Below, piece by piece: positions 1 to 64,000 of a DNA stretch of 64,000 nt. Source of the DNA: Stenotrophomonas maltophilia (lineage in GTDB: Bacteria; Pseudomonadota; Gammaproteobacteria; Xanthomonadales; Xanthomonadaceae); assembly GCF_002138415.1 (NCBI RefSeq), contig NZ_CP015612.1, positions 3,202,001 through 3,266,000 of the forward strand, written 5' to 3'. The number at the start of each line of letters is the position of its first letter. Position 1 is the stretch's first letter. The notes beneath the pieces were generated by a model. The model did not search any database. It worked only from the letters and a program-made list of their open reading frames with translations, and was not told the DNA's origin. The translations under genes were made by a program, and so were the position numbers.

Positions 1-1451
1 GGGCGCAGGTCGGCCTGCTGGTCACGGCGATCTTCACTGCCGAAGGCATCCTGGCCTGGGCCTGCTGGAAACTGCTGCCTGCCGCGCCGCGCCGGCGCCG
101 GGTGCTGCAGGCCTGGACGGCGGTCGTCCTGCTGATGGCCGGCGGCCAGGTGGCCACCGCCTACTACGACGCGCGCGGCGACCGTGACGTGATCGCCCAG
201 TGGAACTACCTGCCCTGGGCACAGCCGATCACCGCCAAGAGCTTCATGCGCAAGCTGGGCGTGGTCAGCGAGCAGCAGGTCGGCCTGCCCGATCCGCGCC
301 ATGCGCAGCTGCTGTATCCGCTGCAGCCGCTGCGCTGCCAGAGTCCGCAACGGCCCAACGTGCTGATGGTGGTGCTGGAATCACTGCGCCACGACGCCCT
401 CACCCCGCAGATCATGCCGAATACCTCGGCACTGGCGCAGTCCGCGCGCGTCTTCGACCGCCACTTCAGCACTGGCAATGCCACCCGCTATGGCCTGTTC
501 GGCCTGCTCTACGGCCTTCCGGGCGGCTACTGGCCAAGCATGCTCGACGAGCAGCGCGGCTCGCAGCTGTTCAAGGTGCTGGGCCAGCAGGGTTACGACC
601 TGCATCTGTACGGCAGTGCACCGATGTACAGCCCCGAATTCGACCGCACTGCGTTCGCGGACGTCCGCGAGCAGTTGCACCAGGGGCCTTCCCAGCTGGG
701 CTCTGAAGGACGCGACCGCAGCATCGTCGACGCGCTGCGGAAGGACATCCTGACCAGCCAGGCCGCGCACAGGCCGTGGTTCGGCTTCGTCTTCCTCGAT
801 TCCACCCATGCGCCCTACCACATGCCCCCGGGCTACCCGCCGCTGGCGACGCCAATGGCCAGTGAAATCGACTTCCTGAAGTTCGGCCCGGACCACGACC
901 CAACCCCCGAACTGAACAGGTATCGGACCGCCGTGCACTACGCCGACAGCCTGGTCGGCACGCTGCTGGACGACCTGCGCGCGCAGGGCCTGGACCAGGA
1001 CACGATCGTGCTGGTCACCGGCGACCATGCCGAGGAATTCAACGACCTCAAGCTGAACTACTGGGGTCACAACGGCAACTTTTCCGACTACCAGCTGCAG
1101 GTGCCGTTCGTGCTGCACTGGCCTGGCAAGGGCAATGCCCATGAAACGCGCGTCAGTTCGCACGAGGACTGGGTGCCTACCCTGATGCGCCACGCGCTGG
1201 GCTGCGAGAACGCGCTGACCGATTTCAGTACCGGCCAGGACCTGCTGGCCGAACCCGCGGGCGAGCGCGCGCTTGTGGTGGAAAGCTGGTCGCAACGCGC
1301 CGTCCGCCACGGCAACGCCATCTACGTGTTCGACAAGTTCGGCAATGCGACCTCGCTGGACCTGCACTATCGCCCACTGCCGCAGCAGGCCCCGGATGCC
1401 GCTGCCGTCCGTACCGCATGGGAAGCGCTGACCCGCTTCCGCAACCGCTGA
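1..1451 (+). CDS. Membrane sulfatase-like protein (YejM/PbgA-like), 5' partial
   Basis: The gene enters from the left edge; the frame is open from base 3 and ends with TGA at 1449-1451. The visible N-terminal part has hydrophobic stretches (AVVLLMAGGQVATAYY) like the last membrane segments of the DUF3413 region. A periplasmic alkaline-phosphatase/sulfatase-fold domain follows, with NVLMVVLESLRHDAL near its start and VTGDHAEEFND near its end, both typical metal-site regions of the family. By family this resembles inner-membrane YejM/PbgA, which is linked to LPS and cardiolipin homeostasis. Whether it keeps hydrolase activity cannot be read here. A glycosyltransferase gene starts 18 bases downstream, suggesting a shared transcript for envelope glycan work. 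The true start lies outside the window; the internal GTG at 102 is not a credible start. Confidence 0.8.
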   Translation, partial: AQVGLLVTAIFTAEGILAWACWKLLPAAPRRRRVLQAWTAVVLLMAGGQVATAYYDARGDRDVIAQWNYLPWAQPITAKSFMRKLGVVSEQQVGLPDPRHAQLLYPLQPLRCQSPQRPNVLMVVLESLRHDALTPQIMPNTSALAQSARVFDRHFSTGNATRYGLFGLLYGLPGGYWPSMLDEQRGSQLFKVLGQQGYDLHLYGSAPMYSPEFDRTAFADVREQLHQGPSQLGSEGRDRSIVDALRKDILTSQAAHRPWFGFVFLDSTHAPYHMPPGYPPLATPMASEIDFLKFGPDHDPTPELNRYRTAVHYADSLVGTLLDDLRAQGLDQDTIVLVTGDHAEEFNDLKLNYWGHNGNFSDYQLQVPFVLHWPGKGNAHETRVSSHEDWVPTLMRHALGCENALTDFSTGQDLLAEPAGERALVVESWSQRAVRHGNAIYVFDKFGNATSLDLHYRPLPQQAPDAAAVRTAWEALTRFRNR

Positions 1452-1469
1452 CCACAGAGGATGGTTTCC

Positions 1470-2615
1470 ATGAAACGCGCACTGCGCATCCTGCACACCG
1501 AAGCCGCCAGGGGCATGGGTGGCCAGGAGATCTACATCTTCCGCCACATGCAGGTGATGCGTGCGCGTGGCCACGAGGTATCGCTGCTGTGCCAGCCCGA
1601 CGCGCGCCTGGCCCAGTTGGCACGTGATGATGGTTTCACCGTACACACCCTGCGCATGGGGGGCATGGCCCGGTTGCTGCGCGGCATCTGGTCGGTATCG
1701 CGCCTGGTGCGCCGCGAGCGCTACGACGTGGTCAACACCACCAGCCGCCGTGACGCGCTGATCGCGGCCGCCGGCGCACGCCTGGGCGGTACGCCGCTGG
1801 TGGTGCGCTCACGCCACCTGATGAGCCCGGTCAACTCGCTGCTCACCTATACCGGTCTGCCGCACCGGATCATCACCGTCAGCGACTTCGTCAAGCGACT
1901 GCTGATCGACCGTGGCATCGCTGCGGATCGCATCGGGATCGTGCCGCCCATGGCAACGCCGCCACGCTGGGACGCCGCCGCGCAGGGCGATCCCTGGACA
2001 AGACTGCAGGACACCCGTGCGCAGGTGCGTGCCGAACTCGGCTTCGCCGAGCGCGATATCGTGGTTGGCTGCGTGGCCGTGCTGCGCGAACCCAAGGGCC
2101 ATGCCGAACTGCTGCATGCCATTGCACCATTGTGCAAGGCCAACCCCGACCTGCACCTGGCCGTGGTTGGCGACGGCGAGCCGGTGATGGGCCGCCTCCA
2201 GGCCCTGCGCAGCGAACTCGGCCTGGAGCAGCAGGTGCATCTGCTCGGCTTCCGCAGCGATGCCCACCGGCTGATGGCCGGTTTCGACATCTTCGCCCTG
2301 GCCACCCACAAGGAAGCTTCGGGCACGGTCTTCCTCGAAGCCGCGCAGGCGGCGCTGCCAATTGTCTCGCACCGCGTTGGCGGCGTGCCTGAAATGCTGG
2401 TGGAAGGCAGCAATGCCATCCTCACCCGGCTGGGCGATGACGCCGCCCTCACCGGCGCGTTGCGCCTGCTGGTGGACGATCCGGAACGTCGGCGGCAGAT
2501 GGGCCGTGCCGGTTGGGACTGGATCCGCAGCACCCCGCGGTTCAGCGCGGCCGGTCATGGCGAGGCCACCGAAAATTATTACCTCCAATGGTTGAAGGAG
2601 CTGGGTCATGGCTAA
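1470..2615 (+). CDS. GT4-type glycosyltransferase
   Basis: A 381-residue protein with the two-domain GT-B layout. The N-terminal domain opens with a short strand and a Gly-rich loop (HTEAARGMGGQE, residues 9-20), as in many sugar-transferring GT4 enzymes. The C-terminal domain carries the family E-x7-E signature (E282...E290 in KEASGTVFLE), which binds the nucleotide-sugar donor, and HLLGFRSDAHRLM, typical of Glycos_transf_1. I chose ATG 1470 over the in-frame ATG at 1461 because AGAGG at 1456-1460 is well spaced only for 1470. No signal peptide is seen, so it should act on the cytoplasmic side of the inner membrane. Its last 8 bases overlap the deacetylase start, implying translational coupling. 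Donor and acceptor are unknown; LPS core or another surface glycan is an inference. Confidence 0.88.
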   Translation: MKRALRILHTEAARGMGGQEIYIFRHMQVMRARGHEVSLLCQPDARLAQLARDDGFTVHTLRMGGMARLLRGIWSVSRLVRRERYDVVNTTSRRDALIAAAGARLGGTPLVVRSRHLMSPVNSLLTYTGLPHRIITVSDFVKRLLIDRGIAADRIGIVPPMATPPRWDAAAQGDPWTRLQDTRAQVRAELGFAERDIVVGCVAVLREPKGHAELLHAIAPLCKANPDLHLAVVGDGEPVMGRLQALRSELGLEQQVHLLGFRSDAHRLMAGFDIFALATHKEASGTVFLEAAQAALPIVSHRVGGVPEMLVEGSNAILTRLGDDAALTGALRLLVDDPERRRQMGRAGWDWIRSTPRFSAAGHGEATENYYLQWLKELGHG

Positions 2616-3465
2616 TGCCAGAACCGTACCGGTGCTGATGCACCACCATGTCAGCAACTCTCCGGGCATGATCACCGTCTCCCCTGAGAACTTCGAGAGC
2701 CAGATCGCCTGGCTCGCACGTACCGGCTGGACATCGCTGACGCTGGACCAGTACGCCGACTTCCTTGCCGGCAAGCCGGTACCGCGCAAATCGATCGTGA
2801 TCACGTTCGATGACGGTTACCTGGACAACTGGGTCTACGCCCATCCGATCCTGCAGAAGTACGGCATGCATGCGGTGGTGTTCGTGGTTACCGGTTGGAT
2901 GCACGAAGGCCCGATGCGCCCGCACGCCGGCATCGAAGGCGCCGAGCTGCCGGTTACGCCGGAGCACCGTGCCTGCGAAGACCTGATCTACAAGCAGGGC
3001 CGCAGCGACGAAGTGATGATGCGCTGGAGCGAAGCACGCGCGGCGATCGAAGCCGGCACCTTCGAGGTCCACTGCCATACCCATAGCCACACCCGTTGGC
3101 TGAAGCGTGACGACCTGGACCGTGCACAGCGCCGGGAAGGCATCAGCGGCGACCTGGCGATGGCCAGGCAGACGCTGCTGGAGAAGCTCGGCGAAGTCTC
3201 CGACACCCTGTGCTGGCCCTATGGCGACTTCGACGATGACTACATCGAAGTAGCGCGCGAACAGGGCTTCCGCTACCTGCATACCACCCATCCGTTCGGC
3301 CGCAACGTAGTCGGTGGGGATCCGGAACGCATCTACCGCTTCGCGATCCGCAACCGCCCGGCCAGCTGGCTGCGCAAACGCATCGCGTGGAGCTACAACC
3401 CGCTGATCGCACCGATTTTCAACGGCTTCAAGGCCCGGCAGAAGAAGATGGTGCCGGGCCCGTAA
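2608..3465 (+). CDS. Polysaccharide deacetylase (NodB-fold) family protein
   Basis: A 285-residue carbohydrate esterase family 4-type protein. The NodB metal/catalytic motif is seen as ITFDDGY (FDDG at residues 67-70), the metal-binding His pair as HCHTHSHT near residue 155, and a third conserved block as WPYGDFDDD. These residues normally hold a divalent metal and remove acetyl groups from N-acetyl sugars. No signal peptide is visible, so the substrate is probably a lipid-linked or cytoplasm-facing glycan precursor, as for ArnD- or NaxD-like enzymes; that is inference. The start overlaps the end of the glycosyltransferase gene (ATGGCTAA), so the two are very likely co-translated and act on the same molecule. 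Confidence 0.87.
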   Translation: MANARTVPVLMHHHVSNSPGMITVSPENFESQIAWLARTGWTSLTLDQYADFLAGKPVPRKSIVITFDDGYLDNWVYAHPILQKYGMHAVVFVVTGWMHEGPMRPHAGIEGAELPVTPEHRACEDLIYKQGRSDEVMMRWSEARAAIEAGTFEVHCHTHSHTRWLKRDDLDRAQRREGISGDLAMARQTLLEKLGEVSDTLCWPYGDFDDDYIEVAREQGFRYLHTTHPFGRNVVGGDPERIYRFAIRNRPASWLRKRIAWSYNPLIAPIFNGFKARQKKMVPGP

Positions 3466-3539
3466 ACGGCGCGAAGGCGCCCATCCCCGCGATTGGCAGT
3501 ACCCGATTCTTGAATGGATTCCAAGGAACAGTGAAGGCA

Positions 3540-4562
3540 ATGAACGTACTGGTGACCGGCGGCGCTGGCTATATCGGCTCGCATGCATGCGTCGAGCTGC
3601 AGCAGCAGGGGCACGACGTGGTCATCGTGGATTCGCTGTGCAACAGCGACGCCGGTGTCGTCGAGCGCATTGGACGGATCACCGGCACCGCACCGGTGTT
3701 CGTGCAGGCTGACATCCGTGATCGACCGCGCATGGCCACCCTGATGCAGCAGCATGCGATCGATGCGGTGCTGCACTTCGCGGCGCTCAAATCCGTGGGC
3801 GAATCGCAGAAGGTGCCCCTGCAGTACTTCGACAGCAACATCAACGGCACGATTGCGCTGCTCGGTGCGATGCAGGATGCCGGCGTGACGCTGCTGGTCT
3901 TCAGCTCTTCCGCCACCGTGTACGGCAACCAGGAACACTGCCCGGTTGCCGAGTCTGCTTCAACCTGTGCAATGACGCCCTACGGCCGCACCAAGCTGGT
4001 GGTGGAGCAGCTGCTTGCAGACCTGACCGCGACGGACCAGGGCCTGCACGTGGCGACGCTGCGCTACTTCAACCCGGTCGGTGCGCATGACACGGCATTG
4101 ATCGGTGAGCTGCCGCACGGCACGCCGAGCAACCTGATGCCCTACATCGCGCAGGTTGCCGCAGGGCTGCTGCCGGAAGTCCAGGTCTTCGGTGATGACT
4201 ACCCGACCCGTGACGGCACCGGCGTACGCGACTACATCCATGTGCAGGACGTTGCCAATGCCCATGTGCTGGCCCTGCAGTTCCTGCACGATCAGCGGCG
4301 CAGCATCACGCTCAACCTCGGCACCGGCCAGGGCCACAGCGTGCTGGAACTGATCCAGGCCTTCGAGCACACCACCGGGATACGGATCCCGTTCCGCATC
4401 GTCCCGCGCCGCAATGGCGACATCGCGGTCAGCTTTGCCGACGCCTCGCTGGCGCTGCGCGAGCTGGGCTGGAAGGCCCGTCACACGCTGGCCGACATGT
4501 GTCGTGATACATGGAAGTGGCAGCGGGAAATGCCGACCCAAGCGCCACCAACACGCCCGTGA
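3540..4562 (+). CDS. galE: UDP-glucose 4-epimerase
   Basis: A 340-residue short-chain dehydrogenase/reductase of the GalE family, interconverting UDP-glucose and UDP-galactose (possibly the N-acetyl forms) with tightly bound NAD. The NAD-binding GGAGYIG lies at residues 7-13, the Ser-rich catalytic strand SSSATVYG at 122-129, and the catalytic Tyr/Lys pair as YGRTK (Y148, K152). The reading frame is open 51 codons upstream, but the Rossmann strand begins exactly at MNVLVTG, so 3540 is preferred; GTG 3531 is an alternative. The gene follows the deacetylase by about 75 bases and supplies a nucleotide sugar suited to the preceding glycosyltransferase. It ends just before a hairpin facing the convergent RcnB-like gene. 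Confidence 0.95.
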   Translation: MNVLVTGGAGYIGSHACVELQQQGHDVVIVDSLCNSDAGVVERIGRITGTAPVFVQADIRDRPRMATLMQQHAIDAVLHFAALKSVGESQKVPLQYFDSNINGTIALLGAMQDAGVTLLVFSSSATVYGNQEHCPVAESASTCAMTPYGRTKLVVEQLLADLTATDQGLHVATLRYFNPVGAHDTALIGELPHGTPSNLMPYIAQVAAGLLPEVQVFGDDYPTRDGTGVRDYIHVQDVANAHVLALQFLHDQRRSITLNLGTGQGHSVLELIQAFEHTTGIRIPFRIVPRRNGDIAVSFADASLALRELGWKARHTLADMCRDTWKWQREMPTQAPPTRP

Positions 4563-4574
4563 ACGAAACACCGC

Positions 4575-4602
4575 ACCTGCCTGTGCCATGACGCAGGCAG
4601 GT
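4575..4602 (+). terminator. Hairpin between convergent galE and RcnB-like genes
   Basis: A 9-bp perfect inverted repeat (ACCTGCCTG / CAGGCAGGT) with a 10-base loop lies right after galE. No long T run follows, so a role as intrinsic terminator is only probable. Confidence 0.45.
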
Positions 4603-4610
4603 TCTGTCAG

Positions 4611-5093
4611 TCAGAAGAATCGCCCGTAGACGACCTGCACGATCTCGCCGTTGCCCGTGTTGATCAGCAGCGCATCGGGCCCATAGCGCACCCATTCAAA
4701 GCCTATCGGCGGCATGTCCAGGCCGAACAGCCAGAAGTCGTTGAGGATATAGTCGCCGACCCAGTAGGGGCGCGGCAGGATCTGACCGTAATGCCAACGC
4801 TGGTAGGCGTAGCCGACCGGCGGATGGTACGGGCCGATGCGGAAGGCATGGTCGGCGCGGAAGTTGTGCCGGTAGTCTTCGCGGAACGCCGGGCGTGCAT
4901 TGCCCAGCTCTCGTGGCCGTTCCATCCGCGTGTAGCCCCACGGCGCCCGCAGGGGCTCTTCGCGTGGCGCGGACATGTGCGGCCCTCCTTCGGGCCGGCG
5001 TTCGGCGCTGGCAGTGGAGACACCGCCCAGCAGCGGCAGCACCAGCAGCGCCCCTGCCAGCAGGCGGCGGCCGTAGCGCAGTGAGGTGTTCAT
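4611..5093 (-). CDS. RcnB-family periplasmic protein
   Basis: A 160-residue secreted protein. From ATG 5093 it has a typical Sec signal (basic MNTSLRYGRR, hydrophobic core LLAGALLVLPLLG, then small residues before AERRP). The mature part is rich in Arg, Tyr, Pro and Trp and contains the PYWVGDYILNDFWLFGL-type segment followed by short strands, the layout of RcnB domain proteins. RcnB of E. coli is a periplasmic factor in nickel/cobalt homeostasis, but many Xanthomonadaceae paralogues have no known role, so a metal function is only inferred. AAGGA lies 8 bases before ATG 5093; the ATG at 5099 is too close to it. It stands alone and convergent to galE. Confidence 0.7.
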   Translation of the reverse strand: MNTSLRYGRRLLAGALLVLPLLGGVSTASAERRPEGGPHMSAPREEPLRAPWGYTRMERPRELGNARPAFREDYRHNFRADHAFRIGPYHPPVGYAYQRWHYGQILPRPYWVGDYILNDFWLFGLDMPPIGFEWVRYGPDALLINTGNGEIVQVVYGRFF

Positions 5094-5294
5094 GGTCATG
5101 GTCCTTGCAACGAAGGAAGAAGGATGGAGCGTGGTCCGCTCCGACCGGGTCCCCACCTGCGCATGGCGTGCGTCGATGCAGGGATCCTGATGCCGGGGAT
5201 ACGCCGCACATCGTTCAAAGCGCGTCACAAAGCGCACAGCAGCAGCTGAACGTGATCGCAGGTCGCGATCGGTTCAGCCAGTGGCGCTTGAAAG

Positions 5295-5322
5295 CGACAT
5301 GGCCGCAGAAGCGGCCATGTCG
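5295..5322 (-). terminator. 12-bp inverted repeat downstream of glmM
   Basis: CGACATGGCCGC and GCGGCCATGTCG form a perfect 12-bp stem with a 4-base loop, 28 bases past the glmM stop in the direction of transcription. Only a short CTTTC follows on the transcript, so it may stabilise the 3' end or terminate weakly. Confidence 0.5.
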
Positions 5323-5349
5323 GGGTGCCAGGTTGTACCGTCGCCGGGC

Positions 5350-6710
5350 TCAGGCCGCGGCGTCGCGCACCGCAGCGGACAGGCGGTCCAGCGTCTCCTG
5401 CATCAGCGTTGCGTCATCGGCCTCGACCGTAACCCGCACCACAGGCTCGGTACCGGACGGGCGCAGGAACGCACGACCACGACCCGCAACCGATTGCTGC
5501 GCGACGGCCAGCGCGGCCTGCACGCTGTCGGCCTGCACCGTGGCCTTGGCCGAGACATTGCCCAGCCGCACGTTGACGGTCTTCTGCGGCACCCGCACCA
5601 GGCCCTTCAGTGCCTGCCGCAGGGTCTGCCCACTGTTGCGCAGCGCCACCAGCACCTGCAGGGCGCTGACAATGCCATCGCCGGTGGTGGCCCGGTCCAG
5701 GCACAGCAGATGGCCTGAAGCTTCACCACCGAGCACACCACCGCCTTCGACCAATGCCTGGTGCACGTAACGGTCACCGACATTGCTGCGCACGAACGGA
5801 ATCTGCAGGTCGGCAAATGCCTTCTCAACGCCGTAGTTGCTCATCAGCGTGCCGACCACCGGGCCGCGCAGGCGGCCTTCGTCCTTCCATGCGCGGGCCA
5901 GGATGTACAGCAGATCGTCACCATCGACCGGGTTGCCCTGATCGTCTGCCATCAGCACACGGTCGCCATCACCATCGAACGCGATGCCGAGATCGGCGCG
6001 GGTCTCGCGGACCTTGGCCGCCAGGTTGTCGATATGGGTGGAGCCCACACCGGCGTTGATGTTGACGCCATTGGGCTCGGCCCCGATGCCGATCACTTCG
6101 GCACCCAGTTCGCGGAACAGCAACGGTGCGATCTGGTAGGTGGCGCCGTGCGCGCAATCCAGTACCAGGCGCACGCCACGCAGGTCGAACGCGCGCGGCA
6201 CGCTGGCCTTGCAGAACTCGATGTAGCGCCCAACCGCTTCGCGCGCGCGCGATGCCTTGCCCAGCTTCTCCGATTCAGCGGTGGTGAACGGAATGTCCAA
6301 CGCCGCTTCCAGGGCCAGCTCGGTGGCATCGTCGAGCTTCTCGCCCTGGGCGGAGAAGAACTTGATGCCGTTGTCGTAATGCGGGTTGTGCGAGGCACTG
6401 ATGACGATGCCGGCATCCACGCCCAGCGTGCGAGTCAGGAACGCCACCGCCGGGGTCGGCATCGGTCCCAGCAGCTGCACGTCGGCGCCGGCGGCGACCA
6501 GGCCGGCTTCCAGTGCGGCCTCGAACATGTAACCGGAAATGCGGGTGTCCTTGCCGATCACCACGATCGGCCGGCGCCCGTCCTGGCCGCGCTGGGCAAC
6601 CAGGACACGGCCCAGGGCGTTGCCCAGGCGCAGCACGAAGTCGGCCGAGATCACGCCCTGGCCGACCCGTCCACGGATGCCATCAGTACCGAAGTACTTG
6701 CGGCCTCCCA

Positions 6711-6711
<1 letters not shown>
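5350..6711 (-). CDS. glmM: Phosphoglucosamine mutase
   Basis: A 453-residue alpha-D-phosphohexomutase that converts glucosamine-6-phosphate to glucosamine-1-phosphate, the step before UDP-GlcNAc and so before peptidoglycan and LPS. The phosphoserine loop [10 protein letters not shown] is at residues 101-110 (Ser107 by comparison), the N-terminal signature is [10 protein letters not shown], the metal loop reads DGDGDR, and the C-terminal phosphate-binding RPSGTEP is present. The ATG at 6711 is preceded by GGAGG at 7-base spacing; an in-frame TTG three bases upstream is not needed. The start shares one base with the accD stop (TGATG), so glmM is probably translated by coupling to accD. glmM beside accD differs from the folP-glmM order of enterobacteria. 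Confidence 0.95.
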
Positions 6712-7586
<875 letters not shown>

Positions 7587-7726
7587 GCGGGAGGACACTT
7601 CCGTTCAGGGCGGCCCAGGGGCCGCAAAGGCGGACAGTCTAGCTCCGCTTTCCCTGCCCGTGCACCCCCTTGCCGGCCTGTGGGCCACCGGAAAAAACCA
7701 TGCTGGGACGTACGTTTAGCGCGGGG

Positions 7727-7842
7727 AAGTGCCAGCCGCTGCCCGGCAACCCTTATGTACAGACCGATGGGTAGTGCCGGCCGCTGGCCGGCAGCCCTGT
7801 GCGCAGGCGGGTATGGAGGATGCCGGCCAGCGGCCGGCAGTC
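7727..7842. repeat. SMAG-type palindromic repeats (three units)
   Basis: Three related GC-rich palindromes lie between trpA and accD: a degenerate copy at 7727-7750, a canonical GTAG-led GTAGTGCCGGCCGCTGGCCG from 7771, and an inverted copy at 7821-7841. The last two can pair into one long hairpin. The GTAG end and the core match the SMAG repeats described from Stenotrophomonas maltophilia. Such units often sit between operons and may affect mRNA 3' ends. Confidence 0.85.
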
Positions 7843-7845
7843 CTG

Positions 7846-8655
7846 TTACGCGTCCAGCGCCTGCCGCAGCGGGGCCAGGAAGGTTCGAGCGCGCTGCGCG
7901 GCCTCTTCAGCCGAGTCCGCTTCGGCCAGCACCGCCACCAGCGCACTGCCCACCACCACGCCGTCGGCCTGGCGGGCCATCGCCGCGGCGCTGTCGGCAT
8001 CCTTGATGCCGAAGCCCGCCACCACCGGCACCGACGCACGCGCGCGCAACGCCTGCAGGCGGGCACTGGCGGCATCGCTGTCCAGGCGCTCGGACGCGCC
8101 GGTGACACCGGCAAAGCTGACGTAGTAGAGATAGCCGCGGGCCAACGCCAGCAGCTTGTCGGCGCGCGCCTCGCTGGTGGTCGGCGACGCCAGCAGGACC
8201 AGCGCCAGGCCGGCTGCGTCGAACGCCTGCTGGGCCTCGCCCGCTTCTTCCGGCGGCAGGTCGACCAGCAGCACGCCGTCCACGCCGGCGTCCACGGCGG
8301 CCTTGGCGAAGGCCGCGTAGCCATGGATCTCCACCGGGTTCAGGTAGCCCATCAGTACCACCGGGGTCTGCGCATCGCGCTCGCGGAACTGCGCCACGGC
8401 CTGCAGCACGTAGCGGCTGCCAGCACCGCGCGCCAGCGCGCGCTCGGAGCTGCGCTGGATGGTCGGGCCATCGGCCATCGGGTCGGAGAACGGCACGCCC
8501 AGTTCGATCACGTCGGCGCCGGCATCGACCAGTGCGTGCATGACCGGCACCGTGGCCTCCAGCGAGGGATCACCGGCAGTGATGAAGGGAATCAGCGCCT
8601 TGCGCTGCTGCTCGCGCAGGCGCTGGAAACAAGCATCGAGTCGGGATACAGACAT
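7846..8655 (-). CDS. trpA: Tryptophan synthase alpha subunit
   Basis: A 269-residue TIM-barrel enzyme that cleaves indole-3-glycerol phosphate to indole and glyceraldehyde-3-phosphate, passing indole to TrpB. The catalytic acids are in place: Glu51 in DVIELGVPFSDP and Asp62 in PMADGPTIQ. The phosphate-binding C-terminal loops (VVAGFGIKDADS, VVVGSALV) are also present. The ATG at 8655 follows GAAGGA and starts at MSVSRLDACF as usual; the upstream in-frame TTG would only add KDVPE. The start lies one base after the lipoprotein gene's stop, so trpB, the lipoprotein gene and trpA form one tight transcript. Confidence 0.95.
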   Translation of the reverse strand: MSVSRLDACFQRLREQQRKALIPFITAGDPSLEATVPVMHALVDAGADVIELGVPFSDPMADGPTIQRSSERALARGAGSRYVLQAVAQFRERDAQTPVVLMGYLNPVEIHGYAAFAKAAVDAGVDGVLLVDLPPEEAGEAQQAFDAAGLALVLLASPTTSEARADKLLALARGYLYYVSFAGVTGASERLDSDAASARLQALRARASVPVVAGFGIKDADSAAAMARQADGVVVGSALVAVLAEADSAEEAAQRARTFLAPLRQALDA

Positions 8656-8656
8656 C

Positions 8657-9330
8657 TCAGGCACATCCTTCAATCAGTTCAATCGCATCGCTGGTCCCCC
8701 AGTACATCCGGGTGACCTTCCCTTCAAACAGTTCCAGGCGGATGCCCAGGTCCGAACCCGGGTCCTGCCAGGTGAGGTACTCGCCCTGGTCACCGTCGTA
8801 GGCATGCGGGCTGGACACCGGCGGTTTCGGGAACTGGGCCATGGCCTGGGCACGGGTCATGCCGATGCGCAGGCCGAACGGTCCCGGCTGTTCAACCGGC
8901 AGTTCCGGCTCGTCGCCCGGCTTCAGATCAAAACGGACCACGCGGTCGTCGTCGGTCATCATCGACACGCCCGGCGGCAGCCCCTTGCCGTCGTAGTACT
9001 CGCAGTCGCCTTCGAAGAATTCCTTCGCGCCCTGCGCCTTCCAGGGACCCAGTGCCTTCAGGTCACTCATGTGCTGGCCAACCAGCACGTCACCAGCATG
9101 ATCCAGCGCCACCGAAGCCACCGCGGGCGCGTCATCGCCGCTCGTCCCTTCTTCGGAGGGGGCATCGACAATGGGCGTACGCGCCATCGGGTCGAGATCA
9201 TCGTTGGCCGCGTGCTGCACAGGCTGCGTGTTGGCCTTGGCGGCCGGTGCCAGCACCGGCGGCTCCGGCGGCTGGCACGCGGCCAACCCCAGCGCCATCA
9301 GCAGCGCGCCACTGTTCCGCAGCAGCGCGC

Positions 9331-9334
<4 letters not shown>
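8657..9334 (-). CDS. Putative lipoprotein encoded between trpB and trpA
   Basis: A 225-residue protein with a lipoprotein signal: short basic start, [10 protein letters not shown] with Cys20 as the probable lipidated residue, then a Pro/Ala-rich linker. The mature domain contains an acidic middle and a C-terminal part ([18 protein letters not shown]) that resembles repeats seen in small periplasmic SmpA/BamE-like folds; no specific family is assigned. Its GTG start overlaps the trpB stop by four bases (GTGA), and its stop is one base from trpA. It is therefore locked into the trp transcript although it has no obvious role in tryptophan synthesis. Confidence 0.75.
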
Positions 9335-10548
<1,214 letters not shown>

Positions 10549-10609
10549 GGATACGACCGGTGGTTCAGACAGGTGGATACTCTAGCGCACGGGTCGTGAC
10601 CGGAAAATG

Positions 10610-10629
10610 GATATTATCTGGCGCATATC
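10610..10629. promoter_or_regulatory. Candidate LysR-type operator between trpB and its regulator
   Basis: GATAT-N10-ATATC forms a 5-bp dyad in the 96-base divergent gap. It lies 16 bases before the lysR start and about 62 bases before trpB, as expected for a LysR-type activation site. Seen as sequence symmetry only. Confidence 0.35.
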
Positions 10630-10644
10630 GTCAGGAAATCTCAC

Positions 10645-11532
10645 ATGAGCCGTTCCCTGCTTCCGCCGCTCAATGCACTGCGCGCGTTCGAGGCCACTGC
10701 CCGCCTTGGCGGCGTGGGTCGCGCCGCACAGGATCTGCACGTCACCCATGGCGCGGTCAGCCGGCAACTGAAGCTGCTGGAAGATCATCTGGGCCTGGCA
10801 CTGTTCCAGCGTGCCGGTCGCGGGCTGCGCCTGACCGCTGCGGGTACGCGCCTGCAGGCAGCGTGCAGCGAAGCCTTCGGCGGCATCGAAGACTGCGTGC
10901 GAGAACTGCGGCGGCCGGCGGCAGCCCCGGCGCTGGTACTGGGTTGCAGCGGCAGCGTGCTGGCGCGCTGGATGATCCCGCGCCTGCCTGCGCTGCAGGC
11001 CGCCCTGCCCGGCGTGCGCCTGCAGTGGTCGGCGCTGGATGGCAGTTTCACCGAAGCGCAGGCAGCACTGGATGCGGTGCTGCTGCTGGCGCAGGGGCCC
11101 TGGCCCCGGGGCTGGCAGGTGCGTGAGCTGGCGCCGGAACGGGTCGGCGTGGTGGTGGCCCCCTCGCATCCGGCCGCGCAGCGCCTGCGGCATGTACCGC
11201 CCTCGGCGCTGCTGCAGGAGACGCTGCTGCACACCAGCTCACGGCCACAGGCGTGGCCGGCGTGGGCGCAAGCGCACGATCTGGACGTGTCGAAGCTGCA
11301 GCTGGGCATCGCCTTTGAGCACCTGTACTACTTGTTGGAAGCCGCAGTGGCCGGGCTGGGCCCGGCGATCGCGCCAGAGCCGCTGGTGGCCGAGGACCTG
11401 GCCGCAGGCCGGCTGGTCGCACCGTGGGGATTTACCGCCACCGGCGGCTTCTGGGTGCTGGCGCGGCCGGATGGCCCGGCAGATGGGCGCGTGGATGCGC
11501 TGGCCGACTGGCTGGGCCAGCAACTGCGCTGA
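10645..11532 (+). CDS. LysR-family transcriptional regulator, TrpI-like by context
   Basis: A 295-residue LysR-type regulator. The N-terminal winged helix-turn-helix spans residues 7-65 and reads NALRAFEATARLGGVGRAAQ followed by HVTHGAVSRQLKLLED, which is GcvA/TrpI-like. The remaining effector-binding domain is of periplasmic-binding-protein type. AGGAAAT precedes the ATG at good distance. It is transcribed away from trpB, and in pseudomonads the regulator in this position (TrpI) activates trpBA in response to indole-glycerol phosphate. The same job is likely here, but the N-terminus is shared by many GcvA-type proteins, so the name trpI is not assigned. Confidence 0.85.
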   Translation: MSRSLLPPLNALRAFEATARLGGVGRAAQDLHVTHGAVSRQLKLLEDHLGLALFQRAGRGLRLTAAGTRLQAACSEAFGGIEDCVRELRRPAAAPALVLGCSGSVLARWMIPRLPALQAALPGVRLQWSALDGSFTEAQAALDAVLLLAQGPWPRGWQVRELAPERVGVVVAPSHPAAQRLRHVPPSALLQETLLHTSSRPQAWPAWAQAHDLDVSKLQLGIAFEHLYYLLEAAVAGLGPAIAPEPLVAEDLAAGRLVAPWGFTATGGFWVLARPDGPADGRVDALADWLGQQLR

Positions 11533-11536
11533 CAAC

Positions 11537-11603
11537 AAAAGGGGACGGAGGGGATTAAGTCGCAAGTGGCACAAACGACTTAATCCCCTCCGTCCCCTTT
11601 TTT
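11537..11603. terminator. Perfect 26-bp inverted repeat, bidirectional terminator or mobile palindrome
   Basis: A perfect 26-bp stem (left arm 11537-11562, right arm 11576-11601) with a 13-base loop lies exactly between the convergent lysR and telA genes. A-rich and T-rich ends make it a bidirectional terminator. The stem is far longer than a terminator needs and looks like a dispersed palindromic unit. Confidence 0.8.
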
Positions 11604-12712
11604 CAGCTGGCGGTCGGGGTGGCCAGGCGCTGCTGCAGGTCTTCGCGCAGGCGCGACAGCTCGACTTCGGCCTGCTGCCGCTGCTGCATGCCTTCGCGAT
11701 GGATGCTGCGCACTTCCTCGACCGTGGCGATCAACTGGTCGTGCACGTGGCGCAGCGTGGCCACGTCGATCACGCCGCGCTGGTTGCTGCGCGCGGTATC
11801 CACCGAGGCCTGGCGCAGCAGATCGGCATTGCGGCGCATCAGCTCGTTGGTGGCATCGTCGATGGCGGTGGACAACTCGACCGCGGCCTTCTGCTCACCC
11901 AGCGAAAGCTGGATGGCGAACTGGCGCTTCCACGACGGGATGGTGATCTCGCGCACCGTGTTGAACTTCTCGATCAGCTGCAGCGCGTTGGCCTGGATCA
12001 GGCGGATCATCGGCAGCGACTGATCGGCCGCATGCTGCATCAGCTGCAGGTCGGACACGCGCTTTTCGATCAGACGGATCGCGTTGTCGACTTCGCCCTG
12101 GCGGATGCGCTGCTGCGGATCCTCACTGCCCTGCCCGGCCTGCTGCTCGGCCTGCAGTTCGGCCAGGCGCTGCTTGCCGGCGGCGGCATACAGGCCCAGT
12201 GCATGGCGTTCTTCGCGGACGATGTCATGCATGCGGTCGAACTCGCCCACGCGCTTGCCCATCAACGCCTGCTGCACACCGACATCGCCCAGCAGCTGCT
12301 CGATCTGCGCGTTGGTGTCGCTGAACTTCTGCACCAGCTCGCCCTTGGATACGCGCAGGCGGTCGATCAGGCCACCGATCACCGGCACCTTCGACCGCTG
12401 GGCGAAGCCGTCCAGCTTCAGGCTGCGCGCGATGCGCACCACTTCGCCGAGCTTCTCGCCACTGGCATCCAGGTCACGATTGCGCACCTGGTCGAGCAAC
12501 TGGCTGGAGAACGCTGCGGTGCGCGTGGCCGCTTCGCGACCGAACACCTGCAGGTTGCCCGGGCGCAGGTCATCCAGCTCCAGACGGATCTCGGCGATGC
12601 GCGGCAGATCCTCGCGGACCAGGCCAAGCGCCTGCAGTGCGCCTTCATCGAGCGGAGCGGCGGTGGTCGTGCCGGGCACAAGGGCACCGGGGGTCTGGCT
12701 GTCCTGGGTCAT
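11603..12712 (-). CDS. TelA-family (toxic anion resistance) protein
   Basis: A 369-residue, almost wholly alpha-helical cytoplasmic protein of the TelA/KlaA family, named for plasmid tellurite resistance but of unknown biochemical action. Heptad-like helices run through the length, for example LGEQKAAVELSTAIDDATNE and the C-terminal QQRQQAEVELSRLREDLQQR. ATG 12712 (MTQDSQTPG) is preceded by AAGGAG at 8-base spacing, better than the upstream in-frame start at 12760. It is the last gene of a five-gene operon with a YqiJ-like protein, a flotillin, a giant ATPase and a small helical protein. In that setting a role in membrane or chromosome stress is more likely than tellurite alone. Confidence 0.85.
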   Translation of the reverse strand: MTQDSQTPGALVPGTTTAAPLDEGALQALGLVREDLPRIAEIRLELDDLRPGNLQVFGREAATRTAAFSSQLLDQVRNRDLDASGEKLGEVVRIARSLKLDGFAQRSKVPVIGGLIDRLRVSKGELVQKFSDTNAQIEQLLGDVGVQQALMGKRVGEFDRMHDIVREERHALGLYAAAGKQRLAELQAEQQAGQGSEDPQQRIRQGEVDNAIRLIEKRVSDLQLMQHAADQSLPMIRLIQANALQLIEKFNTVREITIPSWKRQFAIQLSLGEQKAAVELSTAIDDATNELMRRNADLLRQASVDTARSNQRGVIDVATLRHVHDQLIATVEEVRSIHREGMQQRQQAEVELSRLREDLQQRLATPTAS

Positions 12713-12756
12713 CGGGCAGTCTCCTTGCAGTTGGGTAAGCGGCAGCGGCGGCCGGC

Positions 12757-13464
12757 TCAAGGCAGTCTAGCCTGAGCCGCCGCGACCTCGTCATCGATCT
12801 GTGCGTGCAGCATGGCGGCCTTCGCCGCCAGTGTGGCACCGGCCGCGGCCTGGCCCGCCACGGCGGCCTGCCGCCAGGCCGGCAGCAGGACGTCATGGAT
12901 GCGCGCGAAACGTTGCAGCAGCACGTTGTCCTGGTCCTGCAGCAGCTGCCACTGGCCGGCCTCGAGACGGCGCAGCGAGGCCAGCCGGCGCAGATGATCG
13001 AGCCGTTGCGACAGCGCGGCCTGGCCGGCGATATCCAGCGACGCCAGCCGCGCGGCAGCCAGCCCGACCCAGTCGTCCAGCGCTGCGGCCGCCGCTGAAT
13101 GTCCGGCAATGGCCATGGCTCGCAGCTGCAGGTGCTGCTGCAGGTGCTGGGCCTGCTCGCGCGCCTGCAGGGCCAGCACGCCCAGCTGCGACTGCAGCGC
13201 ACGCCCTTCCGCCTCGCGATCGACATCGCGCCCCAGCAGGCGGCCCCACCAGCTCTCCTGCTGCCGGATCTGCGCCGGGTTACTGGCCTGCAGCGCCAGC
13301 GCGATGCGTGCCAGTGCGGCCACCAGGCCTTCGCCCGCGCCCGGCAGCAATGGTGTTTCGCGCCGCGTCAGCGCCTGCAGCAACGGCGCACCATAGTCGG
13401 CCAGCACGGCAACATCGGCCGTGTCCGGCAAGCTCGGTGGCGGCAGTGGCGCCTGCGTGGTCAC
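12757..13464 (-). CDS. Uncharacterised helical protein, TelA operon
   Basis: A 235-residue Ala/Leu/Gln-rich protein predicted to be almost all helix and coiled coil (ALQSQLGVLALQAREQAQHL and similar). No signal peptide or membrane segment is seen, and I do not recognise a family. Its GTG start overlaps the stop of the giant ATPase gene by four bases (GTGA), and telA begins 44 bases downstream. It is therefore probably a structural partner linking the ATPase to TelA. It belongs in composition to its neighbours. Confidence 0.75.
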   Translation of the reverse strand: MTTQAPLPPPSLPDTADVAVLADYGAPLLQALTRRETPLLPGAGEGLVAALARIALALQASNPAQIRQQESWWGRLLGRDVDREAEGRALQSQLGVLALQAREQAQHLQQHLQLRAMAIAGHSAAAAALDDWVGLAAARLASLDIAGQAALSQRLDHLRRLASLRRLEAGQWQLLQDQDNVLLQRFARIHDVLLPAWRQAAVAGQAAAGATLAAKAAMLHAQIDDEVAAAQARLP

Positions 13465-16400
13465 GGCAGCGGCGGCGGCTTCGGTGTCGTTGCCGGAATG
13501 TCCTCACTGTCGTCCGGCGGCAACGACTCGCCGTAGAAGTGGCGCATCAGGGCCTCATCCAGTGCGCGCTCCTCCGGCGTCGCGGCACGGCGCACGCGCG
13601 CACGCTGCGCAACCACGGCACTCGGCCCGCCGCGCTCGACCTGCTGCCGTGCCCAGCCGGCGAACGCAGCCAGGGTCTGCGACACCTGTGCCTGCTGCGC
13701 CTGTGATGCCGCAAGCAGTTCCACCAGCGGCGCCAGGCCTGCCTGCAGATCTTCGGCCAGGACCGTGGCCGGCACACTGGGTGCCGCCGCGACCGGCACC
13801 GACGCGGCGGGTGCAGGGCGTGCTTCGGAGAGTCGCTGCAGGGCCTCGAGCAAGGCCGGCCACGGCGCAGGGTCGGCGACGGCAGCGGGGGCCGTCTCCG
13901 GCGTTGGCGGTGGCAACTGCAACGCGCTGGCGATGTCTGCCAGCTGCGCGACCACGCGCCCGCCGACATCGCTGTCGTCAGCCCCCATGGCCTTGTTGCG
14001 CAGGAAGTCGCGCTTGATCTGTGCCCAGCGCTGCGCCTGCGTGTCATCCAGTACGCCGCGCAGTTCGGCCAGCTTCAGCAGATTCTCTTCGGCGCCGGTG
14101 GTGAGCAGCTGCGCCTCGCCCAGATAGTGGTCGGAGATCAGCTGCTGCAGCTCGTCCTCGTTCATCACCGGCGAGATCTTCTCGGCCAGCTTGTTCATGT
14201 TGCGGTAGCTGCCCTGCAGCCGGAACGGCGGTTCGGTGCGGTAGCGGTCATCCTGCGCGGCACTGGCGATGTACTGCTGGTTGACCCGGTAGACCACGTC
14301 GCGCACGCGCAGCATGCGCTGCAGGGTGGCGGTGATCTCGTTGATCTCGGCACTGCTGTAGGCATGGCTGAGGCCATTGGTCGAGACCTCCTTGCCCATC
14401 GCACGCTCGACCAGCACGTACAGATCGGCCATGTCACGCGTGGCCAGCGGCGCCAGCACCGGGTTGGAGGTCAGGCTGTTCTCGATGTAGCTGAGCGTGA
14501 AAGCAGCCTCCATGCCACCGAGCACATCACCGAGGTTGTAGATGTCGGCACGGTTGGCCAGCATGTCCGGAATCTTGAACACCTCGCCGGACTCGGTATA
14601 CGGGTTGCCGGCCATCACCACGCAGAACTTCTTGCCGCGCATGTCGTAGGTGCGGGTGCGGCCGCGCCACACGCCTTCGATGCGACGGGTGCCATCGCAC
14701 AGCGAAATGAACTTCTGCAGGAACTCGGGATGGGTGTGCTGGATGTCGTCGACATACAGCATGGTGTTGTTGCCCATTTCCAGCGCCAGATTGAGCTTTT
14801 CCAGCTCCTGTCGCGAGGTCGCGTCGGGCGCCTGTGCCGGGTCCAGCGAGCGCACCTCGTGACCCAGCGCCGGGCCGTTGATCTTCATGAAGACCAGGCC
14901 CAGGCGGTGCGCCACGTATTCCATCAACGTGGTCTTGCCGTAGCCGGGCGGCGAAATCATCATCAGCAGGCCCATCAGGTCGCTGCGCTTGTTCTCGCCA
15001 ACCGTGCCCATCTGCTTGGCCAGGTTGTCACCGATCACGCCCAGGTAGACATCGTTGATCAGCTTGTTGCGTACGAACGAGGACAGCGGCCGCGCCTTGA
15101 ACTCGGAGAGACGCAGGGTCTCGCGCTCGCGGCCGATGATGCCCTGGCGCAATGCCTGATAGGCATGGAACGCCGGCACGAAATGACGCAGGTGCTGCTG
15201 CAGGCGTGTCAGGAAGTCATCCAGCGACACCACCAGCGTGCCATTGCCGATGCGCGCGTGTTCACCGAGCAGGCCGTTGACCTCTACCCGCAACGCGGCG
15301 TCGCTGGCACGGGTGCGCAGCTGGCGCTGCACCAGCAGCAGTGCCGCCGCTTCATCAACATAACCGGCATGCATGGCGTACGCCGGCGTACCCGCAAGTG
15401 CACGCAGCCATTGCCCGGCCAGTGCCCAGCGCGTGGCCAGCGGATCCTGGCTGCGCTGCAGGGCGCGTTCGACCGCCTCGCGCTGCCCGGCCTGCTCCAG
15501 CTGCTGCGCCAATGCCTCCAGCAGTGCCACCGCATGACGGCTGCTGCTGAACACCGGATCGCCCGCCGCCAGTTCTTCGCCCAGGTAGGCGGCTGCGGCC
15601 TCAGCGGCATCGACGTCGAACGGCAAGGCATGGGACTGCGCGTAGGACAACAGTGCCTCGGCCATCTCCGCACGCAGGGCCTGGCGTCCCTCGTCGGACC
15701 CGAACACTCGTGCCAACGCCTCGGCACCGGCCTGCCGCGCTGGCCACTGCGCCACTGCCTCGCGTCGCTGCTCGGCCGCCCAGAACAGCAGCGCCAGCGC
15801 ACGCACCCGGGGGGCATGGCGCAGGCTTCCAGCGGCCTGCTGCAAGGGCAGCAACGCACGCAGGATCAGCGCGGCATCATGGTCATGGATGCCGCGTTCG
15901 TAGCCTTCGCGGTAGCGCGGTGCGGCGAATGCGCGCACGCGCTGGTCCAGTGCTTCCGGCGTGGCGACGTCGTGCTGCAGCGCGGCCAGGTCAAGGCCAT
16001 CGCGCCCCTCCTGCGCGGCCATCAGCAGGCTGCCGGCCAGATACTCGCCGCGATACAGCGTGGGCGATTCCGAGTCCAGGGTGACCGGCCAGAACGGCTT
16101 CAGCGCATCCAGCTCCGGATCGTGCAGGGTCTCCAGGAAGTCGGTGCCGGTCAGATGGATCGCCAGCGTGTCACCACGCGGCAGCAGGGTCAGGTCCAGT
16201 GCCTGGGTGTTGACGCTGAAGCGGTGGCGCGGCCCCAGCCGCACCACGTTGCCGCCGGCTTCGTACAGATCGCTGCGATCGCGCAGCTGGCGCACCGCCT
16301 GGTCACGCACACCCTTCAGCCGCGCCTCGATGTCGTCGGCCTTGACGTTGTCATGCAACGCGCGCAGGCGTTCGGCCAGCTCACGCAGCTTGAGGATCAG

Positions 16401-18857
16401 CGGATCGCCGGCGAAGAAGGCGTTCAGCTCATCGGCGGTGGCGAAGCGTTCGGTGCGCTTGGCCAGGCCATCGAGGATGCGGTTGGCCGCATCCAGCACC
16501 GAACGTGCCTTGCGCTGGCGGTCATCCAGCAGTGCCTGCTTGTGCGTCTCGAAGGCTTCAACCAGCTCTTCGCGCTTGCTCAGGATGTCGCCAAGGAACT
16601 GCTCGTGCTCGCCGAACTGGCTCTCCAGCTCCTCCAGCTGCACCAGCAGGCGAGACAGCTGCTCGTCGGCGCGCTCCGGGTCGGTGGCCAGCGCCAGCGC
16701 GCTGGTGATCGACTGCGAGAACAGCGCGAACTGCGCGGCGAACTGCGCCACGGCCTCGGCCGACCCCAGTGACCTGCGGCGCTGGTCGGCGCGCGCACGC
16801 GCCTGGTTGAGGCGGCCGTACAGCACCGAGATCGACTCGACCACGCGGGTGCGGGCAGTGGCATCGTCCACCTTCAGGCCGGCCATCAGCTCGGACAGCA
16901 TGTCCAGGTCGGCTGCCATCCCACGCAGTCCCTCCAGCTGCTCGTCCAGCTGGCGGGCGCTCTGTGCCTGCTGCGCCGCTTCATCCAGCGCCTGCAGGCG
17001 CGTGGTCAGCGGCGCCAGCGCGGCTTCGTCCGCAAGGAACTCGCCAGTGGCGGCGCCGACGCGGTCCTGCGCCTCCACCAGCTCGGCCGCCATCACTTCG
17101 ATGCGCGCGGTGTCGATGTAGCGCAGCTCACGGATGGTCAACAGGCGTCCGCGCAGTGCAGTGATTGCGTTGAGGGCCTCGACGAAGGCCTGCACCTCGT
17201 TCCAGTTCTGCGGCTGCAGCCGTCCCAGCAACGCCTTGTGCGCGGCCTCGGCCTCGACCATCGCCTGCGCCGACTGCTGGCGGATCGACTGCACTTTCTC
17301 GTATTCGTCCAGCACCGATTCGCCGGTGGCGCTGATCTGCCGCAGCAGCGTCTCTGCACCATCGCAGGCCGCGTCACCCAGCCAGTGGTGGGCATCGAAC
17401 AAGCGTCGTGTATCGGCCACCAGGCGCTGGTAGCGCTGCACCGACACATCCTGACCGTCGATCTCGCGTGCCAGGTTGAACAGGTTGGAAATGCCGCGCA
17501 CCAGCTCGGCGTTGCCGATGCGGCCCATGAAGGTGTTGCCGGGCGGCCGGCTGGCGGCGAACTCGTCACTGCTGAACGGGGTCTGCCAGACCTGCATCGG
17601 ATGGATGCGGGTCGGTTCGTTGCCTTCGGCATGGAACAGCACCATGCGTCCATCCTGCATGAAGGCGTAGCCATGGCCGAACACCGGGTTCTGCAGTACA
17701 CGCTGGATGGTGTTGTAGACGAACAGCGCCGAGCGCCCACCTTCGCGCTCGTAGAAGATGTACAGCACATCCTCGCCATTCGGCGAACGGATGCTGCGCT
17801 TGAACTGCATGCCGGCCATCGAGGCGTCGAATGCCTTGTGCTCGCCGCCCTGCAGGTAATAGCCACCCGGGAAGATCACACCGTGGTCTTCAGGCAGCTG
17901 CACGCAGGCCTGCACGATCGCATCGTTGCGCACGATGCCGCCGGTCAGCGTGTTGTAGATCAGGCCGCGCCACTCGGTCTCGCGGTACGGCAGCACCTTC
18001 AGCAGTACCAGCGAACCCACCCGGGCGAATTCGAACTGGGCGTCGTCCAGCGACTGCGTGCTGTCCTCCACCGGTTCGCTGTAGATGCCCTGCCCGGTCT
18101 CGGTGTTGTTCTCGACCTTGATGGTGAGGTCGCCGCCGGTGGTCTCCACGAACAGGGTGTCGAGGATGTTCAGGTGCGAATGGCGGCCACTGACCGCCAG
18201 GTCGCGCGTGGCCTTGGTCCATTCGAAGTCGAACGGCGGCGGCAACGCGATATCGCGTTCGCCGCGCGCATCCAGATAGGTCAGTTCGCCGTCGCGCGAC
18301 AACGCCCAGCGAAACACGCGCACGTCGCTGCTGCGCTCGCCGATCTGGAACGAAGCCAGCAGCTTGTCGCCCACCACGATCAGCTGCAGCAGGCGTGCGT
18401 GCTTGTAGTAGGCGTACAGCTCGTTGAAGTCGTGCACGAAGCCGGGCTGGTCGAGGAAGCTGCCCTTCAGCTCCAGCGCGGCCACATCGTAGCCGTCGTT
18501 GCCCTGCACCAGCCGGTACAGGCCGAACACGTCCTCGATGCGGGTCTGGGTCTTCAGCCCGATGAACACGTTGTAGCCGAACAGCAGGCGGTCCGGCCCA
18601 ACCTGCACGATGTCGCGGCCGACGCAGTTGTTCTCGCTGCGGATGCGGAAGCGCCCGGCCACTTCCAGCCGGCTGTCGCCGAATTCGGCCAGGCGCTGGC
18701 GATTGAGCGTCTCGGCCAGGGTCTGCAGACGCTGGCCCTGCTCGACCAGGCGGCGGCGCAGAACTTCGTAGGCACCGCCCTGGGCGACGGCCTGGTCGAC
18801 GGTGTTGCCGCCGGCCTCCGGCGCGGGGGTTTCGGCGGACGGATGGGTTTCAGACAT
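13461..18857 (-). CDS. Giant AAA+ ATPase (DNA repair ATPase/DUF3686-like)
   Basis: A 1798-residue protein. The N-terminal ~450 residues form a beta-rich domain (RFRIRSENNCVGRDIVQVG onward) typical of proteins annotated 'DNA repair ATPase' (DUF3686-type). A long helical, coiled-coil middle spans roughly residues 460-900, with a helical linker after it. An AAA+ module lies around residues 1280-1600: Walker A SPPGYGKTT near 1305, Walker B MLYVDDIQ, and a sensor-1-like VVMAGNPY. A low-complexity Ala/Pro tail ends the protein. The DNA repair label rests on old homology, and no repair activity is evident. It lies 85 bases after the flotillin gene and overlaps the next gene by GTGA. It may be a membrane-tethered remodelling ATPase working with the flotillin. 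Confidence 0.85.
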   Translation of the reverse strand: MSETHPSAETPAPEAGGNTVDQAVAQGGAYEVLRRRLVEQGQRLQTLAETLNRQRLAEFGDSRLEVAGRFRIRSENNCVGRDIVQVGPDRLLFGYNVFIGLKTQTRIEDVFGLYRLVQGNDGYDVAALELKGSFLDQPGFVHDFNELYAYYKHARLLQLIVVGDKLLASFQIGERSSDVRVFRWALSRDGELTYLDARGERDIALPPPFDFEWTKATRDLAVSGRHSHLNILDTLFVETTGGDLTIKVENNTETGQGIYSEPVEDSTQSLDDAQFEFARVGSLVLLKVLPYRETEWRGLIYNTLTGGIVRNDAIVQACVQLPEDHGVIFPGGYYLQGGEHKAFDASMAGMQFKRSIRSPNGEDVLYIFYEREGGRSALFVYNTIQRVLQNPVFGHGYAFMQDGRMVLFHAEGNEPTRIHPMQVWQTPFSSDEFAASRPPGNTFMGRIGNAELVRGISNLFNLAREIDGQDVSVQRYQRLVADTRRLFDAHHWLGDAACDGAETLLRQISATGESVLDEYEKVQSIRQQSAQAMVEAEAAHKALLGRLQPQNWNEVQAFVEALNAITALRGRLLTIRELRYIDTARIEVMAAELVEAQDRVGAATGEFLADEAALAPLTTRLQALDEAAQQAQSARQLDEQLEGLRGMAADLDMLSELMAGLKVDDATARTRVVESISVLYGRLNQARARADQRRRSLGSAEAVAQFAAQFALFSQSITSALALATDPERADEQLSRLLVQLEELESQFGEHEQFLGDILSKREELVEAFETHKQALLDDRQRKARSVLDAANRILDGLAKRTERFATADELNAFFAGDPLILKLRELAERLRALHDNVKADDIEARLKGVRDQAVRQLRDRSDLYEAGGNVVRLGPRHRFSVNTQALDLTLLPRGDTLAIHLTGTDFLETLHDPELDALKPFWPVTLDSESPTLYRGEYLAGSLLMAAQEGRDGLDLAALQHDVATPEALDQRVRAFAAPRYREGYERGIHDHDAALILRALLPLQQAAGSLRHAPRVRALALLFWAAEQRREAVAQWPARQAGAEALARVFGSDEGRQALRAEMAEALLSYAQSHALPFDVDAAEAAAAYLGEELAAGDPVFSSSRHAVALLEALAQQLEQAGQREAVERALQRSQDPLATRWALAGQWLRALAGTPAYAMHAGYVDEAAALLLVQRQLRTRASDAALRVEVNGLLGEHARIGNGTLVVSLDDFLTRLQQHLRHFVPAFHAYQALRQGIIGRERETLRLSEFKARPLSSFVRNKLINDVYLGVIGDNLAKQMGTVGENKRSDLMGLLMMISPPGYGKTTLMEYVAHRLGLVFMKINGPALGHEVRSLDPAQAPDATSRQELEKLNLALEMGNNTMLYVDDIQHTHPEFLQKFISLCDGTRRIEGVWRGRTRTYDMRGKKFCVVMAGNPYTESGEVFKIPDMLANRADIYNLGDVLGGMEAAFTLSYIENSLTSNPVLAPLATRDMADLYVLVERAMGKEVSTNGLSHAYSSAEINEITATLQRMLRVRDVVYRVNQQYIASAAQDDRYRTEPPFRLQGSYRNMNKLAEKISPVMNEDELQQLISDHYLGEAQLLTTGAEENLLKLAELRGVLDDTQAQRWAQIKRDFLRNKAMGADDSDVGGRVVAQLADIASALQLPPPTPETAPAAVADPAPWPALLEALQRLSEARPAPAASVPVAAAPSVPATVLAEDLQAGLAPLVELLAASQAQQAQVSQTLAAFAGWARQQVERGGPSAVVAQRARVRRAATPEERALDEALMRHFYGESLPPDDSEDIPATTPKPPPLP

Positions 18858-18908
18858 CAGCAGGCTTCCAGCTCACGGGCGAACGGCCGCGCGTGCGGCC
18901 GGCACGGG

Positions 18909-18937
18909 CGGGCGATGGCCAGGCCGGCCATCGCCCG
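18909..18937. repeat. 12-bp inverted repeat between flotillin and ATPase genes
   Basis: CGGGCGATGGCC and GGCCATCGCCCG pair perfectly around a 5-base loop in the 85-base gap. No T run follows in either direction, so it may be an mRNA processing or stabilising hairpin that sets relative expression within the operon. Confidence 0.5.
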
Positions 18938-18942
18938 GTGCA

Positions 18943-20961
18943 TCAACGGGCGCTGTCGACCACGGTGGCCGACACGGTCGGGACCGCTTCGGCGTCCTCG
19001 GCGATCTGACGCGGGGCCGGTTCGGCCACGGCCACGCCCAGGTAGCGCTGCATCAGCTCCTGCACGATCGGGCTCTTGCCGGCGAAGCCTTCGATCGACT
19101 TGCCCAGCGAGACGGCCTTGACCAGGTTCTCGAACATGCCGCCGTCGCCACCGACCAGGTCGATGTCGGCGTTACGCAGCGCGCTGGCGATGACGTTGGC
19201 GTTCTCGCGCGAGACTTCCTTGCCGGCTTCGATCGAGGCCAGCGCCTGCTTCAGGCTGTTGTCCAGCATCATGCGGAACTCTTCGTGGCCACGTGCCTGG
19301 TCGCTCAGCGAGGCGATGGCTTCGAACTTGCGCACCAGGCCCTCGGCCTCGGCCAGCAGCTTCTTCTGCACCACGCCGGCTTCGGCGTTGCCCAGCGACT
19401 CCGTCGCGGTGGCACGGGCCAGGCCCATCTTCTCCTCGCCCTGTGCCTGTGCCTGCAGCGTCTGCGCCAGCACCTGGGCCTCGTTGCTGCCCTGCTTCAG
19501 GCTGGCTTCGGCCTTGGCTTCGATCACGCGCGCTTCGGCAATGCCGACCTTCTCGATGGCCAGCGCGGACGCCTCACGCACCTGCGCTTCGGCCAGGCCC
19601 GGCGCGGCCTGTTCGGCACGCAGCGCGTCGGCCAGCAGGCGCTTGGCTTCGGCCTGCTTGCCAGCCGCTTCATGCTCGGCCTGGGCCAGCGTGGTCAGTT
19701 CAACCGCGCGGTGCTTGGAGGCGGTTTCGCGTGCCTGCGCTTCCTTCACCTCGCGCACCAGCGATTCCTGCGCCTTGGCTTCGGCTTCCAGGATCAGCAC
19801 CTGCTTCTGGCGATCGGCCTCGGAGACTTCACGCACCTCCTTGATGCGCTCTTCTTCCTGCGCCACCGTCTTGTCGATGGAGATGCGTTCGCGGGTGATG
19901 TTGGCCACGTCCATCTTGCCCTGCTCGACCACCTTGTCGCGCTCCACGCCCTGCAGCTGCACTTCGCGGTCGGTGGTGACCTGCTCCAGCTGGCGTGCAC
20001 GCTCCACGCGCTCGGCCTCGATGGCCACGGCACGCTGGCGGTTCTGCTCGGCCACTTCCACTTCGCGCAGGCGGTTCTGGTCGCGGATCTCGATCAGCTG
20101 CTGTGCTTCGATGCGGGCATTCTCGGACAGCTGGCGCTGCTCTTCCTGCACCTTGGCGGTCTCGGCCTCCTCGCGCGCGCGGATGGTCTCGATCTCGCGC
20201 TTCTGGCGTGCTTCGGCTTCGGCCTGCTGGCGTTCCAGCGCCAGCAGCGCTTCACGCGCTTCCACGTTCTTCTTGGTGATGGCGAGCTTCTCGTTCTGCT
20301 CCAGCTCGTTGGTCACCACGTTCTGCGCGGCGGTCAGCTCGGTGATCTTGCGGATGCCCTGCGCGTCGAGGATGTTGAACTGGTCCAGCAGCGACTTCGG
20401 GGTCTGCTCCAGGTAATCGATCGCCACGTCTTCCAGCACATAGCCGTTGAGGTCGTTGCCGATCACCGCAATGATCTCGTCGCGGAACTCCTGGCGCTTC
20501 TCGAACAGTTCGGTGAAGTCGAACTTCTTGCCAACCGTCTTCAGCGCTTCGGAGAACTTGGCGTTGAACAGCTCATCGACGGCGTGCTTGTCCGACGCAC
20601 GGTCGGCACCGATCGCCTTGGCTACGCGCAGCACGTCGGCCTGGGTCTCGTTCACCCGCAGGTAGAAGGCCACGGCGATGTCGGCACGCATGTTGTCGCG
20701 GCAGATCAGGCCTTCCTTGCCGCGGCGGTCGATCTGCAGGGTGATCAGGCTGATCCGCATCAGCTCGGCGCGGTACAGCACGGGAATGATCAGCGCACCG
20801 GTGAAGTGCACCTTGGGCGTGGAACTCATGTCGTTGACGATCAGGGCCACACCCTGGTCGACCTTGCGGTAGAAGGCCTTGAACAGGCCGGCCAGGCCGA
20901 GCAGACCGACCAGCAGGACCACCACGCCGATCAGGAAGGGGGCCATGGTTGCCAATGTCAT
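18943..20961 (-). CDS. yqiK: Flotillin-family membrane scaffold protein (YqiK-like)
   Basis: A 672-residue flotillin. One N-terminal membrane segment (FLIGVVVLLVGLLGLAGLF, residues 9-27) anchors it. The SPFH/Band-7 domain follows to about residue 200, and a long Ala/Glu-rich coiled coil occupies roughly residues 210-560, the hallmark of flotillins. Length and order match YqiK of E. coli rather than the short Bacillus FloA. Flotillins organise membrane microdomains and fluidity. The ATG shares one base with the upstream yqiJ-like stop (TGATG), the same yqiJ-yqiK coupling known in enterobacteria. Here the pair heads a longer operon with a giant ATPase and TelA. Confidence 0.92.
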   Translation of the reverse strand: MTLATMAPFLIGVVVLLVGLLGLAGLFKAFYRKVDQGVALIVNDMSSTPKVHFTGALIIPVLYRAELMRISLITLQIDRRGKEGLICRDNMRADIAVAFYLRVNETQADVLRVAKAIGADRASDKHAVDELFNAKFSEALKTVGKKFDFTELFEKRQEFRDEIIAVIGNDLNGYVLEDVAIDYLEQTPKSLLDQFNILDAQGIRKITELTAAQNVVTNELEQNEKLAITKKNVEAREALLALERQQAEAEARQKREIETIRAREEAETAKVQEEQRQLSENARIEAQQLIEIRDQNRLREVEVAEQNRQRAVAIEAERVERARQLEQVTTDREVQLQGVERDKVVEQGKMDVANITRERISIDKTVAQEEERIKEVREVSEADRQKQVLILEAEAKAQESLVREVKEAQARETASKHRAVELTTLAQAEHEAAGKQAEAKRLLADALRAEQAAPGLAEAQVREASALAIEKVGIAEARVIEAKAEASLKQGSNEAQVLAQTLQAQAQGEEKMGLARATATESLGNAEAGVVQKKLLAEAEGLVRKFEAIASLSDQARGHEEFRMMLDNSLKQALASIEAGKEVSRENANVIASALRNADIDLVGGDGGMFENLVKAVSLGKSIEGFAGKSPIVQELMQRYLGVAVAEPAPRQIAEDAEAVPTVSATVVDSAR

Positions 20962-21635
20962 CAGTGATTCTCCTTGTTGCCCGGAAGCAGGTTGTCCTGG
21001 AAATCGAGGGCGACCGCATCAGCGCGGACCACCCGGTAATAGTGTTGTTCGGCCATGTGCTCGACCAGCACGATGCGCTCGCCACGCTGCAGTTCGGTGT
21101 CGCTGCGCACCTGCAGCACCAGCCCGGCACCACCGTCGTCGAAAGTGGCGTGACCGCTGCGGGCATCCACCCGGGGCGAGGCGACCACGCCGGTCCGCCC
21201 CAGCAGTGAGGCCTGCGCCACCGGCCGCAGCCGCAGCAGGAACCGGCGGATGGGCCGCAGCAGCAGCGCGGTGACCGGTACCGCCGGCAACGGCGCCAGC
21301 ACGGCCACGACCGCACCGATCAACCAGCGCAGCAGGTCCGGCAGCGGCAGCAGCACGAATAGATGGATGAAATAGGTGACGATCCAGGCGAAGAAGCCCA
21401 GCAGCGTCACCACCAGCATGAGCGGCACCCCGCCCAGGCCCCAGCGGGCCAGCAACGCGGACAGACCCTGCAGGTCGTGATGATCGCCATGCAGCGCACC
21501 ATCGGCGCCGGCATCGCCGAACCCGTCATCGACCAGCCCGAACGCCGCCAGCGCCCAATACAGCACCGCCACCGCCAGCACGATGCTGTACGGCAGAGTC
21601 GGGAAACCGAACACGACGGTGAGGAATTCCTGCAT
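20961..21635 (-). CDS. yqiJ: YqiJ-like membrane protein with OB-fold domain
   Basis: A 224-residue protein with at least three membrane segments (PYSIVLAVAVLYWALAAFGL, PLMLVVTLLGFFAWIVTYFI, and WLIGAVVAVLAPLPAVPVTA). A C-terminal beta-rich OB-fold follows (LLGRTGVVASPRVDARSGHA ... VLVEHMAEQHYYRVV), as in NfeD-like partners of flotillins. ATG 21635 is preceded by AGGAAGG; the upstream in-frame start at 21740 would add a non-hydrophobic Arg-rich stretch that does not fit. It is the first gene of the five-gene operon and overlaps the flotillin start, so the two are likely a stoichiometric pair in the inner membrane. Confidence 0.85.
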   Translation of the reverse strand: MQEFLTVVFGFPTLPYSIVLAVAVLYWALAAFGLVDDGFGDAGADGALHGDHHDLQGLSALLARWGLGGVPLMLVVTLLGFFAWIVTYFIHLFVLLPLPDLLRWLIGAVVAVLAPLPAVPVTALLLRPIRRFLLRLRPVAQASLLGRTGVVASPRVDARSGHATFDDGGAGLVLQVRSDTELQRGERIVLVEHMAEQHYYRVVRADAVALDFQDNLLPGNKENH

Positions 21636-21738
21636 CGTTTGCCTTCCTGGGCTGTGGGCGGCGGTCGCCCGTTCGGGACGCGCAGAGCGCGCCCCGTCGA
21701 TCCCCGCGCCGGCCCTCATGGCAGGCGCGCTTGGGTCC

Positions 21739-21768
21739 ATCCTATGTGAAGAATGCGTGCAGGCTCAA
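21739..21768 (-). promoter_or_regulatory. Candidate sigma70 promoter of the yqiJ-flotillin-ATPase-telA operon
   Basis: On the minus strand TTGAGC and TAGGAT are separated by 18 bases, about 100 bases before the yqiJ-like start. Each box matches four of six consensus positions. No other good promoter is seen in the 168-base gap. Confidence 0.35.
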
Positions 21769-21803
21769 ATCCGGGCGCTGACCAGAGCAAATAGTGACGC
21801 GAA

Positions 21804-22460
21804 TCACTCGAGAACCGTGCAGTCCGCGCGGCGCACTTCCTCGACGAAGGTGCGCATCTTGTAACCGTCCTTGATGCCCGGCTCCAGCTCGATGCCACTG
21901 GAGACGTCCACGCCCCACGGCAGCGTGGCCAGCACGGCGTCATAGACGTTTTCCGCGTTCAGGCCGCCGGCCAGCAGGAACGGCCGGTGCAACCCGGTCG
22001 GAATGCGACCCCAGTCGAACGCCACACCGGTACCGCCACCGCCACCCGGAGCATGGCTGTCGAACAGGAAGCCGGCGGCGCTGGGATAGCGCAGTTGCAG
22101 GGTGCGGGCATTGACCTCTTCACGCCCCCCCATGGCAATCGCCTTCAGGTACGGCATGTTGAAGCTGCGGCAGAAGCTCTCGTCTTCCTCGCCATGGAAC
22201 TGCAGCAGGGTCGGACGTACCGTGCGCAGCACCTCGCGCACTTCCTCCTTGCTGTTGTTGCGGAACAGCGCCACCACATCGACCATCGGCGCGATCGCCT
22301 GGCGCATCGCGCGGGCCTCGGCGGGCGCGACCCGGCGGCTGCTCTCGCGGGCAAAGATGAAACCCACTGCGTCCACGCCCAGCTCACCGGCCAGGCGGAC
22401 ATCGCCGGCACGGGTCATGCCACAGAACTTGATGCGTGTACGGTAGTAGGAACGGCTCAT
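21804..22460 (-). CDS. trpF: Phosphoribosylanthranilate isomerase
   Basis: A 218-residue TIM-barrel enzyme that performs the Amadori rearrangement of phosphoribosylanthranilate to CdRP in tryptophan synthesis. The general base Cys13 lies in IKFCGMTR near the N-terminus. The usual QFHGEE strand and the C-terminal phosphate site ([11 protein letters not shown] and GVDVSSGIE) are intact. It overlaps the truA stop by four bases (ATGA), so the two are co-translated. In this window trpF is separated from trpBA by the flotillin/TelA operon. Confidence 0.95.
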
Positions 22461-23227
22461 AGCGTGACCTCGGCGGGCAGATGCCAGTTGTCGGGGTACA
22501 GGGGCCCAAGGAACACCAGGCCCTGCGGCGGTGCGGTGGGACCAGCTACGGTGCGATCGCGCCCAGCCAGCAGCTCAGCGATCCATTCCACCGGTTTTTC
22601 GCCGCTGCCCACCAGGATCAACGATCCGACGATATTGCGGACCATGTGATGAAGGAATGCATTGCCCTGCACAGCGACCTCGATCACCTCGCCCTGGCGG
22701 CTGACCTGCAGTGACTGCAGTTCACGCCGGGCGTGCAGCGCCTGGCACTGTACCGAACGGAACGCACTGAAGTCGTTCTCGCCGAGCAGGGCCTGGCCGG
22801 CGGCATGCATCAGCGTCTCGTCCAGCGCCCGGCGCTCCCAGCTGAGGATCTGCCGCTCCAGCGCCGGCCGCACTTCGCGGTTGAGCAGTCGGTAGCGGTA
22901 GCGGCGCGCACGCGCCGAGAAACGGGCATGGAAATCATCGGCCACCGGCACGCACCAGCGCACCGCGATCGAGCGCGGCAGGCGGGTGGTGGTGCCGAGC
23001 ATCCAGGCGCGCGGATCGCGCACCACGTCGGTATCGAAATGGACAACCTGGCATTGGCCATGCACACCGGCATCGGTGCGACCGGCACAGACCACCTGCA
23101 GCGGCACATCGGCCACCGACGACAGGGCCTGCTCGAGGCTGGCCTGCACGCTGGGACCACCCTCGCCCAGGTTCTGCCAGCCCCTGAAATCGCTGCCGTC
23201 GTACTCGACGCCAAGCGCATAACGCAT
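22457..23227 (-). CDS. truA: tRNA pseudouridine(38-40) synthase
   Basis: A 256-residue TruA that isomerises uridines 38-40 in the anticodon arm of many tRNAs. The catalytic Asp52 lies in [10 protein letters not shown]. The N-terminal [17 protein letters not shown] and the [19 protein letters not shown] block, which holds the C-terminal half of the active site, are both present. Length is typical. It is followed by trpF with a four-base overlap. A gap of about 30 bases separates it from the upstream VOC gene, so the fimV-VOC-truA-trpF run is probably one transcript. Confidence 0.96.
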
Positions 23228-23259
23228 GTGCTACCTCGATGTTGCGGATGGGGCGGCGC

Positions 23260-23622
23260 TCAGGCCGGGTCGCGTTCGGACCAGACCGCCAGTTCGTTGC
23301 CACCGGGCTCGACGAACTGGAAGCGGCTGCCGCCGGGGAAGGAGAACACCGCGCGCACGATCTCGCCGCCGGCGTCACGCACCGCCGCCTCGACCGGTGC
23401 CAGCTCGTCGGCATACAGCACCAGCAGCGGTGCACCGCTGTCGCTGGCCCGCTGCGGCTGGCCACGGAAGAAGCCGCCCTGCAGGCGGCCATCGTCGAAG
23501 GCGGTGTAGTCGCTGCCATAGTCGACGAACGACCAACCGAACACCTTCTCGAAGAACGCACGGCTGGCCGCGGGATCACTGGAGGCGAATTCAACGTAGT
23601 CGATGCGGCGCTCGCGGCTCAT
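23260..23622 (-). CDS. VOC-family (glyoxalase-like) protein
   Basis: A 120-residue single-module vicinal-oxygen-chelate protein. It opens with IDYVEFASSDPAASRAFFEKVFGW, the usual first beta-alpha-beta unit, and ends with FQFVEPGGNELAVWSE, the second unit with a metal-site Glu. Such proteins often dimerise and bind metal, acting as lyases, dioxygenases or resistance proteins; the substrate cannot be inferred. ATG 23622 has AAGGA at 7-base spacing and is preferred over the in-frame start at 23652, which would overlap fimV. Confidence 0.8.
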   Translation of the reverse strand: MSRERRIDYVEFASSDPAASRAFFEKVFGWSFVDYGSDYTAFDDGRLQGGFFRGQPQRASDSGAPLLVLYADELAPVEAAVRDAGGEIVRAVFSFPGGSRFQFVEPGGNELAVWSERDPA

Positions 23623-23648
23623 GGCACGGTCCTTGTCAGCAGGTTCGG

Positions 23649-25697
23649 TCACGGCAGGCGGGCCAGCAGTTCGCGCGCCTGTGCCTGACTGTGCAGGTCG
23701 CCGCCTTCTGCGACTTCCAGCAGCAGGGTACGCGCAGTCTGCGCGTCGCCCAGGTCGAGATAGGCGATCGCCAGCTCCAGGCGCTCCTGGCCCGCACGGG
23801 GCGACCAGCCAGCGTCGGTGCCCGCCGCTGCGGTGATCGGCGCGGCATCCAGGTGATGTTGGGCATCGATGCCGTCGCGGTCGATGGGCGCCGGATCGAT
23901 GGCATCGACCGGGGCGTCGACGTCGTGCGTTTCCGCCGGCAGATCGAACACGCCACGGAACTGCGGCTGCTGTTCGGCATGCAGCGCATAGTCCGGCACA
24001 CCCACGTCCGCCGGGGCTTCCAGTGCAATCGGTTCATCCTGCACCGGCTCGACGACGACACCCTCGCCGCTGGCGATCGCGGGTTCGTCCCAGCGCGGCA
24101 GATCGGTCACCGCCTCGGGCAGTACGACCACGTCTTCGTCGCGCAGTGTGTCAGCCCGCCACTCGGGCGGCGCCACGGGGTCGGTGGTCGGATCGACCGC
24201 TGTTTCGGCCGGTGTCTCGGGCTCGCTCGCCCAGGCCGGCATCGCCGGTTCGTGGCGGCCGCCATCGGCTACCGCCGACCACGAAGCCTGCTCGGCCAGC
24301 GTATCCAGCGCCCCGCCCGCCGGCACCGCTGCGGCCAGGCCGGCGGCATCGTCTTCCTCGCGCAGCGGCGGCAGCGGCGACGGCTTGCGACGACGCAGCA
24401 GCCAGGCCGCCCCCGCCGCCAGCAGCAGCACCGGCAGCCCCAGCCAGTACCACGGCGTTGCCGCATCGCGGGCATCCGGCGCCTGCGCCAGGCGCTGCTG
24501 CGCGGCGGCCAGGTCGTTGTCCTTCATCGCGATCAGCGACTGCTGCTGTTCCTTGAGTTTCTCCAGGTCGGCCACGCGCTGCTTCAGCTCGCCGATCTCG
24601 GCATCGCGGGTGGCGATGTCCTCACGCGCCTGGCGCAGTTGTTCGTTGCCCAGCATGTCACCCTCGCTGCCGGCAGCGGTGCCGGTGGTTGTGCCCGCGT
24701 GCGCGGCGTCGGACGCCAGCGCCGGAGCGATCTCAAGTCGCGCCCCGTTGGCCGCAGCCGGGGAAGAAGCGTTCGTGGTTTCGGCCTTGGCGACCGGGGC
24801 GACGGTACCCGCGGGTTGCGGCACAGTACGCGCCTGCCGCCATTGCGCAGCATGCTCGCGCACGAGCGTCGCCGCTTCGGCTGCGTCGACCGCAGCAAGC
24901 GCATCGCTGCCTGGCATGCGCAGCACCGCCCCCTGCTTGAGCAGGTTGACGTTGCCACGGATGAAGGCTTCGGGATTGGCACGCAGCAGGGCGATCATCG
25001 CGCGGTCGCGACTGACCTGGTTGCCACGTGCCACCGCACTGGCGATCTGCGACAGGGTCTGCCCGCGTTGCACGGTGATGCTGCCATCTGTCGGCGCTGC
25101 AGCAACCGGCGCGGAGGCCGCACGCGGGCGTGCCGGCGCTGGCGCCGCCGCAGGTGGCGGCGTGGTGGGCGTCTCTGCTGCTGGCACCGTTGCCGAAGCC
25201 GGCGCAGGTTCGCGCACGATGGTATTGGAGAGCGTGCCAGCCGGTGCGACGATCTCCGGCTCGGCCACGGCCAACGCACTGGGCGGCGCATCGACCAGCG
25301 CCGAGTACTCGCGCACCAGGCGGCCCTGGCCCCAATCGGCTTCGATCAGGAAGCTCAGCGACGGCGTCTCCACCGGCGCCTGCGAGGTGACGCGCACCAC
25401 CGCCCTGCCCTGCGTGTCGCGGGTCAGTTCGAACTGCAGTTCACTGACCAATCCGGTTGGCCGCTGCAGGCCGACACGTTCGAAGGTGACCGGTGAGGCC
25501 AGCGCCACGCGCAGGTTTTCCAGCTCGGACGGGTCCGCCGAGACCACCGGGATTTCGGCCAGCAGGGGCTGGCCCGGTTTGGACAGGACCCGGATGTCGC
25601 CCAAGCCCAGGGCGAGCGCCGAACTGCTGGCCAAGGCGAGCAGTGCGGCGGACAGATAGGTGAGCGGGCGCTTTGCGCCCTTGGCCCGTTTATTCAT
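23649..25697 (-). CDS. fimV: FimV-like polar hub protein
   Basis: A 682-residue protein. It has a signal peptide (PLTYLSAALLALASSSALA), then the conserved FimV N-terminal domain starting LGLGDIRVLSKPGQPLLAEI, and a LysM-like peptidoglycan-binding region (ITVQRGQTLSQIASAVARGN). A coiled coil follows, then a membrane segment (YWLGLPVLLLAAGAAWLL), a long acidic low-complexity cytoplasmic stretch, and a C-terminal TPR-like motif (LELAIAYLDLGDAQTARTLL). In Pseudomonas FimV organises the cell pole for type IV pili and chemotaxis. The start at 25697 lacks a clear Shine-Dalgarno. It lies downstream of asd, as in Pseudomonas. Confidence 0.88.
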   Translation of the reverse strand: MNKRAKGAKRPLTYLSAALLALASSSALALGLGDIRVLSKPGQPLLAEIPVVSADPSELENLRVALASPVTFERVGLQRPTGLVSELQFELTRDTQGRAVVRVTSQAPVETPSLSFLIEADWGQGRLVREYSALVDAPPSALAVAEPEIVAPAGTLSNTIVREPAPASATVPAAETPTTPPPAAAPAPARPRAASAPVAAAPTDGSITVQRGQTLSQIASAVARGNQVSRDRAMIALLRANPEAFIRGNVNLLKQGAVLRMPGSDALAAVDAAEAATLVREHAAQWRQARTVPQPAGTVAPVAKAETTNASSPAAANGARLEIAPALASDAAHAGTTTGTAAGSEGDMLGNEQLRQAREDIATRDAEIGELKQRVADLEKLKEQQQSLIAMKDNDLAAAQQRLAQAPDARDAATPWYWLGLPVLLLAAGAAWLLRRRKPSPLPPLREEDDAAGLAAAVPAGGALDTLAEQASWSAVADGGRHEPAMPAWASEPETPAETAVDPTTDPVAPPEWRADTLRDEDVVVLPEAVTDLPRWDEPAIASGEGVVVEPVQDEPIALEAPADVGVPDYALHAEQQPQFRGVFDLPAETHDVDAPVDAIDPAPIDRDGIDAQHHLDAAPITAAAGTDAGWSPRAGQERLELAIAYLDLGDAQTARTLLLEVAEGGDLHSQAQARELLARLP

Positions 25698-25754
25698 GGG
25701 CGACACTATAAAGCGTGCGGACCGGGGTCCGCACCCACCGGAAAGCCCCTTGAG

Positions 25755-25859
25755 GTAGTGCCGGCCGCTGGCCGGCAGTTCCTTCAGTCGATGGATCAGG
25801 GCAATGCCGGCCAGCGGCCGGCAGTACCGACAAGCAGTCGAGCATGGCTCGACTCTACA
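25755..25859. repeat. SMAG-type palindromic repeats upstream of fimV
   Basis: A GTAG-led palindrome at 25755-25778 faces an inverted copy ending GTAC at 25805-25827, the same pair type as at 7771-7841. A second family member, a GTAGAGTCGAGC-type palindrome, follows in inverse orientation at 25838-25859, ending a few bases before the asd stop. Confidence 0.8.
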
Positions 25860-25869
25860 TAGCCGGAGA

Positions 25870-26898
<1,029 letters not shown>

Positions 26899-26956
26899 GG
26901 GGGAAACTCTCACGAAAACGGGGATAGGAAAAAAACACGCACGACAGCTGGGTTCG

Positions 26957-26991
26957 GGGAACCTCCTCAAGCGGGGCGCGCGGAGGTTCCC
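26957..26991 (-). terminator. Hairpin after the hydroxyacid dehydrogenase gene
   Basis: A 10-bp perfect stem (GGGAACCTCC / GGAGGTTCCC) with a 15-base loop begins at the stop codon of the 2-hydroxyacid dehydrogenase. It may act as terminator or attenuator before asd. No strong T run is seen. Confidence 0.4.
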
Positions 26992-28028
26992 TATCGTTTC
27001 CCGGTTTTTTTGCCCAGAGTCACGCGCGCGGCCATCGCCGCGTCAGCGTTGATCGCGCTCGGCATGCGCGACGGGCCGCCGTCCAGGCCGAGCCCGGCAA
27101 CCAGATTATCGACGGCCAGCTGTACCATCGCCGTGCGCGTGGCCAGCGAGGCGCTGCCGATATGCGGAGTGAGCACCACATTGCGCAGCGCCAGCAGTTC
27201 GGGGCGTACCTTTGGCTCGCCTTCGTACACATCCAGACCCGCTGCAGCAAGGCGACCGTTGGCCAGTGCATCGGCCAGCGCGATTTCATCGACCAGGCCT
27301 CCGCGGGCGATGTTCACCAGCGTCGCTGACGGCTTCATCTTCGCCAGCGCGGCGGCATCGATCAGGTGGTGCGAAGCCGGTGTATACGGCAGCACCAGCA
27401 GCAGGTGATCAGACTGCGCCAGCAGCGTGTCCAGGTCCACATAACGGGCCCCCACTTCCGCTTCGGTCGCGGCCGGCAGCTGCGAACGGTTGTGGTACAG
27501 CACCTTCATGCCGAAACCGTGCGCGCCGCGGCGGGCGATGCCCTGGCCGATGCGGCCCATGCCAAGGATGCCCAGCGTGCTGCCGTGGATGTCGGCACCG
27601 AGCATGGTCTGGAACGACCACTGCTGCCACCGTCCCTCGCGCAGCCAGCGCTCGGACTCGGTGATGCGGCGCGCGGTGGCCATCAGCAGCGCGAAGCCGA
27701 GATCGGCGGTGGTTTCTGTCAGGACATCCGGCGTGTTGCTGGCCAGGATGCCGGCCGCGCTGAGCGCGTCGACATCCAGGTTGTTGTAGCCGACGCCGAC
27801 ATTGGCGATCACCTGCAACTGCGCGGCGTCGGCCACCTGGGCCGCACCGATGCGCTCGTTGAGGGTGATGATCGCGCCGTCGGCGCGGGCCAGCTGTCCG
27901 GCGATCTGGTCCGGCGACCAGGCGGTGACGGTGTCGGTGACGCGCAGCTGCACGCGATCGCGCAGCGGCGCGATGGCCGCGTCGATCAGCGGCTGGCTCA
28001 CCCACACGGTCGGCCGCGTGTCAGCCAT
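26991..28028 (-). CDS. D-2-hydroxyacid dehydrogenase (glyoxylate/hydroxypyruvate reductase type)
   Basis: A 345-residue NAD(P)-dependent reductase. The Rossmann loop [13 protein letters not shown] is near residues 164-176. Catalytic residues of the family are visible: Arg in [10 protein letters not shown], Glu in EGEPKVRPE and His in LTPHIGSAS. This pattern fits GhrB- or glycerate-dehydrogenase-like enzymes that reduce glyoxylate or hydroxypyruvate; the exact substrate is unknown. The ATG at 28028 overlaps the aroC stop by 8 bases and is preferred over an upstream in-frame start that would add an Arg-rich stretch. Confidence 0.88.
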
Positions 28029-29124
28029 CGATCTGCCCGGGAATGCGCGGGGTGATCGTGCCGACATCGCCGCACTGCGCGCGGTGGCGCAGCGCCTGGT
28101 CCATCAGCACCATCGCTACCATCGCCTCGGCGATCGGGGTGGCACGGATGCCAACGCAGGGGTCGTGACGACCGGTGGTGACCACCTCGACCACGTTGCC
28201 GGCGGTATCCAGCGACGGGCCCGGCAGGCGCAGGCTGGAGGTCGGCTTCAGGGCGATCGAGGCGACCACCGGCTGGCCGGTGGAAATGCCACCGAGGATG
28301 CCGCCGGCGTGGTTGCTGGCGAAGCCCTGCGGGGTCAGCAGGTCGCGGTGTTCGGTGCCCTTCTGCGCGGCGCTGGCGAAACCGTCGCCGATTTCCACGC
28401 CCTTCACCGCGTTGATGCTCATCAGCGCGGCAGCGAGTTCGCCATCAAGCTTGCCGTAGATCGGCTCGCCCCAGCCCGGCGGCACGTTGTCGGCGACCAC
28501 GTCCACGCGCGCACCGACCGAATCTCCGGACTTGCGCAGCGCATCCATGTATGCCTCCAGCTCGGGCACCTGTGCCGCGTGCGGCCAGAAGAACGGATTG
28601 CCTTCCACCGCCGACCAGTCGAAACCGGCCGGGGTGATGTCGCCCAGCTGCGACAGGTAGCCACGCACGGTGACGCCGAAGCGCTCGGCAAGCCACTTCT
28701 TGGCGACCACGCCGGCGGCCACGCGCATGGTGGTCTCGCGCGCCGAGGAACGGCCACCGCCGCGCGGGTCGCGGATGCCGTACTTGTGCCAGTAGCTGTA
28801 GTCGGCATGGCCCGGGCGGAACTGCTGGCCGATGTTGGCGTAGTCCTTGCTGCGCTGGTCGGTGTTGCGGATCAGCAGCGCGATCGGGGTGCCGGTGGTC
28901 AGGCCCTCGTACACGCCGGACAGGATCTCGACCTCATCGGCCTCGCGCCGTGCCGAGGTGTGCCGGCTCTTGCCGGTGGCGCGGCGCTGCAGGTCATGGG
29001 CGAATTCGGCCGCGTCCAGCGCCAGCCCCGGCGGGCAGCCATCGATCACGCAGCCGATGGCCGGCCCGTGCGACTCGCCGAACGTGGTGACGGTGAACAG
29101 CTTGCCGAACGAATTGGAGCTCAC
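28021..29124 (-). CDS. aroC: Chorismate synthase
   Basis: A 367-residue FMN-dependent enzyme, the last step of the shikimate pathway (EPSP to chorismate). Family blocks are intact: [16 protein letters not shown] at the N-terminus, [25 protein letters not shown] and [16 protein letters not shown]. The GTG start at 29124 gives exactly the family N-terminus and overlaps the prmB stop by four bases (GTGA). The ORF extends 19 codons upstream inside prmB, which is not used. Chorismate feeds the trp genes in this window, but the two are in different operons. Confidence 0.96.
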
Positions 29125-30050
29125 GGGCGCTGCGCCGCCAGTTCGGTGATGCGTGCGCTGTGGGCAATCAGCTCGCGGCATTCAACCGCGAAGATGCCCA
29201 TCTGGCCGACCTTGAATTCGATCCAGGCGAAATCGACTTCCGGCAGCAGCTTGACCAGATGCTGTTCGGACTCGCCCACTTCACAGATCAGCAGGCCGTC
29301 TTCGCTCAGGTGCAGCGGCGCGTCGCGCAGGATCTTCAGCACCAGGTCCAGGCCATCGTCACCGGCACGCAGGCCCATTTCCGGCTCGTAGGAGTATTCC
29401 TTCGGCAGCGCATCGGTCTCGTCGTTGGTGACGTACGGCGGATTGGTGACGATCAGGTCGTAGTGGCGGCCGGACAGGCCATTGAACAGGTCCGACTTGA
29501 TCAGGTTGACGTTGTACGCCTGCAGGCGCTCCCGGTTTTCTTCAGCCAGCGACAGCGCGTCGTCGCTCAGGTCGACGCCGTCCACCTGCCAGTTCGGGTA
29601 GTAGTGGCCCATGGCGATGGCGATGCAGCCCGAACCGGTGCACAGGTCCAGCGCACGGTACACGTCGCGGCCGGCCAGCCAGGGCTCGAAGCCGCACTCG
29701 ATCAGTTCGGCGATCGGCGAGCGCGGCACCAGGGCGCGCTTGTCGCTCTTGAAGCTCAGGCCGGCAAACCAGGCCTCACCCGTCAGGTAGGCGGCCGGGA
29801 TGCGTTCGTCGATGCGGCGCTGGAACAGCTCCAGCACGCGCAGCTTCTCGGCCTGCAGCAGGCGCGCCTGGCCGTAGGCCGGGCCGAGGTCGTGCGGCAG
29901 GTGCAGGCTGTGCAGCACCAGCTGGGTGGCCTCGTCCAGCGCGTTGTCGTAGCTGTGCCCGAAGGTCAGCCCGGCTTCGTTGAAACGGCTGGTGCCGTAG
30001 CGGATCAGATCGATGATCGTGTGGAGTTCGGCGGCCGTTTCAGCGGTCAT
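29121..30050 (-). CDS. prmB: Ribosomal protein L3 glutamine methyltransferase
   Basis: A 309-residue class I SAM methyltransferase that methylates a Gln of ribosomal protein L3. SAM motif [11 protein letters not shown] is at residues 135-144 and the glutamine-modifying signature NPPY at 203-206. The N-terminal helical domain matches PrmB rather than PrmC. ATG 30050 (MTAETAAEL) is chosen; the ORF extends further but the added stretch lacks family features. It is directly followed by aroC with a four-base overlap, the prmB-aroC pairing common in gammaproteobacteria. Confidence 0.94.
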
Positions 30051-30172
30051 GGCGGTACTGCGGGCAAAGTGGCCCCCGATTATAGGGGCTGGCGCCCGCG
30101 GCGGCATCCGTTGCGGCGGAAACGATCGGGCCACAGCCGGTATGATGGAGCCCATTTCGCGCGGGAGCCCCC

Positions 30173-30823
30173 ATGTTCAATCGCAACGCCGGCATCATCC
30201 TGCTGATCGCCCTGGCGGCGGGGCTCGGCCTGCTGGCCGCCCAGCAGGTGTTCGCGCCGAAGCCGCCGGCCAACGCCCCGGCCACCGAAGCGATCACCCT
30301 GTACCCGCAGCCGCGCGAACTGCCCGATTTCAACCTGGCCCAGTCCGATGGCACCCGCCTGATCCCGGGCGAACTGAAGGGCCACTGGACCCTGGTATTC
30401 CTGGGCTTCACCTTCTGTCCCGACGTCTGCCCGACCACCCTGGCCGAGCTGGCCGGCGCGCAGAACCAGTGGGAGGCCCTGCCCGATGGCCTGCGCCCGC
30501 GCGTGCTGTTCATCTCGGTCGACCCGGACCGCGACAGTGCCACCCGCCTGGGCGAGTACGTGCACGGCTTCCACAAGGACACCCTGGCCGCCACCGCCGA
30601 TATCCCCTCGCTGGAGCGCTTCGCCACCTCGCTGGGCTTCGTGTTCCAGAAAGTGCCCGGCAAGCATTTCGACGAGAATCCCGAGGATTACACCGTCGAG
30701 CATTCGGCCAGCCTGGCCGTGCTCGACCCGCAGGGCCGTCTTGCCGGCCTGGTGCGCCCCCCGTTCAACGCGCCGGCCATTGCCCGCGACCTGCAGAAGC
30801 TGACCGAGAAAACCGCCCCATGA
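30173..30823 (+). CDS. SCO1/SenC-family copper protein
   Basis: A 216-residue membrane-anchored thioredoxin-fold protein. One N-terminal membrane segment ([18 protein letters not shown]) is followed by the SCO1 domain. The copper-binding Cys pair is C82-x3-C86 in [11 protein letters not shown], and the third ligand is His177 in TVEHSAS. The family delivers copper to, or keeps reduced, the CuA site of cytochrome c oxidase. It overlaps psd by four bases (ATGA), so it is translated with a lipid-synthesis gene, an unusual but plausible envelope pairing. Confidence 0.9.
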
Positions 30824-31662
30824 GCCTCACCACCGCCCTGACGTACGCCCTGCCCCATCGCCTGCTGTCCTCGATGGCGCGTTCGCTGGCGTACTCGGAC
30901 GATCCGCGCGTGTCGCGCTGGCTGATCGACACGGTCACCCGCAAGTTCAACGTCAACCTGGATGAAGCGGCCAACCCGGACCCGCGCAGCTACGCGACCT
31001 TCAACCAGTTCTTCACCCGTGCACTGAAGCCGGGCGCGCGCGTGGCCGATGCCGATCCACGCAGCCTGGTGATGCCGGCCGACGGCCGCATCAGCCAGCT
31101 CGGCAGGATCGAGGCCGGCCGCATCTTCCAGGCCAAGGGCCAGTCGTTCACCGCCGCCGAACTGCTGGGCAGTGACGAGGACGCCAAGCCGTACAACGAC
31201 GGCCTGTACGCCACCGTGTACCTGTCGCCGCGCGACTACCACCGCGTGCACATGCCGTGGACCGGCACCCTGCGCGAGACCGTGCACGTGCCGGGCCGCC
31301 TGTTCAGCGTCGGCCCGGCCGCAGTGAACGGCGTGCCGCGCCTGTTCGCCCGCAACGAGCGCCTGGTCTGCCATTTCGATACCAGCTTCGGCCCGATGGT
31401 CAGCGTGATGGTCGGTGCGCTGCTGGTGTCCGGCGTGGAAACCGTTTGGAGCGGCGAGGAGATTCCGCACTATGGCGACCGCATCACGCGCAAGGACTAC
31501 CGCGGCCAGGGCATCAGGCTGGAGCGCTTTACCGAGATGGCGCGCTTCAACTACGGCTCCACCGTGATCGTGCTGCTGCCGCCGGGCGTAGCTGAGTTCG
31601 CCCCGCAACTGGGCGCTGAAAGTCCGGTGCAGCTGGGTCAGGCGCTGGCGAAGCTGCGCTGA
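30820..31662 (+). CDS. psd: Phosphatidylserine decarboxylase proenzyme
   Basis: A 280-residue proenzyme that makes phosphatidylethanolamine from phosphatidylserine at the inner membrane. It self-cleaves at a conserved Gly-Ser to create the pyruvoyl cofactor. Here the site reads YGST with Ser247 as the future pyruvoyl; the first residue is Tyr where enterobacteria have Leu, which is tolerated in the family. The HRVHMPWTG and [10 protein letters not shown] blocks are intact. The ATG overlaps the SCO1-like stop. A SMAG repeat and the IS110 element lie downstream. Confidence 0.95.
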
Positions 31663-31669
31663 GGCTCAT

Positions 31670-31747
31670 GTAGAGCCGAGCCCATGCTCGGCTGCTGGCT
31701 GCAACTGGTCATGCATTTCTGTGCGCAATAGCAGCCGAGCATGGGCT
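31670..31747. repeat. SMAG palindrome pair, right arm split by IS110
   Basis: Left arm GTAGAGCCGAGCCCATGCTC and following bases (31670-31695) and the start of the inverted right arm (31730-31747, AGCAGCCGAGCATGGGCT) are seen. The right arm resumes at 32946 as CTCGGCTCTAC. Joining the two pieces restores a repeat of the kind intact at 37207-37268, so the IS entered this repeat. Confidence 0.85.
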
Positions 31748-31761
31748 TGTATGTTCCTTCC

Positions 31762-31940
31762 GGCTCCTACGAGGTATGTAGGAGCCAGGGTGGAGGGACC
31801 GTCAACATGATATCTGCGGGTAGCAGCCGACAGACGAGCCGAGCGATCCCCATCCCGCACCTTAACGTCGATAAAGGATCTAGCGGCCTTTGAGGACCGC
31901 CGATGTAGGCAAGCCAACGTGGTGCGGTACCACCCCAGCC
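31762..31940 (+). ncRNA. Candidate bridge RNA of the IS110 element
   Basis: The noncoding left end begins with a perfect 9-bp stem-loop (31762-31770 / 31778-31786). A 6-bp stem TGCGGG / CCCGCA (31815-31820 / 31853-31858) encloses a loop containing GAGCCGAG (31836-31843), the exact complement of the CT core plus right target half CTCGGCTC. A second module has AAGGATCT (31874-31881), equal to the right-end donor sequence through CT, then a hairpin (31883-31900), then TAGGCAAG (31906-31913), which pairs with CTTGTATG of the left end at 7 of 8 positions allowing G-U. This matches the guide logic of IS621-type bridge RNAs. The left-target guide is not clear, and the 3' end is a guess. Confidence 0.6.
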
Positions 31941-31967
31941 CCTCAACAATAGCTGGGAGTTGTGCAG

Positions 31968-32930
31968 ATGTCAGATCGTCACGCTGTCGGTATCGATACC
32001 GATTCAAGGACCCTGGTGGTGGCGTGCCACGGCACCAAGGGCAGCATCCGAATCGCCAATTCAGCCTCGGCCATCAACAAATGGCTGTCCAGCCTGCCCG
32101 CGAAGTCCCGTATTGGCGTTGAGGCAACCAACCGCTACCACGAGCTTGTGGTTCACGCTGCCCAGAAGGCCGATCACGCCGTCTTCGTGCTCAATCCTCG
32201 CGATATCAAGCACTACGCCAAGGGCGTGGCCTGCCGCGGCAAGACCGACTCCGGCGATGCCCAGGTCATTGCGCGCTACATCGCCAAAGAGGCCGACAAT
32301 CTGCACGAGCATGTCGCTCGCTCGCCCGAGCAGGAGCGGCTGCACGTGCTGCTCCAGCAACGTGACAGTCTGGTCCGGAGCAAGGCGAAGTTGAATCTCT
32401 CTCTGGGCGCGGGGGCGTCGGAGTCCGCCCTCTTTGGGCGCATTTTCAGTAGCCTGAAAGAGGCCATTGCCATGCTGGACCAGCAGATTCAGCAGCTGTG
32501 TCGCAGCGGCCAACAGCGCGACCTGTACCGGCGGATCATGACCATCCCCGGGATCGGGCCGACGGTGGCTGCCTTCGTCACCCATCACATCACCCGCTGG
32601 CCGCTGGCCAACTCCGACGCTTGGATCGCCTGCACCGGTCTGGATCCGCGACCCAACGAGTCCGGCGCACGGATCGGCCGACGCCGATTGTCCAAACGAG
32701 GCAATGCCAGCCTGCGCCAGATCCTCTACATGGCCGCCATGGGCCTGACCCGATCCAAAGGCGGCAAGCCTCTCTACCTCGCCATCCGCGAGCGCGGACA
32801 CAGCAGCACCGCCAGCTTCAACATCCTGGCCAGAAAGCTGGCCAAGATCGCCTGGGGCGTCTTCAAGAGCGGCAAGGATTTCGATCCCGCCATGCTGAAG
32901 GTGGGTCAAACCTGCTTCCAGCAGGCTTGA
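31968..32930 (+). CDS. IS110-family transposase (bridge-RNA-type recombinase)
   Basis: A 320-residue transposase. The N-terminal RuvC-like DEDD domain shows D10 (VGIDTD), E52 (GVEATNRYH) and D94/D97 (KTDSGDAQ). A coiled-coil linker follows, then the Transposase_20 domain with TIPGIGPTVAAF and the conserved Ser242 in RRRLSKRGNASLR, the position of the catalytic serine in IS621. ATG 31968 has GGGAG upstream; a GTG six bases earlier is possible. The frame is intact. By family it would insert and excise through RNA-guided recombination at a CT core. Confidence 0.92.
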   Translation: MSDRHAVGIDTDSRTLVVACHGTKGSIRIANSASAINKWLSSLPAKSRIGVEATNRYHELVVHAAQKADHAVFVLNPRDIKHYAKGVACRGKTDSGDAQVIARYIAKEADNLHEHVARSPEQERLHVLLQQRDSLVRSKAKLNLSLGAGASESALFGRIFSSLKEAIAMLDQQIQQLCRSGQQRDLYRRIMTIPGIGPTVAAFVTHHITRWPLANSDAWIACTGLDPRPNESGARIGRRRLSKRGNASLRQILYMAAMGLTRSKGGKPLYLAIRERGHSSTASFNILARKLAKIAWGVFKSGKDFDPAMLKVGQTCFQQA

Positions 32931-32969
32931 CCGCGAACATAGGATCTCGGCTCTACAGACGCAAGACGA

Positions 32970-33317
32970 TTACTGCAAGGCCGGTGCCGGGCCGACGTCC
33001 ATGCCGTCGTAGTCTTCCACGCCCTTTTCCGCGGCCAAGGCAGCGAATTCCTGGTTGCGGCGGTCCAGCGAGGCTTCGTCATGGATTTCCACGCGCTCTA
33101 CATGCAGCACGTGGAACGGCGCGTCACCCTCTTCCGGCTCCTGCTCGAACAGTTCGACGAAGCTGTAGCCCTGCGCCTGCAGGTGCTCTGCCAGTGCCTG
33201 CAACGGCTCGGCAGTGGAGTGCACGAAGAAGTACCCCCACAGCAACGGGCCGTTGATGTCCCAGTCGGTGTTTTCGCGGAGGTTGGCGAACAGGTTGCGG
33301 GTGTCTTCGAGGTCCAT
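32970..33317 (-). CDS. rraB: RraB-family regulator of RNase E
   Basis: A 115-residue acidic protein. It begins MDLEDTRNLFANLRENTDWD and contains PLLWGYFFVHSTAEPLQALAEHL, the pattern of RraB/DUF695-type proteins; E. coli RraB binds RNase E and changes its activity on selected mRNAs. ATG 33317 is chosen because the longer ORF reads a Pro/Arg-rich shadow of the upstream region. It sits between the IS110 element and a transglycosylase gene whose stop is 23 bases upstream, so those two are probably co-transcribed. Assignment is by resemblance of the core motif only. Confidence 0.75.
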   Translation of the reverse strand: MDLEDTRNLFANLRENTDWDINGPLLWGYFFVHSTAEPLQALAEHLQAQGYSFVELFEQEPEEGDAPFHVLHVERVEIHDEASLDRRNQEFAALAAEKGVEDYDGMDVGPAPALQ

Positions 33318-33340
33318 GCGGGTTCCAAGGTCGTGGGGGG

Positions 33341-34951
33341 TTACTTGTCGCAGCCCTGCAGCTTCAGCGTCTGGCCGTGGCGCAGGCTGTAGGCCGGGGC
33401 CTTCAGGCCGTTGGCGCGGGCCAGGGTCGGAACGTCGCACTGGAACTTCGCCGCGATGGCACCCAGGGTCTCGCCCTTGCCCACCTTGTGGCTGCGTACC
33501 GGCTTCGGCCGGGCGGCCGGTGCCGGGCGCGGCGTCGCCACTGCGGCCACCGGCGCGGTCGGCACGCTGGTGGATGCGGCTGCGTCGGCCACCGGCACGA
33601 CACCACCCACCGCCACGCTGCCGGTATAGCTGGCCGCGGTCGGGCGCTTGATCGCCGCATTCAGATCGGCGGTGATCAGGGTGCGAGCCAGGTCGGCACG
33701 CGGGCCACTGACGCAGTTGCGCTGGTACAGGCCCGCGATGCGGGTGGTGGCGTTGATCAGCGTGCCGGCCGGAATCCAGCCATCGGCTTCATAGCGCGGA
33801 TTGAGGTTGCGCAGCGCGCGCATGTAGCCATCACGGGTGCCGTGGCTGCCCAGGCAGATGGTCAGTTCGTAGATGGTGGTGGACTTGGCCAGGCGCAGCG
33901 TGGCCGGCTGGGCGCTGATCTTCGGGAACTCCACGCCGTACTGCTGCGGGTGCAGGAAGATCCAGGCCGCGGCGATCACCATCGGCACATAGTCCTTGGT
34001 CTCGCCCGGGAACTGGTTGTAGACGCTGTCGGTCCAGAAGCTCTGGCCAGCGCTCTGCTTGAACACGCGCGCGGCACGGCCTTCGCCACCGTTGTAGGCG
34101 GCCACCGACATTTCCACGTTGTTGTTCAGTTCGCGCAGGCGCTCATTGAGGTAGCTGGCGCTGGCCTCGGCCGCACTGCGCGCGTCGAAGCGGGTATCGA
34201 AGCCGGTGCCGTCCGGGCCGAGGCCGAAGCGGCGTCCGGTGGCCGGCATGAACTGCATCAGGCCGGCGGCACCGGCACGCGAGGACGCATGCACGCGACC
34301 GTTGGATTCCTTGGCCATGATGCCGAACAGCAGTGCCTCGGGCAGGCCACGCTTCTCCCACTCCGGCCACATCACCGCGCGCAGGTTCTGGTAGTTCTCG
34401 TAGCTGGTCAGCAGCGCCGGGCGCATGTCGGTCAGCCAGCGGCGGATGCCGGCCTGCACCGCCGGGTTGTATTCGACCATGCTGTCGAAGGCGTGCCGCT
34501 TGTCGTTCAGCAGTGCAGCAGCGCGCGCGGCCTCGGGCACGTCCGCGGTCAGCGGGCCGATGTGGTCGGGGTCGGCTTCCAGGCGGTCACCGCCCTCGTC
34601 GGCCACGTCATCGCTGGCGGCGGCATCCGCGTCGTGCTTGAGCAGGCGCTTGTAGCTGGCCAGCAGGGTGCCCATCTGGCAGCCCTTCTGCTTCACGCAG
34701 TCGTTGAGGACATCTTCCATGTCCTCCAGCGCCGCGTCGGCCTCGTTGCTGCCCTTGGGGTCGGCATTGGCGACCAGCAGCAGGGCATCGCTGTAACGCT
34801 TCTCGGCGGCGGTCATGCGCTGCTGCAGCGCATCCACCTTCACCTTGTCCCGGGCCGAAACCCGCTGTGCATGGGCGTCGGGTGCCAGGGAAACCAGGCC
34901 GGCCAGGGCCAGCAGCGGCCAACCGCGGGAAATCAGGACAGGAACGGGCAT
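33341..34951 (-). CDS. MltD-like membrane-bound lytic transglycosylase with LysM
   Basis: A 536-residue periplasmic enzyme. A signal peptide (PLLALAGLVSLAPDAHA) leads, then a helical region. A family 1 SLT domain follows with catalytic Glu215 in IMAKESNGRV and the GAAGLMQFMPATG and AYNGGEG motifs. A linker of Ala/Pro/Val leads to one C-terminal LysM (SHKVGKGETLGAIAAKFQCD). It cleaves peptidoglycan glycan strands to 1,6-anhydro products. Enterobacterial MltD is a lipoprotein with two LysM modules; here no lipobox is seen and only one LysM. ATG 34951 is preferred over the longer ORF. Confidence 0.88.
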   Translation of the reverse strand: MPVPVLISRGWPLLALAGLVSLAPDAHAQRVSARDKVKVDALQQRMTAAEKRYSDALLLVANADPKGSNEADAALEDMEDVLNDCVKQKGCQMGTLLASYKRLLKHDADAAASDDVADEGGDRLEADPDHIGPLTADVPEAARAAALLNDKRHAFDSMVEYNPAVQAGIRRWLTDMRPALLTSYENYQNLRAVMWPEWEKRGLPEALLFGIMAKESNGRVHASSRAGAAGLMQFMPATGRRFGLGPDGTGFDTRFDARSAAEASASYLNERLRELNNNVEMSVAAYNGGEGRAARVFKQSAGQSFWTDSVYNQFPGETKDYVPMVIAAAWIFLHPQQYGVEFPKISAQPATLRLAKSTTIYELTICLGSHGTRDGYMRALRNLNPRYEADGWIPAGTLINATTRIAGLYQRNCVSGPRADLARTLITADLNAAIKRPTAASYTGSVAVGGVVPVADAAASTSVPTAPVAAVATPRPAPAARPKPVRSHKVGKGETLGAIAAKFQCDVPTLARANGLKAPAYSLRHGQTLKLQGCDK

Positions 34952-35073
34952 TGATGGCACTGTGTGCGAAACAGGCAGGCAGAGTAGCGGCGCCGCCAAG
35001 GTCCGGGCAAGCCGACCTTCGGACCGTCACCGCCGGCGGTTAACATTGGGCTATTCACCACAAGGGCTGGACC

Positions 35074-36579
35074 ATGGATCCGATTCTGCTCGGCAAAGGC
35101 ATCACCGACGATGTTGCCGTCACCCTGCTGCCGAAACTGGGCAACCGTCACGGTCTTGTGGCCGGCGCCACTGGCACCGGCAAGACGGTGACCCTGATGA
35201 CCCTGGCCGAGGGCTTCTCGCGGCTGGGCGTGCCGGTGTTCCTGGCCGATGTGAAGGGCGATGTGTCCGGCCTGGCCGTACCCGGCACCGGCGCCGAGAA
35301 CCTGCTGGCACGTGCTGCTGAAATCGGCGTGGCCGACTATGCACCGGCCGCCAGCCCGACCATTTTCTGGGACCTGTACGGCAAGCTGGGTCACCCGGTG
35401 CGCACCACCGTCAGCGAGATGGGCCCGACCCTGCTGGCACGCATCCTCGAGTTGAACGACACCCAGTCCGGCGTGCTCGACATCGTGTTCAAGCTGGCCG
35501 ACGACCGTGGCCTGCTGCTGCTGGACATGGACGATCTGCGCGCCCTGCTTGGCCTGGTGGCCGAGGAGCGCAAGGACATTTCCACCGAATACGGCCTGGT
35601 CAGCGCGCAGTCCATCGCTGCGATCCAGCGTTCGGTGCTGCGCCTGGCGCAGGATGGCGGCGAGAACTTCTTCGGTGAGCCAGCCCTGGAACTGGCCGAC
35701 ATCATGCGGGTCAATCACGACGGCCGCGGCATGATCGGCATCCTCGCCGCCGACCAGCTGGTGCTCAAGCCCAAGCTGTATTCGACCTTCCTGTTGTGGC
35801 TGCTGTCGGAGTTGTTCGAGCAGCTGCCGGAGGTGGGCGACCTGGACAAGCCGAAGCTGGTCTTCATCTTCGACGAGGCGCACCTGCTGTTCGACGACGC
35901 ACCGGCCTCGCTGGTGCAGCGCATCGAGCAGGTGGTCCGCCTGATCCGCTCCAAGGGCGTGGGCGTATATTTCTGCTCGCAGTTCCCTGACGACGTGCCG
36001 GGCAACATCCTCGGCCAGCTCGGCAACCGCGTGCAGCATGCGCTGCGTGCATTCACTCCGCGCGACCAGAAGGCGGTGAAGACCGCTGCCGAAACCTTCG
36101 TGCCGAACCCGAAGCTGGACGTGGCGAAGGTACTGAGCCAGCTCGGTACCGGCGAAGCGCTGGTCTCCACGCTGCAGGACAAGGGCGTGCCGATGCCGGT
36201 GCAGCAGACGATGATCGCGCCGCCACGCTGCCGGATGGGACCGATCACCGAGACCGAGCGTGCCCAGGTGCGCGCCGGCAGTCCGGTCGGCAGCCGCTAC
36301 GACACCGCGATCAACCGCGAATCGGCCGCCGAACTGCTGGCCCAGCGTGCGCAGAAGACCGTCGAACAGGCGCAGGCGCCGGCCGCGCGCAGCCGCGAGC
36401 AGGACGAAGCGCAGGAAGGCGGTTTCGGCCAGGCGATCAAGGATGCGATTTTCGGCACCAAGCGCCGCCAGGGCATGATCGAGACCATGGCCAAGCAGAC
36501 CACGCGTACCGTCGGCACCAAGCTGGGCAACCAGATCGTGCGCGGCCTGCTGGGTGGCATCTTCGGCGGCAAGCGCTGA
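35074..36579 (+). CDS. HerA-like ATPase (DUF853/YjgR family)
   Basis: A 501-residue P-loop ATPase of the FtsK/HerA superfamily. Walker A GATGTGKT is at residues 31-38, and Walker B reads LVFIFDEAHLLF. The later YFCSQFPDDVPGNILGQLGNR segment carries the arginine/sensor region typical of YjgR. The C-terminal ~80 residues are Ala/Gln-rich, ending in a Gly-rich tail (LLGGIFGGKR). Function is unknown; an involvement in DNA processing is often proposed for the superfamily. It is divergent from the transglycosylase and followed by twin palindromes. Confidence 0.85.
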   Translation: MDPILLGKGITDDVAVTLLPKLGNRHGLVAGATGTGKTVTLMTLAEGFSRLGVPVFLADVKGDVSGLAVPGTGAENLLARAAEIGVADYAPAASPTIFWDLYGKLGHPVRTTVSEMGPTLLARILELNDTQSGVLDIVFKLADDRGLLLLDMDDLRALLGLVAEERKDISTEYGLVSAQSIAAIQRSVLRLAQDGGENFFGEPALELADIMRVNHDGRGMIGILAADQLVLKPKLYSTFLLWLLSELFEQLPEVGDLDKPKLVFIFDEAHLLFDDAPASLVQRIEQVVRLIRSKGVGVYFCSQFPDDVPGNILGQLGNRVQHALRAFTPRDQKAVKTAAETFVPNPKLDVAKVLSQLGTGEALVSTLQDKGVPMPVQQTMIAPPRCRMGPITETERAQVRAGSPVGSRYDTAINRESAAELLAQRAQKTVEQAQAPAARSREQDEAQEGGFGQAIKDAIFGTKRRQGMIETMAKQTTRTVGTKLGNQIVRGLLGGIFGGKR

Positions 36580-36591
36580 TCTGTCGCTGCC

Positions 36592-36668
36592 GGGGTCAGA
36601 GCCCTTTCCCCGGGAAAGGGATCTGACCCCGGGGTCGGATCCCTCCCGCCAGGGAGGGCTCCGACCCC
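36592..36668. repeat. Twin GGGGTC...GACCCC palindromes
   Basis: Two adjacent hairpins, 36592-36630 (GGGGTCAGA ... TCTGACCCC around CCCTTTCCC/GGGAAAGGG) and 36631-36668 (GGGGTCGGA ... TCCGACCCC around CCCTCCC/GGGAGGG). They share ends but differ in the middle by matching changes on both arms, so stem pairing is conserved. They lie between the HerA-like gene and greB and may act as terminator. Confidence 0.8.
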
Positions 36669-36704
36669 TCTCCCCTTCGTCATCCAGAAAAGAAGTCGTA
36701 CTGC

Positions 36705-37211
36705 ATGTCCCGTTGGCGTCCCCCCGCAGAAAAAAGCACCGCCCTGATCACCGCCTCCGGCCACGCTCGATTGAAGGCCGAACTGGATGACCTGTGGCGT
36801 GTGCGGCGCCCCGAGGTGGTGAAGGCACTGGCCGCCGCCGCTGCAGAAGGCGACCGTTCGGAAAACGCCGAGTACACCTACCGCAAGAAGCAGCTGGGCG
36901 AGATCGATCGTCGCGTGCGCTACCTGACCAAGCGGTTGGAATCGCTGCGCGTGGTCGACACCACACCGACCGATCCGCAGGCGGTGTTCTTCGGTGCGTG
37001 GGTGGAACTGGAGAACGTGGACAGTGGCGACACCAGCCGCTATCGCATTGTTGGCCCGGATGAGACCGATGCGGGATTGGGTTGGATCAGCATCGATTCG
37101 CCGCTGGCGCGTGCGCTGCTGAAGAAACGGCTGGATGAAGAATTTTCGGTGGAACTGCCCGGTGGCCAGTTCACCTTTGCAGTGATCGGGGTGGAGTACC
37201 CGCCGTTGTAG
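36705..37211 (+). CDS. greB: Transcription elongation factor GreB
   Basis: A 168-residue Gre factor that enters the RNA polymerase secondary channel and stimulates cleavage of backtracked RNA. The N-terminal coiled coil carries the acidic tip GDRSENAEY (Asp50, Glu53), which coordinates the catalytic magnesium. The C-terminal FKBP-like domain follows ([20 protein letters not shown]). The basic N-terminus and [19 protein letters not shown] favour GreB over GreA. Its TAG stop is formed by the GTAG end of the SMAG repeat that follows. Confidence 0.92.
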
Positions 37212-37268
37212 AGCCGAGCCCATGCTCGGCTGATGGGCAAACGCAGCCGAGCATCGCTCGGCTCTACA
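37207..37268. repeat. SMAG palindrome pair supplying two stop codons
   Basis: GTAGAGCCGAGCCCATGCTC and an inverted copy ending CTCGGCTCTAC flank a short spacer between convergent greB and the DUF3025 gene. Each end's GTAG contains the TAG stop of the gene running into it. It is the intact equivalent of the repeat hit by the IS at 31.7 kb. Confidence 0.85.
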
Positions 37269-38103
37269 ACGGCAACAGCGCCAGCGGCGGCGGGTACTGC
37301 CGGCCAGCACGCAGCGGGCGGAAATAGCTGATATCTGCGTAGAAGGCAGCGTCCTGCACCTGGTGCCAGCCAGGAATGCCAGCCAGCGGCAGGGGCCGCA
37401 GTTGCAAGGGATCGGTCACTGCCCTGCCCTCAGCGATGGCCGCGGTCACTGCGTCAACGCAGGCATCATCGACTTCGCCCTGCACCACCACGCACTTGCC
37501 AACCAGCAACCGCCCCGGCAGCAGTGCCTGTTCCATCAGCGCGTGTCCGAATACCGCGGCGATGGCGATGTCGCCGCTCAGCCAGTGTCTCGATTCGAAC
37601 AGCGCACACCAGTCGTGCACATTCCAGGCAGCCAGCAGCGTGTGATTGCGCACGCGCACGATCACACCGGTTTCGTCGAACTGGGTCAGTGCCGCCTGCG
37701 CGCGATTGCGCTGGCCCGGCGGCATGGATGCGATATGCCTGCACTGCTGCACATTGAGCGCCTGCTTGAGCTGCGGGTAACGGGCCCACACCAATGCATT
37801 GAACAGGTCATGCCAGTTGTCGGCGCGGGTGGCGATGCGCCCCTGTGCGATGCGGGCTTCGTAGTGCAGGCCGTCGGCCAGCAGCGTGGCATCCTGCTCG
37901 ACCAGCTGCTTGCCGGGCAGTGCGAGGCGTGCCTCGAGCGCTGCAATGGACGGCCACTCCGGGCCTTCCAACAGATCACGAACATCGCGCAATCCGGTAA
38001 ATACAGGGTGCGCGAACACCTGCGGATCGACCGCCGCACGCGGCGGCGGCACGAAGCGGCGAACACCGCTGCCGTCACCGGCCGCGGTCATCGCTGCGGT
38101 CAC
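37264..38103 (-). CDS. DUF3025 domain-containing protein
   Basis: A 279-residue protein. The central block [23 protein letters not shown] is diagnostic of DUF3025, a proteobacterial family of unknown function. No signal peptide or membrane segment is seen. Conserved His, Asp and Trp residues ([18 protein letters not shown]) suggest an enzyme-like pocket but no activity can be named. The GTG at 38103 overlaps the rimO stop by four bases (GTGA), arguing for that start over ATG 38091. The C-terminus ends at the SMAG repeat. Confidence 0.8.
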
Positions 38104-39461
38104 AGCATCTTGAGATCGAATGCCGGACGGGGGGCGGCCGGCAGCGCATCACCGTACAGGTCGTGCTCGTCGCTCTCGGTGATTTCCACATCGACGAACT
38201 CGCCTACGCGCAGCGGCACCTGGTCGGCGTTCTGGATATGCACCAGACCGTCGATCTCCGGGGCATCGGCCTTGGAGCGGGCCACCGCGATATCGCCTTC
38301 GATGGCGTCGACCAGGCACTGCTGCACGGTGCCGATCCTGGCCTCCAGGCGCGCGGCGGAAATCTGCGCCTGCTTCTCCATGAAGCGGGCCAGGCGTTCC
38401 TGCTTCACTTCCTCCGGCACAGCGTCGGGCAGGTCGTTGGCGGTGGCGCCTTCCACCGGCGAATAGGCGAACGCACCGACGCGGTCCAGCTGCGCTTCGT
38501 CGAGGAACGACAGCAGCTCTTCGAACTCGGCCTCGGTCTCTCCCGGGAAGCCGACGATGAAGGTCGAACGCACGGTGATGTCCGGCGCGATGCGGCGCCA
38601 GTTCTGCACGCGCTCCAGAGTCTTTTCGACCGCGCCCGGACGCTTCATCAGGCGCAGGATGCGCGGGCTGGCGTGCTGGAACGGGATGTCCAGGTACGGC
38701 AGGATGCGGTTCTCGGCCATCAGCGGCACCACCTCGTCCACGTGCGGGTACGGGTAGACGTAGTGCATGCGCACCCACGCATCCAGCTCGGACAGGCCTT
38801 CGCACAGTGCCTTCAGGCGGGTCTGGTAGGCCTTGTCGCGCCACATCTTCTCGGCGTACTTCACGTCCACGCCGTAGGCCGAGGTGTCCTGCGAAACCAC
38901 CAGCAGCTCGCGCACGCCGCCGCGCACCAGGCGCTCGGCTTCACGCAGCACCTCATCGACCGGGCGCGAGACCAGCTTGCCGCGCATCGACGGAATGATG
39001 CAGAAGCTGCACTTGTGGTTACAGCCCTCGGAAATCTTCAGGTAGGCATAGTGACGCGGGGTCAGCTTGATGCCGTAGTCGGGCACCAGGTCCACGAACG
39101 GATCGTGCTTGGGCGGCAGCGCTTCGTGCACCGCTTCCATCACGCTCTGGTAATCCTGCGGGCCGGACACCGCCAGCACGTTGGGGTACGCCTCGCGGAT
39201 CTGCTCCGGGCGCTTGCCCAGGCAGCCGGTGACGATGACCTTGCCGTTCTGGTTCATCGCCTCGCCGATCGCGTCCAGCGATTCGGTCACTGCCGAATCG
39301 ATGAAACCGCAGGTGTTGACCACCACCACATCGGCCGAATCGTAGGACGGGACGATGTCGTAGCCTTCCGAGCGGAGCTGGGTAAGGATGCGCTCGGAAT
39401 CGACAAGGGCCTTCGGGCAGCCAAGGCTGACGAAGCCGACTTTGGGGTTCAGCTGGGACAT
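38100..39461 (-). CDS. rimO: Ribosomal protein S12 methylthiotransferase
   Basis: A 453-residue radical-SAM enzyme that adds a methylthio group to an Asp of ribosomal protein S12. The N-terminal MTTase domain has Cys15, Cys51 and Cys80 for the auxiliary Fe-S cluster. The radical-SAM domain has C147-x3-C151-x2-C154 in [10 protein letters not shown], and a TRAM domain closes the protein. ATG 39461 ([15 protein letters not shown]) fits the family start. The upstream leader carries a CCCCTGCC/GGCAGGGG hairpin at 39489-39509. The DUF3025 gene follows with a four-base overlap. Confidence 0.95.
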
Positions 39462-39664
39462 GGAATCGCGGGACTCTGGGGGCCTGGGCCCCTGCCGTCG
39501 TGGCAGGGGTTCCTGGGGGCCGGGGCCTGAAAGGGCGCCAGTATACCGGGGTTGGCGGCCTCGCTCTGAATGACCAGCCGCCCGATCACGCACAGCCGCT
39601 GACACCGCGCTAACCCACGCAGCACCGACAATGCTGGTCTGTTCCCCGCAATGAGGTAGAAGCG

Positions 39665-40336
39665 ATGGCCGAGTGGATCACCCTGGATACGCATCACGGC
39701 CCGGTACGGGCCTGGCAGGCCCTGCCGGAAGGCACCGCGCGTGGCGGCCTGGTGGTGGTGCAGGAAATTTTCGGCGCCAATCCGCACATCCGCGGCGTGG
39801 CCGAGCGCTTCGCGGCTGAAGGCTATGCGGTGCTGGCGCCTTCGTTCTTCGACCTCGTCGATGGTGCCGAGGCTGATCCGGATGCCCTGCCCTACGACGC
39901 CGACGGCGTGAAGCAGGGGCTGGAACGGGTCAGTGCGCTGGGCATGGAAAAGGCGCTGGAGGTGGTCCGTGCTGCGGCAACCCGGCTGGCCCCCTACGGC
40001 AGGGTCGGCACCGTCGGCTACTGCTGGGGCGGCAGCGTCGCCCTGCTGTCCGCGCTGCGCCTGGGCCTGCCCTCGGTCAGCTACTACGGTGCGCGCAACG
40101 TCCAGTTCCTGGATGAGACGCCCAAGGCCCCGGTGATCTTCCACTTCGGCGCCCAGGACCGCAGCATCCCACCTGAGGCCGTGCAGGCCCACCGCGAGAA
40201 GCTGCCGCAGATGGCCACCTACGTCTATCCGGCCGATCACGCCTTCAACCGGGAGGTCGGACATGCGTATGATCCAGACAGCGCCGCCCTGGCGCTGCAA
40301 CGCACCCTGGACTTCTTCTCGGAGCATCTTGGATGA
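39665..40336 (+). CDS. Dienelactone hydrolase family protein
   Basis: A 223-residue alpha/beta hydrolase. The catalytic triad is visible as Cys120 in GYCWGGS, Asp165 in FGAQDRSIP and His192 in ADHAFNR, with the oxyanion-region [13 protein letters not shown]. Cys rather than Ser as nucleophile marks the dienelactone hydrolase family, which opens lactones of ring-cleavage pathways. No aromatic degradation genes are nearby, so the true substrate is unknown. It overlaps the HIT gene by four bases (ATGA). Confidence 0.9.
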
Positions 40337-40755
40337 GCGAATTCGAACTCGATTCACGCCTGGCCACCGATAGCGTGCTGGTGGCCGAAGGACCGTTGTC
40401 GCAAGTGCGGCTGATGAACGACGAACGATTTCCCTGGCTGGTGCTGGTACCGCGCCTGGCCGGGGTGACCGAGTGGATCGAGCTGGACGGCGAGCAGCAG
40501 GACAAGCTGCGCACCGAGCTCAACCGCGCCTGCAAAGCCCTGAAGGGCGCCGACGGGGTGGAGAAGATCAATATCGGAGCGCTGGGCAACATCGTGCGCC
40601 AGCTGCATTTCCATGTGATCGGCCGCCATGACGGCGACCCTGCGTGGCCGGGACCGGTCTGGGGCAGCGGCCCGGCGCACCGCTACGAGCCGGCGGCGCT
40701 GGACCAGCATGTCGCCTACTGGAAGGAACGGCTAGGATATCCAGCCCAGTCCTGA
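40333..40755 (+). CDS. HIT-like nucleotide-binding protein
   Basis: A 140-residue HIT-superfamily protein. The signature reads QLHFHVIGRH: His92 and His94 are kept, including the nucleophile position, but the third His of the triad (position 96) is Ile. This is seen in a group of proteobacterial HIT proteins and may change activity. The N-terminal region (SQVRLMNDERFPWLVLVPR) is the usual nucleotide-binding strand. It overlaps the hydrolase gene and precedes a small membrane-protein gene. Confidence 0.85.
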   Translation: MSEFELDSRLATDSVLVAEGPLSQVRLMNDERFPWLVLVPRLAGVTEWIELDGEQQDKLRTELNRACKALKGADGVEKINIGALGNIVRQLHFHVIGRHDGDPAWPGPVWGSGPAHRYEPAALDQHVAYWKERLGYPAQS

Positions 40756-40770
40756 GCCTTCGCCGACCCG

Positions 40771-40938
40771 ATGCGATTCAACCTCGTTGCCGCCGTCCTG
40801 CTGATCCTGATCGGCCTGTTCATGCTCGCCAGCAATCTCGGCTGGACGCACCTGAACCTGTCCAAGCTGCTGTTGACCTGGTGGCCGGTGGCCCTGGTGG
40901 GCGTTGGCATCGCGATGCTGTTCGGTCGCGGGAAATGA
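40771..40938 (+). CDS. Small two-segment membrane protein
   Basis: A 55-residue ORF 15 bases after the HIT gene. It has two hydrophobic helices (FNLVAAVLLILIGLFMLASN and LLLTWWPVALVGVGIAMLF) separated by a short GWTHLNLSK loop and ends FGRGK. This is the layout of LiaI/LiaF-like transmembrane (DUF5668) segments, often near envelope-stress regulators. No clear Shine-Dalgarno is seen, but the position, composition and hydrophobic pattern support it. It ends at a SMAG repeat. Confidence 0.65.
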   Translation: MRFNLVAAVLLILIGLFMLASNLGWTHLNLSKLLLTWWPVALVGVGIAMLFGRGK

Positions 40939-40939
40939 G

Positions 40940-41014
40940 GTAGCGCCGGGCCATGCCCGGCGAGCGCAGCGCGCGGCCCCACAAACGGAAACGCCGGGCA
41001 TGGCCCGGCGCTAC
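40940..41014. repeat. SMAG-type palindromic repeat pair
   Basis: GTAGCGCCGGGCCATGCCCG and an inverted copy ending GGGCATGGCCCGGCGCTAC flank a 30-base spacer between the small membrane protein gene and dcd. This is another sub-family of the GTAG-ended palindromes in this window. Confidence 0.8.
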
Positions 41015-41036
41015 CGATACGCGCTGACGCAGGCAG

Positions 41037-41609
41037 TCAGGTCCGCGGCAGGGTCACCCCGGTCTGGCCCTGGTACTTGCCACCACGATCACGATACGAC
41101 GTCTCGCAGACGTCATCGGCCGCTGCCTGGAAGAACAGCATCTGCGCGACGCCTTCATTGGCATAGATGCGCGCCGGCAGCGGCGTGGTGTTGCTGAACT
41201 CAAGGGTCACGTGGCCCTCCCACTCCGGCTCCAGCGGGGTCACGTTGACGATGATGCCGCAGCGCGCGTAGGTGCTCTTGCCCAGGCACACCACCAGGGT
41301 GTCGCGGGGAATGCGGAAGTACTCAACGGTACGCGCCAGCGCGAAGCTGTTCGGCGGAATGATGCACTCGTCGGCGGTGATGTCGACGAAGCTGCCCGAG
41401 TCGAAGTGCTTGGGATCGACGATGGTCGAGTTGATGTTGGTGAACACCTTGAACTCGCGCGAGCAGCGCACGTCGTAGCCATAGCTGGACGTGCCATAGC
41501 TGACGATGCGCTGGCCGTTGGCCTGCTTGACCTGCCCTGCCTCGAACGGCTCGATCATGCCGTGCTGCTCGGACATGCGGCGGATCCAACGGTCACTCTT
41601 GATGCTCAT
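41037..41609 (-). CDS. dcd: dCTP deaminase
   Basis: A 190-residue trimeric enzyme that deaminates dCTP to dUTP, the main source of dUMP for thymidylate in many Gram-negatives. The family landmarks are intact: [14 protein letters not shown], the [17 protein letters not shown] strand, and [17 protein letters not shown] with the catalytic Glu. Length is typical for the monofunctional proteobacterial Dcd. A short gap separates it from apbC, which is upstream on the same strand's opposite side; the two may be co-transcribed from apbC. Confidence 0.96.
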
Positions 41610-41690
41610 GCTCTGTCCTGGGGAATACGAGGGGGCGCGAGGATTCTAGCAGGGGGCCGGGCATCGTCGCCGGCCCTGCCCCCCCGACAT

Positions 41691-42554
41691 TTACAGCAGC
41701 GACGACAGGATCGGTATCGAAGCACGCGGGCGCTTGCCTACCTCTTCGATCAGGCGCTGCGCGGCATGGCGGTAGGCCTGGGCCGGGACCGAATCGGGCT
41801 GCGCCACGGTGATCGGCGTACCAGCGTCGCCCTGCTCACGGATGCCGATCTGCAGAGGCAGCGAACCCAGCAGCGGCACACCGTATTGCGCGGCCATGCG
41901 CTCGCCACCGCCCTCGCCGAACAGATGCTCGACGTGACCACAGTTGCTGCAGGTGTGCACCGCCATGTTCTCGACGATGCCCAGCACCGGCACTTCGACC
42001 TTCTCGAACATCTTCAGCGCCTTCTTCGCATCCAGCGTGGCAATGTCCTGCGGCGTGGTGACGATCACTGCACCGGCCAGCGGAATCTTCTGGGTCAGGG
42101 TCAGCTGGATGTCACCGGTACCCGGCGGCAGGTCGATCAGCAGAAAGTCCAGGTCGTCCCACAGGGTGTCGTTGAACAGCTGGGTCATCGCCGACGTGGC
42201 CATCGGCCCACGCCAGATCATCGGCGTGTCTTCTTCAATCAGGTAGCCGATCGACATCGTATCCACACCGAACGCACGCAGCGGCTCAATGCTCTTGTTG
42301 TCGGGGCTTTCCGGGCGGCCAGACAGGCCAAGCATGGCCGGCACGCTTGGGCCGTAGATGTCCGCATCGAGTACGCCTACGCGTGCACCAAGCTGCTGCA
42401 GCGCCACTGCCAGGTTCACCGACGTGGTGGACTTGCCGACACCGCCCTTGCCCGATCCCACCGCGATCACGTTGCGGATGCGCGCATGTGGCGTGAGTCC
42501 CTTCTGGACCTGGCTGGCATGGGGACGGCGGGGAGAACTGTTCACAACGAGCAC
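41691..42554 (-). CDS. apbC: Mrp/ApbC-type iron-sulfur cluster carrier ATPase
   Basis: A P-loop ATPase of the Mrp/NBP35 family that binds and transfers Fe-S clusters. The deviant Walker motif VGSGKGGVGKST is at residues 32-43, and the cluster-binding CSNC motif is in MAVHTCSNCGHVEHL. It is shorter than E. coli Mrp (369 residues) because the N-terminal MIP18-like domain is absent. Two GTG starts are possible, 42554 (287 residues) and 42545 (284 residues); neither has a strong Shine-Dalgarno. Confidence 0.88.
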   Translation of the reverse strand: MLVVNSSPRRPHASQVQKGLTPHARIRNVIAVGSGKGGVGKSTTSVNLAVALQQLGARVGVLDADIYGPSVPAMLGLSGRPESPDNKSIEPLRAFGVDTMSIGYLIEEDTPMIWRGPMATSAMTQLFNDTLWDDLDFLLIDLPPGTGDIQLTLTQKIPLAGAVIVTTPQDIATLDAKKALKMFEKVEVPVLGIVENMAVHTCSNCGHVEHLFGEGGGERMAAQYGVPLLGSLPLQIGIREQGDAGTPITVAQPDSVPAQAYRHAAQRLIEEVGKRPRASIPILSSLL

Positions 42555-42758
42555 CGGCGGGGTCAGGGGGATAACCCAGCATCATACAAGCTGGACGTAG
42601 CCTGACTGAAATTCAGGATTGCTACAGATTCGTGCACAGATTGTTAAGTTCATGTTACGTTCGCAAAGCACTGTTTTTGGCTGCAGGGCTGGCTTTCCAG
42701 CGCGCACGATGGCGCATGCGCAGTGCCGTTTTTGTTATTTGCTCTTTATTGGAACTAC
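42555..42758 (+). promoter_or_regulatory. Upstream region of receptor 1 with TTAAG-N4-TGTTACGTT motif
   Basis: A 204-base gap between apbC and the first TonB receptor. The motif is at 42644-42661, ending 97 bases before the ATG. Near-identical copies occur upstream of receptors 2 and 3. It may be a regulator site or part of the promoter. The segment after it is T-rich (GCCGTTTTTGTTATTTGC), fitting an untranslated leader. Confidence 0.6.
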
Positions 42759-45566
42759 ATGAACTACGTAAGCAACACCGCACGTCGCAGTACGCTCTCC
42801 GTCGCCCTGATCACCGCTCTGATGGCCGCCGCCCCGGCAATGGCCCAGGACAAGGCGACCAATCTGGACAAGATCACCGTCACCGGTTCGCTGATCCCGC
42901 AGACCCAGGTTGAAACCCAGACCCCGGTGATGTCCATCACCTCCGAAGACATCCAGGCACGCGGCTTCACCAGCGTTGCCGAAGTCCTGCAGCAGTCCTC
43001 GCTGACCACCGGCGGCCTGCAGGGCGGCCAGACCTCGGGTGCCTTCACCCAGGGCGCCGAAGCATCCGGCATGTTCGGCCTGAACCCGGGCTACACCAAG
43101 TACCTGATCAACGGCCGCCCGATGCTTTCGTATCCGGCGCTGTACAACGGCAGCGAGTCGTTCAACAACCTCAGCGGCATCCCGGTCGACATCGTCGAGC
43201 GCATCGAAGTGCTGCCGGGTGGCCAGTCCTCCCTGTACGGTTCGGATGCCATCGCCGGCGTCGTCAACATCATCCTGAAGGAGCGCATGGACGGCGGCAC
43301 GATGACCGTCCGTGGCGGCACCTATACTGAAGGTGGCGGCAGCAACCTGCGCATCAGCGGCGCGCATGGCTTCACCGCCGTCGACGGCCGCTTCAACGCA
43401 CTGGTCAACGTCCAGTACGAAAAGGGCAACCCGATCTGGGGTTACCAGCGCGATATCACCCGCCAGAACAACCCGGTCGGCTTCAGCCCGCAGGCTCCGT
43501 CGAATGACTTCCTGGTCACCGGCGGCGGCAAGTACTACATGATGGACCCGAGCCGTTGCGCCAACGTCGCCGGCCTGTACGACGGCACCACCACCGTCGG
43601 CTTCCGCGAAGGCAAGGGTGAATCCTGCGGCTCGATCTACAGCGCGGGTTACAAGACGCTGAAGAATTCCAAGGACAGCGGTCAGTTCTACTCGACCATG
43701 ACCTTTGATGTGAACGACAACCTGCAGCTGTTCGCCGACGTGCTGTACAGCAAGGAAAAGACCGAGTTCACCTCCGGCTCCAGCGCCCTGTGGTGGGGCA
43801 CGCAGTCGGGCATGGGCGGCTTCTACGACCAGGGCCTGGGCAAGGTCGTGAACCTGCAGCGCGCCTTCGCGCCGGAAGAAATCGGCGTCGGCGACTACAA
43901 CAACATCCTCAATGCCGACCGCAGCCGTTCCTACCAGGTCACCCTGGGTGCGAAGGGCATGTTCGGTGACTGGGACTACAGCGCCAGCTTCACCCGTGGC
44001 GAGTACCGCCTGGACCAGGACCGCTTCGTGCGCTGGAAGGACAAGATCAACGGCTTCTTCGCCGATCGCGTCCTCGGCCAGGAACTGGGCACCTACATCG
44101 ACCCGAAGACCGGTGGCGAGTTCGGCATCTACAATCCGAACTATGCGGCGTTCTACTCGCCGATCACCCCGGAAGAGTTCGGTAGCTTCACCGGCTACGG
44201 CACCCATCACAGCAAGACCTGGCAGAACCTGGGGCGCGTGCAGCTGACCAACGGCTCGCTGTTCAGCCTGCCGGGCGGTGACGCCGGCCTCGCCGTGGTC
44301 CTGGAAGGTGGCAGCGAAGGCTGGAACTACTCCCCGAACCAGTCGTTCATCGACGGCAACGTCTGGGGCACCACCGCCGTGGCCGGCGCCGGCCACCGCA
44401 GCAACTATGCGGTGACGTCCGAACTGCGCATGCCGCTGCACGACATGGTGACGGTCAGCGCCTCGGGCCGCTATGACGCCTTCAAGATCGCCGACAGCAC
44501 TGTCGACAAGGCCACCTACAGCATCGGTGTCGAGTTCCGTCCGCTGGAAAGCCTGCTGTTCCGCGGCAAGTACGGCACCGCCTTCCGCGCGCCGACCCTG
44601 TCCGATGCGTTCCAGGGCATGAGCGGTTCATACTCGTCCAGCCAGAACGACTACTACCGCTGCAACCAGGCGGGCTTCGGGCTGAACGACGACCTGTGCC
44701 CGTACTACAAGAACACCTCGGTCTACAGCGAAAAGTCCGGCAATCCGGACCTGAAGCCGATCACCGCCGACGTGTGGAGCGCGGGCGTTGTGTGGGCACC
44801 GGTCAGCAACTTCTCGCTGTCGGTTGACTACTACAACTGGAAGATCAAGAACGAGGTCAAGACCCTGAGCAGCGACCAGCTGCTGCTGGCCGAGTACGCC
44901 TGCGCCACCGGTGCGGTGAATAACACCTCGGCCAGCTGCCAGGATGTTGCCAACTGGATCACCCGTGACAACGCCGGTGCGATCACCCGGGTCTACACTC
45001 CGAAGCTGAACGTGGCCAGCCAGAACCTGGAAGCCGTCGCCGTCAGCGCGAAGTACCAGCAGGACATCGGCCGTTTCGGCTCGCTGAACTTCTCCGGCAA
45101 CTACACCAACATGCTGAAGCGTGAGCTGCAGCCGCTGCCGGGTGCCCAGAAGATCGACCTGCTGAGCGACCCGTACAACATGTACTACTACGACAACTAC
45201 GCCAAGGTGCGTGGCGACCTGTCGGTGGCATGGAACATCGACAAGTTCACCACCACTGTGTACGCGAACTACGTCGGCAGCACGCCGAACTACGTCGCCT
45301 ACCTGGGCCGTAGCTACGACTACACCAACCGCTACGGCGCCAAGGCCGGCAAGTGGGGCTCGTACACCACGTACAACATGAGCTTCGCCTACCGCGCACA
45401 GGAAGACCTGACCCTGTCGCTGATGGTCAACAACGTCTTCAACAAGATGCCGACCGGCCAGCGCTACAGCTACGAGGGTACCGACGGCTCCCCGTACAAC
45501 AGCGCCTTCTACAGCATCTACGGCCGTTCCATCCAGGCTCAGATGAAGTACGACTTCGGCAAGTAA
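42759..45566 (+). CDS. TonB-dependent outer-membrane receptor 1
   Basis: A 935-residue receptor. A signal peptide (STLSVALITALMAAAPAMA) is followed by a TonB-box-like DKITVTGS and the plug domain (SVAEVLQQSS ... RIEVLPGGQSSLYGSDAIAG). The 22-strand barrel fills the rest, with paired Cys in likely surface loops (SRCANVAG ... ESCGSIY). It ends YDFGK rather than at the usual terminal Phe. Substrate unknown. Its plug is almost identical to that of receptor 2, which follows in tandem, indicating a recent duplication with diverged loops. ATG 42759 is chosen; the upstream in-frame ATG at 42723 would put a second hydrophobic stretch in front. Confidence 0.9.
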   Translation: MNYVSNTARRSTLSVALITALMAAAPAMAQDKATNLDKITVTGSLIPQTQVETQTPVMSITSEDIQARGFTSVAEVLQQSSLTTGGLQGGQTSGAFTQGAEASGMFGLNPGYTKYLINGRPMLSYPALYNGSESFNNLSGIPVDIVERIEVLPGGQSSLYGSDAIAGVVNIILKERMDGGTMTVRGGTYTEGGGSNLRISGAHGFTAVDGRFNALVNVQYEKGNPIWGYQRDITRQNNPVGFSPQAPSNDFLVTGGGKYYMMDPSRCANVAGLYDGTTTVGFREGKGESCGSIYSAGYKTLKNSKDSGQFYSTMTFDVNDNLQLFADVLYSKEKTEFTSGSSALWWGTQSGMGGFYDQGLGKVVNLQRAFAPEEIGVGDYNNILNADRSRSYQVTLGAKGMFGDWDYSASFTRGEYRLDQDRFVRWKDKINGFFADRVLGQELGTYIDPKTGGEFGIYNPNYAAFYSPITPEEFGSFTGYGTHHSKTWQNLGRVQLTNGSLFSLPGGDAGLAVVLEGGSEGWNYSPNQSFIDGNVWGTTAVAGAGHRSNYAVTSELRMPLHDMVTVSASGRYDAFKIADSTVDKATYSIGVEFRPLESLLFRGKYGTAFRAPTLSDAFQGMSGSYSSSQNDYYRCNQAGFGLNDDLCPYYKNTSVYSEKSGNPDLKPITADVWSAGVVWAPVSNFSLSVDYYNWKIKNEVKTLSSDQLLLAEYACATGAVNNTSASCQDVANWITRDNAGAITRVYTPKLNVASQNLEAVAVSAKYQQDIGRFGSLNFSGNYTNMLKRELQPLPGAQKIDLLSDPYNMYYYDNYAKVRGDLSVAWNIDKFTTTVYANYVGSTPNYVAYLGRSYDYTNRYGAKAGKWGSYTTYNMSFAYRAQEDLTLSLMVNNVFNKMPTGQRYSYEGTDGSPYNSAFYSIYGRSIQAQMKYDFGK

Positions 45567-45598
45567 TCCCGTCGTTTTCCAGACTTCGTGTCTGGACC

Positions 45599-45626
45599 AG
45601 GCCCCGCTTCGGCGGGGCCTTTTTTT
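45599..45626 (+). terminator. Intrinsic terminator after receptor 1
   Basis: AGGCCCCGC-TTCG-GCGGGGCCT, a 9-bp stem with a UUCG tetraloop, is followed by six T. A smaller hairpin (CCAGAC/GTCTGG) lies just upstream at 45579-45595. Confidence 0.9.
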
Positions 45627-45927
45627 GGCACTGAACAAACCGGAAAATAATCGAATGAGTGTCTCGATTATTAATCACCCTCATTTGATCGAAATTCATT
45701 CCGCCATACTCAGCAAAACCAGACAATATTCGTAAGTTATTGTTTTAAAAAACAAGGAAGCGGAATTGTGACGGCACCCGTCAACCTCGGTGACAAATCG
45801 GCGCATTTCAAATTAAGTGCATGTTAGGTTTCAGCCACCGCGCGCGGCATGATCCGCTGACGCGGGCGAACAGAAACCGAGCCCCTGGAAGGGAAAACGC
45901 GTTCTTACGATCACACGGAGTAATCGC
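45627..45927 (+). promoter_or_regulatory. AT-rich leader and promoter region of receptor 2
   Basis: About 300 bases without a gene, notably AT-rich for this genome in its first 150 bases (AAAATAATCGAATGAG and on). The shared motif TTAAG-N4-TGTTAGGTT is at 45813-45830, 97 bases before the ATG, the same distance as at receptor 1. The last 97 bases are GC-rich leader ending in an ACACGGAG ribosome-binding site. Confidence 0.6.
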
Positions 45928-48750
45928 ATGTCTCGCAGTCGCTTCTTGTTCTCACGCCACCCGCTCACCAGTGCCGTGCTCAGCGGCTTGTTCCTTGCCA
46001 GCGCCAGCACTGTCGCGCTCGCTCAGGAAAGCAAGAGCGCGGCCACCAACCTTGACCGCGTCACGGTCACCGGGTCGCTGATTCCGCAGACGCAGATCGA
46101 AAACCAGACGCCGGTGCTGACCATCAGCGCCGAGGCGATCCAGGCGCGCGGCTTCTCCAGCGTCGCTGAAGTGCTGCAGCAGTCCTCGCTGACCACCGGC
46201 GGCCTGCAGGGCGGCCAGACCTCCGCGTCGTTCACCCAGGGCGCCGAAGCGGCCGGCATGTTCGGCCTGAATCCGGGCTACACCAAGTACCTGATCAACG
46301 GCCGCCCGATGCTCTCCTACCCGGCGCTGTACAACGGCAGCGACGCGTTCAACAACATCAGTGGCATTCCGATCGACATCGTCGACCGCATTGAAGTCCT
46401 GCCAGGCGGTCAGTCGTCGCTCTACGGTTCGGACGCGATCGCCGGCGTGGTCAACATCATCCTCAAGGAACGCATGGACGGCGGCACCCTGAACGTGCGT
46501 GGCGGCGCGTACTCGGATGGCGGCGGCGCCAGCTTCCGCGTGAGCGCGGCCAACGGCTTCAACAGCCGCGACGACCGCTTCCGCGCACTGGTCAACGTGC
46601 AGTACGAAAAAACCAACCCGATCTGGGGCTACCAGCGCGACATCACCACGCAGAACAATCCCCGGGGCTACACCCGCCAGCTCCCCTCGAACGACTTCCT
46701 GGTCTTCGATGCGGAAACCGACGACTTCCTGATGATGGACCCGAACAACTGCGCCGGCGTTGCCGGCCAGTTCGACGGCACCACCATCCTCGGTACACGC
46801 CGCGCTGGACAATCATGCGGCTCCGCGTTTGGCGCGGGTTACAAGACGATCAAGAACAGCAAGGAAAGCAGCCAGTTCTATTCGTCGCTGACCTACGATG
46901 TGAATGACAACCTGCAGCTGTTCGGCGACGTCCTCTACAGCTACGAAACCGTCAAGTACAACACCGGTGCCGGCTACAACTACTGGGGCACGGATATCAG
47001 CATGGGTCCCTTCTTCGATCAGTCCAGCGGTCGATATCTGGGCCTGCAGCGCGTGTTCGCCCCCGAAGACATCGGCGGCGGTGGCTACCGCGACATCATG
47101 AATACCGACCGCAGCAAGTCCTATCAGGTCACGTTCGGCGCGCGCGGTTCGATCGGCAGCAACTGGGATTACGAGGCCAGCATCACCCGCGGCGAGTACA
47201 AGCTCAATGAGCGCGGCTATGCGCGCTGGAACGATCCGATCAACAACTGGTTCGCCGACAACGTGCTGGGTCCGGTGCTGGGCGAAACCGATGATGGCTA
47301 CAGCATCTACAACCCGAACTGGAACGCCTTCTATTCCAAACTGCCAGACGGGGCGTTCCAGAGCTTCACCGGTTTCACCACCAGCCGCAGCCGCACCTGG
47401 CAGACCCAGACCCGGGCCCAGCTCACCAACAGTTCGTTGTTCAAGCTGCCCGGTGGCGATGCCGGCTTTGCGGCAGTGGTCGAGGGCGGCAGTGAAGGCT
47501 GGGACTACACCCCGGATGTGCGCCTGACCGACGGCACCGTGTTCGGAACCACCTCCGTGGCCGGCAATGGCCACCGCAGCAACTATGCGGTGACCGGCGA
47601 ACTTCGACTGCCACTGCACGACATGCTGACGGTGACGGCCTCGGGTCGGTATGACAACTTCAAGATCGCCGGCCATACCGTCGACAAGCCAACCTACAGT
47701 ATCGGCGTCGAGTTCCGGCCCTTCGAAAGCCTGCTGGTCCGCGGCAAGTACGGCACCGCGTTCCGAGCACCCTCCCTGCCCGATGCTTTCCAGGGCAAGA
47801 GCGGCTACTACGCCAATGGCTCCAAGGACTATTACCGCTGCGGCCAGCTCGGTTTCGATCCGTCCAACACGGTGGACTGCCGCTATGGCAGCGTGTCGGT
47901 GTTCGGCACGCAGTCGGGCAATCCGGCACTGAAGCCGATCACTGCCGATGTGTGGAACGCCGGGCTGGTGTGGGCGCCGATCAACAATCTGTCGGTGTCG
48001 CTGGACTACTACAACTGGAAGATCAAGAACGAGGTCAATACCCTCAGTTCCGACCAATTGCTGCTGGCCGAGTACTACTGCCGCAACGGCCTGACCAACA
48101 CCGCGGGCGCCACCTGTGACGAGGTGGCCAACTGGGTCACCCGTGACGCCACCGGCGCCCTGGAGGAGATCTACACACCGAAGCTGAACGTGGCGCGCCA
48201 GAACCTCGAGGCGCTCACCGCGAGCTTCAAGTACGTGCAGGACATCGGCCGCTTCGGCTCCCTGCAGTTCGCCAGCAACTACACCAACATGCTCAAGCGC
48301 GAACTGCAGCCGCAGCTCAATGATCCGTTCCTGGATCTGCTCGGCAACCCGTACGCAATGTGGGTATATGACTCCTACGCCAAGGTCCGCGCCGACGGCT
48401 CGATCGGCTGGGCGTTGGACAAGTTCACCACCACCCTGTACTTCAACTACATCGGTCGCACGCCGAACTACATGTCCTACCTGGGGCGCGGCTACGACTT
48501 TGTCGACCCGACGTCCGGCTACAAGGCCGGCAAGTGGGGCTCGTACACCACCTACAACCTGAGCGTGAGCTATCGCGCGATGGACAACCTGACGTTCTCG
48601 CTGATGGTCAACAACCTGTTCAACAAGGTGCCGGACAACCAGCAGCACTCCTACGCCGGCAACATCGACGTGCCCTACAACAACTCCCTGTACAACGCCT
48701 ACGGACGGGCGATCTATGTCCAGGCGCAGTACGACTTCGGCAGGAAGTAA
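45928..48750 (+). CDS. TonB-dependent outer-membrane receptor 2
   Basis: A 940-residue receptor with signal peptide (LTSAVLSGLFLASASTVALA), TonB-box-like DRVTVTGS, plug and beta barrel. The plug repeats receptor 1 almost residue for residue (GYTKYLINGRPMLSYPALYN in both), while surface-loop segments differ, for instance SYETVKYNTGAGYNYWG here. It ends YDFGRK, again past the usual terminal Phe. The pair is best read as a tandem duplication with specificity divergence. No transport partner or regulator gene lies next to it, and the substrate cannot be named. Confidence 0.92.
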   Translation: MSRSRFLFSRHPLTSAVLSGLFLASASTVALAQESKSAATNLDRVTVTGSLIPQTQIENQTPVLTISAEAIQARGFSSVAEVLQQSSLTTGGLQGGQTSASFTQGAEAAGMFGLNPGYTKYLINGRPMLSYPALYNGSDAFNNISGIPIDIVDRIEVLPGGQSSLYGSDAIAGVVNIILKERMDGGTLNVRGGAYSDGGGASFRVSAANGFNSRDDRFRALVNVQYEKTNPIWGYQRDITTQNNPRGYTRQLPSNDFLVFDAETDDFLMMDPNNCAGVAGQFDGTTILGTRRAGQSCGSAFGAGYKTIKNSKESSQFYSSLTYDVNDNLQLFGDVLYSYETVKYNTGAGYNYWGTDISMGPFFDQSSGRYLGLQRVFAPEDIGGGGYRDIMNTDRSKSYQVTFGARGSIGSNWDYEASITRGEYKLNERGYARWNDPINNWFADNVLGPVLGETDDGYSIYNPNWNAFYSKLPDGAFQSFTGFTTSRSRTWQTQTRAQLTNSSLFKLPGGDAGFAAVVEGGSEGWDYTPDVRLTDGTVFGTTSVAGNGHRSNYAVTGELRLPLHDMLTVTASGRYDNFKIAGHTVDKPTYSIGVEFRPFESLLVRGKYGTAFRAPSLPDAFQGKSGYYANGSKDYYRCGQLGFDPSNTVDCRYGSVSVFGTQSGNPALKPITADVWNAGLVWAPINNLSVSLDYYNWKIKNEVNTLSSDQLLLAEYYCRNGLTNTAGATCDEVANWVTRDATGALEEIYTPKLNVARQNLEALTASFKYVQDIGRFGSLQFASNYTNMLKRELQPQLNDPFLDLLGNPYAMWVYDSYAKVRADGSIGWALDKFTTTLYFNYIGRTPNYMSYLGRGYDFVDPTSGYKAGKWGSYTTYNLSVSYRAMDNLTFSLMVNNLFNKVPDNQQHSYAGNIDVPYNNSLYNAYGRAIYVQAQYDFGRK

Positions 48751-48765
48751 GCCCATTCCCTGTTG

Positions 48766-48789
48766 AACGCCCCGCCCTGGCGGGGCGTT
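48766..48789 (+). terminator. Hairpin after receptor 2
   Basis: AACGCCCCGCC and GGCGGGGCGTT form an 11-bp palindrome whose inner pairs must open for a loop. Only TTCTTG follows. A second imperfect hairpin ending in GTCTTTTT lies at 48804-48830 and resembles the receptor 1 terminator. Confidence 0.6.
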
Positions 48790-48830
48790 CTTGCAGTGCA
48801 CTAGGCCCCTGCTTCGGCGGGGTCTTTTTC

Positions 48831-49270
48831 CATGCGACGGACAGCGGCGGGCCATATGGCCGCCTGCCGCATTCCGGCTCTGAACGCAGCCCCCAGCCCG
48901 TAGCCAACGGCCGACCGCACGCTGCCCGCCTTCGAACGGCTGACTGAACGAGCCGTTATACGGCCCCTCCCCCCTCCTCGGACGGCATCCTTCGCCGCTT
49001 CCCGAGACGCCTGTTCGCGCAAAGTTGCGCACAACACCACATTCAGCTTTACGTCATCAAGTTGTGAAGAATAAATCACAAATGAGACTAAGTTGCTGTA
49101 AATATTGCATTTTTATGTATCTCCAGAGTGAAATCAGAGACATTGAGTGACATTGGCATGCATTTCTCGTTAAGACCGTGTTAGGTTCCATGAACGACGC
49201 TTGTTATATGAACTCAAACGTAACAAGCGGACGGAACGGCACGCTTCAATTCATTAGGGGATCCATCACG
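48831..49270 (+). promoter_or_regulatory. Intergenic region and promoter of receptor 3
   Basis: About 440 bases with no convincing gene on either strand. From 49055 to 49135 it is AT-rich. The shared motif TTAAG-N4-TGTTAGGTT is at 49170-49187, 83 bases before the ATG. AGGGGA lies 9 bases before the start codon. Confidence 0.6.
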
Positions 49271-52258
<2,988 letters not shown>

Positions 52259-52281
52259 TTCTTCCGGACTTGATGCAACCC

Positions 52282-52313
52282 GCAGACCCGGCTTTTGCCG
52301 GGTCTGCTTTTTT
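52282..52313 (+). terminator. Intrinsic terminator after receptor 3
   Basis: GCAGACCCGGC-TTTT-GCCGGGTCTGC, an 11-bp perfect stem, is followed by six T. This separates receptor 3 from the downstream peptidase gene. Confidence 0.92.
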
Positions 52314-52444
52314 GTGCCCGTAAAGCCCCCCTTGCGCCCGGCCATGACCTTCGACACCCTTGCAGGGCAGGCCGGCGGCGTATCGTTCGGCCCACGGCCG
52401 TTCCGCGGCCCTTCCCTGACTCACTCGGCCTGGAGGCCATTCAA

Positions 52445-54547
52445 GTGACCCGTACTCCCAAGATCGTGCTGCTGACCCTGGCCGTTTCGGCCGCATTGGT
52501 TGGCTGCGGCAAGACTGAAGCCCCGGCCAAGGACGCCACCGCCTCCACGCCGGCTGCGACCGAAGCCACCCACTACACCCTGGACGAGAGCAAGCTGCCG
52601 GCCTACAACGCCTTCCAGCCCAGCGATCTGGATACCAGCAAGGACGCCTGCGGTGCCTTCGGCGACTACGTCAACAGCACGTGGCTGGCCGCCAATGAAA
52701 TTCCGGGCGACCGCACCAGCTGGGGCGCCTTCACCATCCTCGACGAGCGCTCGGTGGCCGTACAGCACCAGCTGGCCGAGCAGGTCGCACAGGTGAAGAA
52801 CCCGAACCACATCGAGAAGATTGTCGGTGACCTGTGGGCCACCGGCATGGACGAGGCCAAGATCAACGCCCAGGGCATCGAGCCGTTGAAGGCCGACCTG
52901 ACCGCGATCGACGGCCTGCAGGACAAGGCGGCCATCGCCAACTACCTGCGCAGCAGCGCCGCCAAGGGCGACAACGTCCTGTTCGGCTTCGGCGCCGAAG
53001 CCGACTTCAAGAACTCGGCCGTGAACATGGCCTACGCCAGCCAGGGCGGCCTGGGCCTGCCGGACACCACCTATTACACCGATGCCAAGAACGCCGACAA
53101 GCTGAAGGCCTACCAGGCGCACGTCGCCAAGGTGCTGGAACTGTCCGGTGTCGCCGCCACCGATGCGGCCAAGCAGGCCGAGGAAGTCGTCAAGTTCGAG
53201 ACCCGCCTGGCCAAGGCCTCAAAGTCGCGCGTGGAGCTGTCGCGCAACGTCGAGCTGTTCTACAACCCGGTCACCCTGGCCGACGCCGACAAGCTGACCC
53301 CGAACTTCAGCTGGACCGAGTTCTTCAAGTCGCAGGGCGTGGCCGCACCGGAGAAGTTCTCGCTGGCCATGCCGGCTTTCCATGAGGAAGTGAGCAAGGC
53401 ACTGGGCGACACCGATCCGTCGGTGTGGCGCGCCTACCTGCGCTTCCACACCGTGGACAGCGCCTCGCCGTACCTGGCTGATGCCTTCGTGCAGGAGAAC
53501 TACGAGTTCTACGGCAAGACCCTCAACGGCCAGAAGGAACAGAAGCCGCGCTGGAAGCGCGTGCTGGGCACCATCGAGAACGATGCCGGTGAAGCCTTCG
53601 GCCAGCTGTACGTGAAGGTGGCCTTCTCGCCGGAAGCCAAGGCGAAGATGGAAGAGCTGGTGAAGAACCTGGCCGCGTCGCTGAAGGAACGCATCCAGGG
53701 CTTGAGCTGGATGAGCGAGGAAACCAAGGCCAAGGCCATCGCCAAGTGGGAAACCTTCACCCCGAAGATCGGTTACCCGGACAAGTGGCGTGACTGGGCG
53801 GGCCTGCAGACCCAGCGTGACAGCTACCTGGGCAACGTGCGCGCCGCCAGCGAATTCAACTACAAGTTCAACCTGTCCAAGATCGGCAAGCCGGTGGACA
53901 AGACCGAGTGGGGCATGACCCCGCAGACGGTCAATGCCTACTACAACCCGCTGCAGAACGAGATCGTGTTCCCGGCCGCCATCCTGCAGCCGCCGTTCTT
54001 CGATCCGAAGGCCGACGACGCGCTGAACTACGGCGGCATCGGTGCGGTGATCGGTCATGAGATGACCCACGGCTACGACGACCAGGGTGCGCGCTTCGGG
54101 CCGACCGGCAACATGGAAGACTGGTGGACTCCTGCCGACAAGAAGAACTTCGAAGGTCTGACCGGCAAGCTGGTCAAGCAGTTCGACCAGTACAAGGTCG
54201 ACGGCCAGGCAGTGAACGGCCACCTGACCCTGGGCGAGAACATCGCCGACCTGGGTGGCCTGGCCACCGCCTACGATGCCCTGCAGAAGGCCACCGCCGG
54301 CAAGGAAGATGCAAAGGTCGATGGCTTCACCCGCGACCAGCGCTTCTTCTTCAACTGGGCCACCGTGTGGCGCACCAAGTACACCCCGGAGAACGCCAAG
54401 GTCCGCCTGGCCACCGACCCGCACGCCCCGGCGCAGTTCCGTGCCATGGGTGCGCCGTCGAACCTGCCGACCTTTGCCGCGGCCTTCCAGTGCAAGGCCG
54501 GTTCGCCGATGGCCCGCACCGGCGAGCAGCAGGTGGTGATCTGGTAA
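52445..54547 (+). CDS. pepO: M13-family zinc metallopeptidase lipoprotein, intact
   Basis: A 700-residue neprilysin-like endopeptidase. The GTG start at 52445 follows GGAGG at 8-base spacing. The signal ends in a lipobox ALVGC with Cys21 as the lipid site, so the enzyme is membrane-anchored outside the cytoplasm. All key M13 residues are present: substrate-binding NAYY at 497-500, zinc site HEMTH (His538, Glu539, His542), third ligand Glu598 and Asp602 in GENIAD, and a C-terminal CKAGSPM and QQVVIW block. It should degrade peptides. Genes for TonB receptors lie on both sides. Confidence 0.94.
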   Translation: MTRTPKIVLLTLAVSAALVGCGKTEAPAKDATASTPAATEATHYTLDESKLPAYNAFQPSDLDTSKDACGAFGDYVNSTWLAANEIPGDRTSWGAFTILDERSVAVQHQLAEQVAQVKNPNHIEKIVGDLWATGMDEAKINAQGIEPLKADLTAIDGLQDKAAIANYLRSSAAKGDNVLFGFGAEADFKNSAVNMAYASQGGLGLPDTTYYTDAKNADKLKAYQAHVAKVLELSGVAATDAAKQAEEVVKFETRLAKASKSRVELSRNVELFYNPVTLADADKLTPNFSWTEFFKSQGVAAPEKFSLAMPAFHEEVSKALGDTDPSVWRAYLRFHTVDSASPYLADAFVQENYEFYGKTLNGQKEQKPRWKRVLGTIENDAGEAFGQLYVKVAFSPEAKAKMEELVKNLAASLKERIQGLSWMSEETKAKAIAKWETFTPKIGYPDKWRDWAGLQTQRDSYLGNVRAASEFNYKFNLSKIGKPVDKTEWGMTPQTVNAYYNPLQNEIVFPAAILQPPFFDPKADDALNYGGIGAVIGHEMTHGYDDQGARFGPTGNMEDWWTPADKKNFEGLTGKLVKQFDQYKVDGQAVNGHLTLGENIADLGGLATAYDALQKATAGKEDAKVDGFTRDQRFFFNWATVWRTKYTPENAKVRLATDPHAPAQFRAMGAPSNLPTFAAAFQCKAGSPMARTGEQQVVIW

Positions 54548-54630
54548 GCGGTGAAGAGCGATCAGAACGCCTGCCAAACCTGAACAAAATGTGAATTTTT
54601 AGCGCCATCCGGCGATTTCGGAAGGCTTTT

Positions 54631-54661
54631 AAAGGCCCGGACCTGGTTCCGGGCCTTTTTT
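54631..54661 (+). terminator. Intrinsic terminator after the first M13 peptidase
   Basis: AAAGGCCCGGA and TCCGGGCCTTT form an 11-bp stem with a 6-base loop, followed by T residues. Confidence 0.9.
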
Positions 54662-54818
54662 GTGATCAACGTCAAGCCTTGTGCCACAAAGGCTTATCTC
54701 AGATCTGTGAAAAAAACATTACGAACCGGTTGCGCCCATGTGAGTTCATCTGTTATTCATTGATTCAGGGGTTTGTTCAACCCCTGTTAATTTTCCATCT
54801 TCACTTTCGGGGAACTCG
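54662..54818 (+). promoter_or_regulatory. Upstream region of Oar-like receptor 4
   Basis: A 157-base gap. TTCAA-N4-TGTTAATTTT at 54776-54793 resembles the motif of receptors 1-3 but lies only 25 bases before the ATG and differs in both halves. The segment GGGGTTTGTTCAACCCC at 54768-54784 can fold as a 5-6-bp hairpin overlapping it. Confidence 0.35.
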
Positions 54819-57800
54819 ATGAGCAAGCATTCCAAGCAGCTGCGTCGCGCGGGTCTGACTGTGGCGCTGGGCCTGTGCCTGGCGGGCGCCGCACACGCCC
54901 AATCCGTGACCGGCAACATCTATGGTTCTGGCGAGCCTGGCAGCACCGTGACCGTCCAGAATCTGGGCACCGGCTTGAGCCGCACCGTGACCGTGGACAA
55001 GAACGGTCGCTACCGTGCAGCTGAGCTACCCAACGGCAACTACAAGGTCACCCTGCAGAAGAACGGCGAAGTCGTGGCCACCCGCGACTCCGTGCAGGTG
55101 ATCATTGCCAGCGGTACCGACGTCTCTTTCGGCGCGGGCGGCAATGTGCAGAATCTGGACCGCGTGGAAGTAACCGCTGCAGCTGTTCCGCGCGTGGACG
55201 TTACCCAGATCGACACCCGCACCGTGTTCACCGCCGAGCAGATCAACAAGATCGCCGTTGGCCGTGACATTGCCAGCATCGCCCTGTTGGCACCGAGCGT
55301 GGTGTCCAACTCCGCCTATACCGCCAATGGCAATACGGTACCGAGCTTCGGTGGTGCAGCCTCCTCCGAGAATGCCTATTACATCAACGGCTATCCGGTC
55401 ACCAATCCGCTGACCTCCATCGGTTTCACCACGCTGCCCTTCGATGCCCTGGCCCAGCAGCAGACGCTCACGGGCGGCTATGGCGCCGAGTTCGGTCGCG
55501 CCACCGGTGGTGTGGTGAACGTGGTCACCAAGCGCGGCTCCAACGAGTTCCATGCCGGTGCGTACACCTACTGGAGCCCGGAATCGCTTCGTTCGGACCC
55601 CAAGGATCTGTACTTCCCGAATACGGGCTTCTACGGCGATGACAACGCCGACCCGACCAAGCGCACCGACGGCAAGCTGTACCAGACCCGCAAGAAGTCC
55701 CAGAGCTGGACCCAGAGCAGCGGCATCTATGCCAGCGGCCCGATCGTGCAGGACAAGCTGTTCTTCTACGCAAACGTCGAACTGACCAAGCGACAGGGTG
55801 AAGGCGTGGCCTCCACGTCGCAGGCAGCGGCGACCACCACAAATGCATGGCAGGAGTACGAGTATGAGTACCCCCGCTGGGCTGCGAAGATCGACTGGAA
55901 CATCACCGACAACCATCTCCTCGAGCTGACCGGTGTTTCCGACGTCACCAAGTACTACAGCGATGGCTACACCTACGACTACGCCACCGGAACCGCGGGC
56001 AACGTCCAGAACGCAGGCACTTATAACGAAGACAAGGCACGTCTGTACGTCGGCAAGTACACCGGCTACCTGACTGACGACCTGACCATCTCGGCCCTGT
56101 ACGGTACTCAGAAGGTCGATCACAGCCAGTCGCCCTGGGGTTACGACCCGGCGTGCCCACGCACCTCTTCTTCGGCCACCACGCGCGCGCCAGGCATTCC
56201 GGCTGCCAACTATGCAGGTTGCTGGACTGCGGCTACCGTCAACGTCCCGGGCGCCTATGACGAAACCAAGGGCTTCCGCTTCGACGTCAACTATCGTCTG
56301 GGCAACCACGACCTGCGCGCGGGTCTGGACAACATGGAAGCGGAGTCGTTCACCGGTAGCGAATACGGTGGCGGTTTCATCTGGGTCTACTCGCGCACCA
56401 ACAATCCGAACGCAGCCATTGACGCCTCCCATGGCGTAGGCTCCCCGGCCGCAGCCGGCGGCCTGGGCAACCAGGGCTACTACGTGCGCCAGCAGTACTA
56501 CACCCAGATTGCTAAGGTGAAGACCAAGCAGAGCGCGCAGTACATCGAAGATCGCTGGCAGGTTACCGACAACCTCCTGCTGCAGCTGGGCCTGCGCAAC
56601 GAGACCTTCAAGAACTACACCAGCGCCGGTGAGATGTACGTTAAGCAGGACAACCAGTGGGCTCCGCGTCTGGGCGCTGTCTGGGACGTCCATGGTGATT
56701 CGACCCTGAAGCTGTTTGCCAATGCCGGCCGTTACCACCTGGCACTGCCGAACAACGTCGCCGTGCGCGCCGCTTCCGGCTCTCTGTACACCATGGAGTA
56801 CTTCACCTACACCGGCGTCGCCGCCGACGGTACGCCGACCGGCCTGGTGAACGTGCCCGTGGACCAGAGCAAGGGCTACACCTGCCCCGGCAAGCCGAAT
56901 GCAATCTCGTCCAACCTCGAATGCGGTGACGCTCCGGATCCGCGCACCGTGGCAGCCGTGAACCTGAAGTCCCACTATCAGGACGAGTACATCGTCGGCA
57001 TGGAACAGGCCCTCAATAGCAACTTGACCTGGGGTGCGAAGTTCACCTACCGGGACCTGAAGAGCGCGATCGACGACACCTGCACCCCGGCACTGGGCGG
57101 TGGCTGCTTCATCTTCAACCCGGGCGAGAGCAACACCTTCTGGCAGGAGCAGGCAGACGGCAGCTTTGAGCAGGTCACCTACTCGGCAGCAGAGCTGAAT
57201 CTTCCCAAGCTGAAGCGTCGCTACTATGCCGTCGACCTGTTCCTGGAAGGCTCGATTGGCGAGAAGTTCAACGGCAGGATCAACTACACCTTCTCACGCA
57301 ACTACGGCAACACCGAAGGCCAGCTGGCCTCCGACCTCGACACCGGTACCGGTGGACAGACCGACGTTTCGGCGACCCAGGACTGGGATCTGCCGCAGCT
57401 GATGGTCGGTGCAAATGGCCGACTGCCGAACCACCGTGCCCACCAGATCAAGGCATTCGGCGCCTACCAGATCAGCGAAGAATGGCGCGTGGGTGGTTCG
57501 GTGCTGATCGATTCGGGCCGTCCGCGTTCCTGCACCAGCTTCTACCCGACCGCAGACCAGGGCCTGTACAACGGCGCCTACTATCACTTCTGCGGTCTGG
57601 CGGGCAGCGGCACCGCTCCGGGCTCGGCAGGCTACATCCCGCCGTCCAGCGACTACGCCTTCTCTGCCCGTGGCAGCAAGGGTGACACGCCGTGGAACTA
57701 CACCCTGAACCTGTCGCTGGCTTACACCCCGCTGTGGGCTGAAAAGAAGTTGACCCTCCAGGCAGACGTGCTCAACGTGCTGAACCGCCAGGAGCCGACG

Positions 57801-57914
57801 TTCTACTACAGCAATTACGCGACTGATCGCGTGACGCCGGATCAGCGCTACAACCAGCCTCTGGGCTACACCGCACCGCGTCAGGTTCGACTGTCGGCGC
57901 GTTACGACTTCTAA
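54819..57914 (+). CDS. Oar-like TonB-dependent receptor 4 with carboxypeptidase-like N-domain
   Basis: A 1031-residue receptor. A signal peptide (LTVALGLCLAGAAHA) is followed by a carboxypeptidase-regulatory-like beta domain (residues ~29-95, GSTVTVQNLGTG ... YRAAELPNGNYKVTL). A DRVEVTAA box and a plug follow (TLTGGYGAEFGRATGGVVNVVTKRG), then a long barrel ending ARYDF. This is the Oar type known from Myxococcus and xanthomonads, some members of which are tied to protease export or peptide handling. It lies between two M13-family genes. Substrate is unknown. Confidence 0.92.
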   Translation: MSKHSKQLRRAGLTVALGLCLAGAAHAQSVTGNIYGSGEPGSTVTVQNLGTGLSRTVTVDKNGRYRAAELPNGNYKVTLQKNGEVVATRDSVQVIIASGTDVSFGAGGNVQNLDRVEVTAAAVPRVDVTQIDTRTVFTAEQINKIAVGRDIASIALLAPSVVSNSAYTANGNTVPSFGGAASSENAYYINGYPVTNPLTSIGFTTLPFDALAQQQTLTGGYGAEFGRATGGVVNVVTKRGSNEFHAGAYTYWSPESLRSDPKDLYFPNTGFYGDDNADPTKRTDGKLYQTRKKSQSWTQSSGIYASGPIVQDKLFFYANVELTKRQGEGVASTSQAAATTTNAWQEYEYEYPRWAAKIDWNITDNHLLELTGVSDVTKYYSDGYTYDYATGTAGNVQNAGTYNEDKARLYVGKYTGYLTDDLTISALYGTQKVDHSQSPWGYDPACPRTSSSATTRAPGIPAANYAGCWTAATVNVPGAYDETKGFRFDVNYRLGNHDLRAGLDNMEAESFTGSEYGGGFIWVYSRTNNPNAAIDASHGVGSPAAAGGLGNQGYYVRQQYYTQIAKVKTKQSAQYIEDRWQVTDNLLLQLGLRNETFKNYTSAGEMYVKQDNQWAPRLGAVWDVHGDSTLKLFANAGRYHLALPNNVAVRAASGSLYTMEYFTYTGVAADGTPTGLVNVPVDQSKGYTCPGKPNAISSNLECGDAPDPRTVAAVNLKSHYQDEYIVGMEQALNSNLTWGAKFTYRDLKSAIDDTCTPALGGGCFIFNPGESNTFWQEQADGSFEQVTYSAAELNLPKLKRRYYAVDLFLEGSIGEKFNGRINYTFSRNYGNTEGQLASDLDTGTGGQTDVSATQDWDLPQLMVGANGRLPNHRAHQIKAFGAYQISEEWRVGGSVLIDSGRPRSCTSFYPTADQGLYNGAYYHFCGLAGSGTAPGSAGYIPPSSDYAFSARGSKGDTPWNYTLNLSLAYTPLWAEKKLTLQADVLNVLNRQEPTFYYSNYATDRVTPDQRYNQPLGYTAPRQVRLSARYDF

Positions 57915-57976
57915 GCAAGTCGAGCGACTGTTCCAATCTTGGCTATGGGGTCGTATGCACCCCAGTCATCTCTCCT

Positions 57977-58005
57977 CCCCCTGCTTCGGCAGGGGGTATT
58001 TTTTT
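57977..58005 (+). terminator. Intrinsic terminator after receptor 4
   Basis: CCCCCTGC-TTCG-GCAGGGGG, an 8-bp stem with a UUCG loop, is followed by TATTTTTTT. Confidence 0.92.
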
Positions 58006-58096
58006 CCGGGCAAGGGCGTCGCGAGCCCCTCATCCCATGTCTCTCCCCGGCTTGCTATAGTGCGCGCGCCCTCAATCCATCACGGATTCGTTCCAC

Positions 58097-60106
58097 ATGC
58101 CCAATTTCCGTCCGCTTGCCATCGCCCTGGGCATCAGCCTGGCGACCCTGGTCCCGACCCACGATGCGTTCGCCGCCGCCAAGAAAAAGGCCGCGCGCGC
58201 CCCGGCTGTCAGCGCCCAGTGCAGCGACTTCTACGACGCCACCAATGCAGGCTGGCTGAAGGCCAACCCGGTACCGCAGACCGGTGCCATCACCGCGCTG
58301 GGCCAGCTGGTCGACCGCAGCCGCCAGCAGCAGCGCGAACTGCTCGACGCGGCGATGAAGTCGCCGCAGGGCAACGTGCAGAAGCTGCTGGGTGATTTCT
58401 GGGCCAGTGGCCTGGACGAAGCGGCCGTGGAAGCGGACGGCTCCAACCCGATCGCACCGCTGCTGACCCGCATCAACGCGATCAAGAAGGCCAAGGATGT
58501 ACCGGCTTCGATCGCGGCACTGCACCAGGTCGGCATCCCGGTGGCCTTCAACTTCGGCCCGGACGTCGACCTGAAGGCACTGGACCGCCACATCGGCTAC
58601 TTCATGCAGGGCGGCATGGGCCTGCCGGATCCGGCGTTCTATACCCGTACCGACGCCGACACCGTGGCCCTGATGGGGCGCTATCGCAACTATGTCAAGC
58701 AGATCCTGGCGCTGACCGGCACCCCGGCAGCCAAGCTGGATGCCGAGTCGCAGGCGGTGATCGCGCTGGAGACCGAGCTGGCACGCAATGCGCAGTCGCT
58801 GGCCGGCATCAACAACCCGTTCAACAACTACGCGCCGATCTCCACCAAGGAGCTCAACAGCCGTTACCGCAATCTGCAGCTGGACGCGTTCCTGAAGGCA
58901 CAGGGCGTGGATGACGACCTGGTCTCGCTGGCCGACCCGGGCCTGTTCAAGCAGCTCGATGGCATGGTCACCAAGCTCAAGCCGGACCAGTGGAAGGCCT
59001 ACCTGCGCTGGCGCGTGGGCGATTCGATGGCACCGTACCTGTCCAAGGCCTATCGCGACGCCGAGTTTGAATTCCGTGGTCGCGTGCTGCGTGGCGAGAC
59101 CCTGCCGCCGCAGCGTTGGGAAGACGTGCTCGATGCGATCAACGTGGCCGCTGGCCCGATGGTCGGTCGCGAATACGCCGCCCGTTACCTGTCGGCCGAA
59201 GACCGTCGCCAGGCGGCGTGGATCGTCGACAAGGTGCGCGAAGTGCAGATCGAAGCGGTCAAGAACAGCAGCTGGATGAGTGCCGAGGCCAAGACCGAAG
59301 CGCAGGCCAAGCTGGCCGCGCTGAAGATCGAGATCGGCACCCCGCTGCGCGACCTCGACTACAGCGTACAGCCGATGGGCCGTGGCTCGTTCGGCGGCAA
59401 CATGCTGATCGCTTCGACCTGGCGCCACCGCGAGGAAATGAAGCGCATCGGCAAGGGCAACGCCGACCGCCGCTGGGATGTGCTGCCGCAGCAGCCGTCG
59501 CTGGCCTACGACCTGGCCCAGAACCGCCTGATCGTCACCGCCGCGATCCTGCAGGGCCCGGTGTTCAACGCCAAGGCCGACGCCGCCGACAAGTTCGGCA
59601 GCTTCGGTGGCCTGGTCGGCCACGAACTGACCCGTGCGATCGATGCAAAGGGCGCTCTGGTCGACGCCAAGGGTGAACTGCGCAGCTGGTGGACCCCGGC
59701 CGACAAGACCGCCTGGACCCTGCTGGGCAACCGCGTGGCCGCGCAGTACAGCGCCTACGACTTCCCGGGCGTGAAGGGTGCCAAGGTCAACGGCACGCTC
59801 ACCCAGGAAGAGAACCTGGCCGACATCGCCGGCCTGGAGCTGGCCTGGGCGGCCTATACCGCGCAGGAGCCGAAGGCCAAGCAGGCGCAGCAGCAGGGCT
59901 TCTTCCGCGCCTGGTCTGCACTGTGGGCGCAGCAGTTGGCGCCGAACGAGGCCGTGCGCCGCCTGACCGCCGACATCCGTGCACCGGGCGTGTGGCGCAG
60001 CAACGGTACGCTGGCCAACCTGCCGGCCTTCGGCGCCACCTTCAGCTGCAAGGCCGGCCAGCCGATGCAGCGCAGCGAAGCCGACCAGATCAAGGTCTGG
60101 CGCTGA
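58097..60106 (+). CDS. M13-family protein with degenerate zinc site (probable pseudoprotease)
   Basis: A 669-residue secreted paralogue of the upstream peptidase. It has a signal peptide (PLAIALGISLATLVPTHDAFA), no lipobox, and the full M13 fold length. The zinc motif reads HELTR (His509, Glu510, Arg513) in place of HExxH, and the substrate-binding NAYY is replaced by SLAYDLAQ. The third-ligand region is kept as ENLAD (Glu572, Asp576), as is WWTPADK. The His-to-Arg change is a single base (CGT for CAT). The frame is open and codon use normal, so this is not a decayed gene. A sequencing error cannot be excluded for the Arg alone, but the loss of NAYY argues for true loss of activity. Confidence 0.88.
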   Translation: MPNFRPLAIALGISLATLVPTHDAFAAAKKKAARAPAVSAQCSDFYDATNAGWLKANPVPQTGAITALGQLVDRSRQQQRELLDAAMKSPQGNVQKLLGDFWASGLDEAAVEADGSNPIAPLLTRINAIKKAKDVPASIAALHQVGIPVAFNFGPDVDLKALDRHIGYFMQGGMGLPDPAFYTRTDADTVALMGRYRNYVKQILALTGTPAAKLDAESQAVIALETELARNAQSLAGINNPFNNYAPISTKELNSRYRNLQLDAFLKAQGVDDDLVSLADPGLFKQLDGMVTKLKPDQWKAYLRWRVGDSMAPYLSKAYRDAEFEFRGRVLRGETLPPQRWEDVLDAINVAAGPMVGREYAARYLSAEDRRQAAWIVDKVREVQIEAVKNSSWMSAEAKTEAQAKLAALKIEIGTPLRDLDYSVQPMGRGSFGGNMLIASTWRHREEMKRIGKGNADRRWDVLPQQPSLAYDLAQNRLIVTAAILQGPVFNAKADAADKFGSFGGLVGHELTRAIDAKGALVDAKGELRSWWTPADKTAWTLLGNRVAAQYSAYDFPGVKGAKVNGTLTQEENLADIAGLELAWAAYTAQEPKAKQAQQQGFFRAWSALWAQQLAPNEAVRRLTADIRAPGVWRSNGTLANLPAFGATFSCKAGQPMQRSEADQIKVWR

Positions 60107-60128
60107 GGTTTGACGGTTTGGTGACGAA

Positions 60129-60157
60129 GAAAGGGCGCCTCCGGCGCCCTTTCTTTT
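60129..60157 (+). terminator. Intrinsic terminator after the second M13 gene
   Basis: GAAAGGGCGCC-TCC-GGCGCCCTTTC, an 11-bp stem, is followed by TTTT on the plus strand. Confidence 0.9.
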
Positions 60158-60171
60158 GTAGAAAAGGTTTA

Positions 60172-60197
60172 AAAATGGGCCCTGACGGATCAGGGCC
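60172..60197 (-). terminator. Intrinsic terminator of receptor 5
   Basis: GGCCCTGA and TCAGGGCC pair around a 4-base loop, and on the minus strand CCATTTTTAAA follows. It lies 40 bases past the receptor 5 stop and back to back with the plus-strand terminator. Confidence 0.8.
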
Positions 60198-60237
60198 AAA
60201 CCACCCCGCGTGGAGAGAGAGCCTCTATACGCGCAGG

Positions 60238-63200
60238 TCAAAAGTCGTACGACGCGCTCAGGCGTACCGTTCGCGGTGGCGTGAAGTAAGTGCCCATGTC
60301 GTACAGGTTGGAGACCGTTCCCGGCCCAGTCTGGTACTTCGCGGTCGACTGGCGCTGGCGCCGTTGGTTAAGCACGTTGAATACGTCCAAGCCAAGACCG
60401 AGTCGGTTCTCGGCGAACGCCGGCCGATACATCAGGCCCATGTCCAGTTGTGCCGTCCACGGCTGTCGGCCCGCATCGCCGGGCCGCGAAGGCTGGCCGT
60501 TGCAGTAGTGGTAGGAGGAACCGTAGCCACCGGCAGGGTCGCTCTGATCCGCACCGTAGAAGCCCAGGCAGCTCTTGGGCATCCCCGACATCACCCGCAT
60601 TGTCGCCGAGGCCGTCCATTCGTCATTGACCTGATAGGCGCCGAATGCCTTCAACTGGTGCCGACGATCATTGGCGAGGTAGCCACCGGCGTACTCCATC
60701 AGCGACACCGCATCCCAGTCCTGCGTCTTGGAGACATCATCCTGGCCGATATCCGACTTCACCTGGCCTTCGGTATTGCCGAAGCTGCGCGACCAGGTGT
60801 AGTCAACGCGTCCGTACCAGCGGTCGGACATGGGGTGCTCGATGAACAGGTCGATGGCAACGTACTGACGCTTCGCCTTCTTGCCGTCATAGCCCCAATC
60901 CGACGAACTCATGCTGACCGGCGTGTAGCCGGAGCCGTCTCGGTGTCTGACTTGGAAAGTGTTGGTGCGGCCAGGGTTGAAGATCACACATCCAGGCAGT
61001 TCGTACCCGTCAGGATCCAGGCCCATCCCAGCCAGCCTCTCGGCAAAGCGATCGGAGTCGCAGATATCGTCAATGGCCGACTGCAGACGGCGGAAGCTTA
61101 GCTTTGCACCGCTGTTCCATGCAGTTCCCAAGGTCTTTTCGAAACCGAGGATCAGTTCGTCCTGGTACTGCGAACGCAGGTCGGTCGGCGCTACCGAGCG
61201 CGGATCAGGGGCCTGCCCATACTCGCCATTGGTCGACACCGGCCCCGGCCCCAGCGGCGTGAGGCCGGTCGGGTTGCCGTTGGCATCGATGCCGGTATAG
61301 GTGAAGTACTCACGCGTATAGGTCGAGGCGGATGCGCCGCGGATGGCCACGCTGTTGGGCAGCGCCAGGTAGTAGCGGCCGAGGTTGGCGAAGACCTTCA
61401 ACGACGCATCGCCGAAGACATCCCAGCTGGCACCCAGCCGTGGCGCCCATTGGTCGCCGCTCTCCACGTAGGCCTTGCCGTCGCTGTTGTAGTTGGTGAA
61501 GCGATCATTGCGCAGGCCGAGCGTAAGCAGCCAGTCGGGCGTCAGCTGCCAGCGGTCCTCCAGGTAGTAGGCCTTCTGCTTCACCGACATGCTGGTCGTG
61601 GTGGAGAAAATGTACTTCTGCACGAAGTAGCCATCGCCACCGGGGGGCGTGATACCGAAACCGGGACTGGGCGACGCACCGGGATTGCCGCGGGAGTAGA
61701 TCCAGGCATGGCCGGGGCCGGTCATCGATTGACCTTCGTTGTGTGCCCGGTAGGTCATGTTGTCGATACCGGCGGTCAGCTCGTGGGTGCCGATGCGGTA
61801 CTGCAGGTCCATGCGCAGGCCCTGTGTGGTGCTTCCTGCATCGGACGCCTTGGTGTACAGGTCGGGCTGGTCGTTGCGGACCGGGGTGCCGCCGTTCAAC
61901 GACGGATCCTGGTTGCCGGCGCCGCTGATGTAGGGATTGCCCGATGCCAGCGGATTGAACTCCAGATTGGCGGTGCGGGTGCGACCCCACACAGTGCTGA
62001 AGGTCAGCGCATCATTGAGATAGCCGGTGTACTTGAAGATATCGACATCGGTGGTGGCCTTGGTCGTATTGGGGAACGTGCTGGTGCGATCCCCCTCCTG
62101 CAGCGTGGTGTAATCGAAGGCCGTGTAGTAGCCGCCAGAACGGTCGGTATCCTGGAAGCGGGTGTACTCAAGGGTATTGCTGTCGTTGATGTTCCAGTCC
62201 AGCTTGCCGTAGAACTTCGGGGTGTCTACACGGTAGTGGTTTCGCGCCTGCTGCGCGGCGGCTTCACTGGCGGTTGACACCCCTTCGCGACGATTGGACT
62301 CCGCGGCCAGATGGATGAACAACCGGTCCTCGATCAACGGCCCACTGACATAGCCGCTGTAGGTGGTGGTGGTTTCCTTATCGCCACGCCGGTAGCGATA
62401 AAGCGTGCCAGGTTTGGCCTCGTTCTCGTAGGCATATCCTTCCGGTAGGCCCATGTCCGGGTACTTCACCGATGCCGGAGACTCGGCGAGCCCGGCCGGT
62501 GCCCAGGTGACCTGCGCACCGAAGCGCCACGCGTTGGTGCCGCGCTTGCCCAGCTGATTGATCACGCCACCGGTGGAGCGTCCGTAGCCTGCACCGTAAC
62601 CACCTGTAAATGTCTCCTGCTGGTCGATGGAGCCATACGGCAGACTGATACCACCGAGGTTGTTGAGCGGGTTGGTGACGTTGAAACCATTGAGATAATA
62701 GGCATTCTCGGTGACGCTGGAGCCACCGAACGACAGCACCGAGCGCGATCCGTTCAGGAACGCACCGCTGCCGGCCACCACACCGGGGGCGAGCAGCGCG
62801 ATCGATTCAGCGCTGCGCCCCAACGGCAGCACGTCCAGCTGCTCGGAGGTGATGACGGACTTGGAGACAGTGTGGGTGACATCGATCTTCGGAATGTTGG
62901 CCGCGGTGACATTGACCGCATCCAGCGTCGTGGCCGGGCCATGCGCGGCGAAGCTCACTTCGGTGCCGCTGCCCACCCGCAGCTGCACATTGTCATGCTG
63001 TTCGATGATGCGCCCATCACGCTGCAGGCTGATGCTGTAGCGGCCTATCGGTAACGCGCCAAAGCTGTATCGCCCCTGCGCATCAATGGCGGCTGTACGT
63101 TTGAGGCCACTGTCGCTCTGGGCAACGACGATTGCGCCTTCGGAACTCGCCGCGGTGCCGTACAGAGTGCCGGTGGTGCTCTGCGCAGCAACGCTTCCGA

Positions 63201-63267
63201 CGATGGAAAACAATAGTGCCGAAAGCGCACTGCGCTTCAGCACACGATGTGTGGATGCAACTGCCAT
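60238..63267 (-). CDS. Oar-like TonB-dependent receptor 5
   Basis: A 1009-residue receptor convergent with the second M13 gene. A signal peptide (ALSALLFSIVGSVAAQ) leads, then a carboxypeptidase-like N-domain (residues ~30-100, GAIVVAQSDSGLKRTAAIDA). A plug follows with TENAYYLNGFNVTNPLNNLG and TFTGGYGAGYGRSTGGVINQ, and a barrel ends ASYDF. It is related to receptor 4 in order and motifs. The ATG at 63267 is preceded by GGAGAG, which lies within a leader hairpin, so translation may be controlled. Confidence 0.92.
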   Translation of the reverse strand: MAVASTHRVLKRSALSALLFSIVGSVAAQSTTGTLYGTAASSEGAIVVAQSDSGLKRTAAIDAQGRYSFGALPIGRYSISLQRDGRIIEQHDNVQLRVGSGTEVSFAAHGPATTLDAVNVTAANIPKIDVTHTVSKSVITSEQLDVLPLGRSAESIALLAPGVVAGSGAFLNGSRSVLSFGGSSVTENAYYLNGFNVTNPLNNLGGISLPYGSIDQQETFTGGYGAGYGRSTGGVINQLGKRGTNAWRFGAQVTWAPAGLAESPASVKYPDMGLPEGYAYENEAKPGTLYRYRRGDKETTTTYSGYVSGPLIEDRLFIHLAAESNRREGVSTASEAAAQQARNHYRVDTPKFYGKLDWNINDSNTLEYTRFQDTDRSGGYYTAFDYTTLQEGDRTSTFPNTTKATTDVDIFKYTGYLNDALTFSTVWGRTRTANLEFNPLASGNPYISGAGNQDPSLNGGTPVRNDQPDLYTKASDAGSTTQGLRMDLQYRIGTHELTAGIDNMTYRAHNEGQSMTGPGHAWIYSRGNPGASPSPGFGITPPGGDGYFVQKYIFSTTTSMSVKQKAYYLEDRWQLTPDWLLTLGLRNDRFTNYNSDGKAYVESGDQWAPRLGASWDVFGDASLKVFANLGRYYLALPNSVAIRGASASTYTREYFTYTGIDANGNPTGLTPLGPGPVSTNGEYGQAPDPRSVAPTDLRSQYQDELILGFEKTLGTAWNSGAKLSFRRLQSAIDDICDSDRFAERLAGMGLDPDGYELPGCVIFNPGRTNTFQVRHRDGSGYTPVSMSSSDWGYDGKKAKRQYVAIDLFIEHPMSDRWYGRVDYTWSRSFGNTEGQVKSDIGQDDVSKTQDWDAVSLMEYAGGYLANDRRHQLKAFGAYQVNDEWTASATMRVMSGMPKSCLGFYGADQSDPAGGYGSSYHYCNGQPSRPGDAGRQPWTAQLDMGLMYRPAFAENRLGLGLDVFNVLNQRRQRQSTAKYQTGPGTVSNLYDMGTYFTPPRTVRLSASYDF

Positions 63268-63273
63268 GAAGCT

Positions 63274-63300
63274 CTCTCCGGTGATGGAACTGCCGGAGAG
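63274..63300 (-). promoter_or_regulatory. Leader hairpin covering the receptor 5 ribosome-binding site
   Basis: CTCTCCGG and CCGGAGAG pair perfectly with an 11-base loop. On the minus-strand transcript the second arm (CCGGAGAG) contains the Shine-Dalgarno GGAGAG, 6 bases before the ATG. Folding would hide the site. Confidence 0.5.
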
Positions 63301-63739
63301 TTATAGGCACGTGTGTGTCGTGAAGGGCAGTGCATCGACTTCCAACGAATCATGCCGAAAGCATCAGATCAGCAGCCATGGGGCCATCGCAGACATGCGT
63401 CATGTCATTGAAAAAACTACTGATCAGGCCGCGAATGGCATCCGTTGCGCCCATCATCGTGACGCCGCAGATCAGACTGTATCCGACACGCGACGGTGAG
63501 TAATACGTCGTCGTGTCTGCTTGGCATTCCGGGAATTCGTTCCGATTCCGACACTCAATTTGTATGCGCGCACGTTCCAGTACTCGATGCGCTGGCTCCA
63601 GTCCCTCCCGGGAATGCACGTTGCGGCCGACCTGTGGCGCGCCGATCTCAACATCGACTACGAACCGCCTGCACACCACGTGCCTGAAGCTGTTCTCGCC
63701 GGATAGCAACGCGCGTGGCAACGGGGTGCCCGGTATCGA
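63301..63739. other. Intergenic region with a short unassigned ORF
   Basis: About 440 bases with no recognised gene. A plus-strand frame at 63521-63706 (TTG start, 61 codons) has coding-like third-position GC in its middle and reads SMRWLQSLPGMHVAADLWRA, but I recognise no family. It may be a gene remnant. The minus-strand ORF at 63350-63721 lacks codon bias and is not called. Confidence 0.35.
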
Positions 63740-64000
63740 TCAGCAGCGCGGTATCAGCGGCGGCAGGCCGCCGCCCCGCCGCACCTCCGCCCTGCCCTGC
63801 CAACATCGCCCCGCCGCCGGCGCCGGCCGCTCGCACCTCAACTGTTTGCGGATCAGCGCTTCGATGGCCATCGTCGGAATGTAAACACCGTCATCGGCCT
63901 CGGCCAGCAAATGCCAGCTCTGCAGTATCGACGCGCCATCGCCCCTGCCGACCGCATGCACGATCATGCCGAGGTGGTGCTCGCCAAATTTCACCAGGTT
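63740..64000 (-). CDS. Probable saccharopine-dehydrogenase-family protein, C-terminal part only
   Basis: A minus-strand frame open from the right edge to TGA at 63740-63742. It reads SILQSWHLLAEADDGVYIPT and then MAIEALIRKQL, which resembles the C-terminal part of saccharopine-dehydrogenase-like NAD(P)-binding proteins (sequence WxLxAExDDGPYIP...). The last ~35 residues (CERPAPAAGRCWQGRAEVRR and on) are low-complexity and unlike the family's usual end, so a frameshift or truncation near 63830 is possible. The N-terminus and Rossmann domain lie outside the window. Confidence 0.5.
   Translation of the reverse strand, partial: NLVKFGEHHLGMIVHAVGRGDGASILQSWHLLAEADDGVYIPTMAIEALIRKQLRCERPAPAAGRCWQGRAEVRRGGGLPPLIPRC

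Follow-up and report, generated by a model that had tools for sequence, protein, structure and literature searches.

The question raised by this locus is how an insertion sequence of Stenotrophomonas maltophilia finds its landing site. The window, that is, the whole stretch of 64,000 nucleotides analysed from contig NZ_CP015612.1, holds an IS110-group element whose noncoding left end was originally predicted to encode a bridge RNA aimed at SMAG repeats. Our analysis indicates that this prediction was right in substance, according to a covariance-model match (E 2.8e-12), covarying stems and matches between guides and targets: the left end very probably encodes a canonical bridge RNA whose guides match the SMAG repeat, which is common in the genome. 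We are highly confident that the element is an IS110-group insertion sequence whose left-end bridge RNA would steer the recombinase into these repeats. This answer is built on what can be read from sequence comparison, namely the ends of the element, a conserved structure, a right guide that changes with its target, a guide register common to the family and the targeting of a repeat.

The host genome (4.67 Mb, single contig) contains three copies of the element with identical protein and left end. As their flanks differ, their comparison fixes the ends: the element lies on the plus strand at 31746..32945 (1,200 bp counting one CT core), running from the CT at 31746 to the letter preceding the CT at 32946. 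The CT core, at 31746..31747 and again at 32946-32947, is common to the target and both element ends, and the noncoding left end (220 nt) is longer than the right one (15 nt), as in the IS110 group. The element interrupts a SMAG repeat, with the left half AGCCGAGCATGGG at 31733..31745 as left target and the right half CGGCTCTAC at 32948..32956 as right target after the core. Joining the flanks in silico regains the empty site AGCCGAGCATGGG-CT-CGGCTCTAC, the reverse complement of a REP listed as Smal1 in PMC2817692; SMAG and Smal1 are taken here as one repeat. A 7-bp subterminal inverted repeat, seen in the sequence and at the circle junction, is formed by GAACATA (32935..32941) and TATGTTC (31750-31756). 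This length departs from the 2-3 bp given for the IS110 group in PMC11208160, a pattern rather than a requirement, and fits the IS1111 range of 7-17 bp, 7 bp being a length given for IS1111 elements in the same source. The element thus resembles the IS1111 group in having subterminal inverted repeats of at least 7 bp, but differs from it in RNA position: in IS1111 elements the bridge RNA is located in the right end, which here has just 15 noncoding nt, while the RNA of our element lies in the left end.

The recombinase gene (31968..32930, plus strand) encodes 320 aa with DEDD_Tnp_IS110 and Transposase_20 domain matches, and its NCBIfam family is named 'IS110 family RNA-guided transposase'. Residues D10, E52, D94, D97 and S232 are invariant among 7 aligned relatives and line up with the DEDD and ESG motifs of IS621, whose residue roles (PMC11208158) underlie the assignment of a DEDD site and a catalytic serine. 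Homology to IS621/ISCro4 is distant (phmmer E 1.9e-25), and four aligned recombinases of the wider family are 33-41% identical to ours. The recombinase profile also matches the TIGR-Tas nuclease TasH (PDB 21kl, E 5.4e-8).

Relatives were collected at several distances. A genus search (E up to 1e-40) gave matches in 8 of 91 genomes, falling into three lineages. Lineage A comprises L011, L012, L013 and L015 (90-92% identity; the ORF of L015 is split into two frames) besides the three copies of the host genome. Twelve copies in G025 form lineage B (55-56%, with a single partial match at 51%), and four in G067 form lineage C (57%, with a single partial match at 67%). After removal of loci sharing the same flanks (L014 and L035 as L013, L020 as L015, L033 as L011, L034 as L012), 7 (A), 12 (B) and 4 (C) insertion sites remained, 23 in all. 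Class searches (369 genomes each), a search around G743 and a scan of viral contigs, which contributed L059 only, yielded the distinct wider relatives L036, L037, L038, L039, L040, L043, L046, L047, L048 and L059; searches around distant matches covered just 1, 3 and 4 genomes. At family level (E up to 1e-60) copies were found in the genus Stenotrophomonas only (3 of 395 genomes), a scan of genome contigs returned three close copies in Stenotrophomonas records with flanks identical to copies already counted, and plasmid records gave no match to the element at E up to 1e-30.

A covariance model, the first check suggested for this segment, was built from nine relatives outside Stenotrophomonas. 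Its top match in the window is the predicted bridge RNA core at 31787..31921 (plus strand, E 2.8e-12; next match 0.034), and it recovers all 22 further copies of lineages A, B and C that were submitted to it. At E up to 1, it matched none of the 11 loci examined from other IS110 elements (L004-L010, L049-L052). Its second and third matches in the window (E 0.034 and 0.06) fall in a palindromic stretch at 11496-11627 and are probably due to chance. Against Rfam at gathering thresholds, the whole window matches no family. The fold comprises, all on the plus strand, a 5' stem-loop (GGCTCCTAC / GTAGGAGCC, 31762..31786), a target-binding loop (31788..31855) closed by the covarying stem 31788-31796 / 31848-31855 and divided by a hairpin with a bulged A (31813..31834), and a donor-binding loop (31865..31920) closed by the covarying stem 31865-31868 / 31917-31920 and divided by a hairpin that also covaries (31883..31900). 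Both the 5' stem-loop and the hairpin between the donor guides had been anticipated.

Conservation of this structure was evaluated on aligned relatives; all 15 left ends aligned start with CTTGTATG. RNAalifold proposed 17 pairs, 9 of them changed on both sides. Pair 146-199 was excluded from the covariation count, and the target-loop hairpin was left out and folded row by row because MAFFT had shifted its 5' arm by one column in most of the distant rows; its single bulged base is kept in 12 of 13 sequences folded. For 16 pairs in three helices, 96.7% of the cells pair, and doubly changed cells number 28 versus 8.9 in shuffles, with none of 500 shuffles as high and at most 3 when the pairs are slid. 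A second measure, further pair types, showed no excess over shuffles (267 of 500 as high). The window sequence alone folds weakly better than its shuffles (z -1.79, 9 of 200 equally good). Two lineage B copies in G025 carry internal tandem duplications in the left end, covering most of the bridge RNA in L027 and part of the donor loop in L026.

The second loop matches the element's own ends. Its left donor guide AAAGGATCT (31873..31881, plus strand) includes AGGATCT, seven letters identical to the right end; the original prediction of full identity between AAGGATCT (31874-31881) and the right end TAGGATCT (32940-32947) thus holds for 7 of 8 letters. The last position of this guide is G in lineages B and C. 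At 31905..31913 (plus strand), the right donor guide, GUAGGCAAG, pairs discontiguously with CTTGTAT, two letters being skipped, a pattern described for IS621 in PMC11208160 and PMC11208158. The pairing proposed earlier between TAGGCAAG (31906-31913) and the left-end donor CTTGTATG does reach 7 of 8 positions with G-U, and the donor guides obey the IS621 rule as expected. We considered a contiguous right donor guide and set it aside, as the discontiguous IS621 pattern fits better.

According to these pairings, and by analogy with IS621 for transcription, RNA binding and strand exchange, a cycle can be proposed. Excision to a circle would join both ends and restore one CT core, and the joined ends would create a sigma-70-like promoter transcribing the RNA and the recombinase. 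This promoter would consist of a -35-like TTGACC (32927..32932, plus strand) and a -10-like TATGTT (31750..31755, plus strand), found 17 bp apart only in the circle form; IS621 also has a natural sigma-70 promoter at its joined ends (PMC11208160). A -35 of at least 5/6 at 16-18 bp is present in 8 of 14 junctions, for a random expectation of 0.013 each among rows that are related. The other six have a weak or absent promoter, L040, L039 and L043 reaching 4 and L038, L048 and L059 reaching 3. The second loop would then pair with the joined ends through the donor guides at 31873-31881 and 31905-31913, and the first loop with the target, the left guide (31803-31812) pairing to the bottom strand left of CT and the right guide (31836-31843) to the top strand right of CT. 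The guide letters match the SMAG repeat, a GTAG-tagged palindrome, and the recombinase would swap strands at CT, so that the element would land between the loop and the arm CGGCTCTAC.

The right target guide provides the clearest evidence. In the window copy, GAGCCGAG (31836..31843, plus strand) is, as originally claimed, the exact complement of CT plus the right target half, being antisense to CTCGGCTC over all 8 letters. Lineage A combines guide GAGCCGAG with right target CTCGGCTC in 7 of 7 sites. Lineages B and C combine guide GAGTCGAG with CTCGACT in 16 of 16. Alignment of sibling elements, also suggested as a check, consequently shows the varying right-target base agreeing with the guide base in all 23 distinct insertions; the eighth letter of the right target, C, is present in 20 of them and absent in L019, L027 and L028. 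An unchanged loop in siblings that use different targets, which would have spoken against a guide, is therefore not seen for the right target, but lineage B does show four left-target forms under one left guide. Within hosts, the choice between repeat variants is weakly informative. Both occur frequently in these genomes. The GCTCGGCTCTAC variant occurs 115 times in G000, 58 in G025 and 88 in G067, and the A variant of the repeat 48, 75 and 45 times by one pattern or 85, 146 and 363 by another, giving chances of about 0.10, 0.06 and 0.45 that are rough and not decisive because the count patterns differ in strictness. G008 and G078, with one copy each (L013 and L014, identical flanks), have just 4 and 1 GCTCGGCTCTAC sites.

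The predicted left target guide is CAACATGATA at 31803..31812 (plus strand), its last two positions facing the core, in a register obtained from 11 elements; its sense match to the left target, reaching the core, holds across the family but is weak in this copy. Two other segments were rejected. TGCGGGT, tentatively put forward earlier as the left guide and as part of a stem, does form a stem, as it is paired within the target-loop hairpin, and is not the guide; GTAGCAGCC (31820-31828), considered for its variability, corresponds to the loop of the same hairpin and some of its 3' arm. In lineage A, the left guide pairs at 5 of 7 non-core positions with GG sites (3 of its 7 sites), but only at 1 of 7 without a bulge at GGG sites (the other 4, including the window's own), where a one-letter DNA bulge would lift the pairing to about the GG level. 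Pairing is also poor for lineage B at its commonest site (2/7), L037 (3/7) and L039 (2/7). Core T is faced by an A of the left guide in A, B, C, L036/L040 and L046/L047 (5 of 11 distinct elements), and core C faces U in lineage A and A in L059. According to PMC11208160, the core is part of each of the four guides of IS621, with a strong preference for core pairing.

This raises a narrower version of the bridge RNA reading, compatible with it, by which the RNA reads mainly the right half of the target, with a decayed left guide and a left side that is accepted without being matched. Its appeal is that all 23 right targets agree with their guide, whereas left targets vary under a single left guide (two forms in lineage A, four in B). 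On the other hand, the lineage C left guide pairs at 6 of 7 non-core positions of its site, and the B and C left guides, one letter apart, differ in the direction of their respective sites. We consider this version possible, though doubtful.

A different objection is that the recombinase alone recognises the repeat and the matching RNA letters arose by chance or as a captured repeat-like sequence. An 8-letter match is by itself modest evidence. Moreover, the B and C recombinases are only 55-57% identical to ours; one right-guide letter and one right-target letter differ together, and this change of guide and target alongside a diverged protein means that the protein could also be the cause. 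The wider family is what argues against it. We compared guides with own and swapped targets in 11 elements, some of them related, taking as left guide the ten letters before the target-loop hairpin and as right guide the ten ending after it. Lineage A was represented by the GG site of L002 instead of the window's GGG site, and B by the site it uses most often, a poor match; L040, L047 and other copies were excluded as near-duplicates from the 16 rows computed overall. Left guides match their own targets at 56 of 77 non-core positions versus a mean of 37.6 when swapped, and right guides at 66 of 77 versus 44.3 (p about 3e-5 in both cases). As the guide windows had been chosen with the targets already in view, offsets were scanned. 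For the left target, the sense peak lies exactly at the guide (excess 20.2; next 8.5; best antisense 9.1); for the right target, the antisense peak lies directly past the hairpin (23.9; next 11.1; best sense 11.6). Distant elements with unrelated targets thus match at the same two places of the RNA, for which the capture of one repeat is no help, and we judge recognition by protein alone very improbable. Still less credible is a translation-regulating leader of the transposase mRNA with no guide role, although the left end is structured and directly upstream of the recombinase gene: this reading would account neither for the matching of guides and targets in 11 elements nor for the fit of both donor guides to the ends of the element.

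Returning to the bridge RNA reading, SMAG repeats appear to be a landing site shared by several elements. Of 30 joined sites, 28 conform to a strict repeat pattern, L028 and L029 lying in degenerate repeats. Seven other IS110-family copies detected in the same genome at E up to 1e-3 (L004-L010; 28-29% identity) also sit inside SMAG repeats. Six belong to a 1,224-bp element, and the seventh represents a 1,136-bp element whose ends were deduced from the interrupted repeat. Both elements insert at the CT of CTACA, not at the CT before CGGCTC. Their left ends carry, in guide order, a nine-letter sense stretch (CTCGGCTCT) followed by GTAG, and an eight-letter stretch (TCGGCTCT) followed by TCTGTAG; GTAG alone is a short match of little evidential weight. 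All ten IS110-family copies found in the genome are therefore in a SMAG repeat, with three different putative RNAs spelling it. L027 is bordered by CGACTGCTTTGAACGGCAGTCGAGCAAG on either side, an arrangement resembling the outcome of recombination between two insertions in a REP pair. In S. maltophilia SM 866, two identical IS110 transposases reportedly flank an inversion of 2.4 Mb (PMC12607529), and the involvement of a bridge RNA would be a testable question there.

The mechanism itself is known. PMC11208160 describes bridge RNAs and the rules of their guides, predicts such RNAs in most IS110 elements and reports that IS621 targets REPs; REP targeting by other IS elements was described earlier (PMC1525189). 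The elements of Tobes and Pareja (2006) are alike in REP insertion, but concern other hosts and elements, at a time when the guide RNA was unknown. In a literature search limited to open-licence papers, we found no published account of the guides of our element. It shares with IS621/ISCro4 a DEDD and serine recombinase, an RNA in the long left end, a CT core, a pair of guide loops that a hairpin divides in two, a discontiguous right donor guide and a promoter-like junction of the ends, and with IS621 the targeting of REPs. Right guides are antisense as in IS621, and left guides run in sense across the family, though the left target match is weak in this copy. It differs in its distant protein, in a right target guide of 8 letters versus 4 in IS621, in a core T faced by A in the left guide, in a 7-bp subterminal repeat versus 2-3 bp, and in SMAG as target instead of the E. 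coli REP. The element is a clear natural example of this mechanism, in which the right guide is longer and the left guide degenerate.

It is tempting to propose, and we give it an even chance, that in this genome the bridge RNAs of three distantly related IS110 elements have come to target SMAG convergently, at two CT dinucleotides, their guides evolving after the REP family of the host. In this proposal, the lineage studied here would read mainly the right side with its 8-letter guide, tolerating left loop-length variants and a left guide unpaired with core T. The bridge RNAs described here, new and with a right guide of 8 letters, would offer a handle on the need for a left guide and for core-T pairing, and relatives that are one right-guide letter and one right-target letter apart would constitute a natural experiment in guide drift. 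If the convergence is true, REPs spread by other transposases would be a common landing pad tracked by guide-RNA mutation, which would help account for the accumulation of IS110 elements in REPs.
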